From Nocardioides cavernae (GTDB taxonomy: Bacteria > Actinomycetota > Actinomycetes > Propionibacteriales > Nocardioidaceae): a stretch of 64,000 bases of DNA. Positions within the stretch are counted from its first letter, which is position 1; the number at the start of each line of letters is the position of its first letter. The notes under the pieces were generated by a model. It saw nothing but the letters and a program-made list of their open reading frames with translations. It did not search any database and was not told the DNA's origin. Below, piece by piece: positions 1 to 64,000 of the stretch. The translations under genes were made by a program, and so were the position numbers. The stretch spans positions 4,774,001 to 4,838,000 of the forward strand of contig NZ_JAFBCA010000001.1 of the NCBI RefSeq assembly GCF_016907475.1, in the 5' to 3' direction.

Positions 1-727
1 CGAGGTGGCCGACGCCCTCGAGGCGGCCCTTGAAGATCGGGTTGGCGTTGCAGAGGGCGGCGTACTCCGGCAGCCGCTTCCTCATCAGGGCGATGAAGTC
101 GCGGATCTCGTCGAGCGCGCCGGGCGGCAGGTCCTGGGCGACCCCGCCGGGACGGATGAACGCGTGGTTCATCCGGAGGCCGGTGATCAGCTCGAACAGG
201 TCGAGCACGAGCTCACGCTCGCGGAAGCCGATGGTCATGACGGTCAGGGCGCCGATCTCCATCCCGCCGGTCGCGATGGCGACCAGGTGGGAGGACATCC
301 GGTTGAGCTCCATGAGGAGCACCCGCATGACCTGCGCCTTCTCCGGGACGTCGTCCTCGATGTCGAGCAGCCGCTCGACGCCGAGCGCATAGGTCGCCTC
401 GTTGTAGAACGGGGAGAGGTAGTCCATGCGGGTGCAGAACGTCGTGCCCTGCACCCAGGTGCGGTACTCCATGTTCTTCTCGATGCCCGTGTGCAGGTAG
501 CCGATGCCGCAGCGGGCCTCGGTGACCGTCTCGCCCTCGAGCTCCAGGATGAGCCGGAGCACCCCGTGGGTCGAAGGGTGCTGCGGGCCCATGTTGACCA
601 CGACCCGCTCCTCGGCGGACTCGCCGATGCTCTGCGTGATCGAGTCCCAGTCCTGGCCGGTGACGGTGAAGACCTTGCCCTGGCTGGTGTCGCCGGGCGC
701 GGCGTAGAAGTCCTGCTCGGTGGTCAT
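1..727 (-). CDS. nuoD: NADH-quinone oxidoreductase subunit D (5' part, runs off the window)
   Basis: The first 242 codons of the 49-kDa subunit of complex I are present; the 3' end lies outside the window. The translation begins [10 protein letters not shown] and has the family's [15 protein letters not shown] block at residues 45-59, which lines the quinone cavity next to NuoB cluster N2. The [15 protein letters not shown] and PFYNEATYA blocks follow. The ATG shares one base with the nuoC stop (TGATG), so translation is probably coupled. It is the fourth gene of the leftward nuoABCD operon. The family identity is secure. Confidence 0.95.
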
Positions 728-1578
728 CAGTTGTAGCTCCTGCGCTGGTCCGGCGGAGGGATGGACCCACCCTTGTACTCGACGGGGATGCCGCCGAGGG
801 GGTAGTCCTTGCGCTGCGGGTGGCCCGGCCAGTCGTCCGGCATGAGCACCCGGGTCAGAGCGGGGTGACCGTCGAAGATCAGCCCGAACATGTCGTACGT
901 CTCGCGCTCGTGCCAGTCGAGCGTCGGGTAGATGCTCACCAGGCTCGGCACGTGGGGGTCGCTGTCCGGCGCAGTGACCTCGACGCGGATGAGTCGGTTG
1001 TGGGTCATCGACGTCAGGTGGTAGACCGCGTGCAGCTCGCGACCGTGGTCGTCGGGGTAGTGGACACCGCTGACACCGGAGCAGAGCTCGAACCGCAGCG
1101 CCTCGTCGTCACGCAGCATCTGCGCCACGAAGGGCAGGTCCTCGCGGCGGACGTGGAAGGTGATCTCGCCGCGGTGCACCACGACGCTCTCGATGGCCGA
1201 GGTGAGGTCGGTGGCCTCGAGCCGCGCCTCCAGCGCTCCCGCCACCTCGTCGAACCAGCCGCCGTAGGGCTTCTGCGACGGGGCCGGGAAGACCGTCGCG
1301 CTGACGAGGCCGCCGTAGCCGGAGGTGTCACCCGTGCCGCTGACGCCGAACATGCCGCGGCGCTCGCCGACCGCGTGCACCTCACCGGTCGGGGCGGGGA
1401 GGTTCTCCGGCGACTGCTCGGGAGCCGGCTGCCCGACGCCGCTGCCGGTGCCGGTCTCGGACTTGGCCTTCTCGAGGTTGCGCTCCTCGGCGGGACGCGC
1501 CGCCTCGTTCTTGTCGGTCTTGTCGTCCGACTCGTCCTGGGCCTTGCCGGCGTGCTTCTCGTCTGGCTTGTCGGTCAC
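727..1578 (-). CDS. nuoC: NADH-quinone oxidoreductase subunit C
   Basis: This is the 30-kDa peripheral-arm subunit of complex I, 283 residues. The signature of the 30-kDa family is at residues 224-261 (ERETYDMFG...RVLMPDDW...KDYPL). The start is a GTG that overlaps the nuoB stop as GTGA. Residues 1-74 are an acidic, Lys/Glu-rich, probably disordered extension that many family members lack. A shorter form starting at Met75 cannot be excluded, but the 4-nt overlap supports the long form. Confidence 0.93.
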
Positions 1579-2129
1579 CGGAGGAGGCCCTTCATCTCCG
1601 AGGTGGGCAGGGCGCGCAGCGCGGCGGTCTCGAGCTCGGCGACCTCGTCACGACGGTTGGCACCCAGCTTGGTGTGCTGGACCTGGTCGTGCAGCTTGAG
1701 GATCGCGTCGATGAGCATCTCCGGACGCGGCGGGCAGCCGGGGAGGTACATGTCCACGGGGACGACGTGGTCGACGCCCTGGACGATCGCGTAGTTGTTG
1801 AACATGCCGCCCGAGGAGGCGCACACACCCATCGCGAGGACCCACTTGGGCTCGGGCATCTGGTCGTAGATCTGGCGCAGGACCGGGGCCATCTTCTGGC
1901 TCACCCGGCCGGCGACGATCATCAGGTCGGCCTGTCGCGGGCTGGCGCGGAAGACCTCCATGCCGAAGCGCGCGAGGTCGTACTTGGGGCCGCCGGTGGT
2001 CATCATCTCGATGGCACAGCAGGCCAGGCCGAAGGTGGCGGGCCAGAAGGACGCCTTGCGCATGTAGCCCGCGACGCCCTCGACGGTCGTCAGCAGGACG
2101 CCGCTCGGCAGCTTCTCTTCAAGTCCCAT
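1575..2129 (-). CDS. nuoB: NADH-quinone oxidoreductase subunit B
   Basis: This complex I subunit carries the terminal iron-sulfur cluster N2, which passes electrons to menaquinone. It has 184 residues. The four expected cluster ligands are visible: adjacent Cys37-Cys38 ([11 protein letters not shown]), Cys103 ([10 protein letters not shown]) and Cys132 (LPGCPPRPE). It starts with ATG. It is separated from nuoA by 132 nt, a long gap for a nuo operon, and that gap holds a dispersed repeat. Its 3' end overlaps nuoC by 4 nt. Confidence 0.96.
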
Positions 2130-2155
2130 TTCAGATCTCCCTCTGAGGGTCGTGA

Positions 2156-2256
2156 GGCGCGTGCAGTGCCAAGGCGGAGGAGGGAAGGCGACCTTCAGCG
2201 GAGCGCAGCGGAGCGGTCGTCGACCGACGACAACGCGGGCAATGTGCGTGCATCAC
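2156..2256. repeat. dispersed intergenic repeat, copy 1 (inside the nuo operon)
   Basis: About 100 nt between nuoB and nuoA share conserved ends with 52175-52255. The left block is GCGTGC followed by CAAGGCGGAGGAGGGA. The right block is GACGACAACGC followed by GTGCGTG. The centre differs between copies but forms a hairpin in each; here GGAGCGCAGCGGAGC is flanked by CGACC/GGTCG. No coding potential is evident. The two-copy alignment is direct observation; the repeat class is unknown to me. Confidence 0.7.
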
Positions 2257-2261
2257 GGGCC

Positions 2262-2621
2262 TCAGTCCCAATCCAGGCCGCCGCGACGCCATACGTAGGC
2301 GTACGCCACGAACACAGTCGCGATGAAGAGCACCATCTCGACGAGGCCGAAGAGGGCCATCTGGTCGAAGTGGACGGCCCACGGGTAGAGGAAGATGATC
2401 TCGATGTCGAAGACGATGAAGAGCATCGCGGTGATGAAGTACTTCACCGGGATCCTGCCGCCGCCCACGGGCTGCGGCGTCGGCTCGATGCCGCACTCGT
2501 AGGAGTCGAGCTTGGCCCGGTTGTAGCGCTTGGGACCCACGACGGCGCTCATGATCACGGAGAAGACCGCGAAGCCCGTCGCGATGAGTGCCAGCGCCAG
2601 GATCGGCGTGTAGAGCTCCAT
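2262..2621 (-). CDS. nuoA: NADH-quinone oxidoreductase subunit A
   Basis: This is a small membrane subunit of complex I with 119 residues and three predicted transmembrane helices. It contains the conserved loop SYECGIEP and the segment FDIEIIFLYPWA. I chose the ATG at 2621 (MELYTPILA) over an upstream in-frame start because it is preceded by a purine-rich GGAAGGGAA site and matches the family start. It is the first gene of the nuo operon, behind a promoter carrying a Rex-type operator. Confidence 0.95.
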   Translation of the reverse strand: MELYTPILALALIATGFAVFSVIMSAVVGPKRYNRAKLDSYECGIEPTPQPVGGGRIPVKYFITAMLFIVFDIEIIFLYPWAVHFDQMALFGLVEMVLFIATVFVAYAYVWRRGGLDWD

Positions 2622-2669
2622 CGCTTCCCTTCCGGTGGACCTGCGCCCCGCCCAGACGGGCATGTGACT

Positions 2670-2687
2670 TTGTGAACGGCTTCACGA
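2670..2687 (-). promoter_or_regulatory. Rex operator upstream of nuoA
   Basis: The plus strand reads TTGTGAA-CGGC-TTCACGA. This matches the redox-repressor Rex consensus TTGTGAA-N4-TTCACAA at 13 of 14 arm positions. It lies just downstream of the inferred nuo transcription start, where bound Rex would block transcription. Rex itself is encoded at 34761-35435. Confidence 0.75.
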
Positions 2688-2701
2688 GTGGCGCGGGCCA
2701 C

Positions 2702-2731
2702 AGTCTAGGACTCCGGTGCGGCGTGCGTCAC
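2702..2731 (-). promoter_or_regulatory. nuo operon promoter
   Basis: On the minus strand a -35-like GTGACG (2731-2726) and a -10 TAGACT (2707-2702) are separated by 18 nt. This predicts a start near 2695 and a leader of about 75 nt that contains the Rex-type operator. Confidence 0.55.
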
Positions 2732-2780
2732 CTCGGGGTGCAGACCATTCCGCAGCGGCGATTGCCGCCCTGACCTGCGC

Positions 2781-2808
2781 ATTTAGGCAACGATGCCGTC
2801 ACCTAAAT
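2781..2808. promoter_or_regulatory. A/T-rich inverted repeat between menG and nuoA
   Basis: Perfect 7-nt arms ATTTAGG / CCTAAAT flank 14 nt, with 10 of 14 symmetric positions across the whole element. It is strikingly A/T-rich for this genome and lies just downstream of menG. It could be an operator or part of the menG 3' end. The inner AGGCAAC / GTCACCT blocks resemble the palindrome at 5842-5864. Confidence 0.4.
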
Positions 2809-2821
2809 AGGCGTGCCGCGA

Positions 2822-3511
2822 TCAGGCAGTGGCGCGATGCAGGGCGACGATGCCGCCCGTGAGGTTGCGCCACTCGGGACGCTGCCAGCCGGCCTCGGCG
2901 ACCATCGCGGCGAGCCCTTCCTGGTCGGGCCAGGCGCGGATCGACTCCGCGAGGTAGACGTAGGCGTCGGCCGCGCTCGCGGTGAGCGAGGCGATCCGGG
3001 GCAGGGCCTGCATGAAGCCGTCGAGGTAGAGCGTGCGCAGCGCGCCGTTGGTGGGCGTGCTGAACTCGCAGACGACGAGGCGGCCGCCCGGGCGCGTCAC
3101 GCGGAGCATCTCCTCGAGCCCCGCGACCGGGTCGACGAAGTTGCGCAACCCGTAGGAGATCGTGACCGCGTCGAAGGTGTCGTCCAGGAACGGCAGCCGG
3201 GTGCCGTCGCCGGCGACGAACGGCAGCGAGGGCCGGTCCTTCTTGCCCTGCTGGAGCATGCCGACGGAGAAGTCGCACGGCACGGCGGTCGCCCCGTGGG
3301 CGCCGAAGGGCTCGCTCGAGCACCCGGTGCCGGCCGCGAGGTCGAGGACCAGGTCGCCGCGCTGCGGTGCGACGGCGTCGACCATCGCCCGGCGCCAGGT
3401 GCGCTGGATGCCGGCCGTCATCAGGTCGTTCGTGAGGTCGTAGCGCTTGGCCACGGTGTCGAACATGCGACGTACGTCGGTCGGTTGCTTGTCCAGGTCA
3501 GCGCGGGCCAC
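2822..3511 (-). CDS. menG: demethylmenaquinone methyltransferase (UbiE/MenG family)
   Basis: This enzyme performs the last step of menaquinone synthesis, SAM-dependent C-methylation of demethylmenaquinone. It has 229 residues. The SAM-binding motif VLDLAAGTG is near residues 55-63, the UbiE block YDLTNDLM is near the N-terminus, and GLRNFVDP is central. The GTG start is 6 nt downstream of a -10-like TACGCT, so the mRNA is probably leaderless. It lies beside nuo, whose complex uses the product. Other men genes follow at 5.9-19.5 kb. Confidence 0.92.
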
Positions 3512-3612
3512 GCCGCGAGCGTAGGCGTCCGAACCCCGGGAGGCGCAACGTGGGGGTGTCGTCGGACGTCCCTATGATCACCACGTCGCTGGCTTCCCGG
3601 GGGAGGACCCAC

Positions 3613-4620
3613 ATGTCACGCCACCGCGCACTCGCGCTCGTCCTTGCTCTGCTCTGCGCCCTGACCACCCTCACGGGCGTCGCCGCGACCGGCTCCGCGT
3701 CCGCCGCCGCGCCGTCCGCGTCGAGCTCACGCGCCGACTTCGCCCCGATGCAGCTCGGCGACCGGGGCTGGCGGGTTCGGGTGCTGCAGAGCCGGCTGCA
3801 CCAGCTCGGCCTCCACTCCGAGGTCGTGACCAACAGCTTCGACCGCGAGACCCGCGACGGCGTCGCCACCGTCCAGCGTCGGCGTGGCTGGACCGCCGAC
3901 GGCGTCGTGGACGAGCGCACGTGGCTCAAGATCGTCAGCCTGACGACCCAGCCGACGACCGAGGCGCTGCACAACGTCTACGCGCCCGGCAAGCCGCTGC
4001 TGCAGCAGGGCGACGCCGGCATGTGGGTGCGCCAGGTGCAGGCCCGGCTCAAGCAGGTCCGCTGGTACGACGCCCGGGTGACCGGGCGCTACACGCAGGC
4101 GACCGTGAAGGCGGTGGAGGGGTTCCAGGCCAAGCGCCGGATCCCGGTGACCGGTGCGGTCGACCGGCGCACCCTCACGCGGCTCAAGGAGATGACCCGC
4201 GAGCCGACCAAGGCCGAGCTCTTCAACGTCGTGCCCTCCGGCCCCGCCCTCGACCCGCGCTGCCTCACGGGCCGGGCGATGTGCGTCGACAAGACGTCGA
4301 ACTCGCTGCGCTGGGTCGTCGACGGCGCGGTGCTGGAGACCGTCGAGGTGCGCTTCGGGTCCGACGAGCTGCCCACCCGCGAAGGGGCGTTCACGGTGTT
4401 CCGCAAGTCGCGCGACCACGTCTCGAGCCTCTACGACACCCCGATGCCGTTCGCGATGTTCTTCTCGGGCGGCCAGGCCGTGCACTACTCCCCCGACTTC
4501 GCGGCCAACGGCTACAACGGGGCGTCCCACGGCTGCGTCAACGTGCGCGACCGCGCGGTCGTGGCCTGGCTGTTCGACCGGGTCAGGCTCGGCGACAAGG
4601 TGATCGTCTACCGCTCCTGA
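3613..4620 (+). CDS. secreted L,D-transpeptidase with two peptidoglycan-binding domains
   Basis: Predicted cell-wall cross-linking or anchoring enzyme of 335 residues. A signal peptide (about residues 1-35, Ala-rich cleavage region) is followed by two PG_binding_1-like repeats (about 45-110 and 125-185, each with a QLGDRG or LQQGDAG start and a W/F core). A YkuD domain at the C-terminus has the catalytic SHGCVNVRD motif (His306, Cys308). The ATG at 3613 has a GGGAGGA ribosome site, and a TATGAT -10 lies at 3573-3578. An upstream in-frame start would spoil the signal peptide. It converges on the next gene. Confidence 0.88.
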   Translation: MSRHRALALVLALLCALTTLTGVAATGSASAAAPSASSSRADFAPMQLGDRGWRVRVLQSRLHQLGLHSEVVTNSFDRETRDGVATVQRRRGWTADGVVDERTWLKIVSLTTQPTTEALHNVYAPGKPLLQQGDAGMWVRQVQARLKQVRWYDARVTGRYTQATVKAVEGFQAKRRIPVTGAVDRRTLTRLKEMTREPTKAELFNVVPSGPALDPRCLTGRAMCVDKTSNSLRWVVDGAVLETVEVRFGSDELPTREGAFTVFRKSRDHVSSLYDTPMPFAMFFSGGQAVHYSPDFAANGYNGASHGCVNVRDRAVVAWLFDRVRLGDKVIVYRS

Positions 4621-4638
4621 GCGAGCCGGTTCAGGAGC
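4613..4638. terminator. convergent terminator hairpin containing both stop codons
   Basis: Arms GCTCCTGA (4613-4620) and TCAGGAGC (4631-4638) enclose 10 nt. The TGA of the transpeptidase is in the left arm, and the stop of the leftward gene at 4631 is in the right arm. No U-tract is present, as is common in actinobacteria. Confidence 0.55.
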
Positions 4639-5818
4639 CGGTGCTGCCGGCGAGCGAGAAGGCGGAGTCCAGGCCGTCGCCGGCCCGCCCACGGCGCGGG
4701 AGGGACGCCGAGGCCGCCTCGACCTGCAGTGCTGCAGGCACGGCGACCACGGCGTGCTCGCGCGACAGCTCGAGCCGGATGGCCGGGTGGTGCGCGACGC
4801 GACCGATGCGGAAGCCCAGCGTCGTCGCCAGGCCGCTGATGGTGCGGTTGACCCGGGCGTCCATCACGAGCACCCGCAGCCGGTCACCCCACCAGGGAGC
4901 CAGGGCGGACACCTCGGCGGCGAGCTTGCGCGCCCGCGAGCCCTGCCGCGCCTCGGCCACGTGGGCCGACATGGCCTCGAGCACGTCGCGGGGCGTCTCG
5001 TGCCACGCGGAGCCGTCGACGGTCGCGGACTCGAGCAGCTGCTCCAGCACCCTTGCCGCCTCGCGGTCGAGCAGCACGTGCGTGGGTCGGACGTGGGTGA
5101 GGGCGCCCTCGAGCTGGTCGGGCGTCGCGACCCACGCGAGGGTGCACCCCGACGTCAGGTGCGCGTCGCGCGCGACGGTCGTGAAGCGGTCGGTCGCCTC
5201 GCCGGTCAGCAGGACGACGTCGGTGCCGGTGAGGTCGGACAGCGCGCCGGAGCACTCGGGCCGGAAGAGCCACGCCTGGCTCTTCTCCCGCGGCAGTCCC
5301 AGCACCGGCGAGGACGATGCGCCGGCGCGGGCGTTGGCGACCCAGGACAGCAGGTCGGGCTGGCGCTTGCGCCGCTCGAGCCCCATCCCCCGCAGGCGTT
5401 CCCACGAGCGGTCGTCGCACTCGAAGAGCTGGGCGTCGGCCAGGGCCGCGCGCCGCAGCAGCGACAGCCGGCTCTCGTCGTCGACGACGACGAGACGCAC
5501 CTCGACCTCGTCGAGGAGCCGACCCACCTCGGCGGCGTCGAGGTGCTCGGGGAGCAGCAGCGGCACCGCCCCGGCGACACGGGTGGCGAGCTCGAGCTCG
5601 AGCTGGCGGGCTCCGGTCGCGACCCGGATGACGACGACCTGGCCGGGGTTGACCCCGGCCTCGATCATGCCGGCCGCGCCGTCGATCACCCGCCGGTAGA
5701 GCTCGTTCCACGTCAGCGAGGTCCACGTCCCGTCGCGCACCTCCGTCACGGCGACCTCGAGCGCGCGGTTGCGCGCGTGGCGCTCCAACCGGACGAGAGG
5801 AGATTCGTGGGCAGGCAC
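4631..5818 (-). CDS. degenerate adenylate-forming (ANL superfamily-like) protein
   Basis: 395 residues. The N-terminal ~130 residues look like an AMP-binding ligase (SLTWNELYRRVIDGAAGMIEAGV..., then VAGAVPLLLPEHLDAAEVGRLL and LVVVDD). The protein lacks the glycine-rich P-loop (S-G-S/T-T-G-x-P-K-G), the GYGxTE block and the C-terminal catalytic-lysine domain; only LLTGEATDRF sits where the P-loop would be. It is therefore unlikely to adenylate a substrate. It lies divergent from menF behind a palindrome. A role related to menaquinone or acyl metabolism is inference only. Confidence 0.6.
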   Translation of the reverse strand: MPAHESPLVRLERHARNRALEVAVTEVRDGTWTSLTWNELYRRVIDGAAGMIEAGVNPGQVVVIRVATGARQLELELATRVAGAVPLLLPEHLDAAEVGRLLDEVEVRLVVVDDESRLSLLRRAALADAQLFECDDRSWERLRGMGLERRKRQPDLLSWVANARAGASSSPVLGLPREKSQAWLFRPECSGALSDLTGTDVVLLTGEATDRFTTVARDAHLTSGCTLAWVATPDQLEGALTHVRPTHVLLDREAARVLEQLLESATVDGSAWHETPRDVLEAMSAHVAEARQGSRARKLAAEVSALAPWWGDRLRVLVMDARVNRTISGLATTLGFRIGRVAHHPAIRLELSREHAVVAVPAALQVEAASASLPRRGRAGDGLDSAFSLAGSTGS

Positions 5819-5841
5819 GTGCGGGCTCCTAGGGGGTGTCG

Positions 5842-5864
5842 GTTACCGAGGCAACCTAGGTGAC
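5842..5864. promoter_or_regulatory. 23-bp palindrome between divergent genes
   Basis: Half-sites GTTACCGAGG and CCTAGGTGAC flank CAA; 8 of 10 positions are symmetric. It sits in the 120-nt divergent promoter region of the ANL-like gene and menF, a usual place for a repressor dimer. Its GGCAAC/GGTGAC core is shared with 2781-2808. The binding protein is unknown. Confidence 0.45.
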
Positions 5865-5938
5865 GTGCGCCTCTCCTGTTCGCCGTTTGGCCGATCTCCC
5901 CTCCTCCCCCTCCACGCCTCGGCGTAGGCTGCGCCCTC

Positions 5939-7180
5939 GTGACGATCCCCGCGTCCGCCTCCACCCCGCCGCTCGTCGTGCGCACCGTCCCGGTGGACCT
6001 GGCGGATCTCCCCCTCCTCGACCTGCTGCCGCGGCACGAGCCGGTCAGCTGGCTGCGCCGGGGCGAGGGCCTCGTGGGCTGGGGCGTCGCGGCCCGCCTC
6101 GAGACGTCCGGACCGACCCGGTTCAGCGACGCCGTGAAGTGGTGGTCCGAGACCGTGGCGCGCGCCCGGGTCGAGGACCAGGTGGCCGAGCCCGGCACGG
6201 GCCTGGTCTCGTTCGGGGCCTTCGCGTTCGCCGACGAGCCCGGCGAGTCCCTGCTGGTCATCCCGCAGGTCATCGTGGGCCGCCGCGGCGACCGGACCTG
6301 GCTGACCACCGTCTCGGTCGAGGCACCCACGCTGGTCCCCGCCCCTGCCCCCGAGCCGCCCGTCGGCCTCGCGTTCTCCGACGGCGCCCGCAACGGCGAG
6401 GAGTGGATGACGGTCGTCGCCGAGGCGGTCCGCCGGATCTCCGCCGGCGACCTGGAGAAGGTCGTGCTCGCCCGCGACCTCATCGCGACCACCGACGAGC
6501 CGCTCGACGTCCGCTGGCCGCTGCACCGGCTGGCCGCGCAGTACGAGATGTGCTGGACCTTCCACGTGGACGGCCTGTTCGGCGCCACCCCCGAGATGCT
6601 CGTACGCCGCGAGCGCGGCCTGGTGACCTCCCGCGTGCTGGCCGGGACGATCCGGCGTACGGGCGACGACGAGCGCGACCTCGCGCTGGCCGCCACCCTG
6701 GCCCGCTCGTCGAAGGACCTCGAGGAGCACGAGTACGCCGTGCGCTCGGTCGCCGACGCCCTCGAGCCGCACTGCTCGTCGATGAACGTGCCGGAGGCGC
6801 CGTTCGTCCTCCACCTGCCCAACGTCATGCACCTGGCCACCGACGTCAACGGCGTGGTCCACGACAACGCGACGTCGCTGCAGCTGGCCGAGTCGCTCCA
6901 CCCCTCGGCAGCGGTCGGGGGCACCCCGACGACCGACGCCACCCGGCTCATCGCCGAGATCGAGGGGATGCCGCGCGAGCGCTACGCCGGCCCCGTCGGC
7001 TGGATGGACGCCTCGGGCGACGGTGAGTGGGGCATCGCGCTGCGCTCAGCGACGGTGACCGAGTCGGGGGTGCGGCTCTTCGCCGGCTGCGGCATCGTGG
7101 CGAGCTCGGACCCCGAGGCCGAGCTGGCCGAGTCGCAGGCGAAGTTCGTGCCCGTGCGCGACGCGCTCGGCGCCGGCTGA
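5939..7180 (+). CDS. menF: isochorismate synthase
   Basis: Converts chorismate to isochorismate, the entry step of menaquinone synthesis. It has 413 residues and a chorismate-binding fold covering the C-terminal two thirds, with EKVVLARDL, TPEMLVRRERGLVTSRVLAGT, SSKDLEEHEY, HPSAAVGGTPT and GWMDASGDGEW blocks. The GTG start lies 8 nt after a TAGGCT -10, so the transcript is probably leaderless. menD, menC and menE are nearby on the other strand. Family paralogues (salicylate synthase type) exist, but the men context favours MenF. Confidence 0.88.
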   Translation: MTIPASASTPPLVVRTVPVDLADLPLLDLLPRHEPVSWLRRGEGLVGWGVAARLETSGPTRFSDAVKWWSETVARARVEDQVAEPGTGLVSFGAFAFADEPGESLLVIPQVIVGRRGDRTWLTTVSVEAPTLVPAPAPEPPVGLAFSDGARNGEEWMTVVAEAVRRISAGDLEKVVLARDLIATTDEPLDVRWPLHRLAAQYEMCWTFHVDGLFGATPEMLVRRERGLVTSRVLAGTIRRTGDDERDLALAATLARSSKDLEEHEYAVRSVADALEPHCSSMNVPEAPFVLHLPNVMHLATDVNGVVHDNATSLQLAESLHPSAAVGGTPTTDATRLIAEIEGMPRERYAGPVGWMDASGDGEWGIALRSATVTESGVRLFAGCGIVASSDPEAELAESQAKFVPVRDALGAG

Positions 7181-7219
7181 GTCTCGATACGCTCGCTGGC
7201 GCTCGCCACTCGACCACCG
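7181..7219. repeat. GCTCGC-type short dispersed palindromic repeat
   Basis: The menF stop is followed directly by a GTCTCGATACGCTCGC block and a second GCTCGC block ending in ACTCGACCACCG. I recall near-identical intergenic elements from many actinobacterial genomes. Related GCTCGC/GAGCGA elements lie at 34685-34760 and 60933-60963. It also separates convergent menF and the next gene. Confidence 0.5.
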
Positions 7220-7229
7220 AAGCGCCTCC

Positions 7230-7865
7230 TCAGAGGTCCCGGCCCGGCTCGCGACGCTCGAACGCCTGGCCCGCCGGCAGCAGGTTGCCCATGTGGGTGG
7301 CGACCATGTCGAGGCCGATGTCGCTGTAGACGCGGTCGTGGATCGCCAGCGAGCGGGGCGCCGCGACCTCGCGCACGAAGTCGATCGCCTCGCTGACCTT
7401 GAGCCACGGAGCGCTCACCGGCGCGAGGAGGACGTCGACCTCGCGACCGGGCGGCGTCAGCGCGTCACCCGGGTGGAAGACGCTCGCTCCCCCGGACTCC
7501 AGCACGTAGCCGGAGTTGTCGAAGCGGTCGTAGTCGGGGTGGATCACCGCGTGCTTCTCGCCCACGACCTCGACCGCCGTGCCGGCGACCTCGAGCCGGT
7601 CACCTGGCCGCACGACCGTGACGCGGTCGGCGACCTCGGGTGCCTGCTCGCGCAGCAGCCGCTCGACCGCGGCGATGGTCCAGATCGGCACACCGCTCCC
7701 GCGAAGATGGTCGGGATGCACGTGGTCGGCGTGCTCGTGGGTGATCAGGACGGCGTCCGCGCCCTCGAGCGCAGCGGGGTCGGTGAACACTCCCGGGTCG
7801 ATGACGACGACACCGCCGTCGCCCTGCACCCGGACGCACGCGTGGCCGAACTTGGTGATCCGCAT
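7230..7865 (-). CDS. MBL-fold metal-dependent hydrolase
   Basis: 211 residues with the UlaG/YtnP-like metallo-beta-lactamase pattern. The metal-binding HEHADHVHPD block is near residues 45-54 and HPGDALTPP lies mid-protein, with a late KVSEAIDFVREV helix. The substrate is unknown. I chose the ATG at 7865 because a TAGGGT -10 ends 7 nt upstream; the GTG at 7874 lies inside that region. It is monocistronic and convergent with menF. Confidence 0.8.
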   Translation of the reverse strand: MRITKFGHACVRVQGDGGVVVIDPGVFTDPAALEGADAVLITHEHADHVHPDHLRGSGVPIWTIAAVERLLREQAPEVADRVTVVRPGDRLEVAGTAVEVVGEKHAVIHPDYDRFDNSGYVLESGGASVFHPGDALTPPGREVDVLLAPVSAPWLKVSEAIDFVREVAAPRSLAIHDRVYSDIGLDMVATHMGNLLPAGQAFERREPGRDL

Positions 7866-8001
7866 GGTCCCCACCCTAGGCGCGCCCCGCGGCTGGGGAA
7901 TCGTCGTACGGGTGGGGCAGAAGGTTAGGGTGGGGCAGCCTCCGACGGGTGGAGTGCCCTGGGGGAATTGCCAATCGCACCCGAGACGAAGAGAGTCCTA
8001 C

Positions 8002-9201
8002 ATGTCTGCACGCCGCGTGCTCGCAGGCAGCGCCGTCGCGCTGCTCCTGCCCGCGTCCCTGCTCCTGACGGTCGAGACCGGTTCGGCCACCGACTCCGCG
8101 GCCAAGCCCGCGTCGACGTCGGTGACGAAGAAGGCCGGCCAGAAGATCTCGGTGGAGGTGCTCCCGCAGATCGTCCAGCAGGGCAAGCGCACCGCCAGCG
8201 CCGACTCCGCCAAGGGCGCCGTCACCGCGACCATCAAGCCGGTCAAGGTCGGCCGCAAGGTCGTCCTCGAGCGCCTGGTCGGCACGTCCTGGAAGAAGGT
8301 CGGCACCGCCAAGCAGGAGAAGTCCGGTGACGCCAACTTCAAGGCCGCCGTCTCCAGCGGTGGCGCCGCCGTGACCTACCGCGTCACCGCGCAGAAGTTC
8401 AAGGGCCTCAAGAAGGTCTCCAGCACCTCCGCCGACACGACGCAGTGGCTGACCCCGACCTTCACCGACGAGTTCTCCGGCAGCACGCTCAGCCCCGTGT
8501 GGAACATGCGCGGCCAGAAGTACGAGCCGCAGAGCAAGCGCAAGTGCTCCAAGGGTGACCCGAAGGCCGTCAAGGTCGGCAGCGGCGCCCTGCGCCTGAG
8601 CGTCATCAAGGACAAGTCGGCCAAGGGCAAGTGCAAGGCCACCTCGCGCAAGATGAAGAAGAAGATCTCCTACCGCCTCAACGGCCACGTCGGCACCGAG
8701 GGCGGGTTCGACTTCCGCTACGGCGTTGCCGCCGCCCGCGTCAAGATGCACAAGTCGCAGGGCCAGCACTCCAGCTTCTGGTCGCAGCCCGTCGGCGGCA
8801 ACGGCCCCGGCAGCGACGGCCACGAGATCGACATCATCGAGTACTTCGGTGACAAGCACCCGCAGGGTGGCCTCACCAGCTTCATCCACTGGTACAAGGG
8901 CAAGCGCCTGATCAAGACCGGCTCGTGGATCAAGGACTCGAAGTCCTACCTGACCAACAAGAAGGACGGCTGGTCGAAGAACTACCACGTCTTCTCGGTC
9001 CAGTGGACGCCGAGGACGATCATCTTCCGCATCGACGGCAAGGAGACCTGGCGCACGTCGGCCCGCGTCTCGAAGGCCCGGCAGTACCTCATCCTGAGCC
9101 TGCTCGCCTCCGACTACGAGGCGCTGGAGATGTCGGACAAGAAGCTCCCGCAGCACATGTACGTCGACTGGGTCCGCGTGTGGGAGACCCCGCAGCCCTG
9201 A
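8002..9201 (+). CDS. secreted glycoside hydrolase family 16 protein
   Basis: Predicted beta-glucanase/laminarinase-type enzyme of 399 residues. A signal peptide (about 1-30) and a Lys-rich beta-sandwich, Ig-like linker domain (about 35-150) precede a GH16 domain (about 155-395). The GH16 active-site motif EIDIIE gives nucleophile Glu275 and acid/base Glu280. Aromatic residues (WSQP, HWY) expected in the cleft are present. A TAGGGT -10-like sequence is at 7926-7931. The precise glucan cannot be read from the sequence. A strong hairpin ends the gene. Confidence 0.85.
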   Translation: MSARRVLAGSAVALLLPASLLLTVETGSATDSAAKPASTSVTKKAGQKISVEVLPQIVQQGKRTASADSAKGAVTATIKPVKVGRKVVLERLVGTSWKKVGTAKQEKSGDANFKAAVSSGGAAVTYRVTAQKFKGLKKVSSTSADTTQWLTPTFTDEFSGSTLSPVWNMRGQKYEPQSKRKCSKGDPKAVKVGSGALRLSVIKDKSAKGKCKATSRKMKKKISYRLNGHVGTEGGFDFRYGVAAARVKMHKSQGQHSSFWSQPVGGNGPGSDGHEIDIIEYFGDKHPQGGLTSFIHWYKGKRLIKTGSWIKDSKSYLTNKKDGWSKNYHVFSVQWTPRTIIFRIDGKETWRTSARVSKARQYLILSLLASDYEALEMSDKKLPQHMYVDWVRVWETPQP

Positions 9202-9223
9202 TCGACTGACTCACCGGCACGAC

Positions 9224-9277
9224 GATCCGCGCCCTGGACCGCACTCCCTGATTCAGGGAAGGACCAGGGCGCGGATC
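9224..9277. terminator. long bidirectional terminator, right arm inside menD
   Basis: Perfect 14-bp arms GATCCGCGCCCTGG (9224-9237) and CCAGGGCGCGGATC (9264-9277) are followed by TTT. A smaller stem TCCCTG/CAGGGA forms in the loop. The right arm encodes the last residues of menD, so one structure serves the GH16 gene and menD. Confidence 0.8.
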
Positions 9278-10863
9278 TTTGCGTCCAGCTCGGCGCGGTT
9301 GTCGCGTCGTACGCGCGCCTCGACGACCTCGATCCCGCCGTTGGGGGTGGCGAGGGCCTGCTCCAGCTCGGGCAGCCCGGTGACCCGCAGGTGCGGCACC
9401 CGGGCGGCCGCGCACAGGCTGGCGACGTCGACGCCGTGCGGGGTGCCGAAGAGGGTGTCGAAGCGGTCGGCGTGCTCCGGTGCGCCCTGCTCGAGCGTCG
9501 CGAAGATCGACCCGCCGTCGTCGTTCACCACGACGATCGTCAGGTCCGGGCGCTCCTCGCGCGGGCCGAGGAGGAGGCCCGTCGTGTCGTGCAGGAACGT
9601 CACGTCGCCCATCAGGGCCAGCGCGCGCGTGGACCGCGGCCGGCCCAGCGCCGCGCCGATCGCCGAGCTGATGGTGCCGTCGATGCCGGCCAGGCCCCGG
9701 TTGGCTATGACCTTGCGGCGGCCGCCCACCTCGTAGCGGGCGACCATCAGGTCGAGGTCGCGGACCGGGTTGGAGGCGCCGACGAACAGCAGCCCGCCGG
9801 CAGGCAGGGCACGACTGACCGCCCCGGCCACCTCGTACGGCGTGAGGTCGGCCTCGGCGGCGAGGAACCGGTCGAGCCCGCGCGACGTGGCGCGGTCCGC
9901 CTCGCGCCAGGCCTCGAGCCAGGCCGGGTCGCCGGGCCCGGTGACGTCGACCTGGTCCACCTCGTGGGCCACGGCAAACGGGCGCTCGGCCCACCTGCCG
10001 CGGTGGCGGGTCGAGACGACCTCGACGTCGTCGCGGGCGAGCAGGCGCGCGACCGGGCGCGACAGCGTGGGGTGGCCGTGGACCACCACCCGCTCGACCT
10101 GTTGCCCCAGCTCACCGCCCAGCAGCAGCCGGTAGGTGCGCACCACGTTGTCACCGGTGCGACAGCCGCTGGACGGCTCGGCGAGGAGCGGCCAGCCGGC
10201 CTTCTCGGCGAGGACGCGGGCGGGCGGACCGGCGTCGTCCCCGGCGACGACGACCGTGCGGGGCCCGGGCTCGAGGACCAGTCGCTCCACGGGAGCGGCG
10301 GGCGTGGCCGGCCACGACGGCGGGTCCTCGGCGGCGCCCCCCCAGCCCCCGTCGTCGGGCAGCAGCGGCTCGTCGAGCTGCACGTTGAGGTGCACCGGCC
10401 GGTTGCCCCCGTGGCTGCGGACGAACGCGAGGATCGCGTCGAGATCGGCGGCGACGACGTCGAGCGTCGGGGCGAAGGAGCCGAAGATCCCGACCTGGTC
10501 GGTGGTCTGGTTGGCGCCGGAGCCGCGCAGTCGCGCAGGCCGGTCGGCGGTCACGACCACCATCGGCACACCGGCGTGGGCGGCCTCGACCACGGCGGGC
10601 AGGAGGTTCGCCACGGCCGTGCCCGAGGTGCACGACACCGCGGCGGGGCGGTTGCCGACCTTCGCGAGGCCGAGGGCGAGGAAGCCGGCCGTCCGCTCGT
10701 CGATGCGCGTGTGCAGGCGCAGGGCCCCGGCAGTGGCGGCGTCGTAGAGCGCGAAGGAGAGCGGCGCGTTGCGGGAGCCGGGCGCGATGACCGCCTCACG
10801 CACGCCGGCGCCGCGGAGCGCGGTCACCACGGCGCGGGCGAGCTCGGTCGACGGGTTGGTCAC
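9253..10863 (-). CDS. menD: SEPHCHC synthase
   Basis: Thiamine-diphosphate enzyme that joins isochorismate and 2-oxoglutarate in menaquinone synthesis. It has 536 residues. The Pyr domain carries PGSRNAPLS and the activating Glu56 (RIDERTAG). The ThDP/Mg motif runs from Gly419-Asp420 (GDVTFLHD) to Asn448-Asp449. The GTG start overlaps the menC stop as GTGA, so menE-menC-menD is a coupled leftward operon. The family length is normal. Confidence 0.94.
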   Translation of the reverse strand: MTNPSTELARAVVTALRGAGVREAVIAPGSRNAPLSFALYDAATAGALRLHTRIDERTAGFLALGLAKVGNRPAAVSCTSGTAVANLLPAVVEAAHAGVPMVVVTADRPARLRGSGANQTTDQVGIFGSFAPTLDVVAADLDAILAFVRSHGGNRPVHLNVQLDEPLLPDDGGWGGAAEDPPSWPATPAAPVERLVLEPGPRTVVVAGDDAGPPARVLAEKAGWPLLAEPSSGCRTGDNVVRTYRLLLGGELGQQVERVVVHGHPTLSRPVARLLARDDVEVVSTRHRGRWAERPFAVAHEVDQVDVTGPGDPAWLEAWREADRATSRGLDRFLAAEADLTPYEVAGAVSRALPAGGLLFVGASNPVRDLDLMVARYEVGGRRKVIANRGLAGIDGTISSAIGAALGRPRSTRALALMGDVTFLHDTTGLLLGPREERPDLTIVVVNDDGGSIFATLEQGAPEHADRFDTLFGTPHGVDVASLCAAARVPHLRVTGLPELEQALATPNGGIEVVEARVRRDNRAELDAKIRALVLP

Positions 10864-11822
10864 GCTCGCTGATCCTGCCGTACCGACGCCAGCCGGTCGC
10901 GCCAGTGGGCGACCCTGTCCGCAGGAGCCGCCAGCCGTGCCAGCGCCGCGTCATCCACCTCGGGTCGACCCACCCGCAGCATGCCGTCGACCGGCAGCAT
11001 CGGATCGGTGACCACGTCGTCGGTCAGCAGCTGCACGGTCGCGAGCCCGCACGCGTGGTGGAGCTCGGGAAGCGCCGCCGCGAGGGCGACGCCGGCGGCG
11101 ATGCCGACGCTCGACTCGACGGCGCTGGAGACCACCACCGGCAGGCCGATGTCCTCGGCGATGCGCAGGCACGCCCGCACCCCACCGAGCGGCTGCACCT
11201 TCAGCACGGCCACGTCGGCGGCCTCGAGGTCGCGGACCCGGTAGGGGTCCTCGGCCCGGCGGATCGACTCGTCGGCGGCCACCGGCACGTGCACGCGTCG
11301 TCGTACGACAGCGAGGTCCTCGACGGCCATCACCGGCTGCTCGACGTACTCCAGGCCGCCGGCCGCGCGGTCGATCGCGGCGATCGCGCGGACCGCCTCG
11401 TCGACGTCCCACGCGCCGTTGGCGTCGACCCGCACCAGGCCGTCCGGCCCGAGGGCGTCGCGCACCGCCTCGACGCGTGCCAGGTCGTCGGCCAGCGTCT
11501 GGCCGCGCTCGGCGACCTTGACCTTGGCCGTGCGGCAGCCGCCGGCGGTGACGATGGCGTGCGCCCGGTCGGGGTCGGTCGCGGGGACGGTGACGTTGAC
11601 GGGTACGACGGTGCGCAGCGGCTCCGGCCACCCCACGTCAGCCGCCTCGCGCGCGCAGGCGAGCCACGGGCGGGCGGTCGCGTCGTCGTACTCCAGGAAC
11701 GGCGACCACTCCCCCCAACCGGCGTCGCCGCGCAGCAGCACGCCCTCGCGGACCGTGATGCCACGGAACCTGGTGCGCAGCGGGATGGAGAAGACGTGCA
11801 GGTCGTCCACGGGCCGGGCCAT
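10860..11822 (-). CDS. menC: o-succinylbenzoate synthase
   Basis: Enolase-superfamily dehydratase of the menaquinone pathway, 320 residues. The catalytic set is visible: KxK (Lys100, Lys102), metal ligands Asp133 (VDANGAWD), Glu161 (EQP) and Asp184 (ADES), and Lys208 (LKVQPLGG). The ATG at 11822 overlaps the menE stop by one base (TGATG), which favours it over an upstream in-frame start. The downstream end overlaps menD. Confidence 0.93.
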   Translation of the reverse strand: MARPVDDLHVFSIPLRTRFRGITVREGVLLRGDAGWGEWSPFLEYDDATARPWLACAREAADVGWPEPLRTVVPVNVTVPATDPDRAHAIVTAGGCRTAKVKVAERGQTLADDLARVEAVRDALGPDGLVRVDANGAWDVDEAVRAIAAIDRAAGGLEYVEQPVMAVEDLAVVRRRVHVPVAADESIRRAEDPYRVRDLEAADVAVLKVQPLGGVRACLRIAEDIGLPVVVSSAVESSVGIAAGVALAAALPELHHACGLATVQLLTDDVVTDPMLPVDGMLRVGRPEVDDAALARLAAPADRVAHWRDRLASVRQDQRA

Positions 11823-12841
11823 CAGAGCGCGGCCCTGATCGCCTGCCGGTCGACCTTGCCGTTGGGCAGCAGCGGCAGGCTCTCGACCCACCGGAACTCG
11901 CGGGGCGCCCACGACCTCGGGTGCTCGAGGCTGACCCAGTCGCGCAGCTCGGCCTCACGGACGCTGCCGACCACGACGGCGACGACCCGCTGGCCCCACT
12001 CGGGGTCCGGGACACCGAGGACCTCGGCGTCGGTGACGAGGAGGTGCTCGCGGAGTCGTCGGGCGACGGCGGTGACCGGGACCTTCACGCCGCCGCTGAC
12101 GACCACGTCGTCGACGCGGCCGATGACCTGCAGGCGTCCGTCCTCGTCGAAGCGGCCGGCGTCGGAGGTGAGGAACCAGCCGTCGACGACGGACTCGGCG
12201 GTCAGCCCGGGGTCGTCGGCGTAGTGGCTGAAGAGCGTCGGGCCGGCGATGCGCACCCGTCCCTCGGCGCCGATCGTGACGCCGACCCCGTCGAGCGGCA
12301 TGCCGTCGTAGACGCACCCGCCGGCGGTCTCCGACGAGCCGTAGGTGGCGACGACGCGGACGCCCTGCTCCTCGGCGCGCCTGCGCACGTCAGGGTCGAG
12401 GCCGCCGCCGCCCACGAGGACCGCGTGGCAGCGGGCGAGGGCGGCGACCTGCTCGGGGTCGCCCACGATGCGGTGGAGCTGCGTCGGCACGAGCGAGGCG
12501 AACGTCGGGGTGCCGGCGTGGTCGGCCGCGACCACGCGCCCGATGTCGAGGCCGTCCACGACGACGGGCTCGTGTCCGGCGACCAGCGAGCGGACGATGA
12601 CCTGCACCCCCGCGACGTACGACGACGGCAGCGCGAGCAGCCACCGGCCCGTCCCGCCCAGCCGACGGGCGGACGCCTCGACGCTCGCGAGCACGGCGCG
12701 GCGCGGGAGGACGACCCCCTTCGGCCTGCCTGTCGAGCCGGAGGTCTCGATGAGCAGCGGTGGTGGGGCGTCGGCCTCCAGCCACGCCGACAGCTGCCGG
12801 ATGGCGACGGAGGGCTCGTCCGAGGGCCGCAGGAAACTCAC
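11822..12841 (-). CDS. menE: o-succinylbenzoate-CoA ligase
   Basis: Adenylate-forming ligase activating o-succinylbenzoate, 339 residues, compact compared with about 450 in enterobacteria. The P-loop TSGSTGRPKG is at residues 33-42, the YGSSETAGG block is central, and the C-terminal NGKVDR contributes catalytic Lys329. The GTG start is 7 nt from a TAGCGT -10, so it is probably leaderless. It is the first gene of menE-menC-menD. Confidence 0.92.
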   Translation of the reverse strand: MSFLRPSDEPSVAIRQLSAWLEADAPPPLLIETSGSTGRPKGVVLPRRAVLASVEASARRLGGTGRWLLALPSSYVAGVQVIVRSLVAGHEPVVVDGLDIGRVVAADHAGTPTFASLVPTQLHRIVGDPEQVAALARCHAVLVGGGGLDPDVRRRAEEQGVRVVATYGSSETAGGCVYDGMPLDGVGVTIGAEGRVRIAGPTLFSHYADDPGLTAESVVDGWFLTSDAGRFDEDGRLQVIGRVDDVVVSGGVKVPVTAVARRLREHLLVTDAEVLGVPDPEWGQRVVAVVVGSVREAELRDWVSLEHPRSWAPREFRWVESLPLLPNGKVDRQAIRAAL

Positions 12842-12868
12842 ACGACGAACGCTAGTGGCTCTGCCAGC

Positions 12869-14146
12869 ATGAGCAGGATGGACGGTACCGAGACACGGCG
12901 TGAGCCCGGGACGCAGTCGTGGTGGCAGCGCCAGCTCCCGCCGTCACCGCTCGCACGGTCACTGTCGGTCCAGTCGATCCTCTTCGCGGTCGGCGAGGGC
13001 ACGTTCATCACCGGCTCGGCGGTCTTCTTCACCCAGATCGTGGGCCTCTCGGCCGCCCAGGTCGGCATCGGCCTCACTGTCGCCGGCCTCGTGTCGTTCT
13101 TCTTCGCGGTGCCGGCGGGCAAGCTCGCCGACCGGGTCGGCACGAGGCGCATGTGGGCGATCGGCGCCGGGCTCACCGCCCTGCTCTACCTCGTGTGGCC
13201 GCTGATCCACGGCTTCGCCGCGTACCTCGCGATGATGGTCGTGCTCGAGGTGGTCAGCCAGGCCGGCTGGAGCGGCCGCGGTGCCTACACGATCGACATC
13301 TTCACCCGCGAGGAGCGCGTCCAGTCGCAGGCCTTCATGCGGGCCGCGCTCAACATCGGGTTCACGGTCGGCGCCCTCATCGGCGGCCTCGCCCTGGCCA
13401 CCAACAGCGACGCCGTCGTGCGCGCCGTGCCGCTCCTCACCGGCGCCATCCTGCTCGCGAACACGTACTGGATCACCCGGCTGCCCGACCCGCCGGCGAA
13501 AGCCCCGAGACACACCGACGACGAGGTGATCAAGCCGCGTGCGCTGAAGAACCGGCCGTTCCTCGCCCTGATGACGGGCGACGGCGTGCTCGGCACCAAC
13601 CAGGTGCTGCTCAACATCGTGATCCCGCTGTGGCTCGTGGAGGAGACCGACGCCCCGCGCGTGCTGCTCGCGTGGCTCTTCGCCACCAACACCGTCATGG
13701 CGGTGCTGCTGCAGGTCGCCGCTGCACGCGGCGTCGACTCCGTCGCACGGTCGCTGCGGGCGTCGTACATCTCGTCCGGCTTCTTCGTCCTGTCCTGCGC
13801 CATCGTGCTCGTCACCCACGACACGATCGGCTGGCTCACGATCGCGCTGGTCTGGCTCGGCCACGTCACGGTCACCGGCGCCGAGCTCTTCCAGTCGGCC
13901 GGTCACTGGGGCTTCATGTCGGACCTGACCGACGCCGACCAGCGCGCGGAGTACCAGGGCGCCGCCCACATCGGCGGCACGCTCGGCTCGGTGTGGGCGC
14001 CCGCGCTCTACACCTGGCTGGCGATGGAGCACGGGTCGTTCGGGTGGATCACGATCGCGGCCATCGTGGCGGTCTCGACGCTCACCATGGGCCCGTCGGC
14101 CCGGGCCGCCGAGCGCTACCTCGCACGGCACGGCTCGGCGACCTGA
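12869..14146 (+). CDS. MFS transporter (copy 1)
   Basis: 425 residues with about 12 transmembrane helices, of the major facilitator superfamily. The loop 2-3 motif appears as GKLADRVGTRR. The N-terminal helix QSILFAVGEGTFITGSAVFF is nearly the same as in the MFS protein at 17309-18661, so the two are paralogues. A second ATG at 12878, after GAGCAGG, would give 422 residues. It is divergent from menE with a 27-nt gap. The substrate is unknown; location among men genes does not by itself indicate quinone transport. Confidence 0.85.
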   Translation: MSRMDGTETRREPGTQSWWQRQLPPSPLARSLSVQSILFAVGEGTFITGSAVFFTQIVGLSAAQVGIGLTVAGLVSFFFAVPAGKLADRVGTRRMWAIGAGLTALLYLVWPLIHGFAAYLAMMVVLEVVSQAGWSGRGAYTIDIFTREERVQSQAFMRAALNIGFTVGALIGGLALATNSDAVVRAVPLLTGAILLANTYWITRLPDPPAKAPRHTDDEVIKPRALKNRPFLALMTGDGVLGTNQVLLNIVIPLWLVEETDAPRVLLAWLFATNTVMAVLLQVAAARGVDSVARSLRASYISSGFFVLSCAIVLVTHDTIGWLTIALVWLGHVTVTGAELFQSAGHWGFMSDLTDADQRAEYQGAAHIGGTLGSVWAPALYTWLAMEHGSFGWITIAAIVAVSTLTMGPSARAAERYLARHGSAT

Positions 14147-14185
14147 CCGGCCGCGGCACCCGTCGTACGCCGTAGGGTCGCGGCC

Positions 14186-14473
14186 ATGACCGCGTACTGG
14201 ATCACCACCTACAAGGCCGTCCACGACTCCGACAAGGTGGCGGCCTACGCCACGCTCGCCGGTCCGGCGCTGACCGCGGCGGGTGGCCGGTTCCTGGTGC
14301 GCGGCGTGCCGGAGGTGACCTTCGAGAAGGGCGAGTCCACCCGCACGATCGTGATCGAGTTCCCGTCGGTCGAGGCGGCCGTCGCTGCGCACGACAGCGA
14401 GGCCTACCAGGAGGCGCTCCGCGCGCTCGACGGCGGCGCTGACCGCGACATGCGCGTGGTGCCCGGCGCGTAG
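14186..14473 (+). CDS. DUF1330 family protein
   Basis: 95 residues, a small dimeric alpha/beta-barrel type protein. The ITTYKAVHDSDKVAAYATLAGPAL and PSVEAAVAAHDSEAYQEAL pattern is typical of DUF1330. No enzymatic role is established for the family as far as I know. The ATG is 7 nt downstream of a TAGGGT -10, predicting a leaderless mRNA. It lies between the two MFS paralogues. Confidence 0.8.
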   Translation: MTAYWITTYKAVHDSDKVAAYATLAGPALTAAGGRFLVRGVPEVTFEKGESTRTIVIEFPSVEAAVAAHDSEAYQEALRALDGGADRDMRVVPGA

Positions 14474-14543
14474 CCGCCCTCCGCCGCCCTTCGTCGCCCT
14501 TCGCCCGCCGTGCTCCCCGCCGGCTGCGTGGCATGGTGGAGGG

Positions 14544-14711
14544 ATGGACGCCTTCCGGCTCGTCGCCACCGTCGTCGTGATGGTGGGGGTCGTCGTGGCC
14601 ATCCTGCTGTTCGAGCGACGCAGGGCCGAGCAGATCAGGCGTGACACCGCGCGGATGGCGCAGGGCCGCCCCCAGGACGAGGCCGACGACGAGGACGGCC
14701 GGGCTCCGTAG
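14544..14711 (+). CDS. small single-pass membrane protein
   Basis: 55 residues beginning MDAFRLVATVVV. One hydrophobic helix (about 5-22) precedes a basic then acidic cytoplasmic tail (ERRRAEQIRRD ... DEADDEDG). A GGTGGAGGG purine tract sits directly before the ATG. No family is recognised. Support rests on the ribosome site, membrane segment and codon pattern, so it is a candidate rather than a certainty. Confidence 0.5.
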   Translation: MDAFRLVATVVVMVGVVVAILLFERRRAEQIRRDTARMAQGRPQDEADDEDGRAP

Positions 14712-14824
14712 CCGCGGGACCGACGCCCGGGGCGCGTCGTATTACCCACCTCAGGGTGGTGACCGACGGCTGGTCACGACCTACGGTCCAGAAAAGGCTG
14801 GATCTCTGTCGTGGAGGGACAGGC

Positions 14825-15571
14825 ATGGAGACCAACGTGGGATCGATGGCCCCGGCCAAGCTGCTGGGCCTCACCTTCCTGGTGGGCACCGTCCTGGGCC
14901 TGCTGGGTGTGGTCCTCTGGGTCAACGTCGTGGATGACGACGCTGGTGACGCCAGGCTGCAGGCGAGCAGCCGCAGCGTCGCCGACGAGCCAGGTCCAGA
15001 GCCCCGTGACAGTGACGCCTCTGCACCGCCGGAGCAGGCGGCAGACACTCGGGCGGCGCGCTGCTCCGAGGCGGCTGCAGCGCTCGAGGACCCCCTCGGG
15101 GCGGCGCGACCCGCGCTTCGGCAGTGGGACGTGCACGTCGACGCCATGAACCAGCTCGTGGTCGGCGAGATCACCCTGCAGCAGGCGACGGCCTTCTGGA
15201 ACCAGACAAGGCTGGGCGCCCAGCGGAACGTCGACCGTTTCCGGAAGGCCTGGACCGCCCTCGAGCGCACCGGCGTCGACTGCCCGGCTCCCGCGCTGCT
15301 GGGTCCCGCACCGGCAGCCCTGCGCTCCTGCTCCCGCCTCGTCGAGGCAGAGCTCGGTGCCGCCCAGACAGCGAAGACGTCGATCGACACCTGGGACACC
15401 CACGTGCACCACATGGACATGCTCCGGATGGGCACGCTGTCGCCCGAGAAGGCGACCGAGATGTGGCTGTCGATGTGGAGGCGCGGCGTGCGGGACCTGG
15501 ACGCCTACCGCGCGGCAGCGCGCAACCCGGTGCTGGAGGTGGCGTGCCCGGGTTCGGACTCCGCCGGCTGA
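14825..15571 (+). CDS. membrane-anchored protein with two Cys-bounded WDxHVxxM domains
   Basis: 248 residues: an N-terminal membrane anchor (about 12-35), an acidic linker, then two copies of a ~72-residue domain. Domain 1 runs Cys80-Cys153 and domain 2 Cys169-Cys241. Each has W-D-x-H-V-x-x-M 21 residues after its first Cys (Trp101/His104/Met108 and Trp190/His193/Met197), followed by A-T-x-x-W. The ATG has a GGAGGGA site, and TACGGT lies upstream as a -10. I know no named family. Conserved His/Met could bind metal or haem (inference). It converges on the next gene. Confidence 0.7.
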   Translation: METNVGSMAPAKLLGLTFLVGTVLGLLGVVLWVNVVDDDAGDARLQASSRSVADEPGPEPRDSDASAPPEQAADTRAARCSEAAAALEDPLGAARPALRQWDVHVDAMNQLVVGEITLQQATAFWNQTRLGAQRNVDRFRKAWTALERTGVDCPAPALLGPAPAALRSCSRLVEAELGAAQTAKTSIDTWDTHVHHMDMLRMGTLSPEKATEMWLSMWRRGVRDLDAYRAAARNPVLEVACPGSDSAG

Positions 15572-15574
15572 GCC

Positions 15575-16051
15575 TCAGGTGGCGACGGCCTCGCGGACCC
15601 GGTCGAGCATGGCCTTCTCGCCGGCGCTGACCTGCTCCGCGCCGAAGCCCATGAAGCCGCCCTCCTTGGCGGCGTCGGCCGCAGCCTGGGCGCTCGCCAG
15701 CAACCACGCGCCGTACGCCGCTGCCTCCTCGGCAGACGCCTTGGCCGCCACGACCGCCATCACGCCACGGAGCTCGGCGACCACCTCGTCCCCGACCGCC
15801 GGGCCCGTGGGCTTGTAGCCCTTGAGCGGATGACGGCGTTCCTGCACCATCGCCTGGACGTCGAGCGCCACGTCGGCCAGGAGCTCCTCGCGGCTCGGCG
15901 GGCTGGTGGCCGACTTCATCGCGGCCATCGTCTCCTTCGCGGCCTCGATGGGGCCGCCCGGGTCGGCCAGGGAGATCGCGAGCCCGGCCACGAACGGTGC
16001 CCGCACGATCCGGGCCCATTCCTCCTCGGAGAAGTCGCTCTTCGTCGTCAC
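15575..16051 (-). CDS. conserved hypothetical cytosolic protein
   Basis: 158 residues, mostly helical, Ala-rich, without signal peptide or membrane segment. It opens with [15 protein letters not shown] and contains [15 protein letters not shown] and a [13 protein letters not shown] stretch. I do not recognise a functional family. The GTG at 16051 was chosen because the sequence upstream in frame has no homologous look. Only 3 nt separate its stop from the convergent envelope gene. Confidence 0.6.
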
Positions 16052-16291
16052 GCCATCATCCCTTCGCGCGCGGAGGCCGCACCCCGTCCGGGGCTCGGCA
16101 TGGCTGCCAGTGTCCACCGCGGCCACGGGGATGTCATCCCGCTCAGCGGGGGAGGCGGGCACCTCCGGGGGCGACCTGCCGGGGCTGCGCTCGACTCACC
16201 CGGAACGGAGGATGCCTGCGGGCCGGCGGTCGGAGAGCGTGATGGCGCACCTGTCCGGCTGCGTCACACCCACGACCTCGAGGGAGGACCA

Positions 16292-17155
16292 GTGCGCTCG
16301 AGTGTCATGACGCGACGAGTCCGCCTCGGCGGCCTGTTGCTCGTCGGGCTCGGCCTGCTTGCGGCGTGCGGCGGGAGTGGCGGAGAAGGCGGGGGCCCGA
16401 CCGTCTCCCCGACCCGCACACCGACGGCCACCGAGCTGCCCAGCCCCACGCGCACACCCACGGCGACGTTGCCCAGCCCCACCCGCACGCCATCGGGCAC
16501 CGGGACCCCCACCCAGACCCCCACCGAGACCCCCACCGAGACGGTCACCGAGACGCCGACCGCGACGCCGACCGAGACAGTCACCGAAACGCCGACCGAG
16601 ACGCCGACCGAGACGGTCACCGAGACGCCCACCGAGACGCCAACCGCGACGGCCCCGGAAGCGCCGGAGGAAGAAGCAGCCGAGGGACAGTCGGACGAGG
16701 ACGAAGGAGTGCCGTCCTGGGTGTGGTGGGTCGTGGCCGCTGTCGTACTGGGAAGCCTCGTCGCCGTCCCACTGGCCGTACGCGCACGGCGCCGGGCCTC
16801 GTGGCGCCGAGAGCTGGAGCGTCAGGAGTCCGAGGTCGAGTGGTTCGCACGTCACCTGCTGCGCGAGCTGCGCCTCGCGGGGTCGCACGAGGAGATGGCG
16901 GGCGGCTGGGCCGTGAGCCAGAGACGCGTCGCCGCGGCCGAGGACGAGCTCACGGTGCTGGAGTCCAGGGCACCGGACGAAGCCGGTGGCGCTCGCGCAC
17001 GGTCGTTGCGAGACGCCTTGCGCACCGCACGCGCTCGCATGCAGCGGCTCGCCGCCCCGGGCTCGCACGACACGTGGGCACTCGACCTGGACACCCTCAT
17101 GATCGAGCTCGAGGGGGCCCTGCGTCAGGGGGCGTCACCGACCCACCCCGCGTGA
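16292..17155 (+). CDS. lipoprotein-like protein with Pro/Thr repeats and a second membrane helix
   Basis: 287 residues. The N-terminal signal ends in a lipobox LLAAC (Cys26). Pro-Thr-Glu repeats (about 35-120, tandem ETPT/TVTE units) follow, then an acidic stretch, a transmembrane helix (about 142-163) and a coiled, charged C-terminal domain (169-287). The start is a GTG with AGGGAGGA 5 nt upstream. If both membrane signals work, the repeats form an outside loop and the C-terminus is cytosolic, an uncommon topology. The function is unknown. Confidence 0.65.
16500..16650 (+). repeat. tandem coding repeats (PTET/TVTE)
   Basis: Degenerate 6- and 12-nt units such as ACCGAGACGCC and ACGGTCACCGAG recur and encode the Pro-Thr-Glu stalk of the protein above. 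Such tracts change length by slippage. Confidence 0.75.
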
Positions 17156-17178
17156 GTCGTACCGGCGCGAAGCCGGAG

Positions 17179-17223
17179 ATCGTGGAGGACCTGGGTCACC
17201 TGATGACCCAGATCCTCCACGAT
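17179..17223. terminator. long near-perfect hairpin downstream of the lipoprotein gene
   Basis: ATCGTGGAGGA + TGGGTCA (17179-17198) pairs with TGACCCA + TCCTCCACGAT (17204-17223). That is 18 paired positions with one 2-nt internal mismatch and a 5-nt loop. No U-tract follows. It is most simply the terminator of the lipoprotein gene ahead of the second MFS gene; an attenuator or RNA element is possible. Confidence 0.6.
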
Positions 17224-17308
17224 GACCTCGACCCACGCCGGGGCTGGTGACGGTCGCGTCCGAAAATCGCAGGACGACTGTCGGTGTGGCGGGCGAGAAT
17301 GGCCGGCG

Positions 17309-18661
17309 ATGTTCATCGCGCTGATCGCTTACCTCACTCCACCCTCTCGGCTCGCCGGTCGCCTCTCGACGCAGTCGCTGTTGTTCGCGCTCGGCGAGGG
17401 CACGTTCATGGCCGGGTCCGCGGTGTTCTTCACCGAGGTCGTCGGCCTCACCGGGCCGCAGGTCGGCCTGGGCCTGACGCTGGCCGGCATCGCGGCGTTC
17501 ATCGCGGCCTACCCGATGGGCAAGCTGGTCGACCGCTTCGGCCCCAAGCGCTGCTGGGCGATCAGCTCCGCCGGCCAGGCCGCACTGGTGTGCAGCTGGC
17601 CCTTCATCGACAGCTTCGCCGGCTACGTCGCCCTGGCCGTGGCGCTCGAGGTGGTCGGGTCGCTCGGCGGCGCGGCGCACGGGGCCTACACGATCGACGT
17701 CCTCCCCGCGGCGGAGCGCGTGGAGTCGCGCGCCTACATGTACTCCGCGCTCAACGTCGGTTTCACCCTCGGCGCGCTGGCCGGCGGCATCGCGCTCGCC
17801 ACCGAGTCGTTGACGGTGATCTCGGCCCTGCCGTGGTTCACCGCGGTCGTCTTCGCCCTCAACGCCGTGAACATCACCCGGCTACCCCCGGCCTCCCACG
17901 ACCTCAAGACGACCGAGGAGCGCAAGGTCAAGGTCGAGGGTCCCGGTCCGATGCGGAACGTCGGCTGGCTCGCCGCGTCGTTCTGCGACGGCGTGCTGTG
18001 GACCAACCAGGTCATCCTCAACCTCGTCATCCCGCTATGGCTCGTGCAGAAGACCGATGCCCCGTGGGTGGTGCTGGCCTTCCTCTTCGGCACCAACACC
18101 GTCATGTGCATCCTGCTGCCGCTGGCCGCCGCGCGCGGGGTCCGCGACCTCTCGACCGGGCTGCGCGCGATCCGGATCTCCACCTTCTTCTTCATCGTGT
18201 CGTGCGTCATCACGCTGTCGACCCACCACACGCTGGGCCTGCTGACGGTCGTCCTGTTCTTCCTGGGCCACGTGACCCTCACCGGTGCCGAGCTGTTCCT
18301 GTCGGCCGCCAGCTGGACCTTCGAGGCCGAGCTGATGGACCCGCGGCGCCGCGGCGAGTACCAGGGCGCGGCCGAGCTGATGGGCACCCTGGGCCGCGTC
18401 TGGGCGCCCGCCCTCTACACGTTCCTCGTGATGGACTGGAGCTCCCTGGGCTGGCTGGTCATCGCCGCGCTCGTCACCGCGGCAAGCGTCGGCCTGCACC
18501 CGTCCGTGCACCTCGCCCGCCGCTTCCTCGAGCAGCACGTGCCGGCCGACGTCCTGGCCGACGCGACGTCCTCGGCGAAGGCGGCCGACCCCGCGCCACT
18601 GGGGCCGCCGACGGTCGACCAGCCCGCGGAGCCTGGCGGCGTGAGCCCACTCAGCTCCTGA
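17309..18661 (+). CDS. MFS transporter (copy 2)
   Basis: 450 residues with about 12 membrane helices, paralogous along its whole length to 12869-14146. Shared blocks include GEGTFMAGSAVFFTE, GAYTIDVLP, LNLVIPLWLVQKTDAPWV, and GAELFLSAASW with EYQGAAEL. The hydrophilic tail of ~45 residues is extra. The ATG at 17309 begins directly with hydrophobic sequence; its ribosome site is weak (GGCCGGCG). The substrate is unknown. It is followed by menA after 12 nt, probably as an operon. Confidence 0.85.
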   Translation: MFIALIAYLTPPSRLAGRLSTQSLLFALGEGTFMAGSAVFFTEVVGLTGPQVGLGLTLAGIAAFIAAYPMGKLVDRFGPKRCWAISSAGQAALVCSWPFIDSFAGYVALAVALEVVGSLGGAAHGAYTIDVLPAAERVESRAYMYSALNVGFTLGALAGGIALATESLTVISALPWFTAVVFALNAVNITRLPPASHDLKTTEERKVKVEGPGPMRNVGWLAASFCDGVLWTNQVILNLVIPLWLVQKTDAPWVVLAFLFGTNTVMCILLPLAAARGVRDLSTGLRAIRISTFFFIVSCVITLSTHHTLGLLTVVLFFLGHVTLTGAELFLSAASWTFEAELMDPRRRGEYQGAAELMGTLGRVWAPALYTFLVMDWSSLGWLVIAALVTAASVGLHPSVHLARRFLEQHVPADVLADATSSAKAADPAPLGPPTVDQPAEPGGVSPLSS

Positions 18662-18673
18662 CACAATCCCGCG

Positions 18674-19549
18674 GTGACCTCCTCCGCTGACTGGCTCGCC
18701 GGCGCCCGACCGCGCACCCTCCCCGCCGCGGTCGCGCCCGTGCTCGCCGGCACCGGCGTGGCGGCGTACGTCGACCAGGCGGTGTGGTGGAAGGCCCTGC
18801 TCGCCCTGGTCGTCAGCCTCGCCCTGCAGGTGGGCGTCAACTACGCCAACGACTACTCCGACGGTGTCCGCGGCACCGACGCCGACCGCGTCGGCCCGAT
18901 GCGGCTCGTCGGCTCGGGGGCGGCGTCGCCGCGCGCCGTGAAGATCGCCGCCTTCGCCGCCTTCGGCGTGGCAGCCGCGGCCGGCCTGGTGCTCGCCGCC
19001 ACGACCGCGTGGTGGCTCGTCGCGGTCGGACTCGTGTGCGTGGTCGCGGCCTGGTTCTACACCGGGGGCGAGAAGCCCTACGGCTACCTCGGCCTCGGCG
19101 AGGTGATGGTCTTCGTCTTCTTCGGCCTGGTGGCGGTCGTCGGCACGACGTACGTCCAGACCGAGACGTGGGAGTGGCCAGCCCTCTACGCCGGCGTCGG
19201 CGTCGGAGCGCTCGCCTGCGCCATCCTCGTCGCCAACAACCTGCGTGACATCCCCACCGACACCGTCGCGGGCAAGCGGACGCTTGCGGTGCGGCTCGGC
19301 GACGAGCGCACCCGCTCGGTCTACGCCTTCCTCGTGCTCGTCGCCGCCGCTGCCGTGGTCGCCGTCGCCGTCGCCACGACCTGGTGGGCACTCGTCGGAC
19401 TCGGATTCCTGGCCCGGGCGCTGCCGCCCACCCGGGCCGTCCTGGGCGGCGCCACGGGCCCGGCCCTGATCCCCGTGCTGGCCGCCACTGGCGCCGCGGA
19501 GCTGATCTGGTCGGTCCTCGTCGCGGTGCCGCTGCTCCTGGTCTCGTGA
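18674..19549 (+). CDS. menA: 1,4-dihydroxy-2-naphthoate polyprenyltransferase
   Basis: UbiA-family membrane enzyme that attaches the polyprenyl chain in menaquinone synthesis. It has 291 residues and 8-9 helices. The first Asp-rich motif is NDYSDGVRGTD (Asn59-Asp69) and the second is NNLRDIPTD (188-196), both of MenA type, followed by GKRTLAVRLG. The GTG start follows the MFS gene by 12 nt. The product feeds menG at 2822. Confidence 0.93.
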   Translation: MTSSADWLAGARPRTLPAAVAPVLAGTGVAAYVDQAVWWKALLALVVSLALQVGVNYANDYSDGVRGTDADRVGPMRLVGSGAASPRAVKIAAFAAFGVAAAAGLVLAATTAWWLVAVGLVCVVAAWFYTGGEKPYGYLGLGEVMVFVFFGLVAVVGTTYVQTETWEWPALYAGVGVGALACAILVANNLRDIPTDTVAGKRTLAVRLGDERTRSVYAFLVLVAAAAVVAVAVATTWWALVGLGFLARALPPTRAVLGGATGPALIPVLAATGAAELIWSVLVAVPLLLVS

Positions 19550-19620
19550 CGCGACTCCGCCCCTCCTCGACCAACGGAAAACGCGTGGCCCGCACGCGGC
19601 GCGCTCACTAGCGTGGCGGG

Positions 19621-20877
19621 GTGGACTACGACTTCGCCATCCTGGACTTCTCCGACGAGTCCGACGAGGCGGTCGCCCGGCGCCGCGGCTGGGTCGGTGC
19701 TGTCCTGCGCGGCTTCCGCGACCCCCGCCCCGAGGACGAGCTCATCGACCGGTGGGTACGTCACTACCGCGCCGACGAGGTCGTCGTCCGAGGCGCGTGG
19801 CTGCCCGAGGGCGAGTTCGGCGCCGGGCCGATGCCGGTCGCGACGTACGCCAGCCTCGACAAGACGCTGAACGCCGGCCGTGAGCTGCTGCCGCTGCGGA
19901 TGATCACCGACGTCACCACCAGCGCCGCCCACCGGCGCCGCGGCCTGCTGCGCCGGATGATCGAGGACGACCTCGACGACGCCGTGGCGAAGGGGGTCCC
20001 GATCGCGGCGCTGACCGCGTCCGAGGCCACCATCTACGGCCGGTGGGGCTTCGGGCCGGCGACGTTCCGGCACGGCGTGGACGTCAACACGACCACCGGC
20101 TTCGCGTTCCGGTCGTTCACCGACCCCGGCCGCGTCGAGCTCCTCGAGCCGGCTGAGGCCTGGCCGCACGTGAAGGGGGTCTTCGACACGTTCCACGCCC
20201 GGCAGCGCGGGTCGGTCGACTGGCCGGCGCAGTACGAAGACATGCACACCGGGGCCTACGACTTCAACGGCAGCGGCGGCAACCGCAAGATCCGCACCGC
20301 GGTCCACCTCGACGACGGCAGGCGCGTCGACGGCTTCGCGATCTTCAAGCACGACGAGAAGGACACCGTGAAGGTCGACGAGATGGCCGCGCTCACGCCG
20401 CAGGCGCAGCTCGGGCTGTGGTCGTTCCTGGCGTCGCTGGACCGGGTGAAGACCGTGACCTTCAACATCGTCCACCCCGACGACCCGCTGATGTGGGCGC
20501 TGGCCGACCTCAACCGGGTGAAGACCACCGAGCTCGAGGAGTTCCTCTGGCTGCGCGTCCTCGACGTCCCGCGGGCGCTCGAGGCCCGCCCCTGGGCGGC
20601 CGACGGGACGGTCGTCCTCGAGGTCGACGACCCGCAGGGACACGGGGCGGGGCGCTTCCTGGCGACCACCCGGGACGGCGTCGCGACGGTCACCCGCACC
20701 GACGACGAGGCGACCGTCCGGGTCACGGCCGAGACCCTCGGCGCGCTCTACCTCGGCAACGTGCCGGTGCCGCAGCTGCGCCGGGCCGGGCGGGTCGACG
20801 GCGCGGACGACGACGTACGACGCTTCGCCGCGATGGCGGACCTCCGCGAGCCGGCCTACAACCTCACGGGGTTCTGA
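19621..20877 (+). CDS. Eis-family GNAT acetyltransferase
   Basis: 418 residues: a GNAT domain, a second GNAT-like domain and an SCP2-like C-terminal domain, the tripartite plan of Eis. The acetyl-CoA loop is at about 104-110 (HRRRGLL). Tyr139 (SEATIYGRWGFG) matches the Eis catalytic Tyr. The chain ends in Phe418, whose carboxylate is the general base in Eis. The GTG start is 6 nt after TAGCGT (leaderless). Eis enzymes acetylate aminoglycosides and other amines; the natural substrate here is unknown. The 3' end overlaps the convergent next gene by 14 nt. Confidence 0.85.
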   Translation: MDYDFAILDFSDESDEAVARRRGWVGAVLRGFRDPRPEDELIDRWVRHYRADEVVVRGAWLPEGEFGAGPMPVATYASLDKTLNAGRELLPLRMITDVTTSAAHRRRGLLRRMIEDDLDDAVAKGVPIAALTASEATIYGRWGFGPATFRHGVDVNTTTGFAFRSFTDPGRVELLEPAEAWPHVKGVFDTFHARQRGSVDWPAQYEDMHTGAYDFNGSGGNRKIRTAVHLDDGRRVDGFAIFKHDEKDTVKVDEMAALTPQAQLGLWSFLASLDRVKTVTFNIVHPDDPLMWALADLNRVKTTELEEFLWLRVLDVPRALEARPWAADGTVVLEVDDPQGHGAGRFLATTRDGVATVTRTDDEATVRVTAETLGALYLGNVPVPQLRRAGRVDGADDDVRRFAAMADLREPAYNLTGF

Positions 20878-21946
20878 GGTCGAGGTCGGCGCCGAGGAGC
20901 GACCTCAGCCGGGTCGCCTCGGCCGCCAGCCCCGCCGACGCCGGGGCGTCGACCTCGAGCACGTCGGCCCGGACCCGCCACGTGCCTGCCACGACGCCGT
21001 CGACCAGCACGGGGTTGGCCCCGCGCGTCATGGAGGTGCGGTGCCCGGCCGGCACGACCCAGGTGTCCTGGGTGCCCGGGCCCATCACCCAGTCGTCCTT
21101 GCCCGGCAGCAGCACCACCGTCGGTTCGGGCCGGGTGGTCCCGAGGTCGTCGACCCGGGACGCGAGGTGCCAGCGCGCCTCGCCCTCGACGTCGACCTCG
21201 ACGAGGTCGCCCTCGACCTCGCGCCACCACCGCTCCAGCCGCTTCCGGCCGGCGCTCAACCCGCCGCCGAGCCAGTGGTCGACGAGCCCCGGCGTGGTCG
21301 GGCCGTAGGCGTCGACGTACTCGAGGACGGCGCGCGGTCCGGCCTCCTCGAGGTCCGGCACGCCGGCCCACCCGGGCGCCAGCGCGGGGCTCTGCAGCTC
21401 CAGTGGGCCGAAGAGGTCCGGGCCGAGCACGATGTCGCCCTGCCACGCGAAGGGCTTGAGGAAGGTGTGGTTGGGCTGCGCGAACTCCTTCGCCAGGTGG
21501 GCGAAGCGCTGATGCCCGGCGAGCACGTCGGCGACCGCCTGCGGTGGCACCGGACCGGACGCGACGACCTCGCGGACGACCGCCCGCAGGTCGGGCCACT
21601 CGTCGGGAGCGAGCCGGTAGTGCTCGACCCAGCTCCTCAGCGCCCACTGCCGTCCCGCCGACCGGAGCGCGAGGTAGGCGCCGGCGGTCTCGGGCGCCAT
21701 CACCTGCACCGACCCGCGGAACGAGAACGTGCGCACCAGCCGGCCGTCGGTCAGGGCACGCTGCACCTCCCCCGGCTCGCCCGGCGACGCGAGCCGACGG
21801 CGTACGGACAGGTCGGGGTCGGAGCCGAAGACGGACACCGCCGCCAGCGTCCGGACGACCTCGGTCGGGTCGGCCGCGCCCGCGAGCAGGTGCTGACGGC
21901 GCATCCGCCAGGCGAGCGCCTGGCTCCGCGTCACCCGCAGCTGCAC
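20864..21946 (-). CDS. winged-helix (HTH_42/YcaQ-like) protein
   Basis: 360 residues of the HTH_42 family, tandem winged-helix modules related to the AlkZ/YcaQ DNA glycosylases. Recognisable parts are QALAWRMRRQHL at the start, FRGSVQVMAPETAGAYLALR near 72-94, and GDIVLGPDLFG and LVDHWLGG later. A DNA-repair role is suggested by kinship only, since the glycosylase Gln motif is not clearly intact. The GTG start is accepted from the family start. Confidence 0.7.
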   Translation of the reverse strand: MQLRVTRSQALAWRMRRQHLLAGAADPTEVVRTLAAVSVFGSDPDLSVRRRLASPGEPGEVQRALTDGRLVRTFSFRGSVQVMAPETAGAYLALRSAGRQWALRSWVEHYRLAPDEWPDLRAVVREVVASGPVPPQAVADVLAGHQRFAHLAKEFAQPNHTFLKPFAWQGDIVLGPDLFGPLELQSPALAPGWAGVPDLEEAGPRAVLEYVDAYGPTTPGLVDHWLGGGLSAGRKRLERWWREVEGDLVEVDVEGEARWHLASRVDDLGTTRPEPTVVLLPGKDDWVMGPGTQDTWVVPAGHRTSMTRGANPVLVDGVVAGTWRVRADVLEVDAPASAGLAAEATRLRSLLGADLDLRTP

Positions 21947-21961
21947 CGGATCAGGCTCGCG

Positions 21962-22225
21962 TCAGTCCTGGTCCTCGCGCGCCTTGCGCTCCTCGAAGGC
22001 CGCAGACGCCCGGGACGCGCGCGACTCGACGCGCTGCGCGAAGGCCTCGCGCTGCCGGTTGAGGATGAAGTAGGACGCGATGCCGGAGATAAGGAAGGCG
22101 AGGATCACGGCCCAGAAGAGGTTGTAGCGGCCGTCGAAGACGAGGGCCATCACGCCCACGACGACACCGAACGATGCCACGAACAGCACGACCCGCATGG
22201 CGGTGTAGACAACGAACTCCTTCAC
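21962..22225 (-). CDS. DUF4229 small membrane protein
   Basis: 87 residues with two membrane helices (about 5-30 and 36-53) and a basic helical tail (NRQREAFAQRVESRASRAS). It matches the actinobacterial DUF4229 pattern; the function is not known. The GTG start lies 6 nt from a TAGGCT -10 (leaderless). It is divergent from the next small gene. Confidence 0.8.
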   Translation of the reverse strand: MKEFVVYTAMRVVLFVASFGVVVGVMALVFDGRYNLFWAVILAFLISGIASYFILNRQREAFAQRVESRASRASAAFEERKAREDQD

Positions 22226-22261
22226 GCCCCCAGCCTAGGCTCCCCCGACTACATTGGAGGA

Positions 22262-22438
22262 ATGCTGAAGGTCCTGCTCGTCGTCGCCCTGATCGCGGTC
22301 GTCGTGTGGTTCCTCGTCAGGCTGACGCTGCGTCGTCTCGACGGAGGTGGGCCGTCACGCCCGCGGGTGATCGGCCCCGACGACGACCCCGACTTCCTGC
22401 GCAACCTCGACCGGCCCCGCAAGCCCGAGGACGACTGA
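22262..22438 (+). CDS. small membrane protein, antisense to the end of ccsB
   Basis: 58 residues: one helix (about 3-19), a basic stop (RLTLRRL), then a Pro/Asp-rich tail ending DRPRKPEDD. The ATG has GGAGG directly before it and TACATT 6 nt upstream as a -10. It overlaps the 3' end of ccsB by 84 bp in a convergent arrangement, which is unusual. No family is recognised. Confidence 0.6.
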   Translation: MLKVLLVVALIAVVVWFLVRLTLRRLDGGGPSRPRVIGPDDDPDFLRNLDRPRKPEDD

Positions 22439-23404
22439 CATCTCCGGCGCGGCTCCCTCGGCGTAGGAGTGCTGGCTGCTGGAGCTGAAGAAGTTGATGC
22501 CGATGAAGTTGAACCACAGCGTCGCGGCACCGACCAGCGCCAGGATCGCCGCGTTGCGACCGCGCCAGCCCGCGGTCGCGCGGGCGTGCAGGTAGGCGGC
22601 GTAGACCACCCACGTGATGAAGGCCCACACCTCCTTGGGGTCCCAGTTCCAGTAGGCCCCCCACGCCTGGTGCGCCCAGATCGGACCGGTGATCAGGACG
22701 GCGAAGGTCCACACCGGGAAGCCGAAGGCGTGCATCCGGTAGGACAGCCGGTCGAGGACCTTGGGCTCGGGCACGCGGGCGAGGTAGCCCGTGGTCGCCG
22801 ACGAGCGTGCCTTGACGAGGTAGAGCCCCGAGAGCAGCGCACCCAGGGTGAAGGCGCCGGTGGAGATCACCGCCGACACCACGTGGATCACGAGCCAGGG
22901 CGAGTTGAGCGCGTCGGGCAGCGGCAGCACCGCGTCGTCGAGGCCGAGGAACGCCGCCATCAGGGCGGCCACCACGAAGGTCGTGACGAGCGGCCCGAGC
23001 CACTCGATGTCGATCCGCAGCGTGGCCAGCACGAAGATCAGCGCGACCACGAAGGTGCCCGAGATCGTGAACTCGTACATGTTGCCCCAGGGCACCCGGT
23101 TGGGGTCGGCCGCGAGACCACGCGCGACGAGGGCCACGAAGTGCACGAGGACGGCGAAGACGGTGAGGACGAGACCCAGGCGGCCGGCCACCTCGCCGCG
23201 GCGGCTCGGGGCGGGCTCCTGGTCGACCGCGACGGCGTTGCTCGCACCGTGTCCGTCCGCGCCGACGGACACGGGCTCGACCTCCTTGCTCGCCGTGCGC
23301 AGGGTCGCCAGCTCGAAGAAGTAGGCCAGCATCGCGAGGAAGTAGAGCACCGCGGCGGCGATGACCGCCTCGTAGCTGAACACCTCCCACTGTGCGTCGG
23401 TCAC
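22355..23404 (-). CDS. ccsB: cytochrome c assembly protein CcsB (CcsA/ResC type)
   Basis: Haem-handling subunit of system II cytochrome c maturation, which exports haem and ligates it to apocytochromes with ResB. It has 349 residues and about 8 helices. The periplasmic WWD motif WGAYWNWDPKEVW is at 248-260, with conserved His in VIHVVSA, SYRMHAFG and AAYLHARA. The GTG start overlaps the resB stop (GTGA). After the usual C-terminal SQHSYA, a 35-residue tail reads through DNA antisense to the 22262 gene. Confidence 0.9.
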   Translation of the reverse strand: MTDAQWEVFSYEAVIAAAVLYFLAMLAYFFELATLRTASKEVEPVSVGADGHGASNAVAVDQEPAPSRRGEVAGRLGLVLTVFAVLVHFVALVARGLAADPNRVPWGNMYEFTISGTFVVALIFVLATLRIDIEWLGPLVTTFVVAALMAAFLGLDDAVLPLPDALNSPWLVIHVVSAVISTGAFTLGALLSGLYLVKARSSATTGYLARVPEPKVLDRLSYRMHAFGFPVWTFAVLITGPIWAHQAWGAYWNWDPKEVWAFITWVVYAAYLHARATAGWRGRNAAILALVGAATLWFNFIGINFFSSSSQHSYAEGAAPEMSVVLGLAGPVEVAQEVGVVVGADHPRA

Positions 23405-25059
23405 GACTCGTCCTTCCTGTTGCTGTCGGTCTTCACGCCCGTCTCCTCGTGCAAGGCTGCCACGACCTCCCCGAGCTCGGCGGCGCCGTCCTCGGGGTCC
23501 CCACCGGACGACCGGTCGAGGCGGGCGACCTCGACGAGCGTGGTGCCGTCGTCCTGCCGGCGCGCGCGCACCCACATCCGGCGCGGGCGCACGAAGAGCG
23601 AGCCCAGCAGGCCGAGGAGTGCGACGACGACCCCGGTGAGCGCGACCAACGAACCCGGGCTGCGGCTGACCTGGATCTTGTTCCACCGCTGCAGGCCGTC
23701 GAACGTCACCGTGCCGAGGCCGTCGGGCAGCGTCGCGGTCTCGCCGGGGCGCAGGTCCATGCGGTACGGCTGGCCGTTGGGCTTCGTCACCTGGGTGGCG
23801 TCGGCCTTGTCGAGCACGTAGACCGACGAGGCCGACCCGTCCTGGAGGCCGAGGTCGCCGGTCCACAGGCTCATCGAGATGAGCGGGTCCAACGCCTCGC
23901 CGAAGACCGACGCCGGCATCGTGAGGTTGCCGTCGGCGTCGCGGCCCATCGCGAAGGTCGGGTAGAAGGCGCCCTCGAGGCCGATCTGGCCGGGCTTGGC
24001 GAACGGCGCCTTGACGACGCCGAACGACTCGAACGTCTGCGCGTTGGTCGGCAGGAAGACCACGGGGCCGCTCTTGGCGACCTCGCCCTCGCCGTCGCGG
24101 ATCGTGATGACCGGCGCGTAGCCGTGGCCGATGAGGAAGACGTCGGTGCCGCCGATGGACAGCGGGTGGTTGACCTTGAGGTCGTAGGTCTTGTCCTCGC
24201 CGCCCGGCTCGGTCGTGTAGTCGAGCTTCGCGACGAACTCGCGCGCCATCCCGGCCCGCTTGCCCTCGGTCAGCCAGTCGACGTCGAAGTCGGTGATGCT
24301 GAAGGAGAACGGCTCCATCACGTCGGGGTCGAAGAGCGCGCCCGGGGCGAAGTCGTCGTACTGGGTGAGGTTGTTGGAGAAGCCGTAGTCGTCACCGTTG
24401 AGCAGGATGACGCCGCCCTTGTAGCCGAACAGGCTGCCGGCGGCGACACCCACGAGCACGACGATCACGGCGAGGTGGAAGACCAGGTTGCCGGCCTCGC
24501 GGAGGTGGCCGCGCTCGGCGGCGACCGCATCGGACTCGCCCTCGACGTAGAGGACGCGGAAGCGCCGCCCCTTCATCACGCGCGCGGCTCGGGCCAGGAC
24601 GGCGTCGGGGTCCTCGTCGGTGGTGTACGACGTGCTCTCCGGCAGGCGCGAGAGGTGGCGGGGCGCCTTCGGGGGCTTGGCGCGCAGGGCGCGGTAGTAG
24701 ACGAACAGGCGCGGGATGATGCAGCCCACCAGCGAGATCATCAGCAGGATGTAGATCGCGGCGAACCACACCGAGCCGTAGACCGAGAACAGGTCGAGGC
24801 GGTCCCAGATCGGCGCGAGCCGCGGGTGGTCGTCGCGCCACTGGCTGACGGCGAGGGAGTCGATGTTCTCCTGGGGGATCACCGAGCCGGGGATCGCTGC
24901 GAGCGCCAGCAGCAGGAGCAGCACCAGCGCGGTGCGCATCGAGGTGAGCTGGCGCCACGACCACCGGGCCAGCTCGCGGGCCGTGAGGTCGCTCGGGAGC
25001 GCGGTCGCCTGACGGTCGTCGGAGGGCCGCTGCCGCAGGTCGGGCTGGAGGTCGGTCAC
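23401..25059 (-). CDS. resB: cytochrome c biogenesis protein ResB
   Basis: Ccs1/ResB partner of CcsB in system II, 552 residues. Three N-terminal helices (MRTALVLLLLLALAAIPG, the WFAAIYILLMISLVG helix, and NLVFHLAVIVVLVG) are followed by a large extracytoplasmic domain and a last helix near the C-terminus. Conserved LREAGNLVFHLAV carries the His thought to contact haem. The GTG start overlaps the ccdA stop (GTGA). Confidence 0.92.
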   Translation of the reverse strand: MTDLQPDLRQRPSDDRQATALPSDLTARELARWSWRQLTSMRTALVLLLLLALAAIPGSVIPQENIDSLAVSQWRDDHPRLAPIWDRLDLFSVYGSVWFAAIYILLMISLVGCIIPRLFVYYRALRAKPPKAPRHLSRLPESTSYTTDEDPDAVLARAARVMKGRRFRVLYVEGESDAVAAERGHLREAGNLVFHLAVIVVLVGVAAGSLFGYKGGVILLNGDDYGFSNNLTQYDDFAPGALFDPDVMEPFSFSITDFDVDWLTEGKRAGMAREFVAKLDYTTEPGGEDKTYDLKVNHPLSIGGTDVFLIGHGYAPVITIRDGEGEVAKSGPVVFLPTNAQTFESFGVVKAPFAKPGQIGLEGAFYPTFAMGRDADGNLTMPASVFGEALDPLISMSLWTGDLGLQDGSASSVYVLDKADATQVTKPNGQPYRMDLRPGETATLPDGLGTVTFDGLQRWNKIQVSRSPGSLVALTGVVVALLGLLGSLFVRPRRMWVRARRQDDGTTLVEVARLDRSSGGDPEDGAAELGEVVAALHEETGVKTDSNRKDES

Positions 25060-25805
25060 ACCGGCACCGTGAATCCCTGGACCACCTGCAGCTGGAGCCA
25101 CTGGACGATGCGGTCCCACCAACCGGTCACGAGCAGGATGCCGACCAGGATCATCATCACGCCGCCGAGGCGTACGACGAGCATCTGGTGGCGGCGGATC
25201 ACGGCGAACGCGCCCAGCATGCGCCGGTAGGCGAAGGCCGCGGCGATGAACGGCAGCCCGAGGCCGAGCGCGAAGACCGCCGAGAGCAGCGCGCCGCGAG
25301 CGGCGGTCGCCTCGTTGACCGACAGCACGTTGATCGCCGCCAGGGTGGGGCCGACGCACGGTGTCCAGCCGACGCCGAAGAGGAAGCCGAGCAGCGGCGC
25401 CGCCGCCAGCCCGACGGCGGGCACCTTGTGGATGCGCCAGTCGCGCTGCAGGAAGCCGAACGCACCGAGGAACGCGACGCCGAGCAGGATCGTGATGACC
25501 CCGAGGACGACGTTGAGCTGGCGCGTGTGGGTGAACAGCCACGCCCCGGCCGCGCCGGTGAGGCTGCCCAGCAGCACGAAGACGACGGAGAAGCCGAGCA
25601 CGAAGAGCGTCGCGCCGAGCACCATCCGGCCGCGGCGCGCCTGGTCGAGGTCTCCCCCGGAGATGCCGGTGGCGTAGGACAGGTAGCCGGGCAGCAGCGG
25701 GATGACGCAGGGGCTGAAGAACGAGATCAGGCCGGCGGCGAGGGCGACCGGGAGGGCCAGCACCATCGACCCGGACAGGGCCGTCTCCTGGAACCAGTCA
25801 CTCAT
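25056..25805 (-). CDS. ccdA: cytochrome c biogenesis / thiol-disulfide transporter CcdA
   Basis: Six-helix membrane protein that carries reducing equivalents outward to keep apocytochrome c and ResA reduced. It has 249 residues. The redox cysteines sit in the paired motifs SFFSPCVIPLLPG (Cys33) and GWTPCVGPTLAA. The ATG at 25805 overlaps the resA end by 8 nt and fits the family start better than the upstream ATG. Confidence 0.93.
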   Translation of the reverse strand: MSDWFQETALSGSMVLALPVALAAGLISFFSPCVIPLLPGYLSYATGISGGDLDQARRGRMVLGATLFVLGFSVVFVLLGSLTGAAGAWLFTHTRQLNVVLGVITILLGVAFLGAFGFLQRDWRIHKVPAVGLAAAPLLGFLFGVGWTPCVGPTLAAINVLSVNEATAARGALLSAVFALGLGLPFIAAAFAYRRMLGAFAVIRRHQMLVVRLGGVMMILVGILLVTGWWDRIVQWLQLQVVQGFTVPV

Positions 25806-26370
25806 CGCGGACCGCCTCGACAAGCGAGACCAGCGTCTGCGTGGTGGGGATCCGGCCGTTGACCGACGCCGCGACCCGGCCCTCGGCGTCGAGGACGACC
25901 GTGCTCGGGATGGACCGCGGCGTCAGGGTGCCGGCGAACGGCAGCAGCGCCGAGCCGTCGGCGGAGTAGATCGAGGAGTACGGCACGTCGAGGTCGCGGA
26001 CGTAGGCCGCTGCGTCGTCCTGCGAGGCGTCACGGATGTTGAGGCCGATGAACTGCACGTCGTCGCCGAGCGCGGCGGCGGCCGCGTTGAGGTCGGGCTG
26101 CTCCTTGATGCACGGCGGGCACCACGACGCCCACACGTTGACCACCACCGGCCCGCCGCGCAGGTCAGCGAGGTCGACGTCGCCGCCCTCGAGGTCGGTG
26201 CCGGTGAGGTCGACGGGCTCGCCGCGGTCGGCCGGCGCCACCTCCGTCGGGACGCCGGTCCCGGAGATGTAGCCCTTGTCACCGGTCCCGGACAGGCCGG
26301 AGCAACCCGCGAGCGCGAGCAGGCAGGCGAGGCCCAGGAGCGGGCCGAGGAGCAGGCGGACGAGCTTCAG
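25798..26370 (-). CDS. resA: ResA/TlpA-like thiol-disulfide lipoprotein, probable CTG start
   Basis: 190 residues. Membrane-anchored thioredoxin-fold reductase for apocytochrome c haem-binding cysteines. The lipobox LAGC places the lipid Cys at 23, and the active site is WCPPC (Cys84, Cys87). No ATG, GTG or TTG is available in frame before the signal peptide. The only fitting start is CTG at 26370, overlapping the upstream stop as CTGA, with GGGAGGA seven nt before it. Coupled to the phosphatase gene upstream and ccdA downstream. Confidence 0.85.
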   Translation of the reverse strand: MKLVRLLLGPLLGLACLLALAGCSGLSGTGDKGYISGTGVPTEVAPADRGEPVDLTGTDLEGGDVDLADLRGGPVVVNVWASWCPPCIKEQPDLNAAAAALGDDVQFIGLNIRDASQDDAAAYVRDLDVPYSSIYSADGSALLPFAGTLTPRSIPSTVVLDAEGRVAASVNGRIPTTQTLVSLVEAVRDE

Positions 26371-27044
26371 GGCCGGTCCTCCCGTGGGGCACCACCGGCG
26401 GAGAACGGGGCGGAGCGGTCGCCCACCGGGATGAGGTCGCCTGCCGGCTCCGAGTAGCGGACCTGCGTCACCCGGTCGTCGTCGAAGACGACGCTCGTCA
26501 GGGAGCACAGCGTGCACTGGCGGGTCTTGGGGTGGTGGAGGTAGCTGCGCTTCTCCAGGAACAGCCGCGTCGTCCAGATGGGAAGCTGGTGGGACACCAC
26601 GACGGCCTCGTGGCCGGCCGCGGACTCGCGTGCGTCGTGGACCGCCGCCATCATCCGGCCGGCGATCTCGTCGTAGGGCTCGCCCCACGACGGCTTGAAC
26701 GGGTTGTACATGTGGCGCAGCAGGCCGGGGCGCTTGAGGAACGTCTTCGCGCCGTCACCGAAGTCGATGCCCTGGAACTTGTTGCCGGACTCGATCACTC
26801 GCGGGTCGAGCTGCGGCGTGATCGCGAGTCGCTCCGCCAGCGGCGCGAGGGTCTCCTGCGCCCGCTCGAGCGGCGACGTGCGGAGGTGGACGATGTCGCG
26901 GTCGCCGATCGTCTCCGCGATCCGCCGCGCCATCTGGTTGCCGAGGTCGGACAGGTGGAACCCGTCCATCCGGCCGTAGAGGACGCCACCGGGGTTGTGG
27001 ACCTCACCGTGCCGGAGCAGGTGGACGATGGTCTGGACTCCCAT
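26367..27044 (-). CDS. histidine phosphatase (phosphoglycerate mutase-like)
   Basis: 225 residues of the histidine phosphatase superfamily. The RHG motif LLRHGEV gives phospho-acceptor His12, and the second catalytic His is in VVVSHQLPIW. Members at this position between hemL and ccs genes are conserved in actinobacteria. True phosphoglycerate mutase activity is not implied, and the substrate is unknown. The ATG at 27044 is one nt after the hemL stop, with GGGAGG 8 nt upstream. Confidence 0.85.
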   Translation of the reverse strand: MGVQTIVHLLRHGEVHNPGGVLYGRMDGFHLSDLGNQMARRIAETIGDRDIVHLRTSPLERAQETLAPLAERLAITPQLDPRVIESGNKFQGIDFGDGAKTFLKRPGLLRHMYNPFKPSWGEPYDEIAGRMMAAVHDARESAAGHEAVVVSHQLPIWTTRLFLEKRSYLHHPKTRQCTLCSLTSVVFDDDRVTQVRYSEPAGDLIPVGDRSAPFSAGGAPREDRP

Positions 27045-27045
27045 G

Positions 27046-28374
27046 TCAGTGACCTCCCGCCGCAGCGGCCGCGGACGCAGCGGCCGGCAGCGCGTCGATG
27101 ATGGTGGACACGGCCCGGTCGTCGTGCGCCGAGGAGACGAACCACGCCTCGTACGCCGACGGGGGCAGGTAGACGCCCTGGTCGAGCATCGAGTGGAAGA
27201 ACGCGGCGTAGGCGCCGGTGTCCTGCTGGCTCGCCCCGGCGAAGTCGCGGACCGCGCCGTCACGGAAGAACACCGAGAACATGGTGCCGGCGGTCTGGAC
27301 GACGTGCGGGACGCCGGCCGCCTGGAGGTGCTCGGAGACGGCGGCTCGGATGGTCTTCGCGGTGGCGTCGAGCTGCGCGTAGACGGCGGGCGTGGCGAGC
27401 CGCAGGGTGGCGAGGCCAGCCGTCGTGGCGACCGGGTTCCCCGAGAGCGTGCCGGCCTGGTAGACGGGACCCTCCGGCGCGAGGTGGGCCATGAGGTCGG
27501 CGCGACCGCCGAAGGCCGCTGCCGGGAACCCGCCGCCCATCACCTTGCCGAAGGTCATCAGGTCGGGCGTCCAGCCCTCGACGGCGCCATCGAGTCCCCA
27601 CCCGCCCTGCTCGGTCGCGCGGAAGCCGGTCATCACCTCGTCGCTGATGAACAGGGCGCCGTGGGCGCGGCAGGTCTCGGCGAGGAAGGCGTTGAAGCCC
27701 GGCGCCGGCGGCACGACACCCATGTTGCCCGGCGACGCCTCGGTGATCAGGCACGCGATGCGCGACCCGTGGGCCTCGAAGGCGGCCGCCACGGCGGCGC
27801 GGTCGTTGTAGGTCAGGACGAGCGTCTCGGCCGCCGACGACGCAGGCACGCCGCTGGTGCCGGGCACCGCCAGCGTCGCGACGCCCGACCCGGCCTCGGC
27901 CAGCAGCGGGTCGACGTGGCCGTGGTAGCAGCCGGCGAACTTCACGACGAGGTCGCGACCGGTCGCGCCGCGCGCCAGCCGGATCGCCGACATGGTGGCC
28001 TCGGTGCCGGAGGAGACGAAGCGGACCCGCTCCACCGGCGTACGCCGCACGATCTCCTCGGCCAGCTCGACCTCGGGCTCCGTCGGGGTGCCGTACGACG
28101 TGCCGCGGGCCACCGCTCCGGCCACGGCCGCCTGCACGTCGGGGTGCGCGTGGCCGAGCAGCATCGGACCCCACGAGCAGATCAGGTCGACGTAGTCGTT
28201 GCCGTCGGCGTCGGTGAGCCAGGCCCCCGAGGCCGAGGTGATGAAGCGCGGCGTCCCGCCGACCGCGGTGAACGCGCGCACGGGCGAGTTCACGCCGCCG
28301 GGCGTCACGGCCCGGGCACGCTCGAACCAGGCTTCGCTGGCCGCGGTCGTCGAGGGGATGGTCGCGGAGGTCAC
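27046..28374 (-). CDS. hemL: glutamate-1-semialdehyde 2,1-aminomutase
   Basis: PLP enzyme giving 5-aminolevulinate, the second step of the C5 haem pathway after HemA (encoded at 33398). It has 442 residues. Lys277 in [12 protein letters not shown] is the PLP lysine; GVNSPVRAF and [15 protein letters not shown] are family blocks. GTG start. It heads the leftward hemL-phosphatase-resA-ccdA-resB-ccsB series, joining haem synthesis to cytochrome c assembly. Confidence 0.95.
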
Positions 28375-28442
28375 CGGGTCATTGTCACGCAGGCGCGCAA
28401 GGGATCCCCATTCGGTGCGTATGGGCTTCCCACGGATGTGGG

Positions 28443-28471
28443 TTGGCGCACAGGCGACTCGCGCGTAACTT
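28443..28471 (+). promoter_or_regulatory. promoter of the lytic transglycosylase gene
   Basis: TTGGCG (28443-28448), a 17-nt spacer and TAACTT (28466-28471) predict a start near 28478 and a leader of about 90 nt. I compared the leader with the c-di-AMP riboswitch often found before wall hydrolases and saw no convincing match. Confidence 0.5.
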
Positions 28472-28568
28472 GGTGTGACGAATCGTCGTTGACCAGGTGT
28501 GGACGTGCCCGGAGGGGGTACGAGGACTCCACGACCACCGCGGGACGACCAAGGGGAGTGCGCACGAC

Positions 28569-29768
28569 ATGTCGAGTTCCACCCGACTGCACCGAGCGAT
28601 CGCCATCATCCCGCTGGCGGTGCTCTCCGCCGCGTGGACCGCCAACCTCGCAGGCGTGGGCGTCGACCCGGCGAGCGCCGACCCCGACGGCTCGCAGACC
28701 CTCCCCGACGGCACCGTCCTGCCGACCGCCGCGATCGAGGCGCCGGCCAGCGTGGGCGACGCGGTGGCCCGTGCCGCCTCGCTCACCCCCGGCAGCGCCA
28801 GTGACATCCCGCAGGCCGCGCTGTCGGCCTACCAGCGCGCCGAGGCCGTGATCAACGAGGCCGACAAGGGCTGCAACCTGCCGTGGGAGCTGATCGCCGC
28901 GATCGGTCGGGTCGAGTCCGACCACGGCCGCTTCGGGGGCAACGCCCTCGACGACCGCGGCGTCGCCCGCCCGGGCATCTTCGGCATCGCGCTCAACGGC
29001 AAGCACGACACCCAGCGGATCCTCGACACCGACGCCGGGCAGTACGACGACGACACCCGCTTCGACCGGGCCGTGGGTCCGATGCAGTTCATCCCCTCGA
29101 CGTGGTCCGTGGTCGGGGTCGACGGTGACAACGACGGCACCCGCGACCCGCAGGACGTCGACGACGCGGCCCTCGCCACGGCCGTCTACCTCTGCTCCGG
29201 TGACGACGACCTGTCGTCGGAGAAGGGCCAGCGTGCCTCGGTCTACCGCTACAACCACTCCAACGCCTACGTCGACCTGGTGCTGGGGATCATGCAGGCC
29301 TACATGGACGGCGACTTCAGCGCCGTGCCGACCTCGACCCTCACCTCCGGCGTGATCGTCCCCGACCCCACCTCCTCGACCGGCGGCAACGGCGGCAAGG
29401 GGGGCAACAGCGGCGTGAAGGGCGGCAACGGCGACAACGGCGGGAAGGACAACGACTCCTCCCCCACCAAGGACCCGACCCCCACGCAGACCCAGAGCCC
29501 GACCCAGACGCAGAGCCCCACCCCCACCCAGGACCCGACCCAGTCGGCGACCCAGGACCCCACCAAGGACCCGACCAAGGACCCGACGGTCGTGCCCACC
29601 GTCGACCCGACGACGCCGCTGCCGACGCTCACGCCGACGCTGCCGACCAACACCATCACCGCCACCCTGACCTGGGCCGAGGCCCAGACCCAGTGCCTGG
29701 CCAGCGGGATCTCCGCGCTCGACGTGCCGGCGCTCAACGCCTGCATCGACAACCTGATGAACCCCTGA
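28569..29768 (+). CDS. secreted lytic murein transglycosylase
   Basis: 399 residues. A signal peptide (about 1-36, ending ASAD) precedes a lysozyme-like transglycosylase domain (about 85-240). The domain has the catalytic Glu in [13 protein letters not shown] and [10 protein letters not shown] further on, the MltB-type pattern. A Gly/Lys linker and Pro-Thr-Gln repeats (about 300-360) and a Cys-containing C-terminal segment follow. It cleaves peptidoglycan glycan strands. The ATG at 28569 has GGGGAG 12 nt upstream. It converges on hemB. Confidence 0.85.
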
Positions 29769-29779
29769 CGGGGCTCAGG
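29764..29779. terminator. short convergent hairpin with both stop codons
   Basis: CCTGA (29764-29768) pairs with TCAGG (29775-29779) around CGGGGC; an alternative CCCC/GGGG pairing overlaps it. The arms hold the stops of the transglycosylase and hemB genes. Confidence 0.4.
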
Positions 29780-30770
29780 CGCGCAGCAGGCGGGCGGCCT
29801 CCGAGGCCCAGTACGTGAGGATGACGTCGGCCCCGGCACGGCGGATCGAGGTCAGGGTCTCCAGGATGGCGGCCTCGCGGTCGATCCAGCCGTTGGCCGC
29901 GGCGGCCTCGAGCATCGCGTACTCGCCGGAGACGTTGTAGGCGGCGACCGGGACGTCGACGGCGTCGCGCACGCGGCGTACGACGTCGAGGTAGGGCAGG
30001 GCCGGCTTCACCATCACGAGGTCGGCACCCTCGGCGACGTCGAGGAGCACCTCCCGGACGCCCTCGAGGGCGTTGGCGGGGTCCTGCTGGTAGGTGCGGC
30101 GGTCACCGACGAGCGAGGAGTCGACGGCCTCGCGGAACGGGCCGAAGAAGGCGGAGGCGTACTTCGCGGAGTAGGCGAGCACGGACACGTGGCTGTGCCC
30201 GGCGTCGTCGAGGGCCTTGCGGACGACCGCGACCTGGCCGTCCATCATCCCGCTGGGGCCGACCATGTCGACCCCGGCCGCAGCCTGCGCAAGGGCCATC
30301 TCGGCGTACGCCGCCAGGGTCTGGTCGTTGTCGACCTCGCCGTCGGGCGTGAGGAGGCCGCAGTGGCCGTGGTCGGTGAACTCGTCGAGGCACAGGTCCG
30401 ACATCACCGTGAGCTGGTCGCCCACCTCGGCGACGACGTCGGTGATGGCGAGGTTGAGGACGCCGGCCGGGTCGAGCGCTCCGGAGCCCGTGGCGTCCTT
30501 GTGCTCGGGGATGCCGAAGAGCATCACCCCACCGAGGCCGAGCTCGGCCGCCTCGGCGACCGCCCGCTTGAGCGAGTCGCGGGAGTGCTGGACGACACCC
30601 GGCATCGAGGAGATCGGGTGCGGTTCGGCGAGGCCCTCGCGGATGAACACCGGCAGGACCAGCGAGCTGGGCACCACGTGGGTCTCGGCGACCATGCGGC
30701 GCAGCGCTGGGGTGCGCCGCAGCCGCCGGGGTCGGATGGTCGGGCCCTGGACGTGCGTCTCCTCGGTCAC
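29775..30770 (-). CDS. hemB: 5-aminolevulinate dehydratase (porphobilinogen synthase)
   Basis: Condenses two 5-aminolevulinate molecules to porphobilinogen. It has 331 residues. Schiff-base lysines are Lys203 (YSAKYASAF) and Lys255 (MVKPALPYL). The metal-site region [17 protein letters not shown] has two cysteines (127 and 137) with Asp where zinc enzymes have the third Cys. The GTG at 30770 with GGAG upstream was chosen over a longer frame. It is last in the rex-hemA-hemC-cobA/hemD-hemB series. Confidence 0.94.
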
Positions 30771-30801
30771 TTCTCCATCCTTCCCCAGCGGCGGGTACGA
30801 G

Positions 30802-32457
30802 CTACTTGGCGCGGGCCTTGCGGCGACCCGACGCGGTGCGCTCGCTCGGACGCGTGACCGGCTCGCCGGCCTCGAGCATCGAGAGGCGTCGTGTCGCGCC
30901 GAAGTCGGCGAGGGCATCGACGAGGACCTCGACGTCGGGCGTCGGGGCCAGCACGTCGACCCGCAGGCCGTGCTCCTCGGCGGTCTTGGCCGTCTGCGGG
31001 CCGATCACCGCGATGATCGTCGACGGGTGCGGCTTGCCGGCGATGCCGACGAGGTTGCGGACCGTCGAGGACGAGGTGAAGACGACCGCGTCGAACTTGC
31101 CGGTCTTGATGGCGTCGCGGACCGGCGCCGGCGGCGGGGTGGCCCGCACCGTGCGGTAGGCGGTGACGTCGTCGCACTCCCAGCCGAGGTCGACCAGGCC
31201 GGCGACGAGGTTCTCCGTCGCGATGTCGGCGCGGGGCAGGAAGACCCGGTTGATCGGGTCGAGCACCTCGTCGTAGGGCGGCCACTCCTCGAGCAGGCCG
31301 GCGGCGGACTGGTCGCCGGACGGGACGAGGTCGGCGCGCAGGCCCCAGTCGGCGATCGCCTGGGCGGTCTTGTCGCCCACCGCGGCGATCTTCAGGCCGG
31401 AGAAGGCGCGGGCGTCGAGGCCGTACTCCTCGAACTTCTCGCGCACGGCCTTGACCGCGTTGACCGAGGTGAAGGCGATCCACTCGTAGCGGCCCTCGAC
31501 GAGGCCGCGGACGGCCTTGTCCATCTGGAGCGGGTTGCGCGGCGGCTCGACCGAGATGGTCGGCACCTCCTCGGGCACGGCGCCGTACTCACGCAGGCGA
31601 CGCGACAGCGAGCCGGCCTGCTCCTTGGTGCGCGGCACCAGCGCGCGCCAGCCGAACAGCGGCTTGGTCTCGAACCACGACAGGGTCTGGCGCAGGTCGA
31701 CGACGTCACCGATGACGGTGATCGCCGGCGGCGCGATGCGCGCGGCGCGGGCGTCGGCCGCGATGTCGGCCAGCGTGGAGACGAGCGTGTGCTGCTCGGT
31801 CGTGGTGCCGACGCGGGTCATCGCGACCGGCGTCTGGGGCGAGCGACCGGCCTCGATGAGCGCGGCCGCGGTCTCGCCGATGCTGCCGACGCCGGAGAGC
31901 AGGACGAGCGTGCGGTCGTCGGCGTAGGCGCTCCAGTCGACCTTGTCGCCGCAGGTGACGACGGCCATCTCCTTGTGGCGCTTGGTGGTCAGCGGGATGC
32001 CGGCGTAGGCCGGGACCGCGCTGACGGAGGAGACACCGGGGACGACGTCGAAGCCGACGCCGGCCTTGACACAGGCCTGCGCCTCCTCGGGTCCCGAGGC
32101 GTAGAGGAACGGGTCGCCGATCATCAGCCGGACGACACGCTGCTTCTTGCCGTGGCGTACGACGACCTTGGCGCGGGCCGCGTGGGTCAGGGGCTGGCCG
32201 TCCTCGCCGAAGCCGCCGTCGACGATCTCCGGGCCGCCCTCGAGGCCGTCGGGGCCCTCGACGAGGCCGAGGACCTGGCGGACCAGCTCGGTGTGCTCAG
32301 GAGCCTCGGTCACGATCACCTCGGCACTCTGGAGAAGCTCCACGGCTCGCACCGTCAACAGGCCCGGGTCACCGGGTCCACTGCCGACGAACGACACCCA
32401 GCCCTGGGCCGGAGTGGTGGGCGCGGTGCTGGCCTGCGGGGTCTGTACTCGCGTCAT
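30802..32457 (-). CDS. hemD: fused uroporphyrinogen-III C-methyltransferase / uroporphyrinogen-III synthase
   Basis: 551 residues. The N-terminal half (about 20-265) is a CobA/SUMT SAM methyltransferase ([36 protein letters not shown]). The C-terminal half (about 275-525) is HemD ([29 protein letters not shown]). The fusion lets one chain close the tetrapyrrole ring and divert it to sirohaem or cobalamin, and is usual in actinobacteria. A Lys/Arg-rich tail ends the protein. The ATG overlaps the hemC stop (ATGA). Confidence 0.93.
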
Positions 32458-33401
32458 GCGTGCTGATTCCTCACTGGTGGTGCTTCCATCAGGTCTGCTG
32501 CTCCCTCGTCGAGCATGTCGCTCGCGAGGCGTGTTCCGATCCGTTCGGCCTCGGTGACGGGGCCGGTGGTGCTCATCCGCACCGACAGGCCGCCGTCCTC
32601 GGAGAGGACCACGGCGCGTAGCCACAGCTCCTCGCCGTCCTCCCCCTCGACGACCTCGGCCAGGGCACCCAGCGGGGCCGAGCAGCCGGCCTCGAGGGTG
32701 GACAGGACCGCGCGCTCGGCCGTGACCGCGGCGCGGGTGGCGGGGTCGTCGAGCCGGGCCAGCGCCGCCACCAGCTCGGTGTCGCCGGAGCGGCACTCGA
32801 TGGCAAGGGCGCCCTGGCCGGGCGCCGGCAGCATCTGGAGGGGGTCGAGGACCTCGGTGACCTCGTCGAGGCGGCCGAGGCGGGCGAGCCCGGCGCGAGC
32901 CAGGACGATCGCGTCGACCTCGCCGCTGCGGACCTTGCCGATCCGGGTGTCGACGTTGCCGCGGATGCCGTGGAGCTCCAGGCCCAGGCCGAGGGCCGCG
33001 AGCTGGCTGACCCGACGCGGTGAGCCCGTGCCGAGCCGGCTGCCCACGGGCAGCTCGCCGAGCGTGAGGCCGTCGCGGGCCACGATCACGTCGCGCGGGT
33101 CCTCGCGCACCGGCACGGCAGCCAGCGCGATGCCGTCGGCGGGCGCGGTCGGCAGGTCCTTGAGCGAGTGGACGGCGAAGTCGACGTGGCCGTCGAGGAG
33201 CGCGTCGCGCAGCGCGCTGACGAAGACCCCGGTGCCGCCCATCTGGGCGAGCGGGGCGGCGCTGCGGTCGCCCTCGGTCGAGACCTCGACGAGCTCGACC
33301 TCGCGGCCGAGGTGCGCCTCGACGAGCCCGGCCACGAGCCCGGACTGGGTGGTGGCCAGGGCGGACGCGCGCGTGCCGAGGCGGAGCGGACGGGCGCTCA
33401 C
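32454..33401 (-). CDS. hemC: hydroxymethylbilane synthase
   Basis: Polymerises four porphobilinogens. It has 315 residues. Cys240 in [10 protein letters not shown] binds the dipyrromethane cofactor. [23 protein letters not shown] and GTGSPRR are family blocks. The GTG start overlaps the hemA stop (GTGA), so hemA-hemC-hemD are coupled. Confidence 0.96.
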
Positions 33402-34684
33402 TGTTGTCCCTCCGCTCGGGAGATGGCGTCGACCGCGTCGGGGTCGAGCCGGAAGAGCTCGGCCAGCGCGGCGGTGTAGGACACGGCGGGCTCGGCGTCG
33501 GCCAGCTCCTTGACCCGGACGGTCGGCTCGTGGAGGAGCTTGTCGGCGACCCGGCGCACGGTGTGGAGGACCTCGGCGCGGGTGGCGTCGTCGAGGCCCG
33601 GCAGGCGGGTGGACAGCCGCTCCATCTCGGCGTCGACCACCGAGGTCGCCATCGAGCGCAGGGCGACGACGGTCGGCGTCACGCTCGCCTGGCGTCGTAC
33701 GGCCAGGAAGGCGCTGATCTCCTGCCCGACGATGGTGCGTACGTCGTCGACGCCCGCGGTGGCCTCGAGGCCGCGCAGCTCGTCGGCGAGGCCGGCGAGG
33801 TTGATCAGCTCGACGCCCGGCAGGTCGGCCAGCGACGGGTCGACGTCGTGCGGCAGCGCCAGGTCGATCACGCTCAGCGGCCGGTCGCTGCTGCCGCGCG
33901 CGGTGACCACGTCGGCGAGGCGGACCAGCGGCTCGGGGGCGCCGGTGCAGGAGATGACGATGTCGGCCGTGGCGAGCTCGTCGGTGAGTGACTCCAGCGG
34001 CAGCGAGGTGGCGGCGTACTCCTCGGCGAGCCGCTCGGCGCGGGCGGCGGTGCGGTTGAGCACCGAGATGCTGGTGGCACCGCTGCGCGACAGGTGGGCG
34101 ACCGCGAGGGACGCCATCGCGCCGGCGCCGATCACGAGCGCCTTCGCGCCGGCGACGGGCACCGAGCTGCGCTCGAGGGCGGCGGTGACCAGGGAGGGGG
34201 CGGCGCGGTCGATGTCGGTCTCGGCGTGCGCCCGCTTGCCGACGCGCAGCGCCTGCTGGAAGAGGGTGTTGAGCGCCGGGCCGACAGTGCCGTGCTCCTG
34301 GCCGACGCGCAGCGCCTCACGGGTCTGGCCGAGGATCTGGCCCTCGCCCACGACCATCGAGTCAAGGCCGGCGGCCACCTGGAAGAGGTGCGAGACGGCG
34401 CCCTCGTCGTAGTGGACGTAGAGGTGCGGCAGCAGCGCCTCGGTGGACTGCTCGGCACGCGCGACGAGGAGACCCGAAAGGTCCTCCACGCTGCCGTGGA
34501 AGCGGTCGACCTCGGCGTAGACCTCGAGGCGGTTGCAGGTCACGATCGCCGTCGCCTCGGAGACGTGGTCACCACCCATCACGTCCTGGATGAGCTTGGT
34601 GGCGCTCTCACCGTCGAGCGCGAGCTTCTCGAGCAGCTCGACGGGAGCGGACTTGTGGGAGATGCCGACGACCAGGACGCTCAT
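33398..34684 (-). CDS. hemA: glutamyl-tRNA reductase
   Basis: First and usually rate-limiting step of C5 haem synthesis: NADPH-dependent reduction of Glu-tRNA to glutamate semialdehyde. It has 428 residues. Catalytic Cys50 lies in [27 protein letters not shown] opens the protein, and the Rossmann block [12 protein letters not shown] and a helical C-terminal dimerisation domain follow. The ATG at 34684 fits the family start; the in-frame start 10 codons upstream lies in a palindromic repeat. It sits 76 nt after rex, probably co-transcribed. Confidence 0.95.
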
Positions 34685-34760
34685 GGCCGTACTCGCTTCG
34701 CTCCGTGCGCCCATGAGGCACTCGACGCACTGCGCTGGATGATTCGCTCGCTGCGCTCGC
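34685..34760. repeat. GCTCGC-type palindromic spacer between rex and hemA
   Basis: The 76-nt gap holds two related blocks, ACTCGCTTCGCTCCGTGCGC and TTCGCTCGCTGCGCTCGCT, each able to fold on itself. It resembles the element at 7181-7219 and may stabilise or trim the rex-hemA mRNA. Confidence 0.45.
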
Positions 34761-35435
34761 TCACGCCGTCACCTCCGTCGTGGGGAGGCCCGACTTGCGC
34801 TGCTCGTGGTAGGCGAGGATCTGCAGCTCGATGGAGAGGTCCACCTTCCGTACGTCGACGCCGTCCGGCACGGTCAGGACGGTCGGGGCGAAGTTGAGGA
34901 TGCTGGTGATGCCGGCAGCGACCATGCGGTCGGCGACGGACTGGGCAGCCACGGCCGGCGTCGCGATCACGCCGATGGACACCGCGTCCTCGGAGACGAT
35001 CGACTCGAGGTCCTCGAAGGAGCGGACGTCGAGCCCGGCGACCCTCTCGTCGTGGCGGTCGGGGTCGGCGTCGAGGAGTGCGACGACGCGGAACCCGCGG
35101 CTGCGGAAGCCGGAGTAGTTGGCGAGCGCGTGACCGAGGTTTCCGATGCCGACGATCACGACCGGCCAGTCCTGCGTCACGCCGATCTCTCGGGCGATCT
35201 GGTAGCGGAGGTACTCCACGTCGTAGCCGACGCCGCGGGTGCCGTAGCTGCCGAGGTAGGACAGGTCCTTGCGGAGCTTGGCGCTGTTGACGCCTGCCGA
35301 GGCGGCGAGCTCCTCGCTGGAGCAGGTCGTGGTGCCGTCGTCCGCCAGGCCGGTCAGGGCACGGAGGTACACGGGAAGCCTGGCGACAGTCGCCTCGGGA
35401 ATGTCCCGGGCAGAGTCGGGGGTCCGTGCGGTCAC
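34761..35435 (-). CDS. rex: redox-sensing transcriptional repressor Rex
   Basis: NADH/NAD+ sensor and repressor, 224 residues. A winged-helix DNA-binding half (about 10-85: LPVYLRALTGL, SSEELAASAGVNSAKLRKDLSYLGSYGTRG) is followed by a Rossmann half with VIVGIGNLGHALANY. The GTG at 35435 matches the family start. In Streptomyces, Rex is known to repress its own rex-hemACD operon and nuo; both targets and Rex-like sites are present in this window. Confidence 0.95.
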   Translation of the reverse strand: MTARTPDSARDIPEATVARLPVYLRALTGLADDGTTTCSSEELAASAGVNSAKLRKDLSYLGSYGTRGVGYDVEYLRYQIAREIGVTQDWPVVIVGIGNLGHALANYSGFRSRGFRVVALLDADPDRHDERVAGLDVRSFEDLESIVSEDAVSIGVIATPAVAAQSVADRMVAAGITSILNFAPTVLTVPDGVDVRKVDLSIELQILAYHEQRKSGLPTTEVTA

Positions 35436-35476
35436 AGCTGCTTCTTTCCAGTCCCGCGAACCTCGCGTGACCCGGC

Positions 35477-35507
35477 CACTGTAGGAGTTTGTGAACGGGA
35501 GAACAAA
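35477..35507 (-). promoter_or_regulatory. rex promoter with Rex-like operator
   Basis: Minus-strand -10 TACAGT (35482-35477) gives a leader of about 35 nt to the rex GTG. Directly upstream, plus strand TTGTGAACGGGAGAACAA (35489-35506) has a perfect left Rex half-site TTGTGAA and a degenerate right half. Placement between -35 and -10 suits autorepression. Confidence 0.55.
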
Positions 35508-35538
35508 ACGACGGAATGGGCGGCTAGCACATGTGAGA

Positions 35539-35561
35539 AGACCCACCCGAAGCGGGGGTCT
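35539..35561 (-). terminator. hairpin upstream of the rex promoter
   Basis: AGACC-CCCG ... CGGG-GGTCT with a 3-nt loop and a small bulge, followed on the minus strand by TTCTC. It would end leftward transcription coming from the 35758-36726 gene before rex begins. Confidence 0.5.
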
Positions 35562-35659
35562 CTCGACTTGCGTGCAGGGTGCCGGAGGGCCTAACGGCGG
35601 GCGTCCGCACCGCTGGTCTGAACCGGTCCCCTCGGTGGCGAGGCCCGCTCCCCGGACGG

Positions 35660-35735
35660 GCTGTAACGCCGGGTTAGGACGGGTACCCCATGTGGTGCTC
35701 GGGGGTGGGTAGCAGCACTAACCCGGCGTTACAGC
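35660..35735. repeat. 18-bp perfect inverted repeat with 40-nt loop
   Basis: Core arms TGTAACGCCGGGTTAG (35662-35677) and CTAACCCGGCGTTACA (35718-35733), plus two more paired bases outside. The 322-nt gap between rex and the luciferase-like gene (35436-35757) holds this, the hairpin above and the rex promoter; I see no gene in it. Confidence 0.6.
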
Positions 35736-35757
35736 GGCGACGCCCCGCCGGGCGAGC

Positions 35758-36726
35758 TCAGCGCAGCAGGTCGGCCAGCATCAGGTCCGAGGCGAGGAGG
35801 GCGTCGCGGTCGGGGGTGGAGCCGCTCGCCAGCAGCTCGTCGGCGCCGGTGGCCTCCGCGAGGGCGTCGAGGCGGCGCCGTACGGTCGCGGGGCTGCCGG
35901 CCACCGCCCGGTCCAGCGAGGCCTCGACCCGTCGGCGTACCTGGCTCGGCCAGGACTCCTCCCGGACGGCGCGGATGCTCTCGAGCGGCGGGAACTCACC
36001 GGTTTGACGCGAGCGAGCCATCGCCCACGCCTCGGGCAGGGCGAGCTCGCGGCCGGTCGCGTCGTCGTCGGAGACGAGCACGTCCAGCGAGACCGTCACC
36101 CGCGGCTCGCTGCCGCGGTGCGGGCGGAACCCGCGGCGGTAGCGCGCCAGCGCATCGGGCAGCTCGGCGGACTCGAGGACGGGGCCACCCACGACCACGG
36201 GCAGACCCAGCCGGGAGGCGACCTCCAGCCCGCGCCCGGTGGCCAGCACGTGCATCGGCACCGGCCTGCCTGTGGAGGGCCGCGCCGTCACCTCCGCGGT
36301 GCCCTCGAGGTAGCCGCGCAGCTCCTCGAGGTCGTCCTCGAACGTGTCGCCGTCCTCGTGGTCACGTCGGAGGGCGCGACGCACCGGCGGCGTGAAACCG
36401 AGCGACCGGCCGAGCCCGAGGTCGACCCGACCGGGGTGGAGGGCGTCCAGCACGAGGAACTGCTCGGCGACCACCAGCGGCTGGTGCAGCGGCAGCATCA
36501 CCCCGCCCGACCCGATCCGGATGCGGTCGGTGCGTGCGCCGATCGCGGCCAGGAGCACGGCCGGTGTCCCGGACGCGATGCCCGGGACGGCGTGGTGCTC
36601 GGCGACCCAGAACCGGTCGTAGCCCACCTGCTCCGCGTGCACCGCCCGGGCGACCGTCGCCTCGAGGGCCTCGGCGTCGGGCAACCCGACGCGGTTGCGG
36701 GAGCGGTCGAGCAGGGAGAGTTTCAC
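35758..36726 (-). CDS. luciferase-like (LLM class) flavin-dependent monooxygenase
   Basis: 322 residues, a TIM-barrel F420/FMN-type protein of the MsnO8-like group. Blocks are LSLLDRSRNR at the start, GYDRFWVAEHHAVPGIASGTP, IRIGSGGVMLPLHQPLVVAEQF and PGRVDLGLGRSLGFTP. The substrate is unknown; such enzymes oxidise small organic molecules with reduced flavin. The GTG start is preceded by GATGAGGAC. It appears monocistronic. Confidence 0.85.
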   Translation of the reverse strand: MKLSLLDRSRNRVGLPDAEALEATVARAVHAEQVGYDRFWVAEHHAVPGIASGTPAVLLAAIGARTDRIRIGSGGVMLPLHQPLVVAEQFLVLDALHPGRVDLGLGRSLGFTPPVRRALRRDHEDGDTFEDDLEELRGYLEGTAEVTARPSTGRPVPMHVLATGRGLEVASRLGLPVVVGGPVLESAELPDALARYRRGFRPHRGSEPRVTVSLDVLVSDDDATGRELALPEAWAMARSRQTGEFPPLESIRAVREESWPSQVRRRVEASLDRAVAGSPATVRRRLDALAEATGADELLASGSTPDRDALLASDLMLADLLR

Positions 36727-36771
36727 GTCCTCATCAACGCGTCACGACCCGATCGGCATCCCGGCCGGCAC

Positions 36772-36870
36772 GACGTCATGGCGGCCGGTCGTCAGGGTGC
36801 CCACCCACCATGACGCTGTCGTCGTACGTCATGGGTCGCGGCGGCCTGGACGACCACCGGCCATGACGTC
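36772..36870. repeat. four alternating CGTCATGG/CCATGACG sites
   Basis: The octamer occurs at 36774-36781 (+), 36808-36815 (-), 36827-36834 (+) and 36861-36868 (-). The outer pair extends to a 22-nt inverted repeat with 19 matches. It fills the 142-nt gap between the LLM and glutaredoxin genes. Confidence 0.6.
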
Positions 36871-37108
36871 AGCCCAGGGCCGCGCGCAGCCGGTTCTCGT
36901 CGACGCGCCAGAAGTCGTGCTGCTTGCCGTCGACGAAGGTCACCGGGACGTCCTCGCCGAAGCGGTCGGCCAGGTCGTCGTCGGTGGTGATGTCGACCTC
37001 CTCGAAGGACTCCCCCAGGTCGGCGCAGACGCGCTCGACGACCACTCGGGCGTCGTCGCACAGGTGGCAGCCCGGCCGGGTGTAGAAGGTGATCCGTGCG
37101 GTGTTCAT
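36869..37108 (-). CDS. glutaredoxin-like protein
   Basis: 79 residues with a thioredoxin fold. The redox motif CHLC (Cys14, Cys17) follows the strand RITFYTRPG, and the cis-Pro region is DVPVTFVDG. Similar short proteins sit beside hemA in mycobacteria. A role in thiol reduction is likely; the partner is unknown. ATG start. It lies 64 nt downstream of the acyl-CoA ligase gene. Confidence 0.85.
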   Translation of the reverse strand: MNTARITFYTRPGCHLCDDARVVVERVCADLGESFEEVDITTDDDLADRFGEDVPVTFVDGKQHDFWRVDENRLRAALG

Positions 37109-37172
37109 TCGGGGTCCCCGCGGCGTTGTTGGGCGGAGCGAAGCGGGGGAGAAGAACGTCGTGGGGTGATCT

Positions 37173-38741
37173 TCATTCGAGGAGTCCCTGGACCCGACGG
37201 CGCTCGAGGCCGCGCAACCGGCCCTTCTGCACCTTGCCGGTCACGGTGAGGGGCAGGGTATCGACGACCTCGATGCGTGAAGGCTGCTTGAAGCGCGCCA
37301 ACCGGCCCTCGGCGTGGGCTCGGACGGCGTCCTCCAGGTCGGCCGGGCGCTCCGCGTGCCCATCGTCGGCGGCCGCGACGACGTACGCCACCACCGCCTC
37401 GCCGGTCACCTCGTCCGGCACCCCGATCACGGCCGCGTCGACGACGCCGTCGACCTCGCGCAGCACGTCCTCGACCTCGGTCGGGTAGACGTTGAAGCCG
37501 CTGACGATCACCAGGTCCTTGACCCGGTCGACGAGGAAGAGGTCGCCGCTCGCGTCGAGGAAGCCGACGTCGCCCGTGCCGTACCAGCCCTCGTCGTCGG
37601 GCCCGTCGGACCCGTCGGGCCAGTAGCCGCTGAAGAGGTTGTCCCCGCGCACCTGGATCTCGCCGGGGTCCTCCCCCTCGACCTGGCTCCAGGTCTCGTC
37701 GACCAGGCGCAGCTCGATGCCGGGCAGCGCCGCGCCGACCGAGCCCGCCCGGGGCTCGCTGCTGCACAGCGTGCTCGTGACCACCGGCGACGCCTCCGTG
37801 AGCCCGTAGCCCTGGTGCACGGGGATGCCGGTGATCGACGTGAACTCCTCGATCACCGCGCCCTCCAGCGGCGCCGACCCGGACAGCACGAGCCGGACCG
37901 GCCCGAGCCGCTCGCGCAGGTGCTCGTCGGGCAGCCAGTGGGCGAAGACGGGCGGCGCGATCGGTACGACGCTGCACGCCTCGTCGTCGATGAGGTCGAG
38001 CACCGCCTGCGGCTCGAAGCGCTCGACGAGCAGCAGCCGCGCCCGGTGGCGCAGCACCCCGCCGAGCACGGCGTTGAGGCCATAGACGTGGAAGAGCGGC
38101 AGGACCCCGAGCACCACGTCGTCGCCGTGCATCATCGGCGGCTCGACGGCCGCCACCTGCTCGATGTTGGCCAGCAGCGCCCGGTGGCTGAGCATCGCCG
38201 CACGGGGCCGACCCGAGGTGCCGCTGGTGTAGAGGAGGGCGGCGAGCTTCTCGGGGTCGGGCAGCGGCGGGATCGGGCGTACGACGTCCGCGCGGAGGTC
38301 GTCGAGCGCGAGCTCCCCCTCGCCGGGCGGGGTGCCGGTGACGACGACGGCCGGCCGGACGACGTCGGGGTCGAGCTCGCCCAGCGCAGCGCGTACGGCG
38401 TCGAGAGCGGTCTCGTCGGCGACCACCATCCGGCTGCCGGAGTCGGCGATCATCCGGGCGAGCTCACCGGGGGTCGACCGGGGGTTGACCGGTACGGCGA
38501 CGACCTGGGCCCGGAGGACGCCGAGGTAGGTCGTGACGAACTCGATGCGGTTGCCGACGGCGATCATCACGCGCTGGCCGGCGCGGATGCCGTGGGCTCC
38601 GAGACCGGTCGCGATGCGGCCGACCTCGTCCTCGAGCCCGGCCCACGTGAGCGTGCGGCCACCGCTCTCGACGAGGGCCTGCCGGTCAGGCACGTCGTCG
38701 GCAGCCTCGGCCACCAGCTCGGAGATGTCGTGGCGCGGCAT
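37173..38741 (-). CDS. acyl-CoA ligase / AMP-dependent synthetase
   Basis: 522 residues, complete ANL fold. The P-loop is YTSGTSGRPRAAMLSH; the usual Pro-Lys-Gly is Pro-Arg-Ala here. GYGLTEASPVV follows, then the hinge DRVKDLVIVSGFNVYP. The C-terminal Lys is in LTVTGKVQKGRL. A fatty or aromatic acid substrate is likely, unassigned. The ATG at 38741 has GGAAGG upstream. It is divergent from the HAD gene with 54 nt between. Confidence 0.85.
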   Translation of the reverse strand: MPRHDISELVAEAADDVPDRQALVESGGRTLTWAGLEDEVGRIATGLGAHGIRAGQRVMIAVGNRIEFVTTYLGVLRAQVVAVPVNPRSTPGELARMIADSGSRMVVADETALDAVRAALGELDPDVVRPAVVVTGTPPGEGELALDDLRADVVRPIPPLPDPEKLAALLYTSGTSGRPRAAMLSHRALLANIEQVAAVEPPMMHGDDVVLGVLPLFHVYGLNAVLGGVLRHRARLLLVERFEPQAVLDLIDDEACSVVPIAPPVFAHWLPDEHLRERLGPVRLVLSGSAPLEGAVIEEFTSITGIPVHQGYGLTEASPVVTSTLCSSEPRAGSVGAALPGIELRLVDETWSQVEGEDPGEIQVRGDNLFSGYWPDGSDGPDDEGWYGTGDVGFLDASGDLFLVDRVKDLVIVSGFNVYPTEVEDVLREVDGVVDAAVIGVPDEVTGEAVVAYVVAAADDGHAERPADLEDAVRAHAEGRLARFKQPSRIEVVDTLPLTVTGKVQKGRLRGLERRRVQGLLE

Positions 38742-38795
38742 GCGTGGATCCTTCCACAGCCCGGCGTCGGCGGCAGGCGCGGCTACGCTTGCCTG

Positions 38796-39683
38796 GTGAC
38801 CCCGTCCGAGCGGCCCCGGCGCCTCAACCTGCAGCAGCGGTCGGCCCTCGCGGGCGAGGCCGCGGCGGCGTCGGCGGAGGTCGAGAACGCCCTCGTCTGG
38901 CCCAGCGACCCGACCGCGGCCGCCTTCTTCGACGTCGACAACACCGTCATGCAGGGCGCCAGCATCTTCCACTTCGCGCGCGGGCTGTACCGCCGCAAGT
39001 TCTTCACCACGAAGGAGATCGCCTCCGCCGCGTGGAAGCAGGCCTACTTCCGGATCGCCGGCGTCGAGGACCCCGAGCACGTGGCGGATGCGCGCAACTC
39101 CGCGCTGTCGTTCATCGCCGGGCACACCACCGCCGAGCTCGAGGAGCTGGGCGAGGAGATCTTCGACGAGGCGATGGCCCACCGGGTGTGGCCCGGCACC
39201 CGCGCCCTGGCCCAGATCCACCTCGACGAGGGCCAGCGGGTGTGGCTGGTGACGGCGGCGCCGATCGAGATCGCGACGATCATCGCCCGACGGCTCGGCC
39301 TCACCGGCGCCATGGGCACCGTGGCCGAGCACGTCGACGGCGTCTACACCGGCCAGCTCGTGGGTGACCTGCTCCACGGCCCCGCCAAGGCGGAGGCGAT
39401 CAAGGCGCTCGCGGCCCGCGAGGGACTCGACCTCGCCCGCTGCTCGGCGTACTCCGACTCCAGCAACGACCTGCCGATGCTCTCCCTCGTCGGCGACCCG
39501 TGCGCCATCAACCCGGACGCCCGGCTGCGGGCGCACGCCCGCGCCCACGGCTGGCGGATCCACGACTACCGCACCGGCCGCAAGGCGGCACGGGTCGGCT
39601 TCCTCGGCGCCGCGGTGGCCGGCGCGGTGACGGGCGCTGTCGCCGCGGGCGTGAGCCTGCGCGGTCGCGACCGCTCCGCCTGA
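38796..39683 (+). CDS. HAD-IB family phosphatase (SerB1-like)
   Basis: 295 residues. The HAD motif I is FFDVDNTVM (nucleophile Asp46, Asp48), motif II VTAAP, and the motif III/IV region YSDSSNDLPML. The C-terminus has a membrane helix (VGFLGAAVAGAVTGAVAAG), so it is probably membrane-tethered. Substrates of this group, often called SerB1, are not certain. The GTG start is 6 nt after TACGCT (leaderless). Confidence 0.87.
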   Translation: MTPSERPRRLNLQQRSALAGEAAAASAEVENALVWPSDPTAAAFFDVDNTVMQGASIFHFARGLYRRKFFTTKEIASAAWKQAYFRIAGVEDPEHVADARNSALSFIAGHTTAELEELGEEIFDEAMAHRVWPGTRALAQIHLDEGQRVWLVTAAPIEIATIIARRLGLTGAMGTVAEHVDGVYTGQLVGDLLHGPAKAEAIKALAAREGLDLARCSAYSDSSNDLPMLSLVGDPCAINPDARLRAHARAHGWRIHDYRTGRKAARVGFLGAAVAGAVTGAVAAGVSLRGRDRSA

Positions 39684-39686
39684 CCT

Positions 39687-39737
39687 GTAACCGAAAGTTA
39701 CTCACGGGTTCACAAGACCGGGACCGGCCCCTATCGT
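39687..39737 (+). promoter_or_regulatory. sigma-factor gene promoter with BldD-like site
   Basis: TTCACA (39709-39714), 17 nt and TATCGT (39732-39737) form a promoter. Upstream lie a 15-bp palindrome, GTAAC-CGAAA-GTTAC (39687-39701), and an overlapping AGTTA-C-TCACG (39696-39706) that resembles the BldD box AGTGA-n-TCACC. BldD represses bldN in Streptomyces. Confidence 0.5.
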
Positions 39738-39768
39738 GGATGATGCTGCAACCGGGAGGGGACACCGC

Positions 39769-40551
39769 ATGCGGTCGACGAACGACATCGATCGTGCCTT
39801 CGAACAAGGCATGGACGCGCTCCGGCGCGCCGTCCTCGCTGCCCTGTCCCCCCGCCTGGTCCTCCAGCCCGCAGGCCACGTGCTGCTCTCCGAGACGGCC
39901 ACGCCCGGCGCGTCCGTCGGCGGCCCCGACGGACGCTCCGGCTCCGGCCCGGTCGGAGACGAGGACCGCGCGACGTCGTCCGAGGTCGACGGGGCCGAGC
40001 GCGAGCGGCTGATCGCGCTCGTCGAGCTCGCCCGCGCCGGCGACAAGGAGGCGTTCGGCCTCCTCTACGACCACTACCAGGCCTCGGTCTACCGCTTCCT
40101 CTACTACCGCACCCGCTCGCAGACGCTCGCCGAGGACCTCACCTCGGAGACCTTCTTCCGGGCGCTGCGCAGCATGAACAGCTTCCGGTGGCAGGGCAAG
40201 GACTTCGGCGCCTGGCTGATGACGATCGCGCGCAACCTCACGATGGACCACTTCAAGGCCGGCCGCACCCGCCTCGAGATGACCACCGAGGACATGACCC
40301 CGCACGACGACACCACCGAGGGGCCCGAGGACACGGTCATCGCCGGCCTCACCAACGAGGTGCTGCTCAAGGCGCTCACCGAGCTCCCGGTCGAGCAGCG
40401 CGAGTGCCTCATCATGCGGTTCCTGCAGGGCCTCTCGATCGCCGAGACGGCGCGCGCCCTCGACCGTTCCGACGGCGCGGTCAAGCAGCTCCAGCTCCGC
40501 GGCGTGCGCAATCTCGCCAAGCTGCTGCCGGAGGGGTTGAGAGACGCGTGA
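39769..40551 (+). CDS. BldN-like ECF RNA polymerase sigma factor
   Basis: 260 residues. An 85-90 residue N-terminal extension precedes sigma region 2 (about 90-160: DKEAFGLLYDHYQASVYRFLYYR, AEDLTSETFFRA) and region 4 (about 195-255: ALTELPVEQRECLIMRFLQGLS, ARALDRSDGAVKQLQ). Streptomyces BldN likewise has a long pro-sequence removed after synthesis. The rex-HAD-sigma order and the membrane partner downstream support the assignment. The ATG at 39769 has GGAGGGG 8 nt upstream; the GTG at 39736 lies inside the -10. Confidence 0.8.
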   Translation: MRSTNDIDRAFEQGMDALRRAVLAALSPRLVLQPAGHVLLSETATPGASVGGPDGRSGSGPVGDEDRATSSEVDGAERERLIALVELARAGDKEAFGLLYDHYQASVYRFLYYRTRSQTLAEDLTSETFFRALRSMNSFRWQGKDFGAWLMTIARNLTMDHFKAGRTRLEMTTEDMTPHDDTTEGPEDTVIAGLTNEVLLKALTELPVEQRECLIMRFLQGLSIAETARALDRSDGAVKQLQLRGVRNLAKLLPEGLRDA

Positions 40552-40630
40552 CACACCCCGTAACCCCTGCCCCGTCTGGCTCGTTCGTCCCAGTGGGAGG
40601 ACCCGCCAGCTGTGAGACAGGACGACCGCG

Positions 40631-41908
40631 ATGACAGCGCCCTTCTCGGGACGACGACGTGCCGACGAGTTCGAGGCACTCCTATCCCGCGACCCCACGA
40701 CCGCCTCCGCGGGGAGTGACACCGAGCGCTACGCCGACCTGCTCGAGGTCGTCGCCGACCTGCGGGCGGTGCCGCCCACGACCGCGCGGCCCGAGTTCGT
40801 GGCGTCGTTGCGCGAGCGCCTGATGGCCGAGGCCGACACCGCCCTGGTCCGGCAGCCGCCCGCCCCGTCGCGACTGGCGATGCCCACCTCGTCGCGCACC
40901 CGCCAGCGCCGCATCGGCGCCGTCCTCGGCGGTGCCGCCCTCGTGGGCTCGGCGGCCACCATGGCCGTAGCGGCGCAGACCGCGCTGCCCGGCGAGTCCC
41001 TCTACGGAGTGAAGCGTGGGATCGAGTCCGCTCAGGTACGCCTCGCCACCGACGACGCCGACCGCGGCCGCACCCTGCTGGCCCAGGCCGGCACCCGGCT
41101 CACCGAGCTGGAGGAGCTGGCCGCCGGCGACGCGGGTCGCGACGAGCTCGTGCCCGACACGCTCGACTCGTTCACGCGCCAGTCCAGCGACGGCGTGCGC
41201 AGCCTGCTCGTGTCGTACGAGGCCACGGGCAGCGAGGGCGACGCCCAGGTCGCACGCGACTTCACCGCCACCAGCATGGACCGCCTCGAGCGCCTCCAGG
41301 GCGAGCTGCCGGAGAGCGCCCGCGACGACCTGCTGGCTGCCGGGCGGACGCTCGCCGACCTCGATCTCGAGGTGAGCAACGTCTGCCTGACCTGCACCGG
41401 CGGCATCACCACGACGCCCGAGTTCCTGCTGACCAGCGCCCCGCAGGTCGGCCTGCTCAGCGGGCTCGACACCGACCAGCTGACGCTGGAGGGGGCGCCG
41501 ATCTCCGGCCAGGACCTCACCGGCATCAAGGTCCCCGAGGCCCTCGACCCGCAGCAGGTCGTGCCGACCGCACAGCCGTCCACCACCCTCGGCCCCGGAC
41601 CGGGCTCCGTGGTGCCCGACCCGACCAGCGTCGACCCGACCAAGCCCGACCCGACCAAGCCGGTCAAGGACATCACCAAGAACCTCACCGACACGGTGAC
41701 CGACACGACCGACACCGTCACCGACGGCCTCACCGACACCACCGGCAGCCTGACCAGCCAGCTCGACGACGTGACCGGCGGTGCGCTCGGCGGCCTCACG
41801 TCGGGCGCCGACGACGCGACCGGGGGGCTCATCGGCGAGGTGACCGGCACCCTCGACGGAGCCACCGGCGGCACGCTCGGCAACGCGACCGGCGGTCTCC
41901 TGCCCTAG
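40631..41908 (+). CDS. membrane protein, candidate anti-sigma factor for the adjacent ECF sigma
   Basis: 425 residues. A cytosolic N-terminus (RRRADEFEALLSRDP...YADLLEVVADLRAVP) is followed by one helix (about 97-115, GAVLGGAALVGSAATMAVAA) and a DUF5667-like helical domain (about 118-250, GESLYGVKRGIESAQVRLA). A Pro/Thr/Asp-rich tail ends the chain. The position 79 nt after the BldN-like gene and the topology resemble the BldN-RsbN pair of Streptomyces; sequestration of the sigma factor is inference. Confidence 0.65.
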   Translation: MTAPFSGRRRADEFEALLSRDPTTASAGSDTERYADLLEVVADLRAVPPTTARPEFVASLRERLMAEADTALVRQPPAPSRLAMPTSSRTRQRRIGAVLGGAALVGSAATMAVAAQTALPGESLYGVKRGIESAQVRLATDDADRGRTLLAQAGTRLTELEELAAGDAGRDELVPDTLDSFTRQSSDGVRSLLVSYEATGSEGDAQVARDFTATSMDRLERLQGELPESARDDLLAAGRTLADLDLEVSNVCLTCTGGITTTPEFLLTSAPQVGLLSGLDTDQLTLEGAPISGQDLTGIKVPEALDPQQVVPTAQPSTTLGPGPGSVVPDPTSVDPTKPDPTKPVKDITKNLTDTVTDTTDTVTDGLTDTTGSLTSQLDDVTGGALGGLTSGADDATGGLIGEVTGTLDGATGGTLGNATGGLLP

Positions 41909-41938
41909 CTGCTGCGCCGCTCCGTCGGCGTCGGCAGG

Positions 41939-43165
41939 TCAGCCGAAGGCGCTGCCGCGCTCGCGCAGCAGGTCGAAGAGCGTGTGCTGGATGGTCTCGC
42001 GCACCTGGTCGGTGACGTTGAAGACCAGCATCGGGTCCTCGGCCTCGCCGGGCTCGTAGGCGTCGGTGCGGATCGGCTCGCCGAACTCGAGGATCCACTT
42101 CGAGGGCAGCGGCACCATGCCGAGCGGACCGAGCCACGGGAAGAACGGCGTGATCGGGATGTAGGGCACCCCGAGCAGCCGCGCCAGCGACGGGACGTTG
42201 CCGACGAGCGGGTAGATCTCCTCGGCGCCCACCAGGGAGAGCGGGATGATGGGTACGCCGGTGCGCAGCGCGGCCGAGACGAACCCGCCGCGCCCGAAGC
42301 GCTGCAGCTTGTAGCGCTCGCTGAACGGCTTGCCGATGCCCTTGAACCCCTCCGGCCAGACGCCGACGAGCTCGCCGCCCGACAGCATCCGCTCGGCGTC
42401 CTCGGTGCAGGCCAGGGTGGCGCCGCCCTTGCGGGCGAGCGAGCTGACCAGGGGCAGCTTGAAGACCAGGTCGGCGCCGAGCGGGCGCAGGAAGCGGCCG
42501 GCGTGGTCGTGCACCGTCAGCATCGTCATCAGGCCGTCGAGCGGCACGGTGCCGGAGTGGTTGGAGACCACGAGGGCGCCGCCCTGGGCGGGGATGTTCT
42601 CCAGCCCGCGGACCTCGAGGCGGAACCACTTCTCCGCGATCGGCCGCAGCGCGGCCATGAAGAACCGCTCGGTCAGCTCGCGGTCGAAGCCGTAGTCGTC
42701 GACGTCGTAGTCGCCCTCGAGGCGGCGGCGGACGAACGCCATCAGCTCGGCGAGGCGCCGCTCCCAGTCGGCGCCGAAGATCTCCTGCGCGGCGTCCTGG
42801 GCGGCCGCCAGCCACTCCCCGACCGGGATGCCGGTGGTGGGCGACGGCTGATCCACGTCGTCGGCGGTGGGCGGCCCCACGTCGACTGGCGGCACGGCCT
42901 TCTCGTCGGACTCGGCGGGATGGCTCGACCCGGTCGCCCGGCCTGCACCGGTGCGGGCCTTCTTCTTCCCTGCGGCCGGAGCGGCCGGCTTGGTGGTCGG
43001 CTTGGTGGTCGGCTTGGTGGTCGCGGCCTTGCGGGCCGTCGGGGCCAGGTTGCGCGCGGCCGAGGACGGTCGGGCGCTGCCGGAACCGCGGCCCGGGCGA
43101 CCACCGGTGCCGATCGGGATGACGACGGCGTGGTCGCCGTCGCGGCGGCGGGCTTCCTCAGGCAC
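41939..43165 (-). CDS. PlsC-family 1-acylglycerol-3-phosphate acyltransferase-like protein
   Basis: 408 residues. A basic, low-complexity N-terminus (about 1-110, with TTKPTTKP repeats) precedes the acyltransferase domain. The catalytic HX4D motif is NHSGTVPLDG, followed by WPEGFKG and GVPIIPLSLVGAEE. Conserved next to the epimerase in mycobacteria and Streptomyces as far as I recall. A phospholipid or glycolipid acyl acceptor is probable. The GTG start overlaps the epimerase end by 8 nt. Confidence 0.85.
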   Translation of the reverse strand: MPEEARRRDGDHAVVIPIGTGGRPGRGSGSARPSSAARNLAPTARKAATTKPTTKPTTKPAAPAAGKKKARTGAGRATGSSHPAESDEKAVPPVDVGPPTADDVDQPSPTTGIPVGEWLAAAQDAAQEIFGADWERRLAELMAFVRRRLEGDYDVDDYGFDRELTERFFMAALRPIAEKWFRLEVRGLENIPAQGGALVVSNHSGTVPLDGLMTMLTVHDHAGRFLRPLGADLVFKLPLVSSLARKGGATLACTEDAERMLSGGELVGVWPEGFKGIGKPFSERYKLQRFGRGGFVSAALRTGVPIIPLSLVGAEEIYPLVGNVPSLARLLGVPYIPITPFFPWLGPLGMVPLPSKWILEFGEPIRTDAYEPGEAEDPMLVFNVTDQVRETIQHTLFDLLRERGSAFG

Positions 43166-44135
43166 GGCCGGCCCCCTCCCTGACGGCGGGCGCGACGGAC
43201 TGGCAGAAGTCGGCGAACGTCTCGGCCGTCGTGAACTGCGGCTCGAAGCCGAGCACGGTGCGCATCCGGGTGGTGTCCACGCCCCGACCGTAGGTCAGGA
43301 ACCCCAGTTGCTCGGGCGAGAAGTCCGACACGCGGGCCTGGCGCATGGTCGAGCCGAGCCGACCGACCGCGAAGCGCGGCAGCGACACCGACGGCGTGCC
43401 GAGGCGTCGTACGGCCTGGCTCAGCGTCATAACCCCGTCACCGGCGACGTTGAAGGTGCCGGGCACCCCGGTGGTCGCGGCGTGGCACAGCACCCGCATC
43501 AGGTCGTCCTCGTGGAGGAGCTGGAGCCGCGGGTCGAAGCCGAGGACCCGGGGGATCACGGGGAGCCGGAAGTAGTTGGTCAGCGGGCTCGAGACGTGGG
43601 GGCCGACCACGTTGGCCGCCCGGATCATCGTGACGTCGACGTCGGGGCGCCGACGGGCGAACCCGCGGACATAGCCCTCGATCTCGTAGACGTCCTTCGC
43701 GTAGCCCGAGGAGGGCAGGCGCTTGGGACCCATGTCCTCGGTGAACATCGCGGGGTCACGAGGACCGGAGCCGTAGACGGTGGTGGTCGACTTCACGACC
43801 AGCCGCTCGACGGTCGCCGACTTCTGGCACGCAGCGAGCAGCTGCATGGAGCCGATGACGTTGAGCTCCTTCATCGTCCCGCGACCACCGGCCGAGCCGG
43901 GGGTCGCGATCACGCTCATGTGGACGACGGTGTCGACGTCCTCCTTCGCGATGACCTTCGCGATGACCGGGTTGCGGATGTCGGCGCGGACGAAGGAGAC
44001 GTCGCCGATGTCACCGCGCGGCGGGACTGCGTCCACGCCGATGACTCGATCGATGGACGGGTCGCCGGTCGCGGCGCGCGCGAATCGACGTCCGATGTCC
44101 CGGGATATCCCGGTGACCAGCACGACCCGCCCCAT
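43158..44135 (-). CDS. NAD-dependent epimerase/dehydratase family protein
   Basis: 325 residues, extended short-chain dehydrogenase fold. The nucleotide motif is VLVTGISRDIGRR, with DIRNP and STTTVYGSG further on. In the active-site segment GYAKDVYEIE the canonical YxxxK is not intact (Tyr-Ala-Lys-Asp-Val), so catalysis may differ. The sugar substrate is unknown. ATG start. It is third in the leftward bldC-bS22-epimerase-acyltransferase series. Confidence 0.82.
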   Translation of the reverse strand: MGRVVLVTGISRDIGRRFARAATGDPSIDRVIGVDAVPPRGDIGDVSFVRADIRNPVIAKVIAKEDVDTVVHMSVIATPGSAGGRGTMKELNVIGSMQLLAACQKSATVERLVVKSTTTVYGSGPRDPAMFTEDMGPKRLPSSGYAKDVYEIEGYVRGFARRRPDVDVTMIRAANVVGPHVSSPLTNYFRLPVIPRVLGFDPRLQLLHEDDLMRVLCHAATTGVPGTFNVAGDGVMTLSQAVRRLGTPSVSLPRFAVGRLGSTMRQARVSDFSPEQLGFLTYGRGVDTTRMRTVLGFEPQFTTAETFADFCQSVAPAVREGAGRA

Positions 44136-44147
44136 GGTCGAGGGGTG

Positions 44148-44249
44148 TTACTTGCCGAGCTTGCGGCGCTGCACGCGCGTCTTCTTGAGCAGCTTGCGGT
44201 GCTTCTTCTTGGCCATGCGCTTGCGCCGCTTCTTGATGACAGAACCCAC
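44148..44249 (-). CDS. bS22-type small ribosomal protein (AURKAIP1/COX24 domain)
   Basis: 33 residues, almost entirely basic: starts [17 protein letters not shown] and ends RVQRRKLGK. This is the tiny 30S protein (bS22) found in mycobacterial ribosomes and encoded beside a BldC-like gene. The GTG start has AAAGGTC upstream. It ends 12 nt before the epimerase ATG. Confidence 0.88.
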
Positions 44250-44368
44250 GAAATCAGACCTTTCCTTGCGACCGACGTTCGTCGGCCGGACCCGCACACC
44301 CTACTGGCCGGGTGCGGGCAGCGCGGAATCGAGTCGAACCAGTGGATCCCCGCCGGGGACGAGCGCCG

Positions 44369-44575
44369 TCAGCCGGCGTTGTAGAAGCTCTTGCGGAGGT
44401 ACTCGTTGACGTCGTCCTCGCGGACCCGGAAGGAGCGGCCGACGCGGACGGCGGGCAGCTCACCGCCGTGCACGAGCCGGTAGACCGTCATCTTCGAGAC
44501 GCGCATCCTGGCCGCGACCTCGGCGATGGTCAGGAACTGCGCCTCGGACATGTCGCCTGGGGTGTTCTCAGCCAT
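44369..44575 (-). CDS. bldC: BldC-type MerR-like DNA-binding protein
   Basis: 68 residues, a single winged-helix of the MerR/excisionase type: FLTIAEVAARMRVSKMTVYRLVHGGELPAVRVGRSFRVREDDVNEYL covers nearly the whole chain (broken here only by family variation). In Streptomyces BldC binds direct repeats cooperatively and delays development. Position before bS22 and proC is conserved. The leader of about 70 nt carries a GCCGG/CCGGC hairpin at 44609-44629. Confidence 0.9.
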   Translation of the reverse strand: MAENTPGDMSEAQFLTIAEVAARMRVSKMTVYRLVHGGELPAVRVGRSFRVREDDVNEYLRKSFYNAG

Positions 44576-44650
44576 GGGTGTGCACCGATCCTTCTGCGCG
44601 GCGACGGCGCCGGCTTCCGAACCGGCGTCACAGGCGTGCCGCTCTCGCTG

Positions 44651-44656
44651 ACAATA
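44651..44656 (-). promoter_or_regulatory. -10 element of the bldC promoter
   Basis: Minus-strand TATTGT within an unusually A/T-rich stretch (44645-44700). It predicts a start near 44644 and a leader of about 70 nt. The -35 is not clear. Confidence 0.4.
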
Positions 44657-44725
44657 GGGCTCGCGTGACGCGTGGGGAAGAGTAATGCCAGAGAAACTTG
44701 TGTGACTGCGGCGTGTCGGCTTGCC

Positions 44726-45907
44726 TCAGGGTAGCGGGTCCAGCCCGTGGAGCGGGAAGACCTCGGTGCGCGTGGCGTTGATGGCGCGGTCCAGCCAGGT
44801 CTCCGGGTCGTAGCCGCCGGACCAGTCGCGGTAGGCCGGCGTGCGGCCGTCGGTCATCCGGTGCGGGGCGGTCGCCCCGATCACCTCCTCGACGTACGCC
44901 CGCCACGCCGGGGGCGTCGCCTGCTCTGGATCGATCGGGGTGCCCGCGACGACAGCCAGCAGGTGCGCCCAGGCGCGCGGCACGACGTCGACGACGGAGT
45001 AGCCACCGCCCCCGGTCACGACCCACCGCCCGTCGGCCACCTCGTGGGCGAGCTCGTGCAGGGCGAGGTAGGCCGCCCGCTGGCCGTCGACGCTGAGCAT
45101 CATGTGGGCGAGCGGGTCGTTCATGTGCGAGTCGCACCCGTGCTGGGTGACCAGCACCTGTGGTGAGAACTCGCGCAGGATCGGGGGTACGACGGCGTGG
45201 AAGGCGCGCAGCCACCCGGCGTCGGCGGTGCCCGGCGGCAGCGCGACGTTGACCGCCGTGCCCACGGCGCCGCGGCCGCCGGTGTCGCTCGGGAAGCCAG
45301 TGCCGGGGAAGAGCATCTGCCCGGTCTCGTGCAGGGAGATGGTGAGGACCCGCGGGTCGTCCCAGAAGATCTTCTCGACGCCGTCGCCGTGGTGGACGTC
45401 GATGTCGACGTAGGCGACCCGCTCGGCGCCGTCGGCGAGCAGCTGCTTGATGCCCACCGCCACGTCGTTGTAGATGCAGAAGCCGCTGGCCTTGTCGGGC
45501 ATCGCGTGGTGCAGTCCACCGGCGATGTTGACGGAGTGGAGCGACTCCCCGCTCCAGACCTGGCGGAACGCCTCCAGCGTGGCGCCGACGACGTGGGCGC
45601 TGGCGACGTGCATGTCGGCGAAGACCGGGTCGTCCTCGGTGCCGAGACCCCGGGCGGCGTCCTCGAACCCGGGCGTCGCCCCGGCCCGGGTCACGGCCTC
45701 GATGAGGCCCCGGTCGTGGACGGTCGCGATCTGCTCGTCGGTGGCCACCGGGGCGTCGACGCGCTTGATCCCCTCGAGCACCCCGAGCTCGTCCGCCAGG
45801 CGCATCGTCAGGTCGACGCGCACCGGCGACATCGGGTGAGTGGGCCCGAAGTTGTACTCACAGAGCGTCTGGTCGAAAACGACGGACGCAGGCCCCGCAC
45901 ACTCCAT
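44726..45907 (-). CDS. acuC: AcuC-like histone-deacetylase family protein
   Basis: 393 residues with the class I/II deacetylase fold. The zinc-site blocks are GGLHHAMPDKASGFCIYND, DIDVHHGDGV (Asp/His ligands), TQHGCDSH and GGGGYSVVD. Likely deacetylates proteins such as acetyl-CoA synthetase, or acetylated polyamines. ATG start. It lies 29 nt after proC and in the same direction, probably one operon with proline degradation. Confidence 0.88.
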   Translation of the reverse strand: MECAGPASVVFDQTLCEYNFGPTHPMSPVRVDLTMRLADELGVLEGIKRVDAPVATDEQIATVHDRGLIEAVTRAGATPGFEDAARGLGTEDDPVFADMHVASAHVVGATLEAFRQVWSGESLHSVNIAGGLHHAMPDKASGFCIYNDVAVGIKQLLADGAERVAYVDIDVHHGDGVEKIFWDDPRVLTISLHETGQMLFPGTGFPSDTGGRGAVGTAVNVALPPGTADAGWLRAFHAVVPPILREFSPQVLVTQHGCDSHMNDPLAHMMLSVDGQRAAYLALHELAHEVADGRWVVTGGGGYSVVDVVPRAWAHLLAVVAGTPIDPEQATPPAWRAYVEEVIGATAPHRMTDGRTPAYRDWSGGYDPETWLDRAINATRTEVFPLHGLDPLP

Positions 45908-45936
45908 GTGGCGGACGTTACTCCCACCCCGAGCGG

Positions 45937-46737
45937 TCAGCTGCCCTCGGCCAGCTCGCGAGAACGGTTGCGGGCGGCCTCCATGGCGGCCAGGAACGCC
46001 GCGCGGACCTTGTGGATCTCGAGCTCGCGGAGCGCCGACGCGGTCGTGCCTCCCGGCGAGGTGACCTGCTCGCGCAGCACGACGGGGTGGGTTCCGGTCT
46101 CGCGGAGCATCGCGGCCGAGCCCACGAGGGTCTGCACGACGAGCTCGGTGGCGGTGACGCGCGGCAGGCCGAGGTGGACGCCCGCCTCGACCATCGACTC
46201 GACGACGAAGAAGATGTAGGCCGGCCCCGAGCCGGAGATCGCGGTGACCGCGTCCATCTGCTTCTCCGGGATGCGCATCACCTTCCCGGTCGACGCCATC
46301 AGCGACTCGACCTCCGCGAGGTGGGCGTCGTCGCAGTGGGAGCCGGGCGAGATCGCGGCCATGCCCTCGTCGACCAGGGCCGGCGTGTTGGGCATGACCC
46401 GCACGACGGCGACCCCTTCGGGCACGCGCGACTCGATGAAGGCGGTGGTGATGCCCGCCGCGAGCGAGACGACCAGCTGCCCGGCCCGCAGGTCGGGCGC
46501 GATCTCGGCGAGCACGTCGCCCATGTCCTGCGGCTTGACGACCAGCGCGACGGTGTCCGCCTTGGCGGCCGCCTCACGGTTGGAGACGACGGCCACGCCG
46601 TAGCGCTCCTCGAGCTCCCTGGCCCGCTCGGCGCGCTTCTCGCCGACCATCAGCTGGTCGACGCGGCGCCCGGCGCGGACGAGACCGGACAGGAGGGCCT
46701 CGCCCATCACGCCGGCGCCGATGATCGCTGTGCTCAT
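45937..46737 (-). CDS. proC: pyrroline-5-carboxylate reductase
   Basis: NAD(P)H-dependent last step of proline synthesis, 266 residues. The Rossmann start is AIIGAGVMGEALLSGL, with VKPQDM, RVMPNTPALV, and the P5CR signature around SGSGPAYIF and SPGGTTASALRELE. ATG start. It follows the proline dehydrogenase gene by 31 nt in the same direction, which joins opposite reactions in one transcript. Confidence 0.95.
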   Translation of the reverse strand: MSTAIIGAGVMGEALLSGLVRAGRRVDQLMVGEKRAERARELEERYGVAVVSNREAAAKADTVALVVKPQDMGDVLAEIAPDLRAGQLVVSLAAGITTAFIESRVPEGVAVVRVMPNTPALVDEGMAAISPGSHCDDAHLAEVESLMASTGKVMRIPEKQMDAVTAISGSGPAYIFFVVESMVEAGVHLGLPRVTATELVVQTLVGSAAMLRETGTHPVVLREQVTSPGGTTASALRELEIHKVRAAFLAAMEAARNRSRELAEGS

Positions 46738-46768
46738 GCCCGCAATCTACTGCGAGCAGGGGGTGCTG

Positions 46769-47704
46769 CTATTTCTTGGAGACCAGGGAGCGGACGAAGA
46801 ACCCGAGGTTCTGCGGCTTCTCGGCCAGCCGGCGCATGAGGTAGCCGTACCACTCGGTGCCGTAGGGGATGTAGACGCGCACGGTCTCGCCGGCGGCCGC
46901 GAGGCGCTTCTGCTCCTCCGGACGGATGCCGTAGAGCATCTGGAACTCGTAGGTGCCGGGCCGCCGGCCGAAGCGGCTGGCGAGCGACGAGGCGATCTGC
47001 ACCATGCGCGGGTCGTGGGTGGCGATCATCGGGTAGCCCTGGCCGCCGAGCAGCACCTTGAGGCAGCGGACGTAGGACCTGTCGACGTCGATCCGGTCTT
47101 GGAAGGCGACCTTCTCGGGCTCCATGTAGGCGCCCTTGCACAGCCGCACCCGGGAACCCTCGTAGGCCAGGGCGCGGCAGTCGGCCTCCGTGCGGCGCAG
47201 CATCGCCTGCAGCACGGCGCCCGTCTCGGGGAAGTCCTTGCGGAGCTCGCGCAGGATCGAGAGCGTCGAGTCGGTGGTGGTGTGGTCCTCCATGTCGAGG
47301 GTCACCGTGGTGCCGGCGTTGCGGGCAGCGCGGCAGATGTCGCGGGCGTTCTCCAGGGCGACCTTGTGGCCGTTGTCGGGGAGGAACTGGCCGATCGCGC
47401 TGAGCTTGACCGAGACCTCGGCGTGCGGCGCGAGGCCCTTGGTCGCCAGGTCGGCGAGGAGCTCCTTGTAGGCCGCGACGGTGGCGTCGGCGTGGGCGGC
47501 GTCGGTCGTGTCCTCGCCGAGGTAGTCGAGCGTCACCCGCAGGCCGCCGTCGACCAGGTCCGACGTCGCCGCCACCGCGTCGGCGGTCGTCTCGCCCGGC
47601 ACGTAGCTGGTCACGATGGAGCTCGAGACGGGCATCGTCGAGACGAGCTTCTTGACCCCCTGGCTGCGAGCGAGGAGCAGGATCGGCTGGCGGAGCAACG
47701 ACAT
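46769..47704 (-). CDS. proline dehydrogenase
   Basis: FAD enzyme oxidising proline to pyrroline-5-carboxylate, 311 residues of the monofunctional PRODH type. Blocks are VSVKLSAIGQ, DMEDHTTTDSTL, RLCKGAYMEP, IATHDPRMV, EFQMLYGIRPE and VRVYIPYGTEWYGYLMRRLAE. The ATG is 7 nt from TAGCCT (leaderless). First gene of the proline-acuC series. Confidence 0.94.
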   Translation of the reverse strand: MSLLRQPILLLARSQGVKKLVSTMPVSSSIVTSYVPGETTADAVAATSDLVDGGLRVTLDYLGEDTTDAAHADATVAAYKELLADLATKGLAPHAEVSVKLSAIGQFLPDNGHKVALENARDICRAARNAGTTVTLDMEDHTTTDSTLSILRELRKDFPETGAVLQAMLRRTEADCRALAYEGSRVRLCKGAYMEPEKVAFQDRIDVDRSYVRCLKVLLGGQGYPMIATHDPRMVQIASSLASRFGRRPGTYEFQMLYGIRPEEQKRLAAAGETVRVYIPYGTEWYGYLMRRLAEKPQNLGFFVRSLVSKK

Positions 47705-47800
47705 GGCGGCAAGGCTACGCCGACCTCTCTCTCGGACCTGCACCGAACCTTCACACCTCCTCCACCCCATCCGGGTCGGTGTTCTCCTAGCGTCGTCGGC

Positions 47801-48193
47801 ATGACTTCCAGCCTCGCTTCTCCCACCACGCGGTACGCCCTCGCGCTGGCCGCGGCGGTCGGCACCGTCCTGTTCCTCCTGTTCGGCATCGGCGCCCTCG
47901 GGATCGTCGGTGAGGGCGACCGCGACTGGCTCTACCTGGCTGCACCGGCGGTCCTGCTGGTCGTCGCCGTGGCGACCCGGTTCCGGCCGGGCGGCATGGT
48001 GCTGGCCCTCGGGGCCGCCGCGGCGACCACGCTCGTCGCAGGTGTCGTCGCCGTCGTCCTGGTCGCCGCCGACGACACGGCCGCGTCGATCGCCGACGTG
48101 ATCATGCTGACCGTGATGTACGCCGGCCTGTTCGCGGCGGGGGCGTGGCTGTTCAGCCGGGTCCCGGAGCCGCCGGTCGACGCCGTCGCGTAG
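47801..48193 (+). CDS. four-helix membrane protein of unknown function
   Basis: 130 residues with four predicted helices (about 12-35, 43-60, 65-90, 98-118) and no recognised family. The ATG follows a TAGCGT -10 by 7 nt, so it is probably leaderless. It is divergent from the proline dehydrogenase gene and convergent with the ABC permease. Confidence 0.7.
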   Translation: MTSSLASPTTRYALALAAAVGTVLFLLFGIGALGIVGEGDRDWLYLAAPAVLLVVAVATRFRPGGMVLALGAAAATTLVAGVVAVVLVAADDTAASIADVIMLTVMYAGLFAAGAWLFSRVPEPPVDAVA

Positions 48194-48218
48194 CAGGTGA
48201 GAGACCGGCGGATCCGGG

Positions 48219-48956
48219 TCAGGGTGTCCGACGCCTGAGGGTGGCGGCGCCGAGCGCGAGCGCACCCAGCGCGAAGCCCGCCACGACCATCACGTCGCGC
48301 CACACCTCGCCCGTGTCGGCGGCCCCGACGAGCTCCTGCATGGCGTCGACGGCGTACGACATCGGCAGCACGTCGCTGATCGCCTCGAGCACGGCGGGCA
48401 TCGCCTCGCGCGGCACGAAGAGCCCGCAGAGCAGGATCTGCGGCAGCACGAAGGCCGGCATGAACTGCACCGCCTGGAACTCGGTCGTCGCGAAGGCGCT
48501 CACCAGCAGCCCGAGCGCCGTGCCGAGGACGGCGTCGGCGACGGCCACGACGCCGAGCAGCCAGACCGGGCCCGCGACGTCGAGGCCCAGCAGGCCGACG
48601 CTGACGGCGACCGCGAGCGTCGACTGCACGGCCGCCAGCAGGCCGAAGGCGATCGCGTAGCCCAGCAGGAAGTCGAGCTTGCCGAGGGGCATCGTGAGCA
48701 GCCGCTCGAGGGTGCCGGACGAGCGCTCGCGCAGCGTCGTCACGCTCGTCACCAGGAACATCACGATGAAGGGGAACATCGCCAGCAGGCCCGGCCCGAA
48801 GCGGTCGAAGAGGTCGCCGGGGAGGTCCGCGAACATCCACCAGAGCAGCGTGATCAGCAGGCACGGGACGACCATCAGCATGGCCAGCGTCCGGTGGTCG
48901 CGACGGACCTGCGTGAGGACGCGGCCGGCGACGGCGAGCGTGACCCGCGCGTTCAT
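48219..48956 (-). CDS. ABC-2 type transporter permease
   Basis: 245 residues, six membrane helices of the ABC-2 drug/polyketide-export type. Contains SSGTLERLLTMPLGKLDFLLGY and the helix QAVQFMPAFVLPQILLCGLFVPRE with LPMSYAVDAM. The ATG overlaps the ATPase stop (ATGA), giving a two-gene exporter under the nearby TetR gene. The substrate is unknown. Confidence 0.88.
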   Translation of the reverse strand: MNARVTLAVAGRVLTQVRRDHRTLAMLMVVPCLLITLLWWMFADLPGDLFDRFGPGLLAMFPFIVMFLVTSVTTLRERSSGTLERLLTMPLGKLDFLLGYAIAFGLLAAVQSTLAVAVSVGLLGLDVAGPVWLLGVVAVADAVLGTALGLLVSAFATTEFQAVQFMPAFVLPQILLCGLFVPREAMPAVLEAISDVLPMSYAVDAMQELVGAADTGEVWRDVMVVAGFALGALALGAATLRRRTP

Positions 48957-49672
48957 CGAGCACCACCGGGCCCCTCGACGAGGTGGAGGAACGCCTGCTC
49001 GACGTCCTGGGCACCGGTGCTGCGGCGGATCTCGTCGGGCGAGCCGTCGGCGATGATCCGGCCCTCGCGCATCAGCAGCAGCCGGTGGCAGCGCTCGGCC
49101 TCGTCCATGACGTGGCTCGAGACCAGCACGGCGGCCCCGCCGTCGGCGATCCGGTGGAACAGGTCCCACAGGTCGCGGCGCAGCACCGGGTCGAGGCCGA
49201 CCGTCGGCTCGTCGAGCACCAGCAGGTCCGGCGTACCCAGCAGTGCCACGGCCAGGCTGGCCCGGCTGCGCTGGCCGCCGGAGAGCCGGCCCACGACCTG
49301 CGTGCGGTGGTCGTCGAGGCCCACCGCGTCGACGGCCTCGTCGACCTGGGCGCGGTCCACCCCGAGCACGCGGGCGAAGAACGCGAGGTTCTCCGCGACA
49401 GTGAGGTCGTCGTAGACGCTCGCGGCCTGGGTGACGTAGCCGACGCGGGTCCGCAGCGGTCGGCTCCCCGCGGGCTCCCCCAGCACCTCGACCGTCCCGG
49501 ACCGCACCTGCTGCGCCCCGACCAGGCACCGCATCAGCGTCGTCTTGCCGCAGCCGCTCGGGCCGAGCAGGCCGGTGACGCCGGCCGGGACGTCGAGCGA
49601 GATGCCGGGCAGCACCTCGCGCTCGCCGCGTACGACGACGAGGTCGCGCACCTCCACGACGTTTTTCATCAT
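48953..49672 (-). CDS. ABC transporter ATP-binding protein
   Basis: 239 residues. Walker A GPSGCGKTT, signature RLSGGQRSR, Walker B LLVLDEPTVGLD, and an H-loop His in SSHVMDEAE. Energises the permease at 48219. Two adjacent ATGs (49672 and 49669) are possible; both lie in a palindrome, and an upstream GTG is less likely. Confidence 0.9.
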   Translation of the reverse strand: MMKNVVEVRDLVVVRGEREVLPGISLDVPAGVTGLLGPSGCGKTTLMRCLVGAQQVRSGTVEVLGEPAGSRPLRTRVGYVTQAASVYDDLTVAENLAFFARVLGVDRAQVDEAVDAVGLDDHRTQVVGRLSGGQRSRASLAVALLGTPDLLVLDEPTVGLDPVLRRDLWDLFHRIADGGAAVLVSSHVMDEAERCHRLLLMREGRIIADGSPDEIRRSTGAQDVEQAFLHLVEGPGGAR

Positions 49673-49680
49673 GTGTTGAA
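49665..49680. promoter_or_regulatory. A/T-rich palindrome over the ABC ATPase start
   Basis: TTCATCAT/GTGTTGAA, 6 of 8 symmetric positions, covers the start codons of the ATPase gene in an otherwise G+C-rich area. A plausible operator for the TetR protein encoded 78 nt upstream. Confidence 0.4.
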
Positions 49681-49750
49681 TTGTGCGCCTGAGCCGGTAC
49701 GCCGTCAAGGCCCACAGGCGGTGGTCCAGCCACCCGCGCTCGTACGACGG

Positions 49751-50368
49751 CTAGGGCAGGTCGCCGGTCAGGTAGTGCTGGAGGACCGGGCCGACCCGGG
49801 CCACGACGTCGTCGGCGGGCATCTCGGCCATCGGCGGGAGCGCGAGCAGGTAGCGGGTGACGATCAGGCCGATGACCTGGCTGGCGACGAGTGGGATCCG
49901 TTCCTCGGGCCGGTCGGCGACGAGCTGGGCCAGCACGGGTCCGACGACGACCGGGATGAAGCCCTCCTGCAGGAGCGTCGCGCCATCAGCGCTGAGCACC
50001 GACCGGACGACCGCGAGCAGCTGCACCTGCATGTCGGGGTCGTCCCACACCGAGAGGAACACGCGCAGCAACCGCTCGCCGGCACCGTCGGGGCCCTGGA
50101 CCACGACGGGCGCCAGGAGCTCGCGCGGGTCGACGGGCATCTGGAGGGCCGCGAGGAACAGGTCGTCCTTGCTGCCGAAGTAGTGGTGCACGAGGGCGGG
50201 GTCGACACCGGCGGACGCCGCGACGGCGCGGATCGTCGTACCCCGGAAGCCCTTCTCGGCGAACGACGCCCGCGCAGCGGCGAGCACCTCGGCCCGGGTG
50301 TCGGGGGCCCCGGGGCGCCGACCGCGGGACGTGCGCTGACTGGCAGGGGAGGTCGCCGGGGGGCTCAT
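49751..50368 (-). CDS. TetR/AcrR family regulator
   Basis: 205 residues. The N-terminal helix-turn-helix (about 22-70: [46 protein letters not shown] in family form) is followed by a ligand-binding helical domain. It most likely controls the ABC exporter downstream. The ATG overlaps the stop of the upstream isomerase gene (ATGA). Confidence 0.9.
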
Positions 50369-51171
50369 GGCGTGGGTACGGCGAGGTGCGCGCGGGCGAA
50401 CTCCAGCGACTCCCTGAGGTCGGCCTCGCGCTCGCTCTTGCTGGCGGCCCGCCGGGTGTTGATCTCGAGCACGACGTGGCCGGAGAAGCCCCGACCGGCG
50501 AGGTGGCGCAGGAACGCCTCGGCCTTCATCACCCCGCGGCCGGGCACGAGGTGCTCGTCCTTGGCCGAGCCGGTGCCGTCTGTGAGGTGGATGTGGCGCA
50601 GGCTGTCGCCCATCCGGTCGGCCATCTCGATGACGTCGCTGCGGGCGATGGCAGCGTGGGACAGGTCGATCGTGGTGTTGGCGTAGCTCTCCGAGCTCGG
50701 GTCCCAGCCGGGCAGGTACATCTCCATCCCGCGGCGCGAGGACGCGCGCCACGGATACATGTTCTCTACCGCGAAGGCGATGCCGGTGCGCGCCTCGAGG
50801 GACGCGATGCCCTCGACGAAGCCGGCGGCGTAGTCCTTCTGCCAGCGGAACGGCGGGTGCACCACGACCACGTCGGCCCCGACCGCGTCGGCCATCTCGG
50901 CCGACCGCTCCAGCTTCACCCAGGGGTCGGTGCCCCAGACCCGCTGGGTGAAGAGCAGGCAGGGCGAGTGCACGGCGCAGATCGGGACCTGGTGGTGGTC
51001 GCTGAGCTTCTTGACCGCGTCGACCTGCTGGCTCAGCGAGTCGATGCCGACCATCACCTCGACGGCGTCGTAGCCCAGCTGTGCGGCCCACCCGAAGGCG
51101 TGCGCCGTCGACTCCGGGTAGACCGAGGCCGAGGAGAGTCCGACCAGCGGGACCGACGAGGACGTGGACAT
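50365..51171 (-). CDS. TIM-barrel sugar-phosphate isomerase/epimerase family protein
   Basis: 268 residues, AP_endonuc_2/xylose-isomerase-like fold. Metal-site candidates are [31 protein letters not shown] and VLEINTR. Its coupling with a Ppx-like gene matches a pair I recall in mycobacteria. The substrate is unknown. It starts with ATG two nt after the ppx-like stop. Confidence 0.82.
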
Positions 51172-51173
51172 GG

Positions 51174-52118
51174 TCAGCGCACCCTCGTGATGACGGAGAT
51201 CTGGTCGAGCCGCTCGAGGATCACGCCCTCGCGCAGCGCCCACGGGCAGACCTCCAGCTCGGTCAGGTCGAAGATGTCCATGCACGCCTCGGCGACGAGG
51301 GCGCCGGGCACGATCTGGTGCGTGCGGCTCGGCGAGACCCCGGGCAGCTCGGCGAGCTCGTCGGCGGACATGTCCATCAGCTTGGGGATCCAGCTCGAGA
51401 GGGTGTCGAGCTCGAGCGCCCGCGGCACGAGCGGGCCGTCGCCGCTCGGCGCGGCGCCGCAGATCCGGGCGAGCGAGCGGAAGGTCTTCGAGGTCGCGGC
51501 CGCCCGGTCGGGCACACCGCCGCGCAGCAGGTGTCCGGCGTCGCGGGCGATCTCGGCGCGCACCTGCCGACGCAGCTCGCGTACGTCGTCGTCGGAGGGC
51601 CGACCGCCGCCGAACCAGGCCCGCGCCATCCGGGCCGCGCCCAGCGGGAGCGACCAGGCGACGTCGGGGGCCTCGTCGGTGCCGCCGGCGATCTCGAGAG
51701 AGCCGCCGCCGATGTCGAAGACGGCGAGCCGGCCGGCCGACCAGCCGAACCACCGGCGGACGGCCAGGAACGTCAGGCGGGCCTCGTCCTCCCCCGACAG
51801 CACCTCGAGCGCCACGCCGCTGTGCTTCTCGACGTGGGCGAGCACCTCGTCGGAGTTGACCGAGTCGCGCACGGCCGAGGTGGCGAAACCGAGCATCTCC
51901 TCGCAGCCCTTGTCCTCGGCGATCTGCGTCGCGGAGGCACAGAAGTCCGTGAGGGCCTTGATGCCCTTCTTGGTGACCGCACCGTCCTCGTCCAGGTGCT
52001 CGGCCAGGCGCAGCGGCTGCTTGTGCGAGGAGGCCGGGAGGGGGGCCGCGCCACCGTGTGCGTCGACCACCAGCAGGTGGCCGGTGTTGGATCCGATGTC
52101 GAGGACGCCCAGGCGCAT
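51174..52118 (-). CDS. Ppx/GppA family exopolyphosphatase
   Basis: 314 residues with the ASKHA fold: phosphate-1 motif [17 protein letters not shown] and phosphate-2 motif [14 protein letters not shown]. Family members hydrolyse polyphosphate or pppGpp; short actinobacterial forms such as this lack the HD domain. The ATG is 7 nt downstream of TAGCGT (leaderless). Confidence 0.88.
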
Positions 52119-52174
52119 GACTGCCACGCTACTAGAGCGTGCACGCTGAGCCGTGCCGTCGCGAGCGGCGTCTG

Positions 52175-52255
52175 GCGCGTGCGATGGCAAGGCGGAGGAG
52201 GGAGACATGGCGGAGCCATGGCGACTGACGACAACGCAGCCAGCGTGCGTGTCAG
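52175..52255. repeat. dispersed intergenic repeat, copy 2
   Basis: It shares GCGTGC...CAAGGCGGAGGAGGGA at the left and GACGACAACGC...GCGTGCGTG at the right with 2156-2256. The centre is a different palindrome, CATGGCGGAGCCATG. It occupies the gap between the divergent ppx-like and DUF3109 genes. Confidence 0.7.
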
Positions 52256-52303
52256 GCGGCGTGCAGCAGGCTCGGGTCAGGGGACGCGCTCTAGGCTCTG
52301 GGC

Positions 52304-53086
52304 GTGCCCGAAGTCGACCTGGTGTTCCCCCGCGCGTTCGTCGAGTTCGCCGATCCCGCTGACGACACCCAGGTGTTCCGCTGCGACCTGACGTGGTTGA
52401 CCTCGGCCTACACGTGCATCTTCGGCCAGGGGTGCCAGGGCATCTACGCCGACGCCCCCGACGTCGGCTGCTGCACCCTCGGCGCCCACTTTGCCGACCG
52501 CGACGACGAGAAGCGGGTCGCGGTGTTCGTCGGCGAGCTCACCCCCGACGACTGGCAGCTCCACCCCGGTCGGTCGGTGCGCAAGGCGGACTGGATCGAG
52601 ACCGACGACGACGGCGAGCGCAAGACGCGGGTCGTCGAGGTCGACGGACAGCAGGCGTGCGTCTTCCACAACCGGACCGACTTCACCAACGACGCCGGGC
52701 ACGTCGGCGCCGGCTGCGCCCTCCACGGCCTCGCCCTGCGCCAGGGGCGCAACCCTCTGGAGACCAAGCCCGACGTGTGCTGGCAGCTGCCCATCCGCCG
52801 CCAGTTCCGCGAGGTCGAGCGGCAGGACGGCACCTCCTACACCGAGGTCTCGATCGGCGAGTACGACCGCCGCGGCTGGGGTCCGGGCGGCCACGACCTC
52901 GACTGGTACTGCTCCGGCAACACCGAGGCGCACGTCGCGCCCGAGCCGGTCTACGTCACCCACGAGCCCGAGCTCGTCGAGCTGATGGGTGCGGAGGCGT
53001 ACGCCGAGCTGGTGCGGCACTGCGAGGCCCACGTGGTTTCGCGATCCGCGCTCGCCCTGCACCCCGCGTCACCGCGTCACTTTTGA
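52304..53086 (+). CDS. DUF3109-like cysteine-rich protein
   Basis: 260 residues. Clustered cysteines ([49 protein letters not shown]) suggest a metal or Fe-S site. No signal peptide. It looks like the conserved actinobacterial protein found next to the Ppx/isomerase pair in mycobacteria (recalled, not checked). GTG start 6 nt after TAGGCT (leaderless). Confidence 0.75.
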
Positions 53087-53105
53087 GCGCAATCGCGCAA
53101 AAGTG
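53078..53105 (+). terminator. hairpin at the end of the DUF3109 gene
   Basis: CACTTTTG (53078-53085) pairs with CAAAAGTG (53098-53105), with a smaller GCG/CGC stem inside the loop. The stop codon lies in the structure. It separates the gene from the ebo-type promoter. Confidence 0.6.
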
Positions 53106-53117
53106 CTGAACCCGGCG

Positions 53118-53146
53118 TTGAAAGTGGTTGTGACGTGCATTACCTT
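53118..53146 (+). promoter_or_regulatory. promoter of the ebo-type cluster
   Basis: TTGAAA (53118-53123), exactly 17 nt, TACCTT (53141-53146). The start would fall on or next to the GTG at 53153, so the first gene is leaderless. It is one of the closest matches to a housekeeping promoter in the window. Confidence 0.75.
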
Positions 53147-53152
53147 CGACAG

Positions 53153-54349
53153 GTGGCACCCTCCCCCAACCCCCGGACCGAGGATCACGGCCCCGGCGGC
53201 ACTCTCGGCATCTGGTTTATCGGCGCTCGCGGCTCGCTCGCGACCACCGCGACCATCGGCCTGAGCGCCCTCGCCGCCCACCTGACCGACGAGACCGGCT
53301 GCGTCTGCGCCCACCCCGACCTCGACGCGCGCGGCCTGCCGGCGTACGCCGACATCGTCGTGGGCGGCCACGACGTCGACACCCTCCCGCTCGTCAAGCA
53401 GGCCGAGCGTCTGGTGGCGGGCGGCGTGGTGCCGGGGATCCTCGCGCACCAGGTCACCGCCGAGCTCGAGGCGACCGAGGCCCGGCTGCGCCCGGGTGTG
53501 CGCCACAGCGACCCCACCGACCAGCGCGCCGACGTGGAGCGGCTGGCGGACGACATCCGCGAGTTCGCCGCCGGCGTCGACCGGGTCGTCGTCGTCGACG
53601 TGTCGAGCACCGAGCCGCCGCACGACGCCGGCACCGACGCCGCCACCTGGGCCGACCTCGAGGCCGCGTGGTCGGCCGGCCGAGCGCCCCTGCCGCCGAG
53701 CTCGGTCTACGCCTGCGCCGCCGTGCTGGCCGGAGCGGCCTACGTCGCCTTCACGCCGAGCCCCGGCATCGACGTCCCCGCCCTGGTCGAGCTCGCCGCC
53801 GAGCGTGGCCTCCCCTACGCCGGCAGCGACGGCAAGACGGGCGAGACCCTGGTGAAGTCGGCGCTCGCGCCGATGTTCTCCACCCGGTCGCTGGCCGTGC
53901 GGTCGTGGACCTCGATCAACCTGCTCGGCGGCGGCGACGGGTCCACCCTGTCCGACCCCGCCGCCCGGGAGAGCAAGACGAGCACCAAGCGCTCCGGCCT
54001 GGAGTCGATGCTCGGCCACCCGGTGCCCGGCCCGATGCACATCGACTACGTCGAGGACCTCGGCGACTGGAAGACCGCCTGGGACCACGTCCGGTTCGAC
54101 GGCTTCCTCGGCACCCGGATGACGATGCAGTTCACCTGGGAGGGCTGCGACTCGGCCCTCGCAGCTCCGCTGGTCCTCGACCTCGCGCGCCTCACCGCGC
54201 GGGCCGTGGCGGTCGGCGAGACCGGCCCCCTGGCGGCCCTCGGCTTCTTCTTCAAGCAGCCGATCGGCTCGCAGGAGCACCGGCTCGCGCAGCAGTGGGA
54301 CGCCCTGCTCGCCTGGTCGACGGACTGCGCCGACCGGGTGACGACGTGA
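53153..54349 (+). CDS. inositol-phosphate-synthase-like protein heading an ebo-type cluster
   Basis: 398 residues. The Rossmann motif is GARGSLATT (24-32), the catalytic segment is SDGKTGETLVK (225-235, with Lys235), and NLLGGGDGS (256-264) and KQPIGSQEH near the end match myo-inositol-1-phosphate synthase. The GTG at 53153 coincides with the predicted transcription start; the upstream GTG at 53135 lies inside the promoter. Probably cyclises a sugar phosphate. It overlaps eboC by 4 nt (GTGA). The exact product is unknown. Confidence 0.8.
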   Translation: MAPSPNPRTEDHGPGGTLGIWFIGARGSLATTATIGLSALAAHLTDETGCVCAHPDLDARGLPAYADIVVGGHDVDTLPLVKQAERLVAGGVVPGILAHQVTAELEATEARLRPGVRHSDPTDQRADVERLADDIREFAAGVDRVVVVDVSSTEPPHDAGTDAATWADLEAAWSAGRAPLPPSSVYACAAVLAGAAYVAFTPSPGIDVPALVELAAERGLPYAGSDGKTGETLVKSALAPMFSTRSLAVRSWTSINLLGGGDGSTLSDPAARESKTSTKRSGLESMLGHPVPGPMHIDYVEDLGDWKTAWDHVRFDGFLGTRMTMQFTWEGCDSALAAPLVLDLARLTARAVAVGETGPLAALGFFFKQPIGSQEHRLAQQWDALLAWSTDCADRVTT

Positions 54350-55209
54350 GGGTCGCCGACCTCGTCGAGCTGACCCGGGCCCCCGCCGCGTTCTCCATCC
54401 CCGGAGACGCATGGTCCGGCGCCGCGCACGCGGCGACCGCCGGGCGGGGCTGGGCGATGCCGATCGCCTCCACCTGCCTCTACTGGTCCGGCATGGCCTT
54501 CAACGACTGGTGCGACCGGCACGTCGACGCCGAGGAGCGGCCCGAGCGGCCGATCCCTTCGGGCCGGGTCAGCCCCGACGCCGCCCTCGCCGTCGCTGCC
54601 GGGCTCGGTGCCGCCGGGCTCGGCGTGGCGGCCCTCGTCGGCGGTCGCTCGGCCGTCGCGGTCGCGGCCCCGCTCGCCCTCATGGTGGTGGCGTACGACG
54701 CCGTCGCGAAGGACGCGGCCGTCGGGCCACTCGCGATGGCCTCGACGCGGGGGCTCGACGTCCTCCTCGGCGCCCACGCCTCGCCGGCCAGCGCGTGGCA
54801 GCCCGCCCTTGCGATGACCGCGCACACCGCGGGCCTCACCTGGCTCAGCCGCGGAGAGGTGCACGGCACTCGCCCCGAGGTCGCCGGAGCGGTGACCGCG
54901 GGCACCCTCGCGGTGGCCGCCGCCACGGCCCACGCGGCGTTCCACGACCCGCACTCCGGTCGCCTCGCCCGCGCGACCGGCGTCGGCCTGTCGGCGGCGT
55001 ACGCCGTCGTGGTCGGCCGCGCCCAGGCCCGCGCGGCCCAGCAGCCCACGGCCGAGGCGGCCCGCGCCGCCACCCGCACCGGGATCGGCGGCTTCTCGCT
55101 CCTGCAGGGAGCCTGGCTCGCCCGCCGCGGCCGGCTGGCCGCCGCCGCGACCGTCGTGGGCGCCGGCCCGGCCTACCGCGCCCTGTCGCGCCGCTGGAGC
55201 CCGACGTGA
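54346..55209 (+). CDS. eboC: EboC-like UbiA-family prenyltransferase
   Basis: 287 residues, Ala-rich, about 7-8 membrane helices. The Asp-rich motif is N-D-W-C-D-R-H-V-D (Asn53, Asp54, Asp57, Asp61), with a second Asp region YDAVAKDAAVGPLAMASTRGLD. Such SCO-type UbiA proteins attach an isoprenoid to a polar head. In this cluster that would make a membrane-linked cyclitol derivative (inference). GTG start in a GTGA overlap; another GTGA joins it to the next gene. Confidence 0.82.
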   Translation: MRVADLVELTRAPAAFSIPGDAWSGAAHAATAGRGWAMPIASTCLYWSGMAFNDWCDRHVDAEERPERPIPSGRVSPDAALAVAAGLGAAGLGVAALVGGRSAVAVAAPLALMVVAYDAVAKDAAVGPLAMASTRGLDVLLGAHASPASAWQPALAMTAHTAGLTWLSRGEVHGTRPEVAGAVTAGTLAVAAATAHAAFHDPHSGRLARATGVGLSAAYAVVVGRAQARAAQQPTAEAARAATRTGIGGFSLLQGAWLARRGRLAAAATVVGAGPAYRALSRRWSPT

Positions 55210-56093
55210 GCGCCGCGGGACAGGGCGCCCTCCGCCTCGGCTACGGCAGCAACGGCTTCTCGGGCCACCGGTTTCCCGACGCCTGCGCGGTGATCGCGGG
55301 GCTCGGCTACGACGGCGTCGCCCTCACCCTCGACCAGCCGCACCTCGACCCCTTCGCCGACGACGCGGGCGCCCAGACCGCGCGCGCCGCGAAGTCGCTC
55401 GCCGACCACGGGCTCGCCGTCGTCATCGAGACGGGCTCGCGCTACGTCCTCGACCCGTGGCACAAGCACGAGCCCACCCTCGTCAGCGACGGCGACCGTG
55501 GACCGCGGGTCGAGCTGCTGATCCGTGCCGTGCGCATCGCCGCCGAGCTGGGCGCCGAGGCGATGTCGTGCTGGTCGGGCGTCCTGCCCGAGGGCGCCAG
55601 TGCCGAGGACGGCTGGCGCCGGCTCACCGACGGCCTCGGCCCCGTGCTCGACCTCGCGCACGAGCTCGACGTCACCGTCTGCTTCGAGCCCGAGCCCGGC
55701 ATGCACGTCGACACGGTCGACGAGGCCCTCGAGCTGCGCCGCCGGCTCGGCGAGCCCGACCACCTCCGGTTGACCCTCGACCTGGGCCACCTCGTGTGCA
55801 ACGAGCCGCGCAGCCCCGAGGCGTCCATCGCCGTCGCCGGTCCGCTCATCGGCAACGTGCAGGTCGACGACATGGTGCGCGACGTCCACGAGCACCTCGA
55901 GCTCGGCACCGGCACCCTCGACCTCGACGCGGTCCTCCGCGCGCTGCTGGCCACCGGATTCACCGGACTCGCCAGCGTCGAGCTGCCCCGCCACTCCCAC
56001 GCCGCGCCCACGGTCGCCGCGCGACAGATCGCCGCCCTGCGCGCCTCCCTGGCCCGCCTCGCCGACTCCGACAGGGAAGGACCCACGCCGTGA
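55206..56093 (+). CDS. sugar-phosphate isomerase/epimerase-like TIM barrel in the ebo-type cluster
   Basis: 295 residues, xylose-isomerase-like fold. It starts LRLGYGSNGFSGHRFPDA. Metal-site candidates are CFEPEPGMHVD, LTLDLGHLVCNE, NVQVDDM and ASVELPRHSH. It is distinct from EboE at 57630 but shares the CFEPEPG/AFEPEPG and DLGHL/DLCHL elements, so the two are related. GTGA overlaps on both sides. Confidence 0.8.
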   Translation: MSAAGQGALRLGYGSNGFSGHRFPDACAVIAGLGYDGVALTLDQPHLDPFADDAGAQTARAAKSLADHGLAVVIETGSRYVLDPWHKHEPTLVSDGDRGPRVELLIRAVRIAAELGAEAMSCWSGVLPEGASAEDGWRRLTDGLGPVLDLAHELDVTVCFEPEPGMHVDTVDEALELRRRLGEPDHLRLTLDLGHLVCNEPRSPEASIAVAGPLIGNVQVDDMVRDVHEHLELGTGTLDLDAVLRALLATGFTGLASVELPRHSHAAPTVAARQIAALRASLARLADSDREGPTP

Positions 56094-56749
56094 CCGAGAT
56101 CCGGCCGCTGGCCGCCGACGACACCATCCGGCAGGCGCTCGACGACCGCGCGCGGGCTCAGCTCGACGCGCTCACCGCCGAGGTGACCGAGGACCCCTCG
56201 CGGCTCGGCCGAGCGTTCCCCGCGGCCGCCCGCAGGACCGGCCGCGGCCCGCTCGCCGGGGCCGACGACGTCCTGCTCGAGGACGCCGTACGCGTCTCCC
56301 TCGTGCAGACCGCGGCGCGCTCCCTCGACCCCGAGGCGCTCCTGGCCGAGCTGCGCGAGGTCTACCGCTACGGCGACAACGACGAGAAGCGCGCGGTCCT
56401 GCACGCCCTGTCCGGCGCACCCGACGGCGTCGACGGCACCGACCTGCTCCTCGACGCCCTGCGCACCAACGACACCCGCCTCGTCGCCGCCGCGATGGGT
56501 CCGCACAGCGACCGGCTGGACGACGACTCCTGGCGCCAGGGCGTCCTCAAGTGCCTGTTCACCGGCGTGCCCGTCGCGTCGGTCGCCGGGCTCGCCCGTC
56601 GCGCCGACAGCGAGCTGGCCGAGATGGTGCAGCGCTACCAGCGCGAGCGCGAGGCCGCCGGGCGCGACGTACCCCTCGACGTGCAGGTCGTCCTCGACGC
56701 CTGCGCCGCCTCCCCCGAGCACGACCGGCACCAGCAGAAGGACTCCTGA
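56090..56749 (+). CDS. eboA: EboA-domain protein
   Basis: 219 residues, soluble, all-helical. The GDNDEKRAVLHAL segment and the NDTRLVAAAMGPHS and WRQGVLKCLFTG blocks are the EboA pattern. No catalytic residues are known. In cyanobacteria the ebo genes are needed for delivery of a precursor to the periplasm. GTG start overlapping the previous stop (GTGA) and sharing one base with eboB (TGATG). Confidence 0.82.
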   Translation: MTEIRPLAADDTIRQALDDRARAQLDALTAEVTEDPSRLGRAFPAAARRTGRGPLAGADDVLLEDAVRVSLVQTAARSLDPEALLAELREVYRYGDNDEKRAVLHALSGAPDGVDGTDLLLDALRTNDTRLVAAAMGPHSDRLDDDSWRQGVLKCLFTGVPVASVAGLARRADSELAEMVQRYQREREAAGRDVPLDVQVVLDACAASPEHDRHQQKDS

Positions 56750-57627
56750 TGCGCATCTTCGACCCGCACATCCACATGACCTCGCGCACCACCGACGACT
56801 ACGAGGCGATGTACGCCTCCGGCGTCCGCGCGCTCGTCGAGCCGGCGTTCTGGCTGGGCCAGCCGCGCACCACCGTCGGGTCGTTCACCGACTACTTCGA
56901 CGCCCTCGTGGGCTGGGAGCGGTTCCGCGCCTCGCAGTTCGGCATCGCCCACCACTGCACGATCGCGCTCAACCCCAAGGAGGCCAACGACCCGCGGTGC
57001 GCCGAGGTGCTCGACGTGCTCCCGCGCTACCTCGCCAAGGACGGCGTGGTCGCCGTGGGTGAGGTCGGCTTCGACTCGATGACCGTCGAGGAGGAGAAGG
57101 CGTTCGTGCGGCAGCTGGAGCTCGCCGTCGAGTTCGAGCTGCCGGCGATGGTCCACACGCCCCACCGCGACAAGGAGCAGGGCACCCGCCGCACCCTCGA
57201 GCTCGTCACCGAGTCGGGCCTCGCGCCCGGGATGGTCGTCGTCGACCACCTCAACGAGGTCACCGTCGACCAGGTCGACGACGCCGGCTGCTGGATGGGC
57301 TTCTCGATCTACCCCGACACCAAGATGGACGAGCACCGGATGGTCGCGATCCTGCAGCGCCGCGGCCTGGACCGGGTGCTGGTCAACTCGGCCGCCGACT
57401 GGGGCCGCAGCGACCCGCTCAAGACCTCGAAGACCGGTGCGGCGATGCTCGAGGCCGGCTTCTCCGCCGACGACGTCGACCGCGTGCTGTGGCGCAACCC
57501 GATCGAGTTCTTCGGCCAGAGCGGCCGGCTGCTCGTCGACCCGGACCTCGCCGACGACGCCTCCGCCGGCTCCGACTCCGCGGCGACCTTCGAGGGCAAC
57601 TCGATCCTGCGCGGCTCGCGGGACTGA
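56749..57627 (+). CDS. eboB: EboB-like TatD-family metal hydrolase
   Basis: 292 residues, amidohydrolase/TatD TIM barrel. The metal motif DPHIH (Asp5, His7, His9) opens the protein; later ligands are GEVGFDSM, MVHTPHRDK, VVDHLNEVT and NSAADWGRSD. TatD proteins are nucleases or esterases; the EboB substrate is unknown. ATG start in a one-base TGATG overlap. Confidence 0.85.
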   Translation: MRIFDPHIHMTSRTTDDYEAMYASGVRALVEPAFWLGQPRTTVGSFTDYFDALVGWERFRASQFGIAHHCTIALNPKEANDPRCAEVLDVLPRYLAKDGVVAVGEVGFDSMTVEEEKAFVRQLELAVEFELPAMVHTPHRDKEQGTRRTLELVTESGLAPGMVVVDHLNEVTVDQVDDAGCWMGFSIYPDTKMDEHRMVAILQRRGLDRVLVNSAADWGRSDPLKTSKTGAAMLEAGFSADDVDRVLWRNPIEFFGQSGRLLVDPDLADDASAGSDSAATFEGNSILRGSRD

Positions 57628-57629
57628 CG

Positions 57630-58799
57630 ATGAGGCTGCAGCACCCCGACGGCACGGTCGTCCACCTCGGCTACGGCACCAACGTCCTGCCGGCCGAGGA
57701 CGTCGACGGGCTGATCGCCCAGGTGGGCACGTACGGCGACCGGCTGCGCCAGCACCTCGACACCGACCGCGTCGGCCTCGGGATGTGGCTCCCGGCCGCC
57801 GCGGCGCGCCGCCTCGCCTCCGACCTCGACGCCGTGGCGCGGCTGCGGGACGCGATCGACGAGCACGGCGTCGAGATCGTCACCCTCAACGCCTTCCCCT
57901 ACGCCGCCTTCCAGGACGAGGTCGTCAAGAAGCGCGTCTACCACCCGACCTGGGCGGAGCGCTCCCGTCTCGACTACACCCTCGACGTGGCCCGCGTGCT
58001 GGCCGCGCTGATGCCGGAGGACGCCGTCCGGGGCAGCATCTCGACGCTGCCGCTCGCCTGGCGCGCGCCGTGGCTGGCCGACCGGCAGTCGCACGCCGAG
58101 CTGCACCTCAAGGCCCTGGCGGAGGGGCTGGCCGAGGTCGAGGCCGAGACCGGGCGCACCGTGCGGGTCGCCTTCGAGCCCGAGCCCGGCTGCGTCATCG
58201 AGACCATCGCCGAGGCGGTCGAGCGGCTGGACGCGGCCGACCGCGAGCGGATCGGCGTGTGCCTGGACCTGTGCCACCTCGCCGTCGGCTTCGAGGACGC
58301 GACCGACGCGCTCGCCCGGCTCGACGCCGCCGGCCTCGACGTGGTCAAGGTGCAGCCGGCCGCGGCGCTCGTCGTCGACGACCCGGCCGACCCGGACGCC
58401 CGCGCCGCGCTGACGTCGTACTCCGAGGACCGCTTCCTGCACCAGGTGCGCCAGCGCGTCGGCCAGCGGCTCGCGTCGCGCGACGACCTCCCCGACGCCC
58501 TCGCCGGACGTCGGCCGCTCGACGACCGGTCACCGTGGCGGGTGCACTTCCACGTGCCGGTCCATGCCGACCCCGCCCCGCCCCTGCGCAACAGCCGCGA
58601 CGACCTGCGCGCCTCGCTGGCCGCCCTCCTCGGCGGCGACACCGCCCGCACCGACCACCTCGAGGTCGAGACCTACACCTGGTCCGTCCTCCCCGACGGC
58701 GCCCCCGCCGACGACGACGCCCTCGCCGCCGGGCTCGCCGCCGAGCTGGCGTGGGTCCGCGACGAGCTCGTCGGGCTCGGCCTCACCCCGCTCGACTGA
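57630..58799 (+). CDS. eboE: EboE-like TIM-barrel protein
   Basis: 389 residues. It begins LGYGTNVLPAEDVDGL and has LNAFPYAAFQ, FEPEPGCVIE, GVCLDLCHLAVGFED and WRVHFHVPVH blocks, typical of EboE (xylose-isomerase-like, longer than usual isomerases). Probable divalent metal site from the Glu/Asp/His set. ATG start two nt after the eboB stop. Confidence 0.85.
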   Translation: MRLQHPDGTVVHLGYGTNVLPAEDVDGLIAQVGTYGDRLRQHLDTDRVGLGMWLPAAAARRLASDLDAVARLRDAIDEHGVEIVTLNAFPYAAFQDEVVKKRVYHPTWAERSRLDYTLDVARVLAALMPEDAVRGSISTLPLAWRAPWLADRQSHAELHLKALAEGLAEVEAETGRTVRVAFEPEPGCVIETIAEAVERLDAADRERIGVCLDLCHLAVGFEDATDALARLDAAGLDVVKVQPAAALVVDDPADPDARAALTSYSEDRFLHQVRQRVGQRLASRDDLPDALAGRRPLDDRSPWRVHFHVPVHADPAPPLRNSRDDLRASLAALLGGDTARTDHLEVETYTWSVLPDGAPADDDALAAGLAAELAWVRDELVGLGLTPLD

Positions 58800-58806
58800 C
58801 CGACCT

Positions 58807-58838
58807 CCCCCACCCAACCCCCACCCAGCCCCCACCCA
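58807..58838 (+). repeat. three C-rich units between eboE and eboF
   Basis: Three repeats of C4-5-ACCCA spaced about 11 nt fill most of the 53-nt gap. This is the only real gap in the cluster; a complement with G runs could form non-B DNA, but simple slippage is enough to explain it. Confidence 0.5.
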
Positions 58839-58852
58839 GACAGGACGCCACC

Positions 58853-60223
58853 GTGGCCCACCCCAAGCTGCTCGTCGTCGACCTCGTCGGCCTGACCCCC
58901 GACCTGCTCCGGCACATGCCCCGGCTGCGCGGCCTCGCCGATGCGGGCTCGCAGGCCACCCTGGAGCCGATCCTCCCGGCCGTCACCTGCTCCGTGCAGT
59001 CGACGTTCCTCACCGGCCTGCCGCCGTCGGGGCACGGCGCCGTGGGCAACGGGTGGTACTTCCGCGAGCTGGGCGAGGTCTTCCTCTGGCGCCAGCACAA
59101 CAAGCTCGTCGACGGCGAGAAGGTGTGGGAGACGATCCGCCGCGAGCGGCCCGACTACACCGTCGCCAACGTCTGCTGGTGGTACGCCATGGGCATGACG
59201 ACCGACTACACGGTCACACCGCGGCCGATCTACTACGCCGACGGCAAGAAGGCGCCCGACTGCTACACCCGCCCGCCCGAGCTCCACGACGAGCTCGTCG
59301 GCGCGCTCGGCGAGTTCCCGCTGTTCACGTACTGGGGCCCGACCGCCGCGATCGCCTCCAGCGAGTGGATCATCGCCGCCACCCGCCGGCTGATGCCGCG
59401 CAACGACCTCACCCTCTGCTACGTCCCGCACCTCGACTACGACCTCCAGCGCTTCGGCCCCGACTCCGACGAGGCCGTGCGGGCCGCCCAGGAGATCGAC
59501 GCCGCACTGGCCCCGCTGCTCGACGACGCCGAGCGGACCGGCGTCACCACGCTGGTGCTCTCGGAGTACGGCATCACCGACGCCGACCAGCCCGTCGACA
59601 TCAACCGGATGCTGCGCCGCAGCGGGCTGCTCGAGGTCTACACCCAGGACGGCATGGAGTACCTCGACCCGTGGACCTCGCGGGCCTTCGCCGTCGCCGA
59701 CCACCAGGTCGCGCACGTCTACGTCGACGACCCCGCCGACCTCGAGACGGTCCGCGGGCTGTGCGCCGAGCTCCCCGGCGTCGACCAGGTGCTCGACCGC
59801 AGCGCGCAGGCGGCGTACGGCCTCGACCACGAGCGCTCCGGCGACCTGGTGCTCGTCGCCGACGAGACCGCGTGGTTCACCTACTACTACTGGCTCGACG
59901 ACGCCCGGGCGCCCGACTTCGCGCGGGGCGTCGAGATCCACCGCAAGCCGGGCTACGACCCCGCCGAGCTGTTCTTCGACCCCGAGGACAAGGCGGTCAA
60001 GCTCAAGGCCGGCCTCACCCTCGCCAGGAAGAAGGCCGGGCTGCGGTACGCGATGAAGGTCGTGCCGCTCGACCCCTCGCCGGTGCGCGGCACCCACGGA
60101 CGCCTGCCGAAGGACCCCACGCTCGGCCCCATGCTCGTGTGCAGCACCCCGGGCGCGGTCGCCGGGTCGGTGGCCGCGACCGACGTGCGCGACCTGATGC
60201 TGAGGCTCGCCGGCACGTCTTGA
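58853..60223 (+). CDS. eboF: EboF-like alkaline phosphatase/nucleotide pyrophosphatase-family protein
   Basis: 456 residues of the type I phosphodiesterase/nucleotide pyrophosphatase group. Asp10 (LVVDLVGL) and nucleophile Thr45 (PAVTCSVQSTFLTG) match the metal-binding and catalytic positions. PHLDYDLQRFG, SEYGITD and ADHQVAHVY supply further ligands. No signal peptide, so it is cytosolic. GTG start with ACAGGACG upstream. It would remove or transfer a phosphate in the pathway. Confidence 0.83.
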   Translation: MAHPKLLVVDLVGLTPDLLRHMPRLRGLADAGSQATLEPILPAVTCSVQSTFLTGLPPSGHGAVGNGWYFRELGEVFLWRQHNKLVDGEKVWETIRRERPDYTVANVCWWYAMGMTTDYTVTPRPIYYADGKKAPDCYTRPPELHDELVGALGEFPLFTYWGPTAAIASSEWIIAATRRLMPRNDLTLCYVPHLDYDLQRFGPDSDEAVRAAQEIDAALAPLLDDAERTGVTTLVLSEYGITDADQPVDINRMLRRSGLLEVYTQDGMEYLDPWTSRAFAVADHQVAHVYVDDPADLETVRGLCAELPGVDQVLDRSAQAAYGLDHERSGDLVLVADETAWFTYYYWLDDARAPDFARGVEIHRKPGYDPAELFFDPEDKAVKLKAGLTLARKKAGLRYAMKVVPLDPSPVRGTHGRLPKDPTLGPMLVCSTPGAVAGSVAATDVRDLMLRLAGTS

Positions 60224-60231
60224 CGTCAAGA
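60218..60231. promoter_or_regulatory. 14-bp perfect palindrome after eboF
   Basis: TCTTGACGTCAAGA is perfectly symmetric and includes the eboF stop. A further TCAAG half-site lies at 60247-60251. It precedes the VOC gene and may be its operator. Confidence 0.45.
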
Positions 60232-60281
60232 AACAGGACCCCGGTGTCAAGGCCCACATGCGCGCGGACCAGAATCTGGTC

Positions 60282-60920
60282 ATGCGCCTGGACCACGTCA
60301 GCTTCGCCGCCGGACCTGATGGACTTGCCAGCACCGCCCAGCGCATCGGGGGGCTGCTCGGCACCGACTTCGTCGACGGGGGCATCCATCCCCGCTTCGG
60401 CACCCGCAACATGACCCTGCCGCTGGCCGGCGACATCTACATGGAGATCGTCGAGGTCCTCGACCACCCCGCCAGCGACAAGGCCCCCTTCGGCCAGGCC
60501 GTGCGCGCCCGCTCCGCCCTCGGCGGCGGCTGGCTCGGCTGGGTCGTCTCGGTGGCCGACATCGCCCAGATCGAGTCCCGGCTCGGTCGCGAGGCGGTCA
60601 AGGGCAACCGTCGTCGCCCTGACGGCACCGAGCTGCTCTGGCAGCAGATCGGCGTCAACGGCCTGCTCTCCGACCCCCAGCTGCCGTTCTTCATCCAGTG
60701 GCAGTCGTCCTCGGACCTCCACCCCAGCAACGGCGCGACCGGCGCGTACTCCCTCGACTGCCTCGAGATCGCCGGCGACCCCCAACGGGTCAGCGAGTGG
60801 CTCGGCGAGACCGTCGAGGCGCCCCTCGAGGACGTGAAGGTCGAGTGGGTCGCCCCCAACGGCACCCCCGGCATCGTCGCGGTCCAGCTCCAGACCCCCA
60901 ACGGGCTCGTCCGGATCTGA
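60282..60920 (+). CDS. VOC (glyoxalase-like) superfamily protein
   Basis: 212 residues. It starts MRLDHVSFAAGPDGL, the usual opening of a glyoxalase-like domain, and has YMEIVEVLDHPASD and FFIQWQSSSDLHP. It resembles the actinobacterial Glyoxalase_3-like proteins. The ligand is unknown. An ATG 8 codons upstream (60258) is an alternative; the internal start fits the fold better. Confidence 0.75.
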   Translation: MRLDHVSFAAGPDGLASTAQRIGGLLGTDFVDGGIHPRFGTRNMTLPLAGDIYMEIVEVLDHPASDKAPFGQAVRARSALGGGWLGWVVSVADIAQIESRLGREAVKGNRRRPDGTELLWQQIGVNGLLSDPQLPFFIQWQSSSDLHPSNGATGAYSLDCLEIAGDPQRVSEWLGETVEAPLEDVKVEWVAPNGTPGIVAVQLQTPNGLVRI

Positions 60921-60932
60921 GACGAGCAGCGG

Positions 60933-60963
60933 CGAGCGAGGCACGAGCTCGTCGCGTCGCTCG
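60933..60963. repeat. imperfect 31-nt palindrome with GAGCGA/TCGCTC ends
   Basis: CGAGCGA ... TCGCTCG surrounds GAGCTC. It resembles the other GCTCGC-type intergenic elements and could also end the VOC gene transcript. Confidence 0.4.
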
Positions 60964-61028
60964 GCCAGATTGAGCAAGCCCCACGACCGAGGGACGAGGT
61001 CGTGACGGGCGCGCCGAAATCTCTTCCG

Positions 61029-61712
61029 ATGAAGCCACGCCCCTCCCCGAACATCTGGAACACCCCCGAGCTCTACGAGCTCGAGAACCGCGCCGCCGAC
61101 CCCCATGACCGCCTCGCCGCCGCGATGCGCGAGATCGACGACTGGGCCGGGCGCACCGTCCTCGACATCGGCTGCGGCAGCGGCTTCCACCTCCCACTGT
61201 GGGCCGGGTCCGCCGCGCAGGTCATCGGCGTCGAGCCGCACCCGCCGCTCGTCGCGCTCGCCCGTCGTCGTACGCGCTCGCTGGACCACGTCCGCGTCCT
61301 CGAGGGCGGCGCACAGGCGCTCCCCGTGCCCGACGCGTCCGTCGACGTGGCGCACGCGCGCTGGGCCTACTTCTTCGGCCCCGGCTCGGAGCCCGGCCTG
61401 CGCGAGCTCGACCGGGTCGTACGCCGCGGAGGCACGGCGTTCGTGGTCGACAACGACCCGACCCGGTCCACCTTCGGCCGCTGGTTCGGTCGCGGCTTCC
61501 CGGAGGTCGACCCAGAGGCGGTGGAGCGGTTCTGGTCGATGCACGGCTGGCAGCGCCGGCAGATCGACATGGGGTGGTCCTTCACGTCGCGCGAGGACCT
61601 CGAGTCCGTCGTCCGCATCGAGCTGCCACCGGAGGCGGCCGAGGAGGCGCTCGCCTCCCACACCGGCACCGAGGTCGACTACGCGGTCAACCTCTGGTGG
61701 CGCCACTTCTGA
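61029..61712 (+). CDS. class I SAM-dependent methyltransferase
   Basis: 227 residues. SAM motif I TVLDIGCGSGFHLP, motif post-I VIGVEPHP, and motif II region VDVAHARWAYFFGPGSEPG; Methyltransf_11 type. The acceptor is unknown. The ATG at 61029 begins MKPRPSPNIWN; a GTG at 61002 would add nine residues. It is convergent with the LacI gene (7 nt apart). Confidence 0.82.
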   Translation: MKPRPSPNIWNTPELYELENRAADPHDRLAAAMREIDDWAGRTVLDIGCGSGFHLPLWAGSAAQVIGVEPHPPLVALARRRTRSLDHVRVLEGGAQALPVPDASVDVAHARWAYFFGPGSEPGLRELDRVVRRGGTAFVVDNDPTRSTFGRWFGRGFPEVDPEAVERFWSMHGWQRRQIDMGWSFTSREDLESVVRIELPPEAAEEALASHTGTEVDYAVNLWWRHF

Positions 61713-61719
61713 GCCGGCG

Positions 61720-62763
61720 TCAGCTCGACTCGCGGATCGCCAACGTCGGCTCGAGGAGCACTCCGCGCGTCTCGACGGGCTGGTGGGACAGCAGCGCGCG
61801 CAGGGTGCGGACGATCTCGACCGCCACGTCCTCCAGCGGCTGGCGTACGGACGTGAGACCCACCGGGTAGACCTGGGCCACCTGGGAGTCGTCGAAGCCG
61901 ACCACGCCGATGTCGCGTCCGGGCGCGAGCTGCCGGATCCAGAGCGTGTGGAGCACGCCCATCGCGAGGGTGTCGGACGCGCAGACGAACGCCGTCGGGG
62001 CGGACTCGTCGAGCAGTACGGCGGCCGCCTCGGCGCCGCTGTGGACGACGTCCTCGACGCGGGAGGCCATGCCGGTGGTGGAGAGGCCGTTCTTGTGCAT
62101 CGTGCGCACCCAGCCGGAGCGGCGGTCCTCGCCGATCGGGGAGTCCTTGCGCCAGCCGATCCACGCGATGCGGGTGTGGCCGCGGTCGATGAGGTGCTGG
62201 GTGGCGAGCGCGATGCCCGCGGAGCCGTCGACGTCGACCCACACGTGGCGCGCCTCGTCGTCGTCCCACGGCCGGCCGAAGGCGACGAACGGGGCGCGCT
62301 GCTGGCTCAGCCACGCGGCCTGCGGGTTGCCGAGGTAGGTGTCGGTGACGACGAAGGCGTCGACGGCCGTCGAGCGCAGCAGGTTGTCGTAGCCGCCGAC
62401 CGGGTCCTCGTCGTCGCCCGGGAAGAGGAGGACGTGGTAGCCCACCCCCTCGCTCGCCTCGACCAGCGAGTGCACGAACCGGTCCATCGCGGCGTTGGCG
62501 GTGCCCTCCTGGGCGGGGGCGAAGCGCAGGCCGATCAGGGACGACGTACGGGTGCGGAGGTTGCGGGCGGCGCGGTTGGGCGAGTAGCCGAGCTCGGCGA
62601 TCGTCTGGCGCACCCGCTCGAGGGTGTCGGGACGCAGCAGGTCGGGGTTGTTGACGGCGTTGGACACCGTCTGGCGGGACACCCCGGCGCGCTCCGCGAC
62701 GTCGGCGAGGGTGGGCGGCGTGACCGGCAGCGTGCTCCCGGTCCGGTGCTCGTTGCGCGCCAT
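61720..62763 (-). CDS. LacI-family transcriptional regulator
   Basis: 347 residues. The N-terminal helix-turn-helix (about 18-65: TLADVAERAGVSRQTVSNAVN, LGYSPNRAARNLRT hinge) is followed by a periplasmic-binding-protein-like ligand domain with AFVCASDTLAMGVL and VVGFDDSQVAQ. It is expected to respond to a sugar. The regulated genes are not evident nearby. The ATG has GGGAGGGGGACC upstream, and a palindrome lies in its promoter. Confidence 0.9.
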   Translation of the reverse strand: MARNEHRTGSTLPVTPPTLADVAERAGVSRQTVSNAVNNPDLLRPDTLERVRQTIAELGYSPNRAARNLRTRTSSLIGLRFAPAQEGTANAAMDRFVHSLVEASEGVGYHVLLFPGDDEDPVGGYDNLLRSTAVDAFVVTDTYLGNPQAAWLSQQRAPFVAFGRPWDDDEARHVWVDVDGSAGIALATQHLIDRGHTRIAWIGWRKDSPIGEDRRSGWVRTMHKNGLSTTGMASRVEDVVHSGAEAAAVLLDESAPTAFVCASDTLAMGVLHTLWIRQLAPGRDIGVVGFDDSQVAQVYPVGLTSVRQPLEDVAVEIVRTLRALLSHQPVETRGVLLEPTLAIRESS

Positions 62764-62787
62764 GGTCCCCCTCCCGATCGCCCTAGA

Positions 62788-62800
62788 TCGATCCAATCGA
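62788..62800. promoter_or_regulatory. candidate LacI-family autoregulatory operator
   Basis: TCGAT-CCA-ATCGA is a 13-bp palindrome 25 nt before the lacI-type start codon. It is symmetric about a central C/G like other LacI-family sites, and A/T-rich for this DNA. Confidence 0.4.
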
Positions 62801-62906
62801 GGTGAGCATAAGCCCCGGCCTCGCTCGCGCACGCCCACCGGACGGGTGAGGCACGGCGCGCGCGGCGGGCGCGGGGGTGTCGGTGGGCTCGCCTAGCGTG
62901 TGGTCC

Positions 62907-64000
62907 ATGTCGACGAAGACCGCTCGTGTGCGCTCCTCCTACCGCTGCTCGGAGTGCGGGTGGGAGACCGTCAAGTGGGTCGGCCGCTGCGGGGAGTGCC
63001 AGGCCTGGGGGTCCGTCGCCGAGGCGGGCGCGCCGACCCTGCGCGCCGCCGCCGGTCCGGTCTCGACGCCGGCGGTGCCCATCGGCCAGGTCTCGATCAC
63101 GGAGTCGGTCGCCCGCCCCAGCGGGGTGCCCGAGCTCGACCGCGTCCTCGGTGGCGGGCTGGTGCCGGGCGCCGCGATCCTGCTGGCCGGCGAGCCGGGT
63201 GTCGGCAAGAGCACGCTGCTGCTCGAGGTCGCTGCGCAGACCGCGAGCACCCGGCAGCGCACCCTCTACGTCACCGGCGAGGAGTCAGCCGCCCAGGTGC
63301 GGTTGCGCGCCGACCGCACCGGCGGTGTGCACGACGAGCTGTTCCTCGCCGCGGAGACCGACCTCGGGGCGGTGCTCACACACATCGAGGACGTACGTCC
63401 GACGCTGCTGGTCGTCGACTCGATCCAGACGATCGGCGCCTCTGGCATCGACGGCGTCCCCGGTGGCGTCACCCAGGTCAAGGAGGTCGCCGCTGCGCTG
63501 ATCCGCGTCGCCAAGACCCGCAACATCACCACCATGATCGTCGGCCACGTCACCAAGGACGGGTCGATCGCCGGCCCGCGGGTGCTCGAGCACCTCGTCG
63601 ACGTGGTGCTCCACTTCGAGGGCGACCGCAACTCCCGCTTCCGCATGGTCCGTGCCATGAAGAACCGCTACGGCCCCGTCGACGAGGTGGGCTGCTTCGA
63701 CCTCTCCTCCGAGGGCATCTCCGCCGTCACCGACCCGACCGGGCTCTTCGTCGAGCACCACACCCAGGACGTCTCCGGCACCTGCGTGGCCGTGACGATG
63801 GAGGGACGCCGACCGCTGCTGGCCGAGGTGCAGGCGCTGCTGACGCCGTCGCCGCTCGAGCGCCCCCGCCGCACGGTCTCGGGCGTGGAGTCGTCGCGGG
63901 TCGACATGGTGCTCGCCGTCCTCCAACGGCACGCCCGGCTGCGGATCGCGGGCAGCGACACGTTCGTCGCGACCGTCGGCGGGGCCAAGCTGCACGACCC
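62907..64000 (+). CDS. radA: DNA repair protein RadA/Sms (3' end outside the window)
   Basis: First 364 codons. The Cys4 zinc finger (Cys14, Cys17, Cys28, Cys31), the RecA-like core with Walker A GEPGVGKST (95-103), and the RadA-specific KNRYG motif (252-256) are all visible, then the start of the Lon-like domain. A branch-migration helicase acting in recombination. The ATG lies 7 nt downstream of TAGCGT (leaderless). Confidence 0.95.
   Translation, partial: MSTKTARVRSSYRCSECGWETVKWVGRCGECQAWGSVAEAGAPTLRAAAGPVSTPAVPIGQVSITESVARPSGVPELDRVLGGGLVPGAAILLAGEPGVGKSTLLLEVAAQTASTRQRTLYVTGEESAAQVRLRADRTGGVHDELFLAAETDLGAVLTHIEDVRPTLLVVDSIQTIGASGIDGVPGGVTQVKEVAAALIRVAKTRNITTMIVGHVTKDGSIAGPRVLEHLVDVVLHFEGDRNSRFRMVRAMKNRYGPVDEVGCFDLSSEGISAVTDPTGLFVEHHTQDVSGTCVAVTMEGRRPLLAEVQALLTPSPLERPRRTVSGVESSRVDMVLAVLQRHARLRIAGSDTFVATVGGAKLHD

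Follow-up and report, generated by a model that had tools for sequence, protein, structure and literature searches.

Seven genes, all on the + strand, occupy positions 53153–60223 of the window, the 64-kb stretch of Nocardioides cavernae DNA in which open reading frames were examined (Table 1). The first four junctions overlap by 4, 4, 4, and 1 nt, and the last two are gaps of 2 and 53 nt. These measurements bear out an earlier note on this DNA, which described seven co-directional genes and, among their six junctions, five that overlap or are separated by 2 nt. Of the 83 EboE loci that we examined in the phylum of the window, 64 show exactly the gene order of this cluster, INO1-C-TIM-A-B-E-F, with identical strand, which indicates that the arrangement is not due to chance.

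The promoter-like block upstream of gene 1 begins at position 53118, where the earlier note set the start of the cluster and where the TTGAAA hexamer has its first base. The TACCTT hexamer lies 6 nt before GTG 53153, the likeliest start codon of gene 1, and translation of gene 1 likely begins from a leaderless start. The earlier note placed all seven genes behind one promoter. This is plausible because two further genomes of the genus carry almost the same block (the second hexamer differs by one base at locus L049), but a sigma-70 scan of the upstream region, with that scan's stricter criteria, found no promoter. The arms of an inverted repeat that may serve as an operator are identical at L045 and L049; the spacer differs in sequence and, at L049, in length by 1 nt.

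Table 1 Features of the cluster, in window positions.
Feature	Position	Strand	Profile or evidence
Inverted repeat ACTTTTG-N12-CAAAAGT, candidate operator	53079..53104	no strand	arms conserved
Promoter-like block TTGAAA-N17-TACCTT	53118..53146	+	conserved in 3 genomes
Gene 1, INO1-like (398 aa)	53153..54349	+	PF07994/PF01658
Gene 2, UbiA-superfamily prenyltransferase, SCO3242 family (EboC position)	54346..55209	+	NF045897
Gene 3, xylose-isomerase-like TIM barrel, EboE's superfamily	55206..56093	+	PF01261
Gene 4, EboA-domain protein	56090..56749	+	NF035938
Gene 5, TatD-like metal hydrolase (EboB position)	56749..57627	+	PF01026, 3guw
Gene 6, EboE	57630..58799	+	NF035939
Gene 7, EboF-type, nucleotide pyrophosphatase/phosphodiesterase (NPP) fold, altered metal site	58853..60223	+	

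The INO1-like cyclase

Gene 1 scored 145 bits against PF07994 (cut-off 25) and 112 bits against PF01658 (cut-off 27); its scores against structures were 205 bits for 1u1i, 51 for 6k96, and 30 for 1gr0. Six active-site residues of gene 1 with presumed catalytic roles (N256, D262, K275, K279, K307, and K368) are conserved in all 67 aligned ebo INO1 rows. Counted from the alignment of gene 1 with 1u1i, they correspond to N255, D261, K274, K278, K306, and K367 of that enzyme, and all six are kept. The residue count and the INO1 tree cover 67 of 70 INO1 rows; L022, L019, and L026, which have open frames at their INO1 genes, were excluded for odd frame-extension lengths. On sequence grounds, gene 1 is predicted to be an archaeal-type myo-inositol-1-phosphate synthase that stands in the place of EboD.

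Gene 1 is not the sole inositol synthase of its host, an objection that the earlier note had raised against its own pathway reading, because the genome holds a separate INO1 gene of the mycothiol type (TIGR03450, 719.5 bits). Thirty of the 32 ebo-positive phylum genomes carry a second Ino1 gene. Among the 32 searched, all 27 genomes for which the second copy was fetched carry a separate mycothiol-type INO1, one of them as a fragment. Genomes G254 and G426 have no PF01658 match besides the ebo INO1, which may also serve general inositol needs there.

The prenyltransferase and the shared ebo proteins

Gene 2 matches the UbiA profile (64 bits) and passes SCO3242_trans NF045897 (315 bits, cut-off 260) but fails the EboC equivalog NF035940 (138.6 bits, cut-off 250). 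The earlier assignment of this gene to EboC thus stands as to a UbiA-like protein at the EboC position and falls as to the EboC profile. An EboC from an Azospirillum EboD-type cluster likewise scores below the EboC equivalog cut-off (89 versus 250 bits). N53, D54, D57, and D61 of gene 2 are present in 124 of 124 aligned rows. The name of the SCO3242 model gives no function for the family, and our literature search found none. Ubi-297, an ebo prenyltransferase and EboC homologue, is reported to farnesylate quinoline acids in vitro (PMC9235831); these substrates include no cyclitol, which counts against a cyclitol head group.

Matches to EboA and EboE had been expected from the earlier note, and both were found. 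Gene 4 passes the EboA-domain model NF035938 (149.6 bits, cut-off 50) and falls below the narrower EboA_family NF035937 (52.6 bits, cut-off 320); its predicted structure is an all-helical solenoid (pLDDT 96.5). Gene 6 passes EboE NF035939 with 402 bits (cut-off 250). The profile libraries used contain no EboB-specific model, and the EboB call for gene 5, which agrees with the earlier note, is based on TatD PF01026 (54 bits) and on tblastn, which found the EboB of four EboD-type loci at 194–348 bits. Gene 5 also scored 93 bits against 3guw. At least 97% of 135 rows retain its ligand residues H7, H9, E105, H136, H167, and D217, which are conserved across both INO1-type and EboD-type loci.

Gene 7 scored 213.7 bits against Phosphodiest PF01663 and is 43–56% identical to 15 aligned EboF rows of the EboD type; the key EboF residues are invariant. 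Its NPP fold and nucleophile Thr are kept, in line with the phosphatase-like EboF of the earlier note, but the metal site is altered. Q199, E238, and Y239 align with H, D, and H of phosphonoacetate hydrolase, and no more than 64 of 131 rows share the Asp at D10; we take all four sites to be those of metal ligands. The alignment with phosphonoacetate hydrolase indicates that the canonical ligand set of a two-metal NPP phosphodiesterase is missing from gene 7, which makes the label "phosphatase" unsafe.

Gene 3, a second TIM barrel, scored 133 bits against PF01261 (AP_endonuc_2), a profile that gene 6 matches with 55 bits. Among NCBIfam models, hydroxypyruvate isomerase (45.7 bits) scored above EboE (10.5 bits). 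In hhalign comparisons the gene 3 profile matched EboE (97.8%) and also two other neighboring TIM-barrel families (97.4% and 96.1%), whereas the EboE profile matched gene 3 and neither of those families (0.7% and 16.0%). Based on these reciprocal matches, gene 3 is the closest of the three families to EboE and no more; a specific EboE paralogue was rejected, given the two further families that its profile matches. The hydroxypyruvate isomerase score and the matches to the other TIM barrels count against a fixed role for gene 3. In 5 of 68 loci a single open frame spans gene 3 and EboA.

Distribution of INO1 and EboD

We surveyed 73 hand-picked multi-gene ebo loci from the window's phylum and 67 from elsewhere; neighbor counts are rough because ORF picking misses real genes, including four of the seven genes in the window. 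INO1 occurs in 70 of the 73 phylum loci versus none of the 67 others, the gene 3 TIM barrel in 68 of 73 versus none of 67, and EboD in none of 73 versus 64 of 67. The two cyclases sort by phylum in the neighborhood comparison that the earlier note had proposed, and the INO1 variant occurs widely within the phylum, not in the N. cavernae genome alone. The profile matches support the reading of an ebo-type cluster that carries an Ino1 homologue and lacks EboD; what replaces EboD, however, is INO1 plus gene 3, not INO1 alone as the earlier note had it.

No EboD was found in the 20 kb surrounding the cluster, and none scored above the profile cut-off in a search of the whole genome; a single match below it (176 versus 333 bits) is probably an ordinary dehydroquinate synthase. 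EboD NF004852 exceeded its cut-off in none of 32 ebo-positive phylum genomes and in all four EboD-type genomes. Trees separate INO1-type from EboD-type rows for EboE (SH-aLRT 100), EboC (97), EboB (100), and EboF (86).

L008 and L018 lack INO1, yet each of these genomes carries a second, INO1-type cluster. L041 has no local INO1; INO1-like and gene-3-like genes lie ~4 kb apart elsewhere in its genome, and the former branches outside most ebo INO1 rows. L007, L024, and L082 have INO1 and lack gene 3. A Gfo/Idh/MocA reductase was considered as a regular EboD-type partner that finishes a keto-cyclitol and was rejected: at E 1e-12 the two Ketogulonicigenium genes were found in their own locus only, 1 of 54 long EboD-type loci.

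Proposed pathway and alternatives

Gene content, gene order, the replacement pattern, the evolutionary split, and active-site conservation are observed directly; from them we infer a prenylated or lipid-linked cyclitol as the product of the cluster, a type of ebo product first proposed in PMC5133447. In this scheme gene 1 would cyclize glucose 6-phosphate to inositol 1-phosphate, as its family and active site suggest, and gene 3 would isomerize or otherwise remodel the inositol phosphate. Together they would do the job of the dehydroquinate-synthase-like EboD, supplying a polyhydroxylated cyclohexane head group. The UbiA-superfamily prenyltransferase would couple this head group, directly or after trimming, to a membrane isoprenoid; EboB, EboE, and EboF may tailor the conjugate, and EboA may act as an adaptor. 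The lipid-linked cyclitol could be a metabolite of the envelope or a carrier, which would fit the report that ebo genes of Nostoc bring about the export of scytonemin intermediates (PMC6282210). We give roughly even chances to the reading that, in the actinobacterial lineage of ebo, INO1 is the source of the cyclitol head group for which other bacteria rely on EboD. We counted in its favor the INO1/EboD/gene 3 split, the trees, the active-site residues, the separate mycothiol INO1, the gene 3-EboA frames, and the unlinked pair at L041; the loci that lack INO1 (locally in the case of L041) or gene 3 were counted against it.

The presumed substrate of EboD is a C7 sugar (PMC5133447), and the EboD head group may therefore differ from that of INO1. 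The same chassis might yield different products, a prenylated inositol derivative or a C7-cyclitol derivative, with shared enzymes that accept either ring. The deep split of the shared Ebo proteins between types, the separate NCBI equivalog for gene 2, and the confinement of the extra TIM barrel to the INO1 type support this somewhat unlikely reading. However, the cross-type identity of EboF with its invariant key residues, together with the kept EboB ligands, suggests a shared substrate moiety. It is decidedly less probable that INO1 is an accessory that tops up inositol for other uses while the ebo proteins handle, for example, export of a neighboring metabolite. The Nostoc report, the three loci without local INO1, and the genomes in which the ebo INO1 is the sole PF01658 gene fit such a role; INO1 in 70 of 73 loci, its median overlap of 4 nt with gene 2, and the second Ino1 gene in most ebo-positive genomes argue against it. 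Least probable of all, gene 1 may have changed its job, as did the five-membered cyclitol phosphate synthase 6k96, and make a cyclopentitol or other cyclitol phosphate. Its family includes the 6k96 enzyme and it is far from mycothiol INO1, but it is much closer in score to archaeal 1u1i and keeps all six checked residues, although these residues may not discriminate 1u1i from 6k96.

Ebo is a widespread but uncharacterized set of bacterial genes, whose presumed product is a ring sugar linked to a lipid. Its clusters are known from many phyla and from the plastids of algae; the accessible text of PMC5133447, PMC6282210, PMC9235831, and PMC6092422 names no physiological substrate or product and reports no ebo substrates other than those of Ubi-297 in vitro. 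Our literature search found no description of an INO1-type actinobacterial lineage. This large lineage with well-known cyclase chemistry points to inositol phosphate as a candidate head group. If both cyclases feed one pathway, the EboD product should be inositol-like. We speculate, with rather less confidence than in the main reading, that a single conserved pathway receives one and the same C6 head group of the inositol type from two unrelated cyclases, INO1 and EboD, independently of each other. EboD would then not be a sedoheptulose 7-phosphate cyclase, and a prenylated inositol lipid would be the common product of ebo clusters in bacteria and algal plastids; it might act generally as a carrier that moves metabolites out of the cytoplasm. 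An inositol head group could be traced with labeled inositol, and exchange of INO1 with EboD would make the EboD product experimentally addressable.

Comparison with known systems

The archaeal synthase 1u1i resembles gene 1 in a nearly full-length match and in the six active-site residues; gene 1 differs in its location within an ebo operon, and its activity is a prediction. Mycothiol INO1 (TIGR03450) belongs to the same superfamily and occurs in the same host genome, but gene 1 scores 30 bits against that model (cut-off 638) and falls in a separate clade. With the ebo ABCDEF operon, as described in PMC5133447 and PMC6282210, the window cluster shares the EboA domain, EboE, a TatD-like EboB, a UbiA-like C, and an NPP-like EboF. 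It differs in gene order, in that INO1 and a second TIM barrel take the place of EboD, and in drawing its C from the SCO3242 family. A further ebo operon, which has EboG where others have EboA (PMC5133447), is likewise a variant marked by the swap of one component: that operon keeps EboD and swaps EboA, whereas the window cluster keeps EboA and swaps EboD.

Organization of the ebo cluster

The earlier note described seven co-directional genes with five of six junctions overlapping or 2 nt apart, and this layout was borne out: four junctions overlap (by 4, 4, 4 and 1 nt) and two are separated by gaps of 2 and 53 nt. The genome assembly is a single 4.85 Mb contig, and the named closest relatives of the EboE and INO1 (inositol-phosphate synthase) proteins of the cluster are mostly from Nocardioides, which makes this genus (phylum Actinomycetota) the most likely source of the window. 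An inverted repeat, ACTTTTG-N12-CAAAAGT, lies ahead of the operon; its arms are kept and its spacer varies among the three genomes of the genus compared.

Features of the ebo cluster and of the third INO1 stretch in the same genome
Feature	Position	Strand
Inverted repeat	53079-53104	
Seven-gene cluster	53153-60223	+
Gene 1, INO1-like		+
Gene 2, UbiA-like (gene C)		+
Gene 3, TIM barrel		+
Gene 4, EboA domain		+
Gene 5, TatD-like (EboB)		+
Gene 6, EboE		+
Gene 7, NPP-like (EboF)		+
Third INO1 gene	contig C1, 2.24 Mb	
Third INO1 stretch	L090:711-9675 (contig C1, ~2.232-2.241 Mb)	

Distribution of INO1-type and EboD-type clusters

The EboE cut-off was exceeded in 90 of 394 genomes from the class, in 24 of 98 from the genus and in 6 of 149 sampled across the phylum Actinomycetota. 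The phylum set of 83 loci, which includes related genomes, comprised 80 hand-picked stretches (five below the EboE cut-off), two Streptomyces plasmid records and the window. The exact order INO1-C-TIM-A-B-E-F on one strand was found in 64 of these loci, and ten carry an EboE-like gene without a cluster. The outside set of 84 loci comprised four plasmid records and 80 named loci, the best 80 of 580 retrieved by searching with an EboE alignment that had an Azospirillum sequence at its head; six of 48 matched plasmid records were examined in total (four outside, two Streptomyces).

The earlier note had called for a neighbourhood survey of Ino1-like versus EboD clusters, and the two sets divided accordingly. 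The 73 multi-gene phylum loci (three or more of C, A, B, E and F) contain INO1 in 70, gene 3 in 68 and EboD in none, whereas the 67 multi-gene loci of the outside set contain EboD in 64 and neither INO1 nor gene 3. Because the named outside loci are skewed to relatives of the Azospirillum query, INO1-type clusters may also occur outside the phylum. None of 32 ebo-positive phylum genomes passed the cut-off of the EboD profile NF004852, versus 4 of 4 EboD-type genomes. The proposal that an INO1 homologue stands in EboD's place is thus right about the cyclase but incomplete, as the replacement consists of INO1 plus a second TIM barrel.

Among the exceptions, two loci (L008 and L018) lack INO1, and each of their genomes carries a second, INO1-type cluster (L019, L026). 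Upstream of gene C, L018 has genes of the inositol monophosphatase family and for an FAD oxidoreductase, and both of these ORF clusters are represented in L008 too; a gamma-glutamyltranspeptidase gene also lies beside these clusters without INO1. L041 has neither INO1 nor gene 3. Elsewhere in its genome, an INO1-like gene (203 bits) lies ~4 kb from a gene-3 relative (192 bits); in the tree this INO1 falls outside the ebo rows of its class and joins L202, a copy that is likewise unlinked. Gene 3 is absent from L007, L024 and L082, and other members are missing from L027 and L057.

Gene 1 is distinct from the mycothiol INO1

Gene 1 could have been the sole inositol synthase of the host, a case in which the earlier note's pathway would fail. 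This housekeeping role was ruled out by a separate mycothiol INO1, which scored 719.5 bits against the mycothiol INO1 model (cut-off 638 bits); gene 1 scored 30. A profile search found three PF01658 genes in this genome: these two and the third INO1. Across 36 genomes, two or three matches occurred in 30 of 32 ebo-positive genomes and one in each of four same-genus genomes without EboE; in G254 and G426 the ebo INO1 is the sole match. Second INO1 copies from 27 of the ebo-positive genomes, one of them a 162-residue fragment, are all nearer the mycothiol INO1 than gene 1. For the INO1 tree, 40 ebo rows were chosen and 37 used, together with 29 mycothiol-type rows and four others; length led to the removal of the remaining three ebo rows and of the fragment. 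The mycothiol-type rows fall into a single clade (SH-aLRT 100) whose branch is very long, and the tool warns about long branches there.

By sequence, gene 1 has its best match in the archaeal synthase 1u1i (205 bits) and is distant both from 6k96, a five-membered-cyclitol-phosphate synthase (51 bits), and from 1gr0 (30 bits). All 67 ebo INO1 rows, and the 29 mycothiol-type rows as well, carry equivalents of 1u1i N255, D261, K274, K278, K306 and K367. Closeness to 1u1i and retention of these residues make canonical inositol synthase activity the default expectation for gene 1.

Shared proteins divide by cluster type

The EboE tree contained 84 rows: 35 of 69 INO1-type and 36 of 67 EboD-type rows, chosen randomly except for the window, plus 13 of 25 others. 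A single branch (SH-aLRT 100) parts all INO1-type from all EboD-type rows; phylum rows L008, L018, L022 and L041, with no detected or full-length INO1, also fall on the INO1 side. Trees of UbiA (97), EboB (100) and EboF (86, below the value that the tool stars) divide in the same way, a pattern that fits one ancient cyclase exchange in either direction. In all of these trees, EboE included, SH-aLRT was the sole support measure and the searches were short.

Orphan EboE-like genes with no other ebo genes fall on the EboD side (L032, L050, L061 and L063 of the window's class; L119 from Paraburkholderia). The L050 gene is flanked by sugar-type ABC transporter, M24 peptidase-like, zinc dehydrogenase and transketolase-like genes. 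Such orphans may represent a catabolic relative, one that would give a clue to the EboE substrate.

Conserved residues and predicted folds

Both cluster types retain EboB H7, H9, E105, H136, H167 and D217 (at least 97% of 135 rows) and EboE E183, E185, D213, H216, H306, H308 and E347 (at least 97% of 161 rows). The gene 3 pattern (E161, E163, D192, H195, Q219, H228, H230 and E259; 62 rows) resembles that of EboE, and the two profiles match with 97.8% probability. In control comparisons, two further TIM-barrel neighbours were matched by the gene 3 profile as well (97.4% and 96.1%) but not by the EboE profile (16.0% and 0.7%). Judged by these profiles, gene 3 is a TIM barrel closer to EboE than the two controls are. 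Its best NCBIfam match is hydroxypyruvate isomerase-like (45.7 of 353 bits); the EboE model gives it just 10.5. Gene 3 and EboA share a single open frame in 5 of 68 loci, a fusion already noted for actinobacteria (PMC5133447).

EboF had been called phosphatase-like. Its fold is indeed NPP enzyme-like, and T45 and D195 occur in 131 of 131 rows; however, Q199, E238 (130/131) and Y239 align to H, D and H of phosphonoacetate hydrolase, positions that we take to be metal ligands, and D10 is found in 64 of 131. With these altered residues, EboF is unlikely to be an ordinary two-zinc phosphatase. EboA is predicted to be an all-helical solenoid (pLDDT 96.5), a model that does not contradict the adaptor idea as put in PMC6282210.

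A model for the pathway

One cluster type has EboD, the other INO1 and a second TIM barrel, and the remaining pathway is common to the two. Most simply, EboD on the one hand and INO1 with its TIM barrel on the other would each furnish the cyclitol head group for an isoprenoid-cyclitol, the kind of product that PMC5133447 proposed for ebo clusters. Retention of EboF and EboB favors a moiety common to both types, whereas the depth of the split and the placement of the UbiA-like protein in a family of its own, SCO3242, favor different products. Counting against any cyclitol acceptor, the ebo prenyltransferase Ubi-297 farnesylates quinoline acids in vitro (PMC9235831).

The word "inositol" is absent from the main texts, as available, of PMC9235831, PMC6282210, PMC5133447 and PMC6092422, and among the open-licence papers listed, no title or abstract opening concerns an INO1-type ebo cluster. 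The gene set can already be seen in databases, since in Streptomyces plasmids NCBI annotation labels its adjacent members by name.

Neighbouring genes

The third INO1 is nested in the tree among ebo-cluster INO1 sequences of other genomes of the genus and is preceded by a 2163-aa ThuA-GSDH-PKD-CBM6 protein and a TIM barrel. The surrounding 19 kb contain no further ebo gene except a weak TIM-barrel match. A GSDH-cluster ORF and a TIM barrel like these precede the ebo cluster of L074, so the stretch appears to be what is left of a second ebo locus.

Beside the 73 multi-gene phylum loci, ORF clusters included the GSDH/PKD/CBM6 protein (35), further TIM barrels (23 and 15), ABC transporters (22), Gfo/Idh/MocA oxidoreductases (12) and ROK regulators (11); counts are rough because ORFs came from a home-made picker, and each cluster was named by one Pfam-scanned member. 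By single-query tblastn, the GSDH protein lies near 27 of 61 INO1-type versus 1 of 54 EboD-type loci. On a Streptomyces camelliae plasmid (L089), the INO1-type cluster is flanked by a ScyD/ScyE family gene and, at its opposite end, by aromatic prenyltransferase, methyltransferase and multicopper oxidase genes, surroundings reminiscent of the scytonemin context in which cyanobacterial ebo genes occur.
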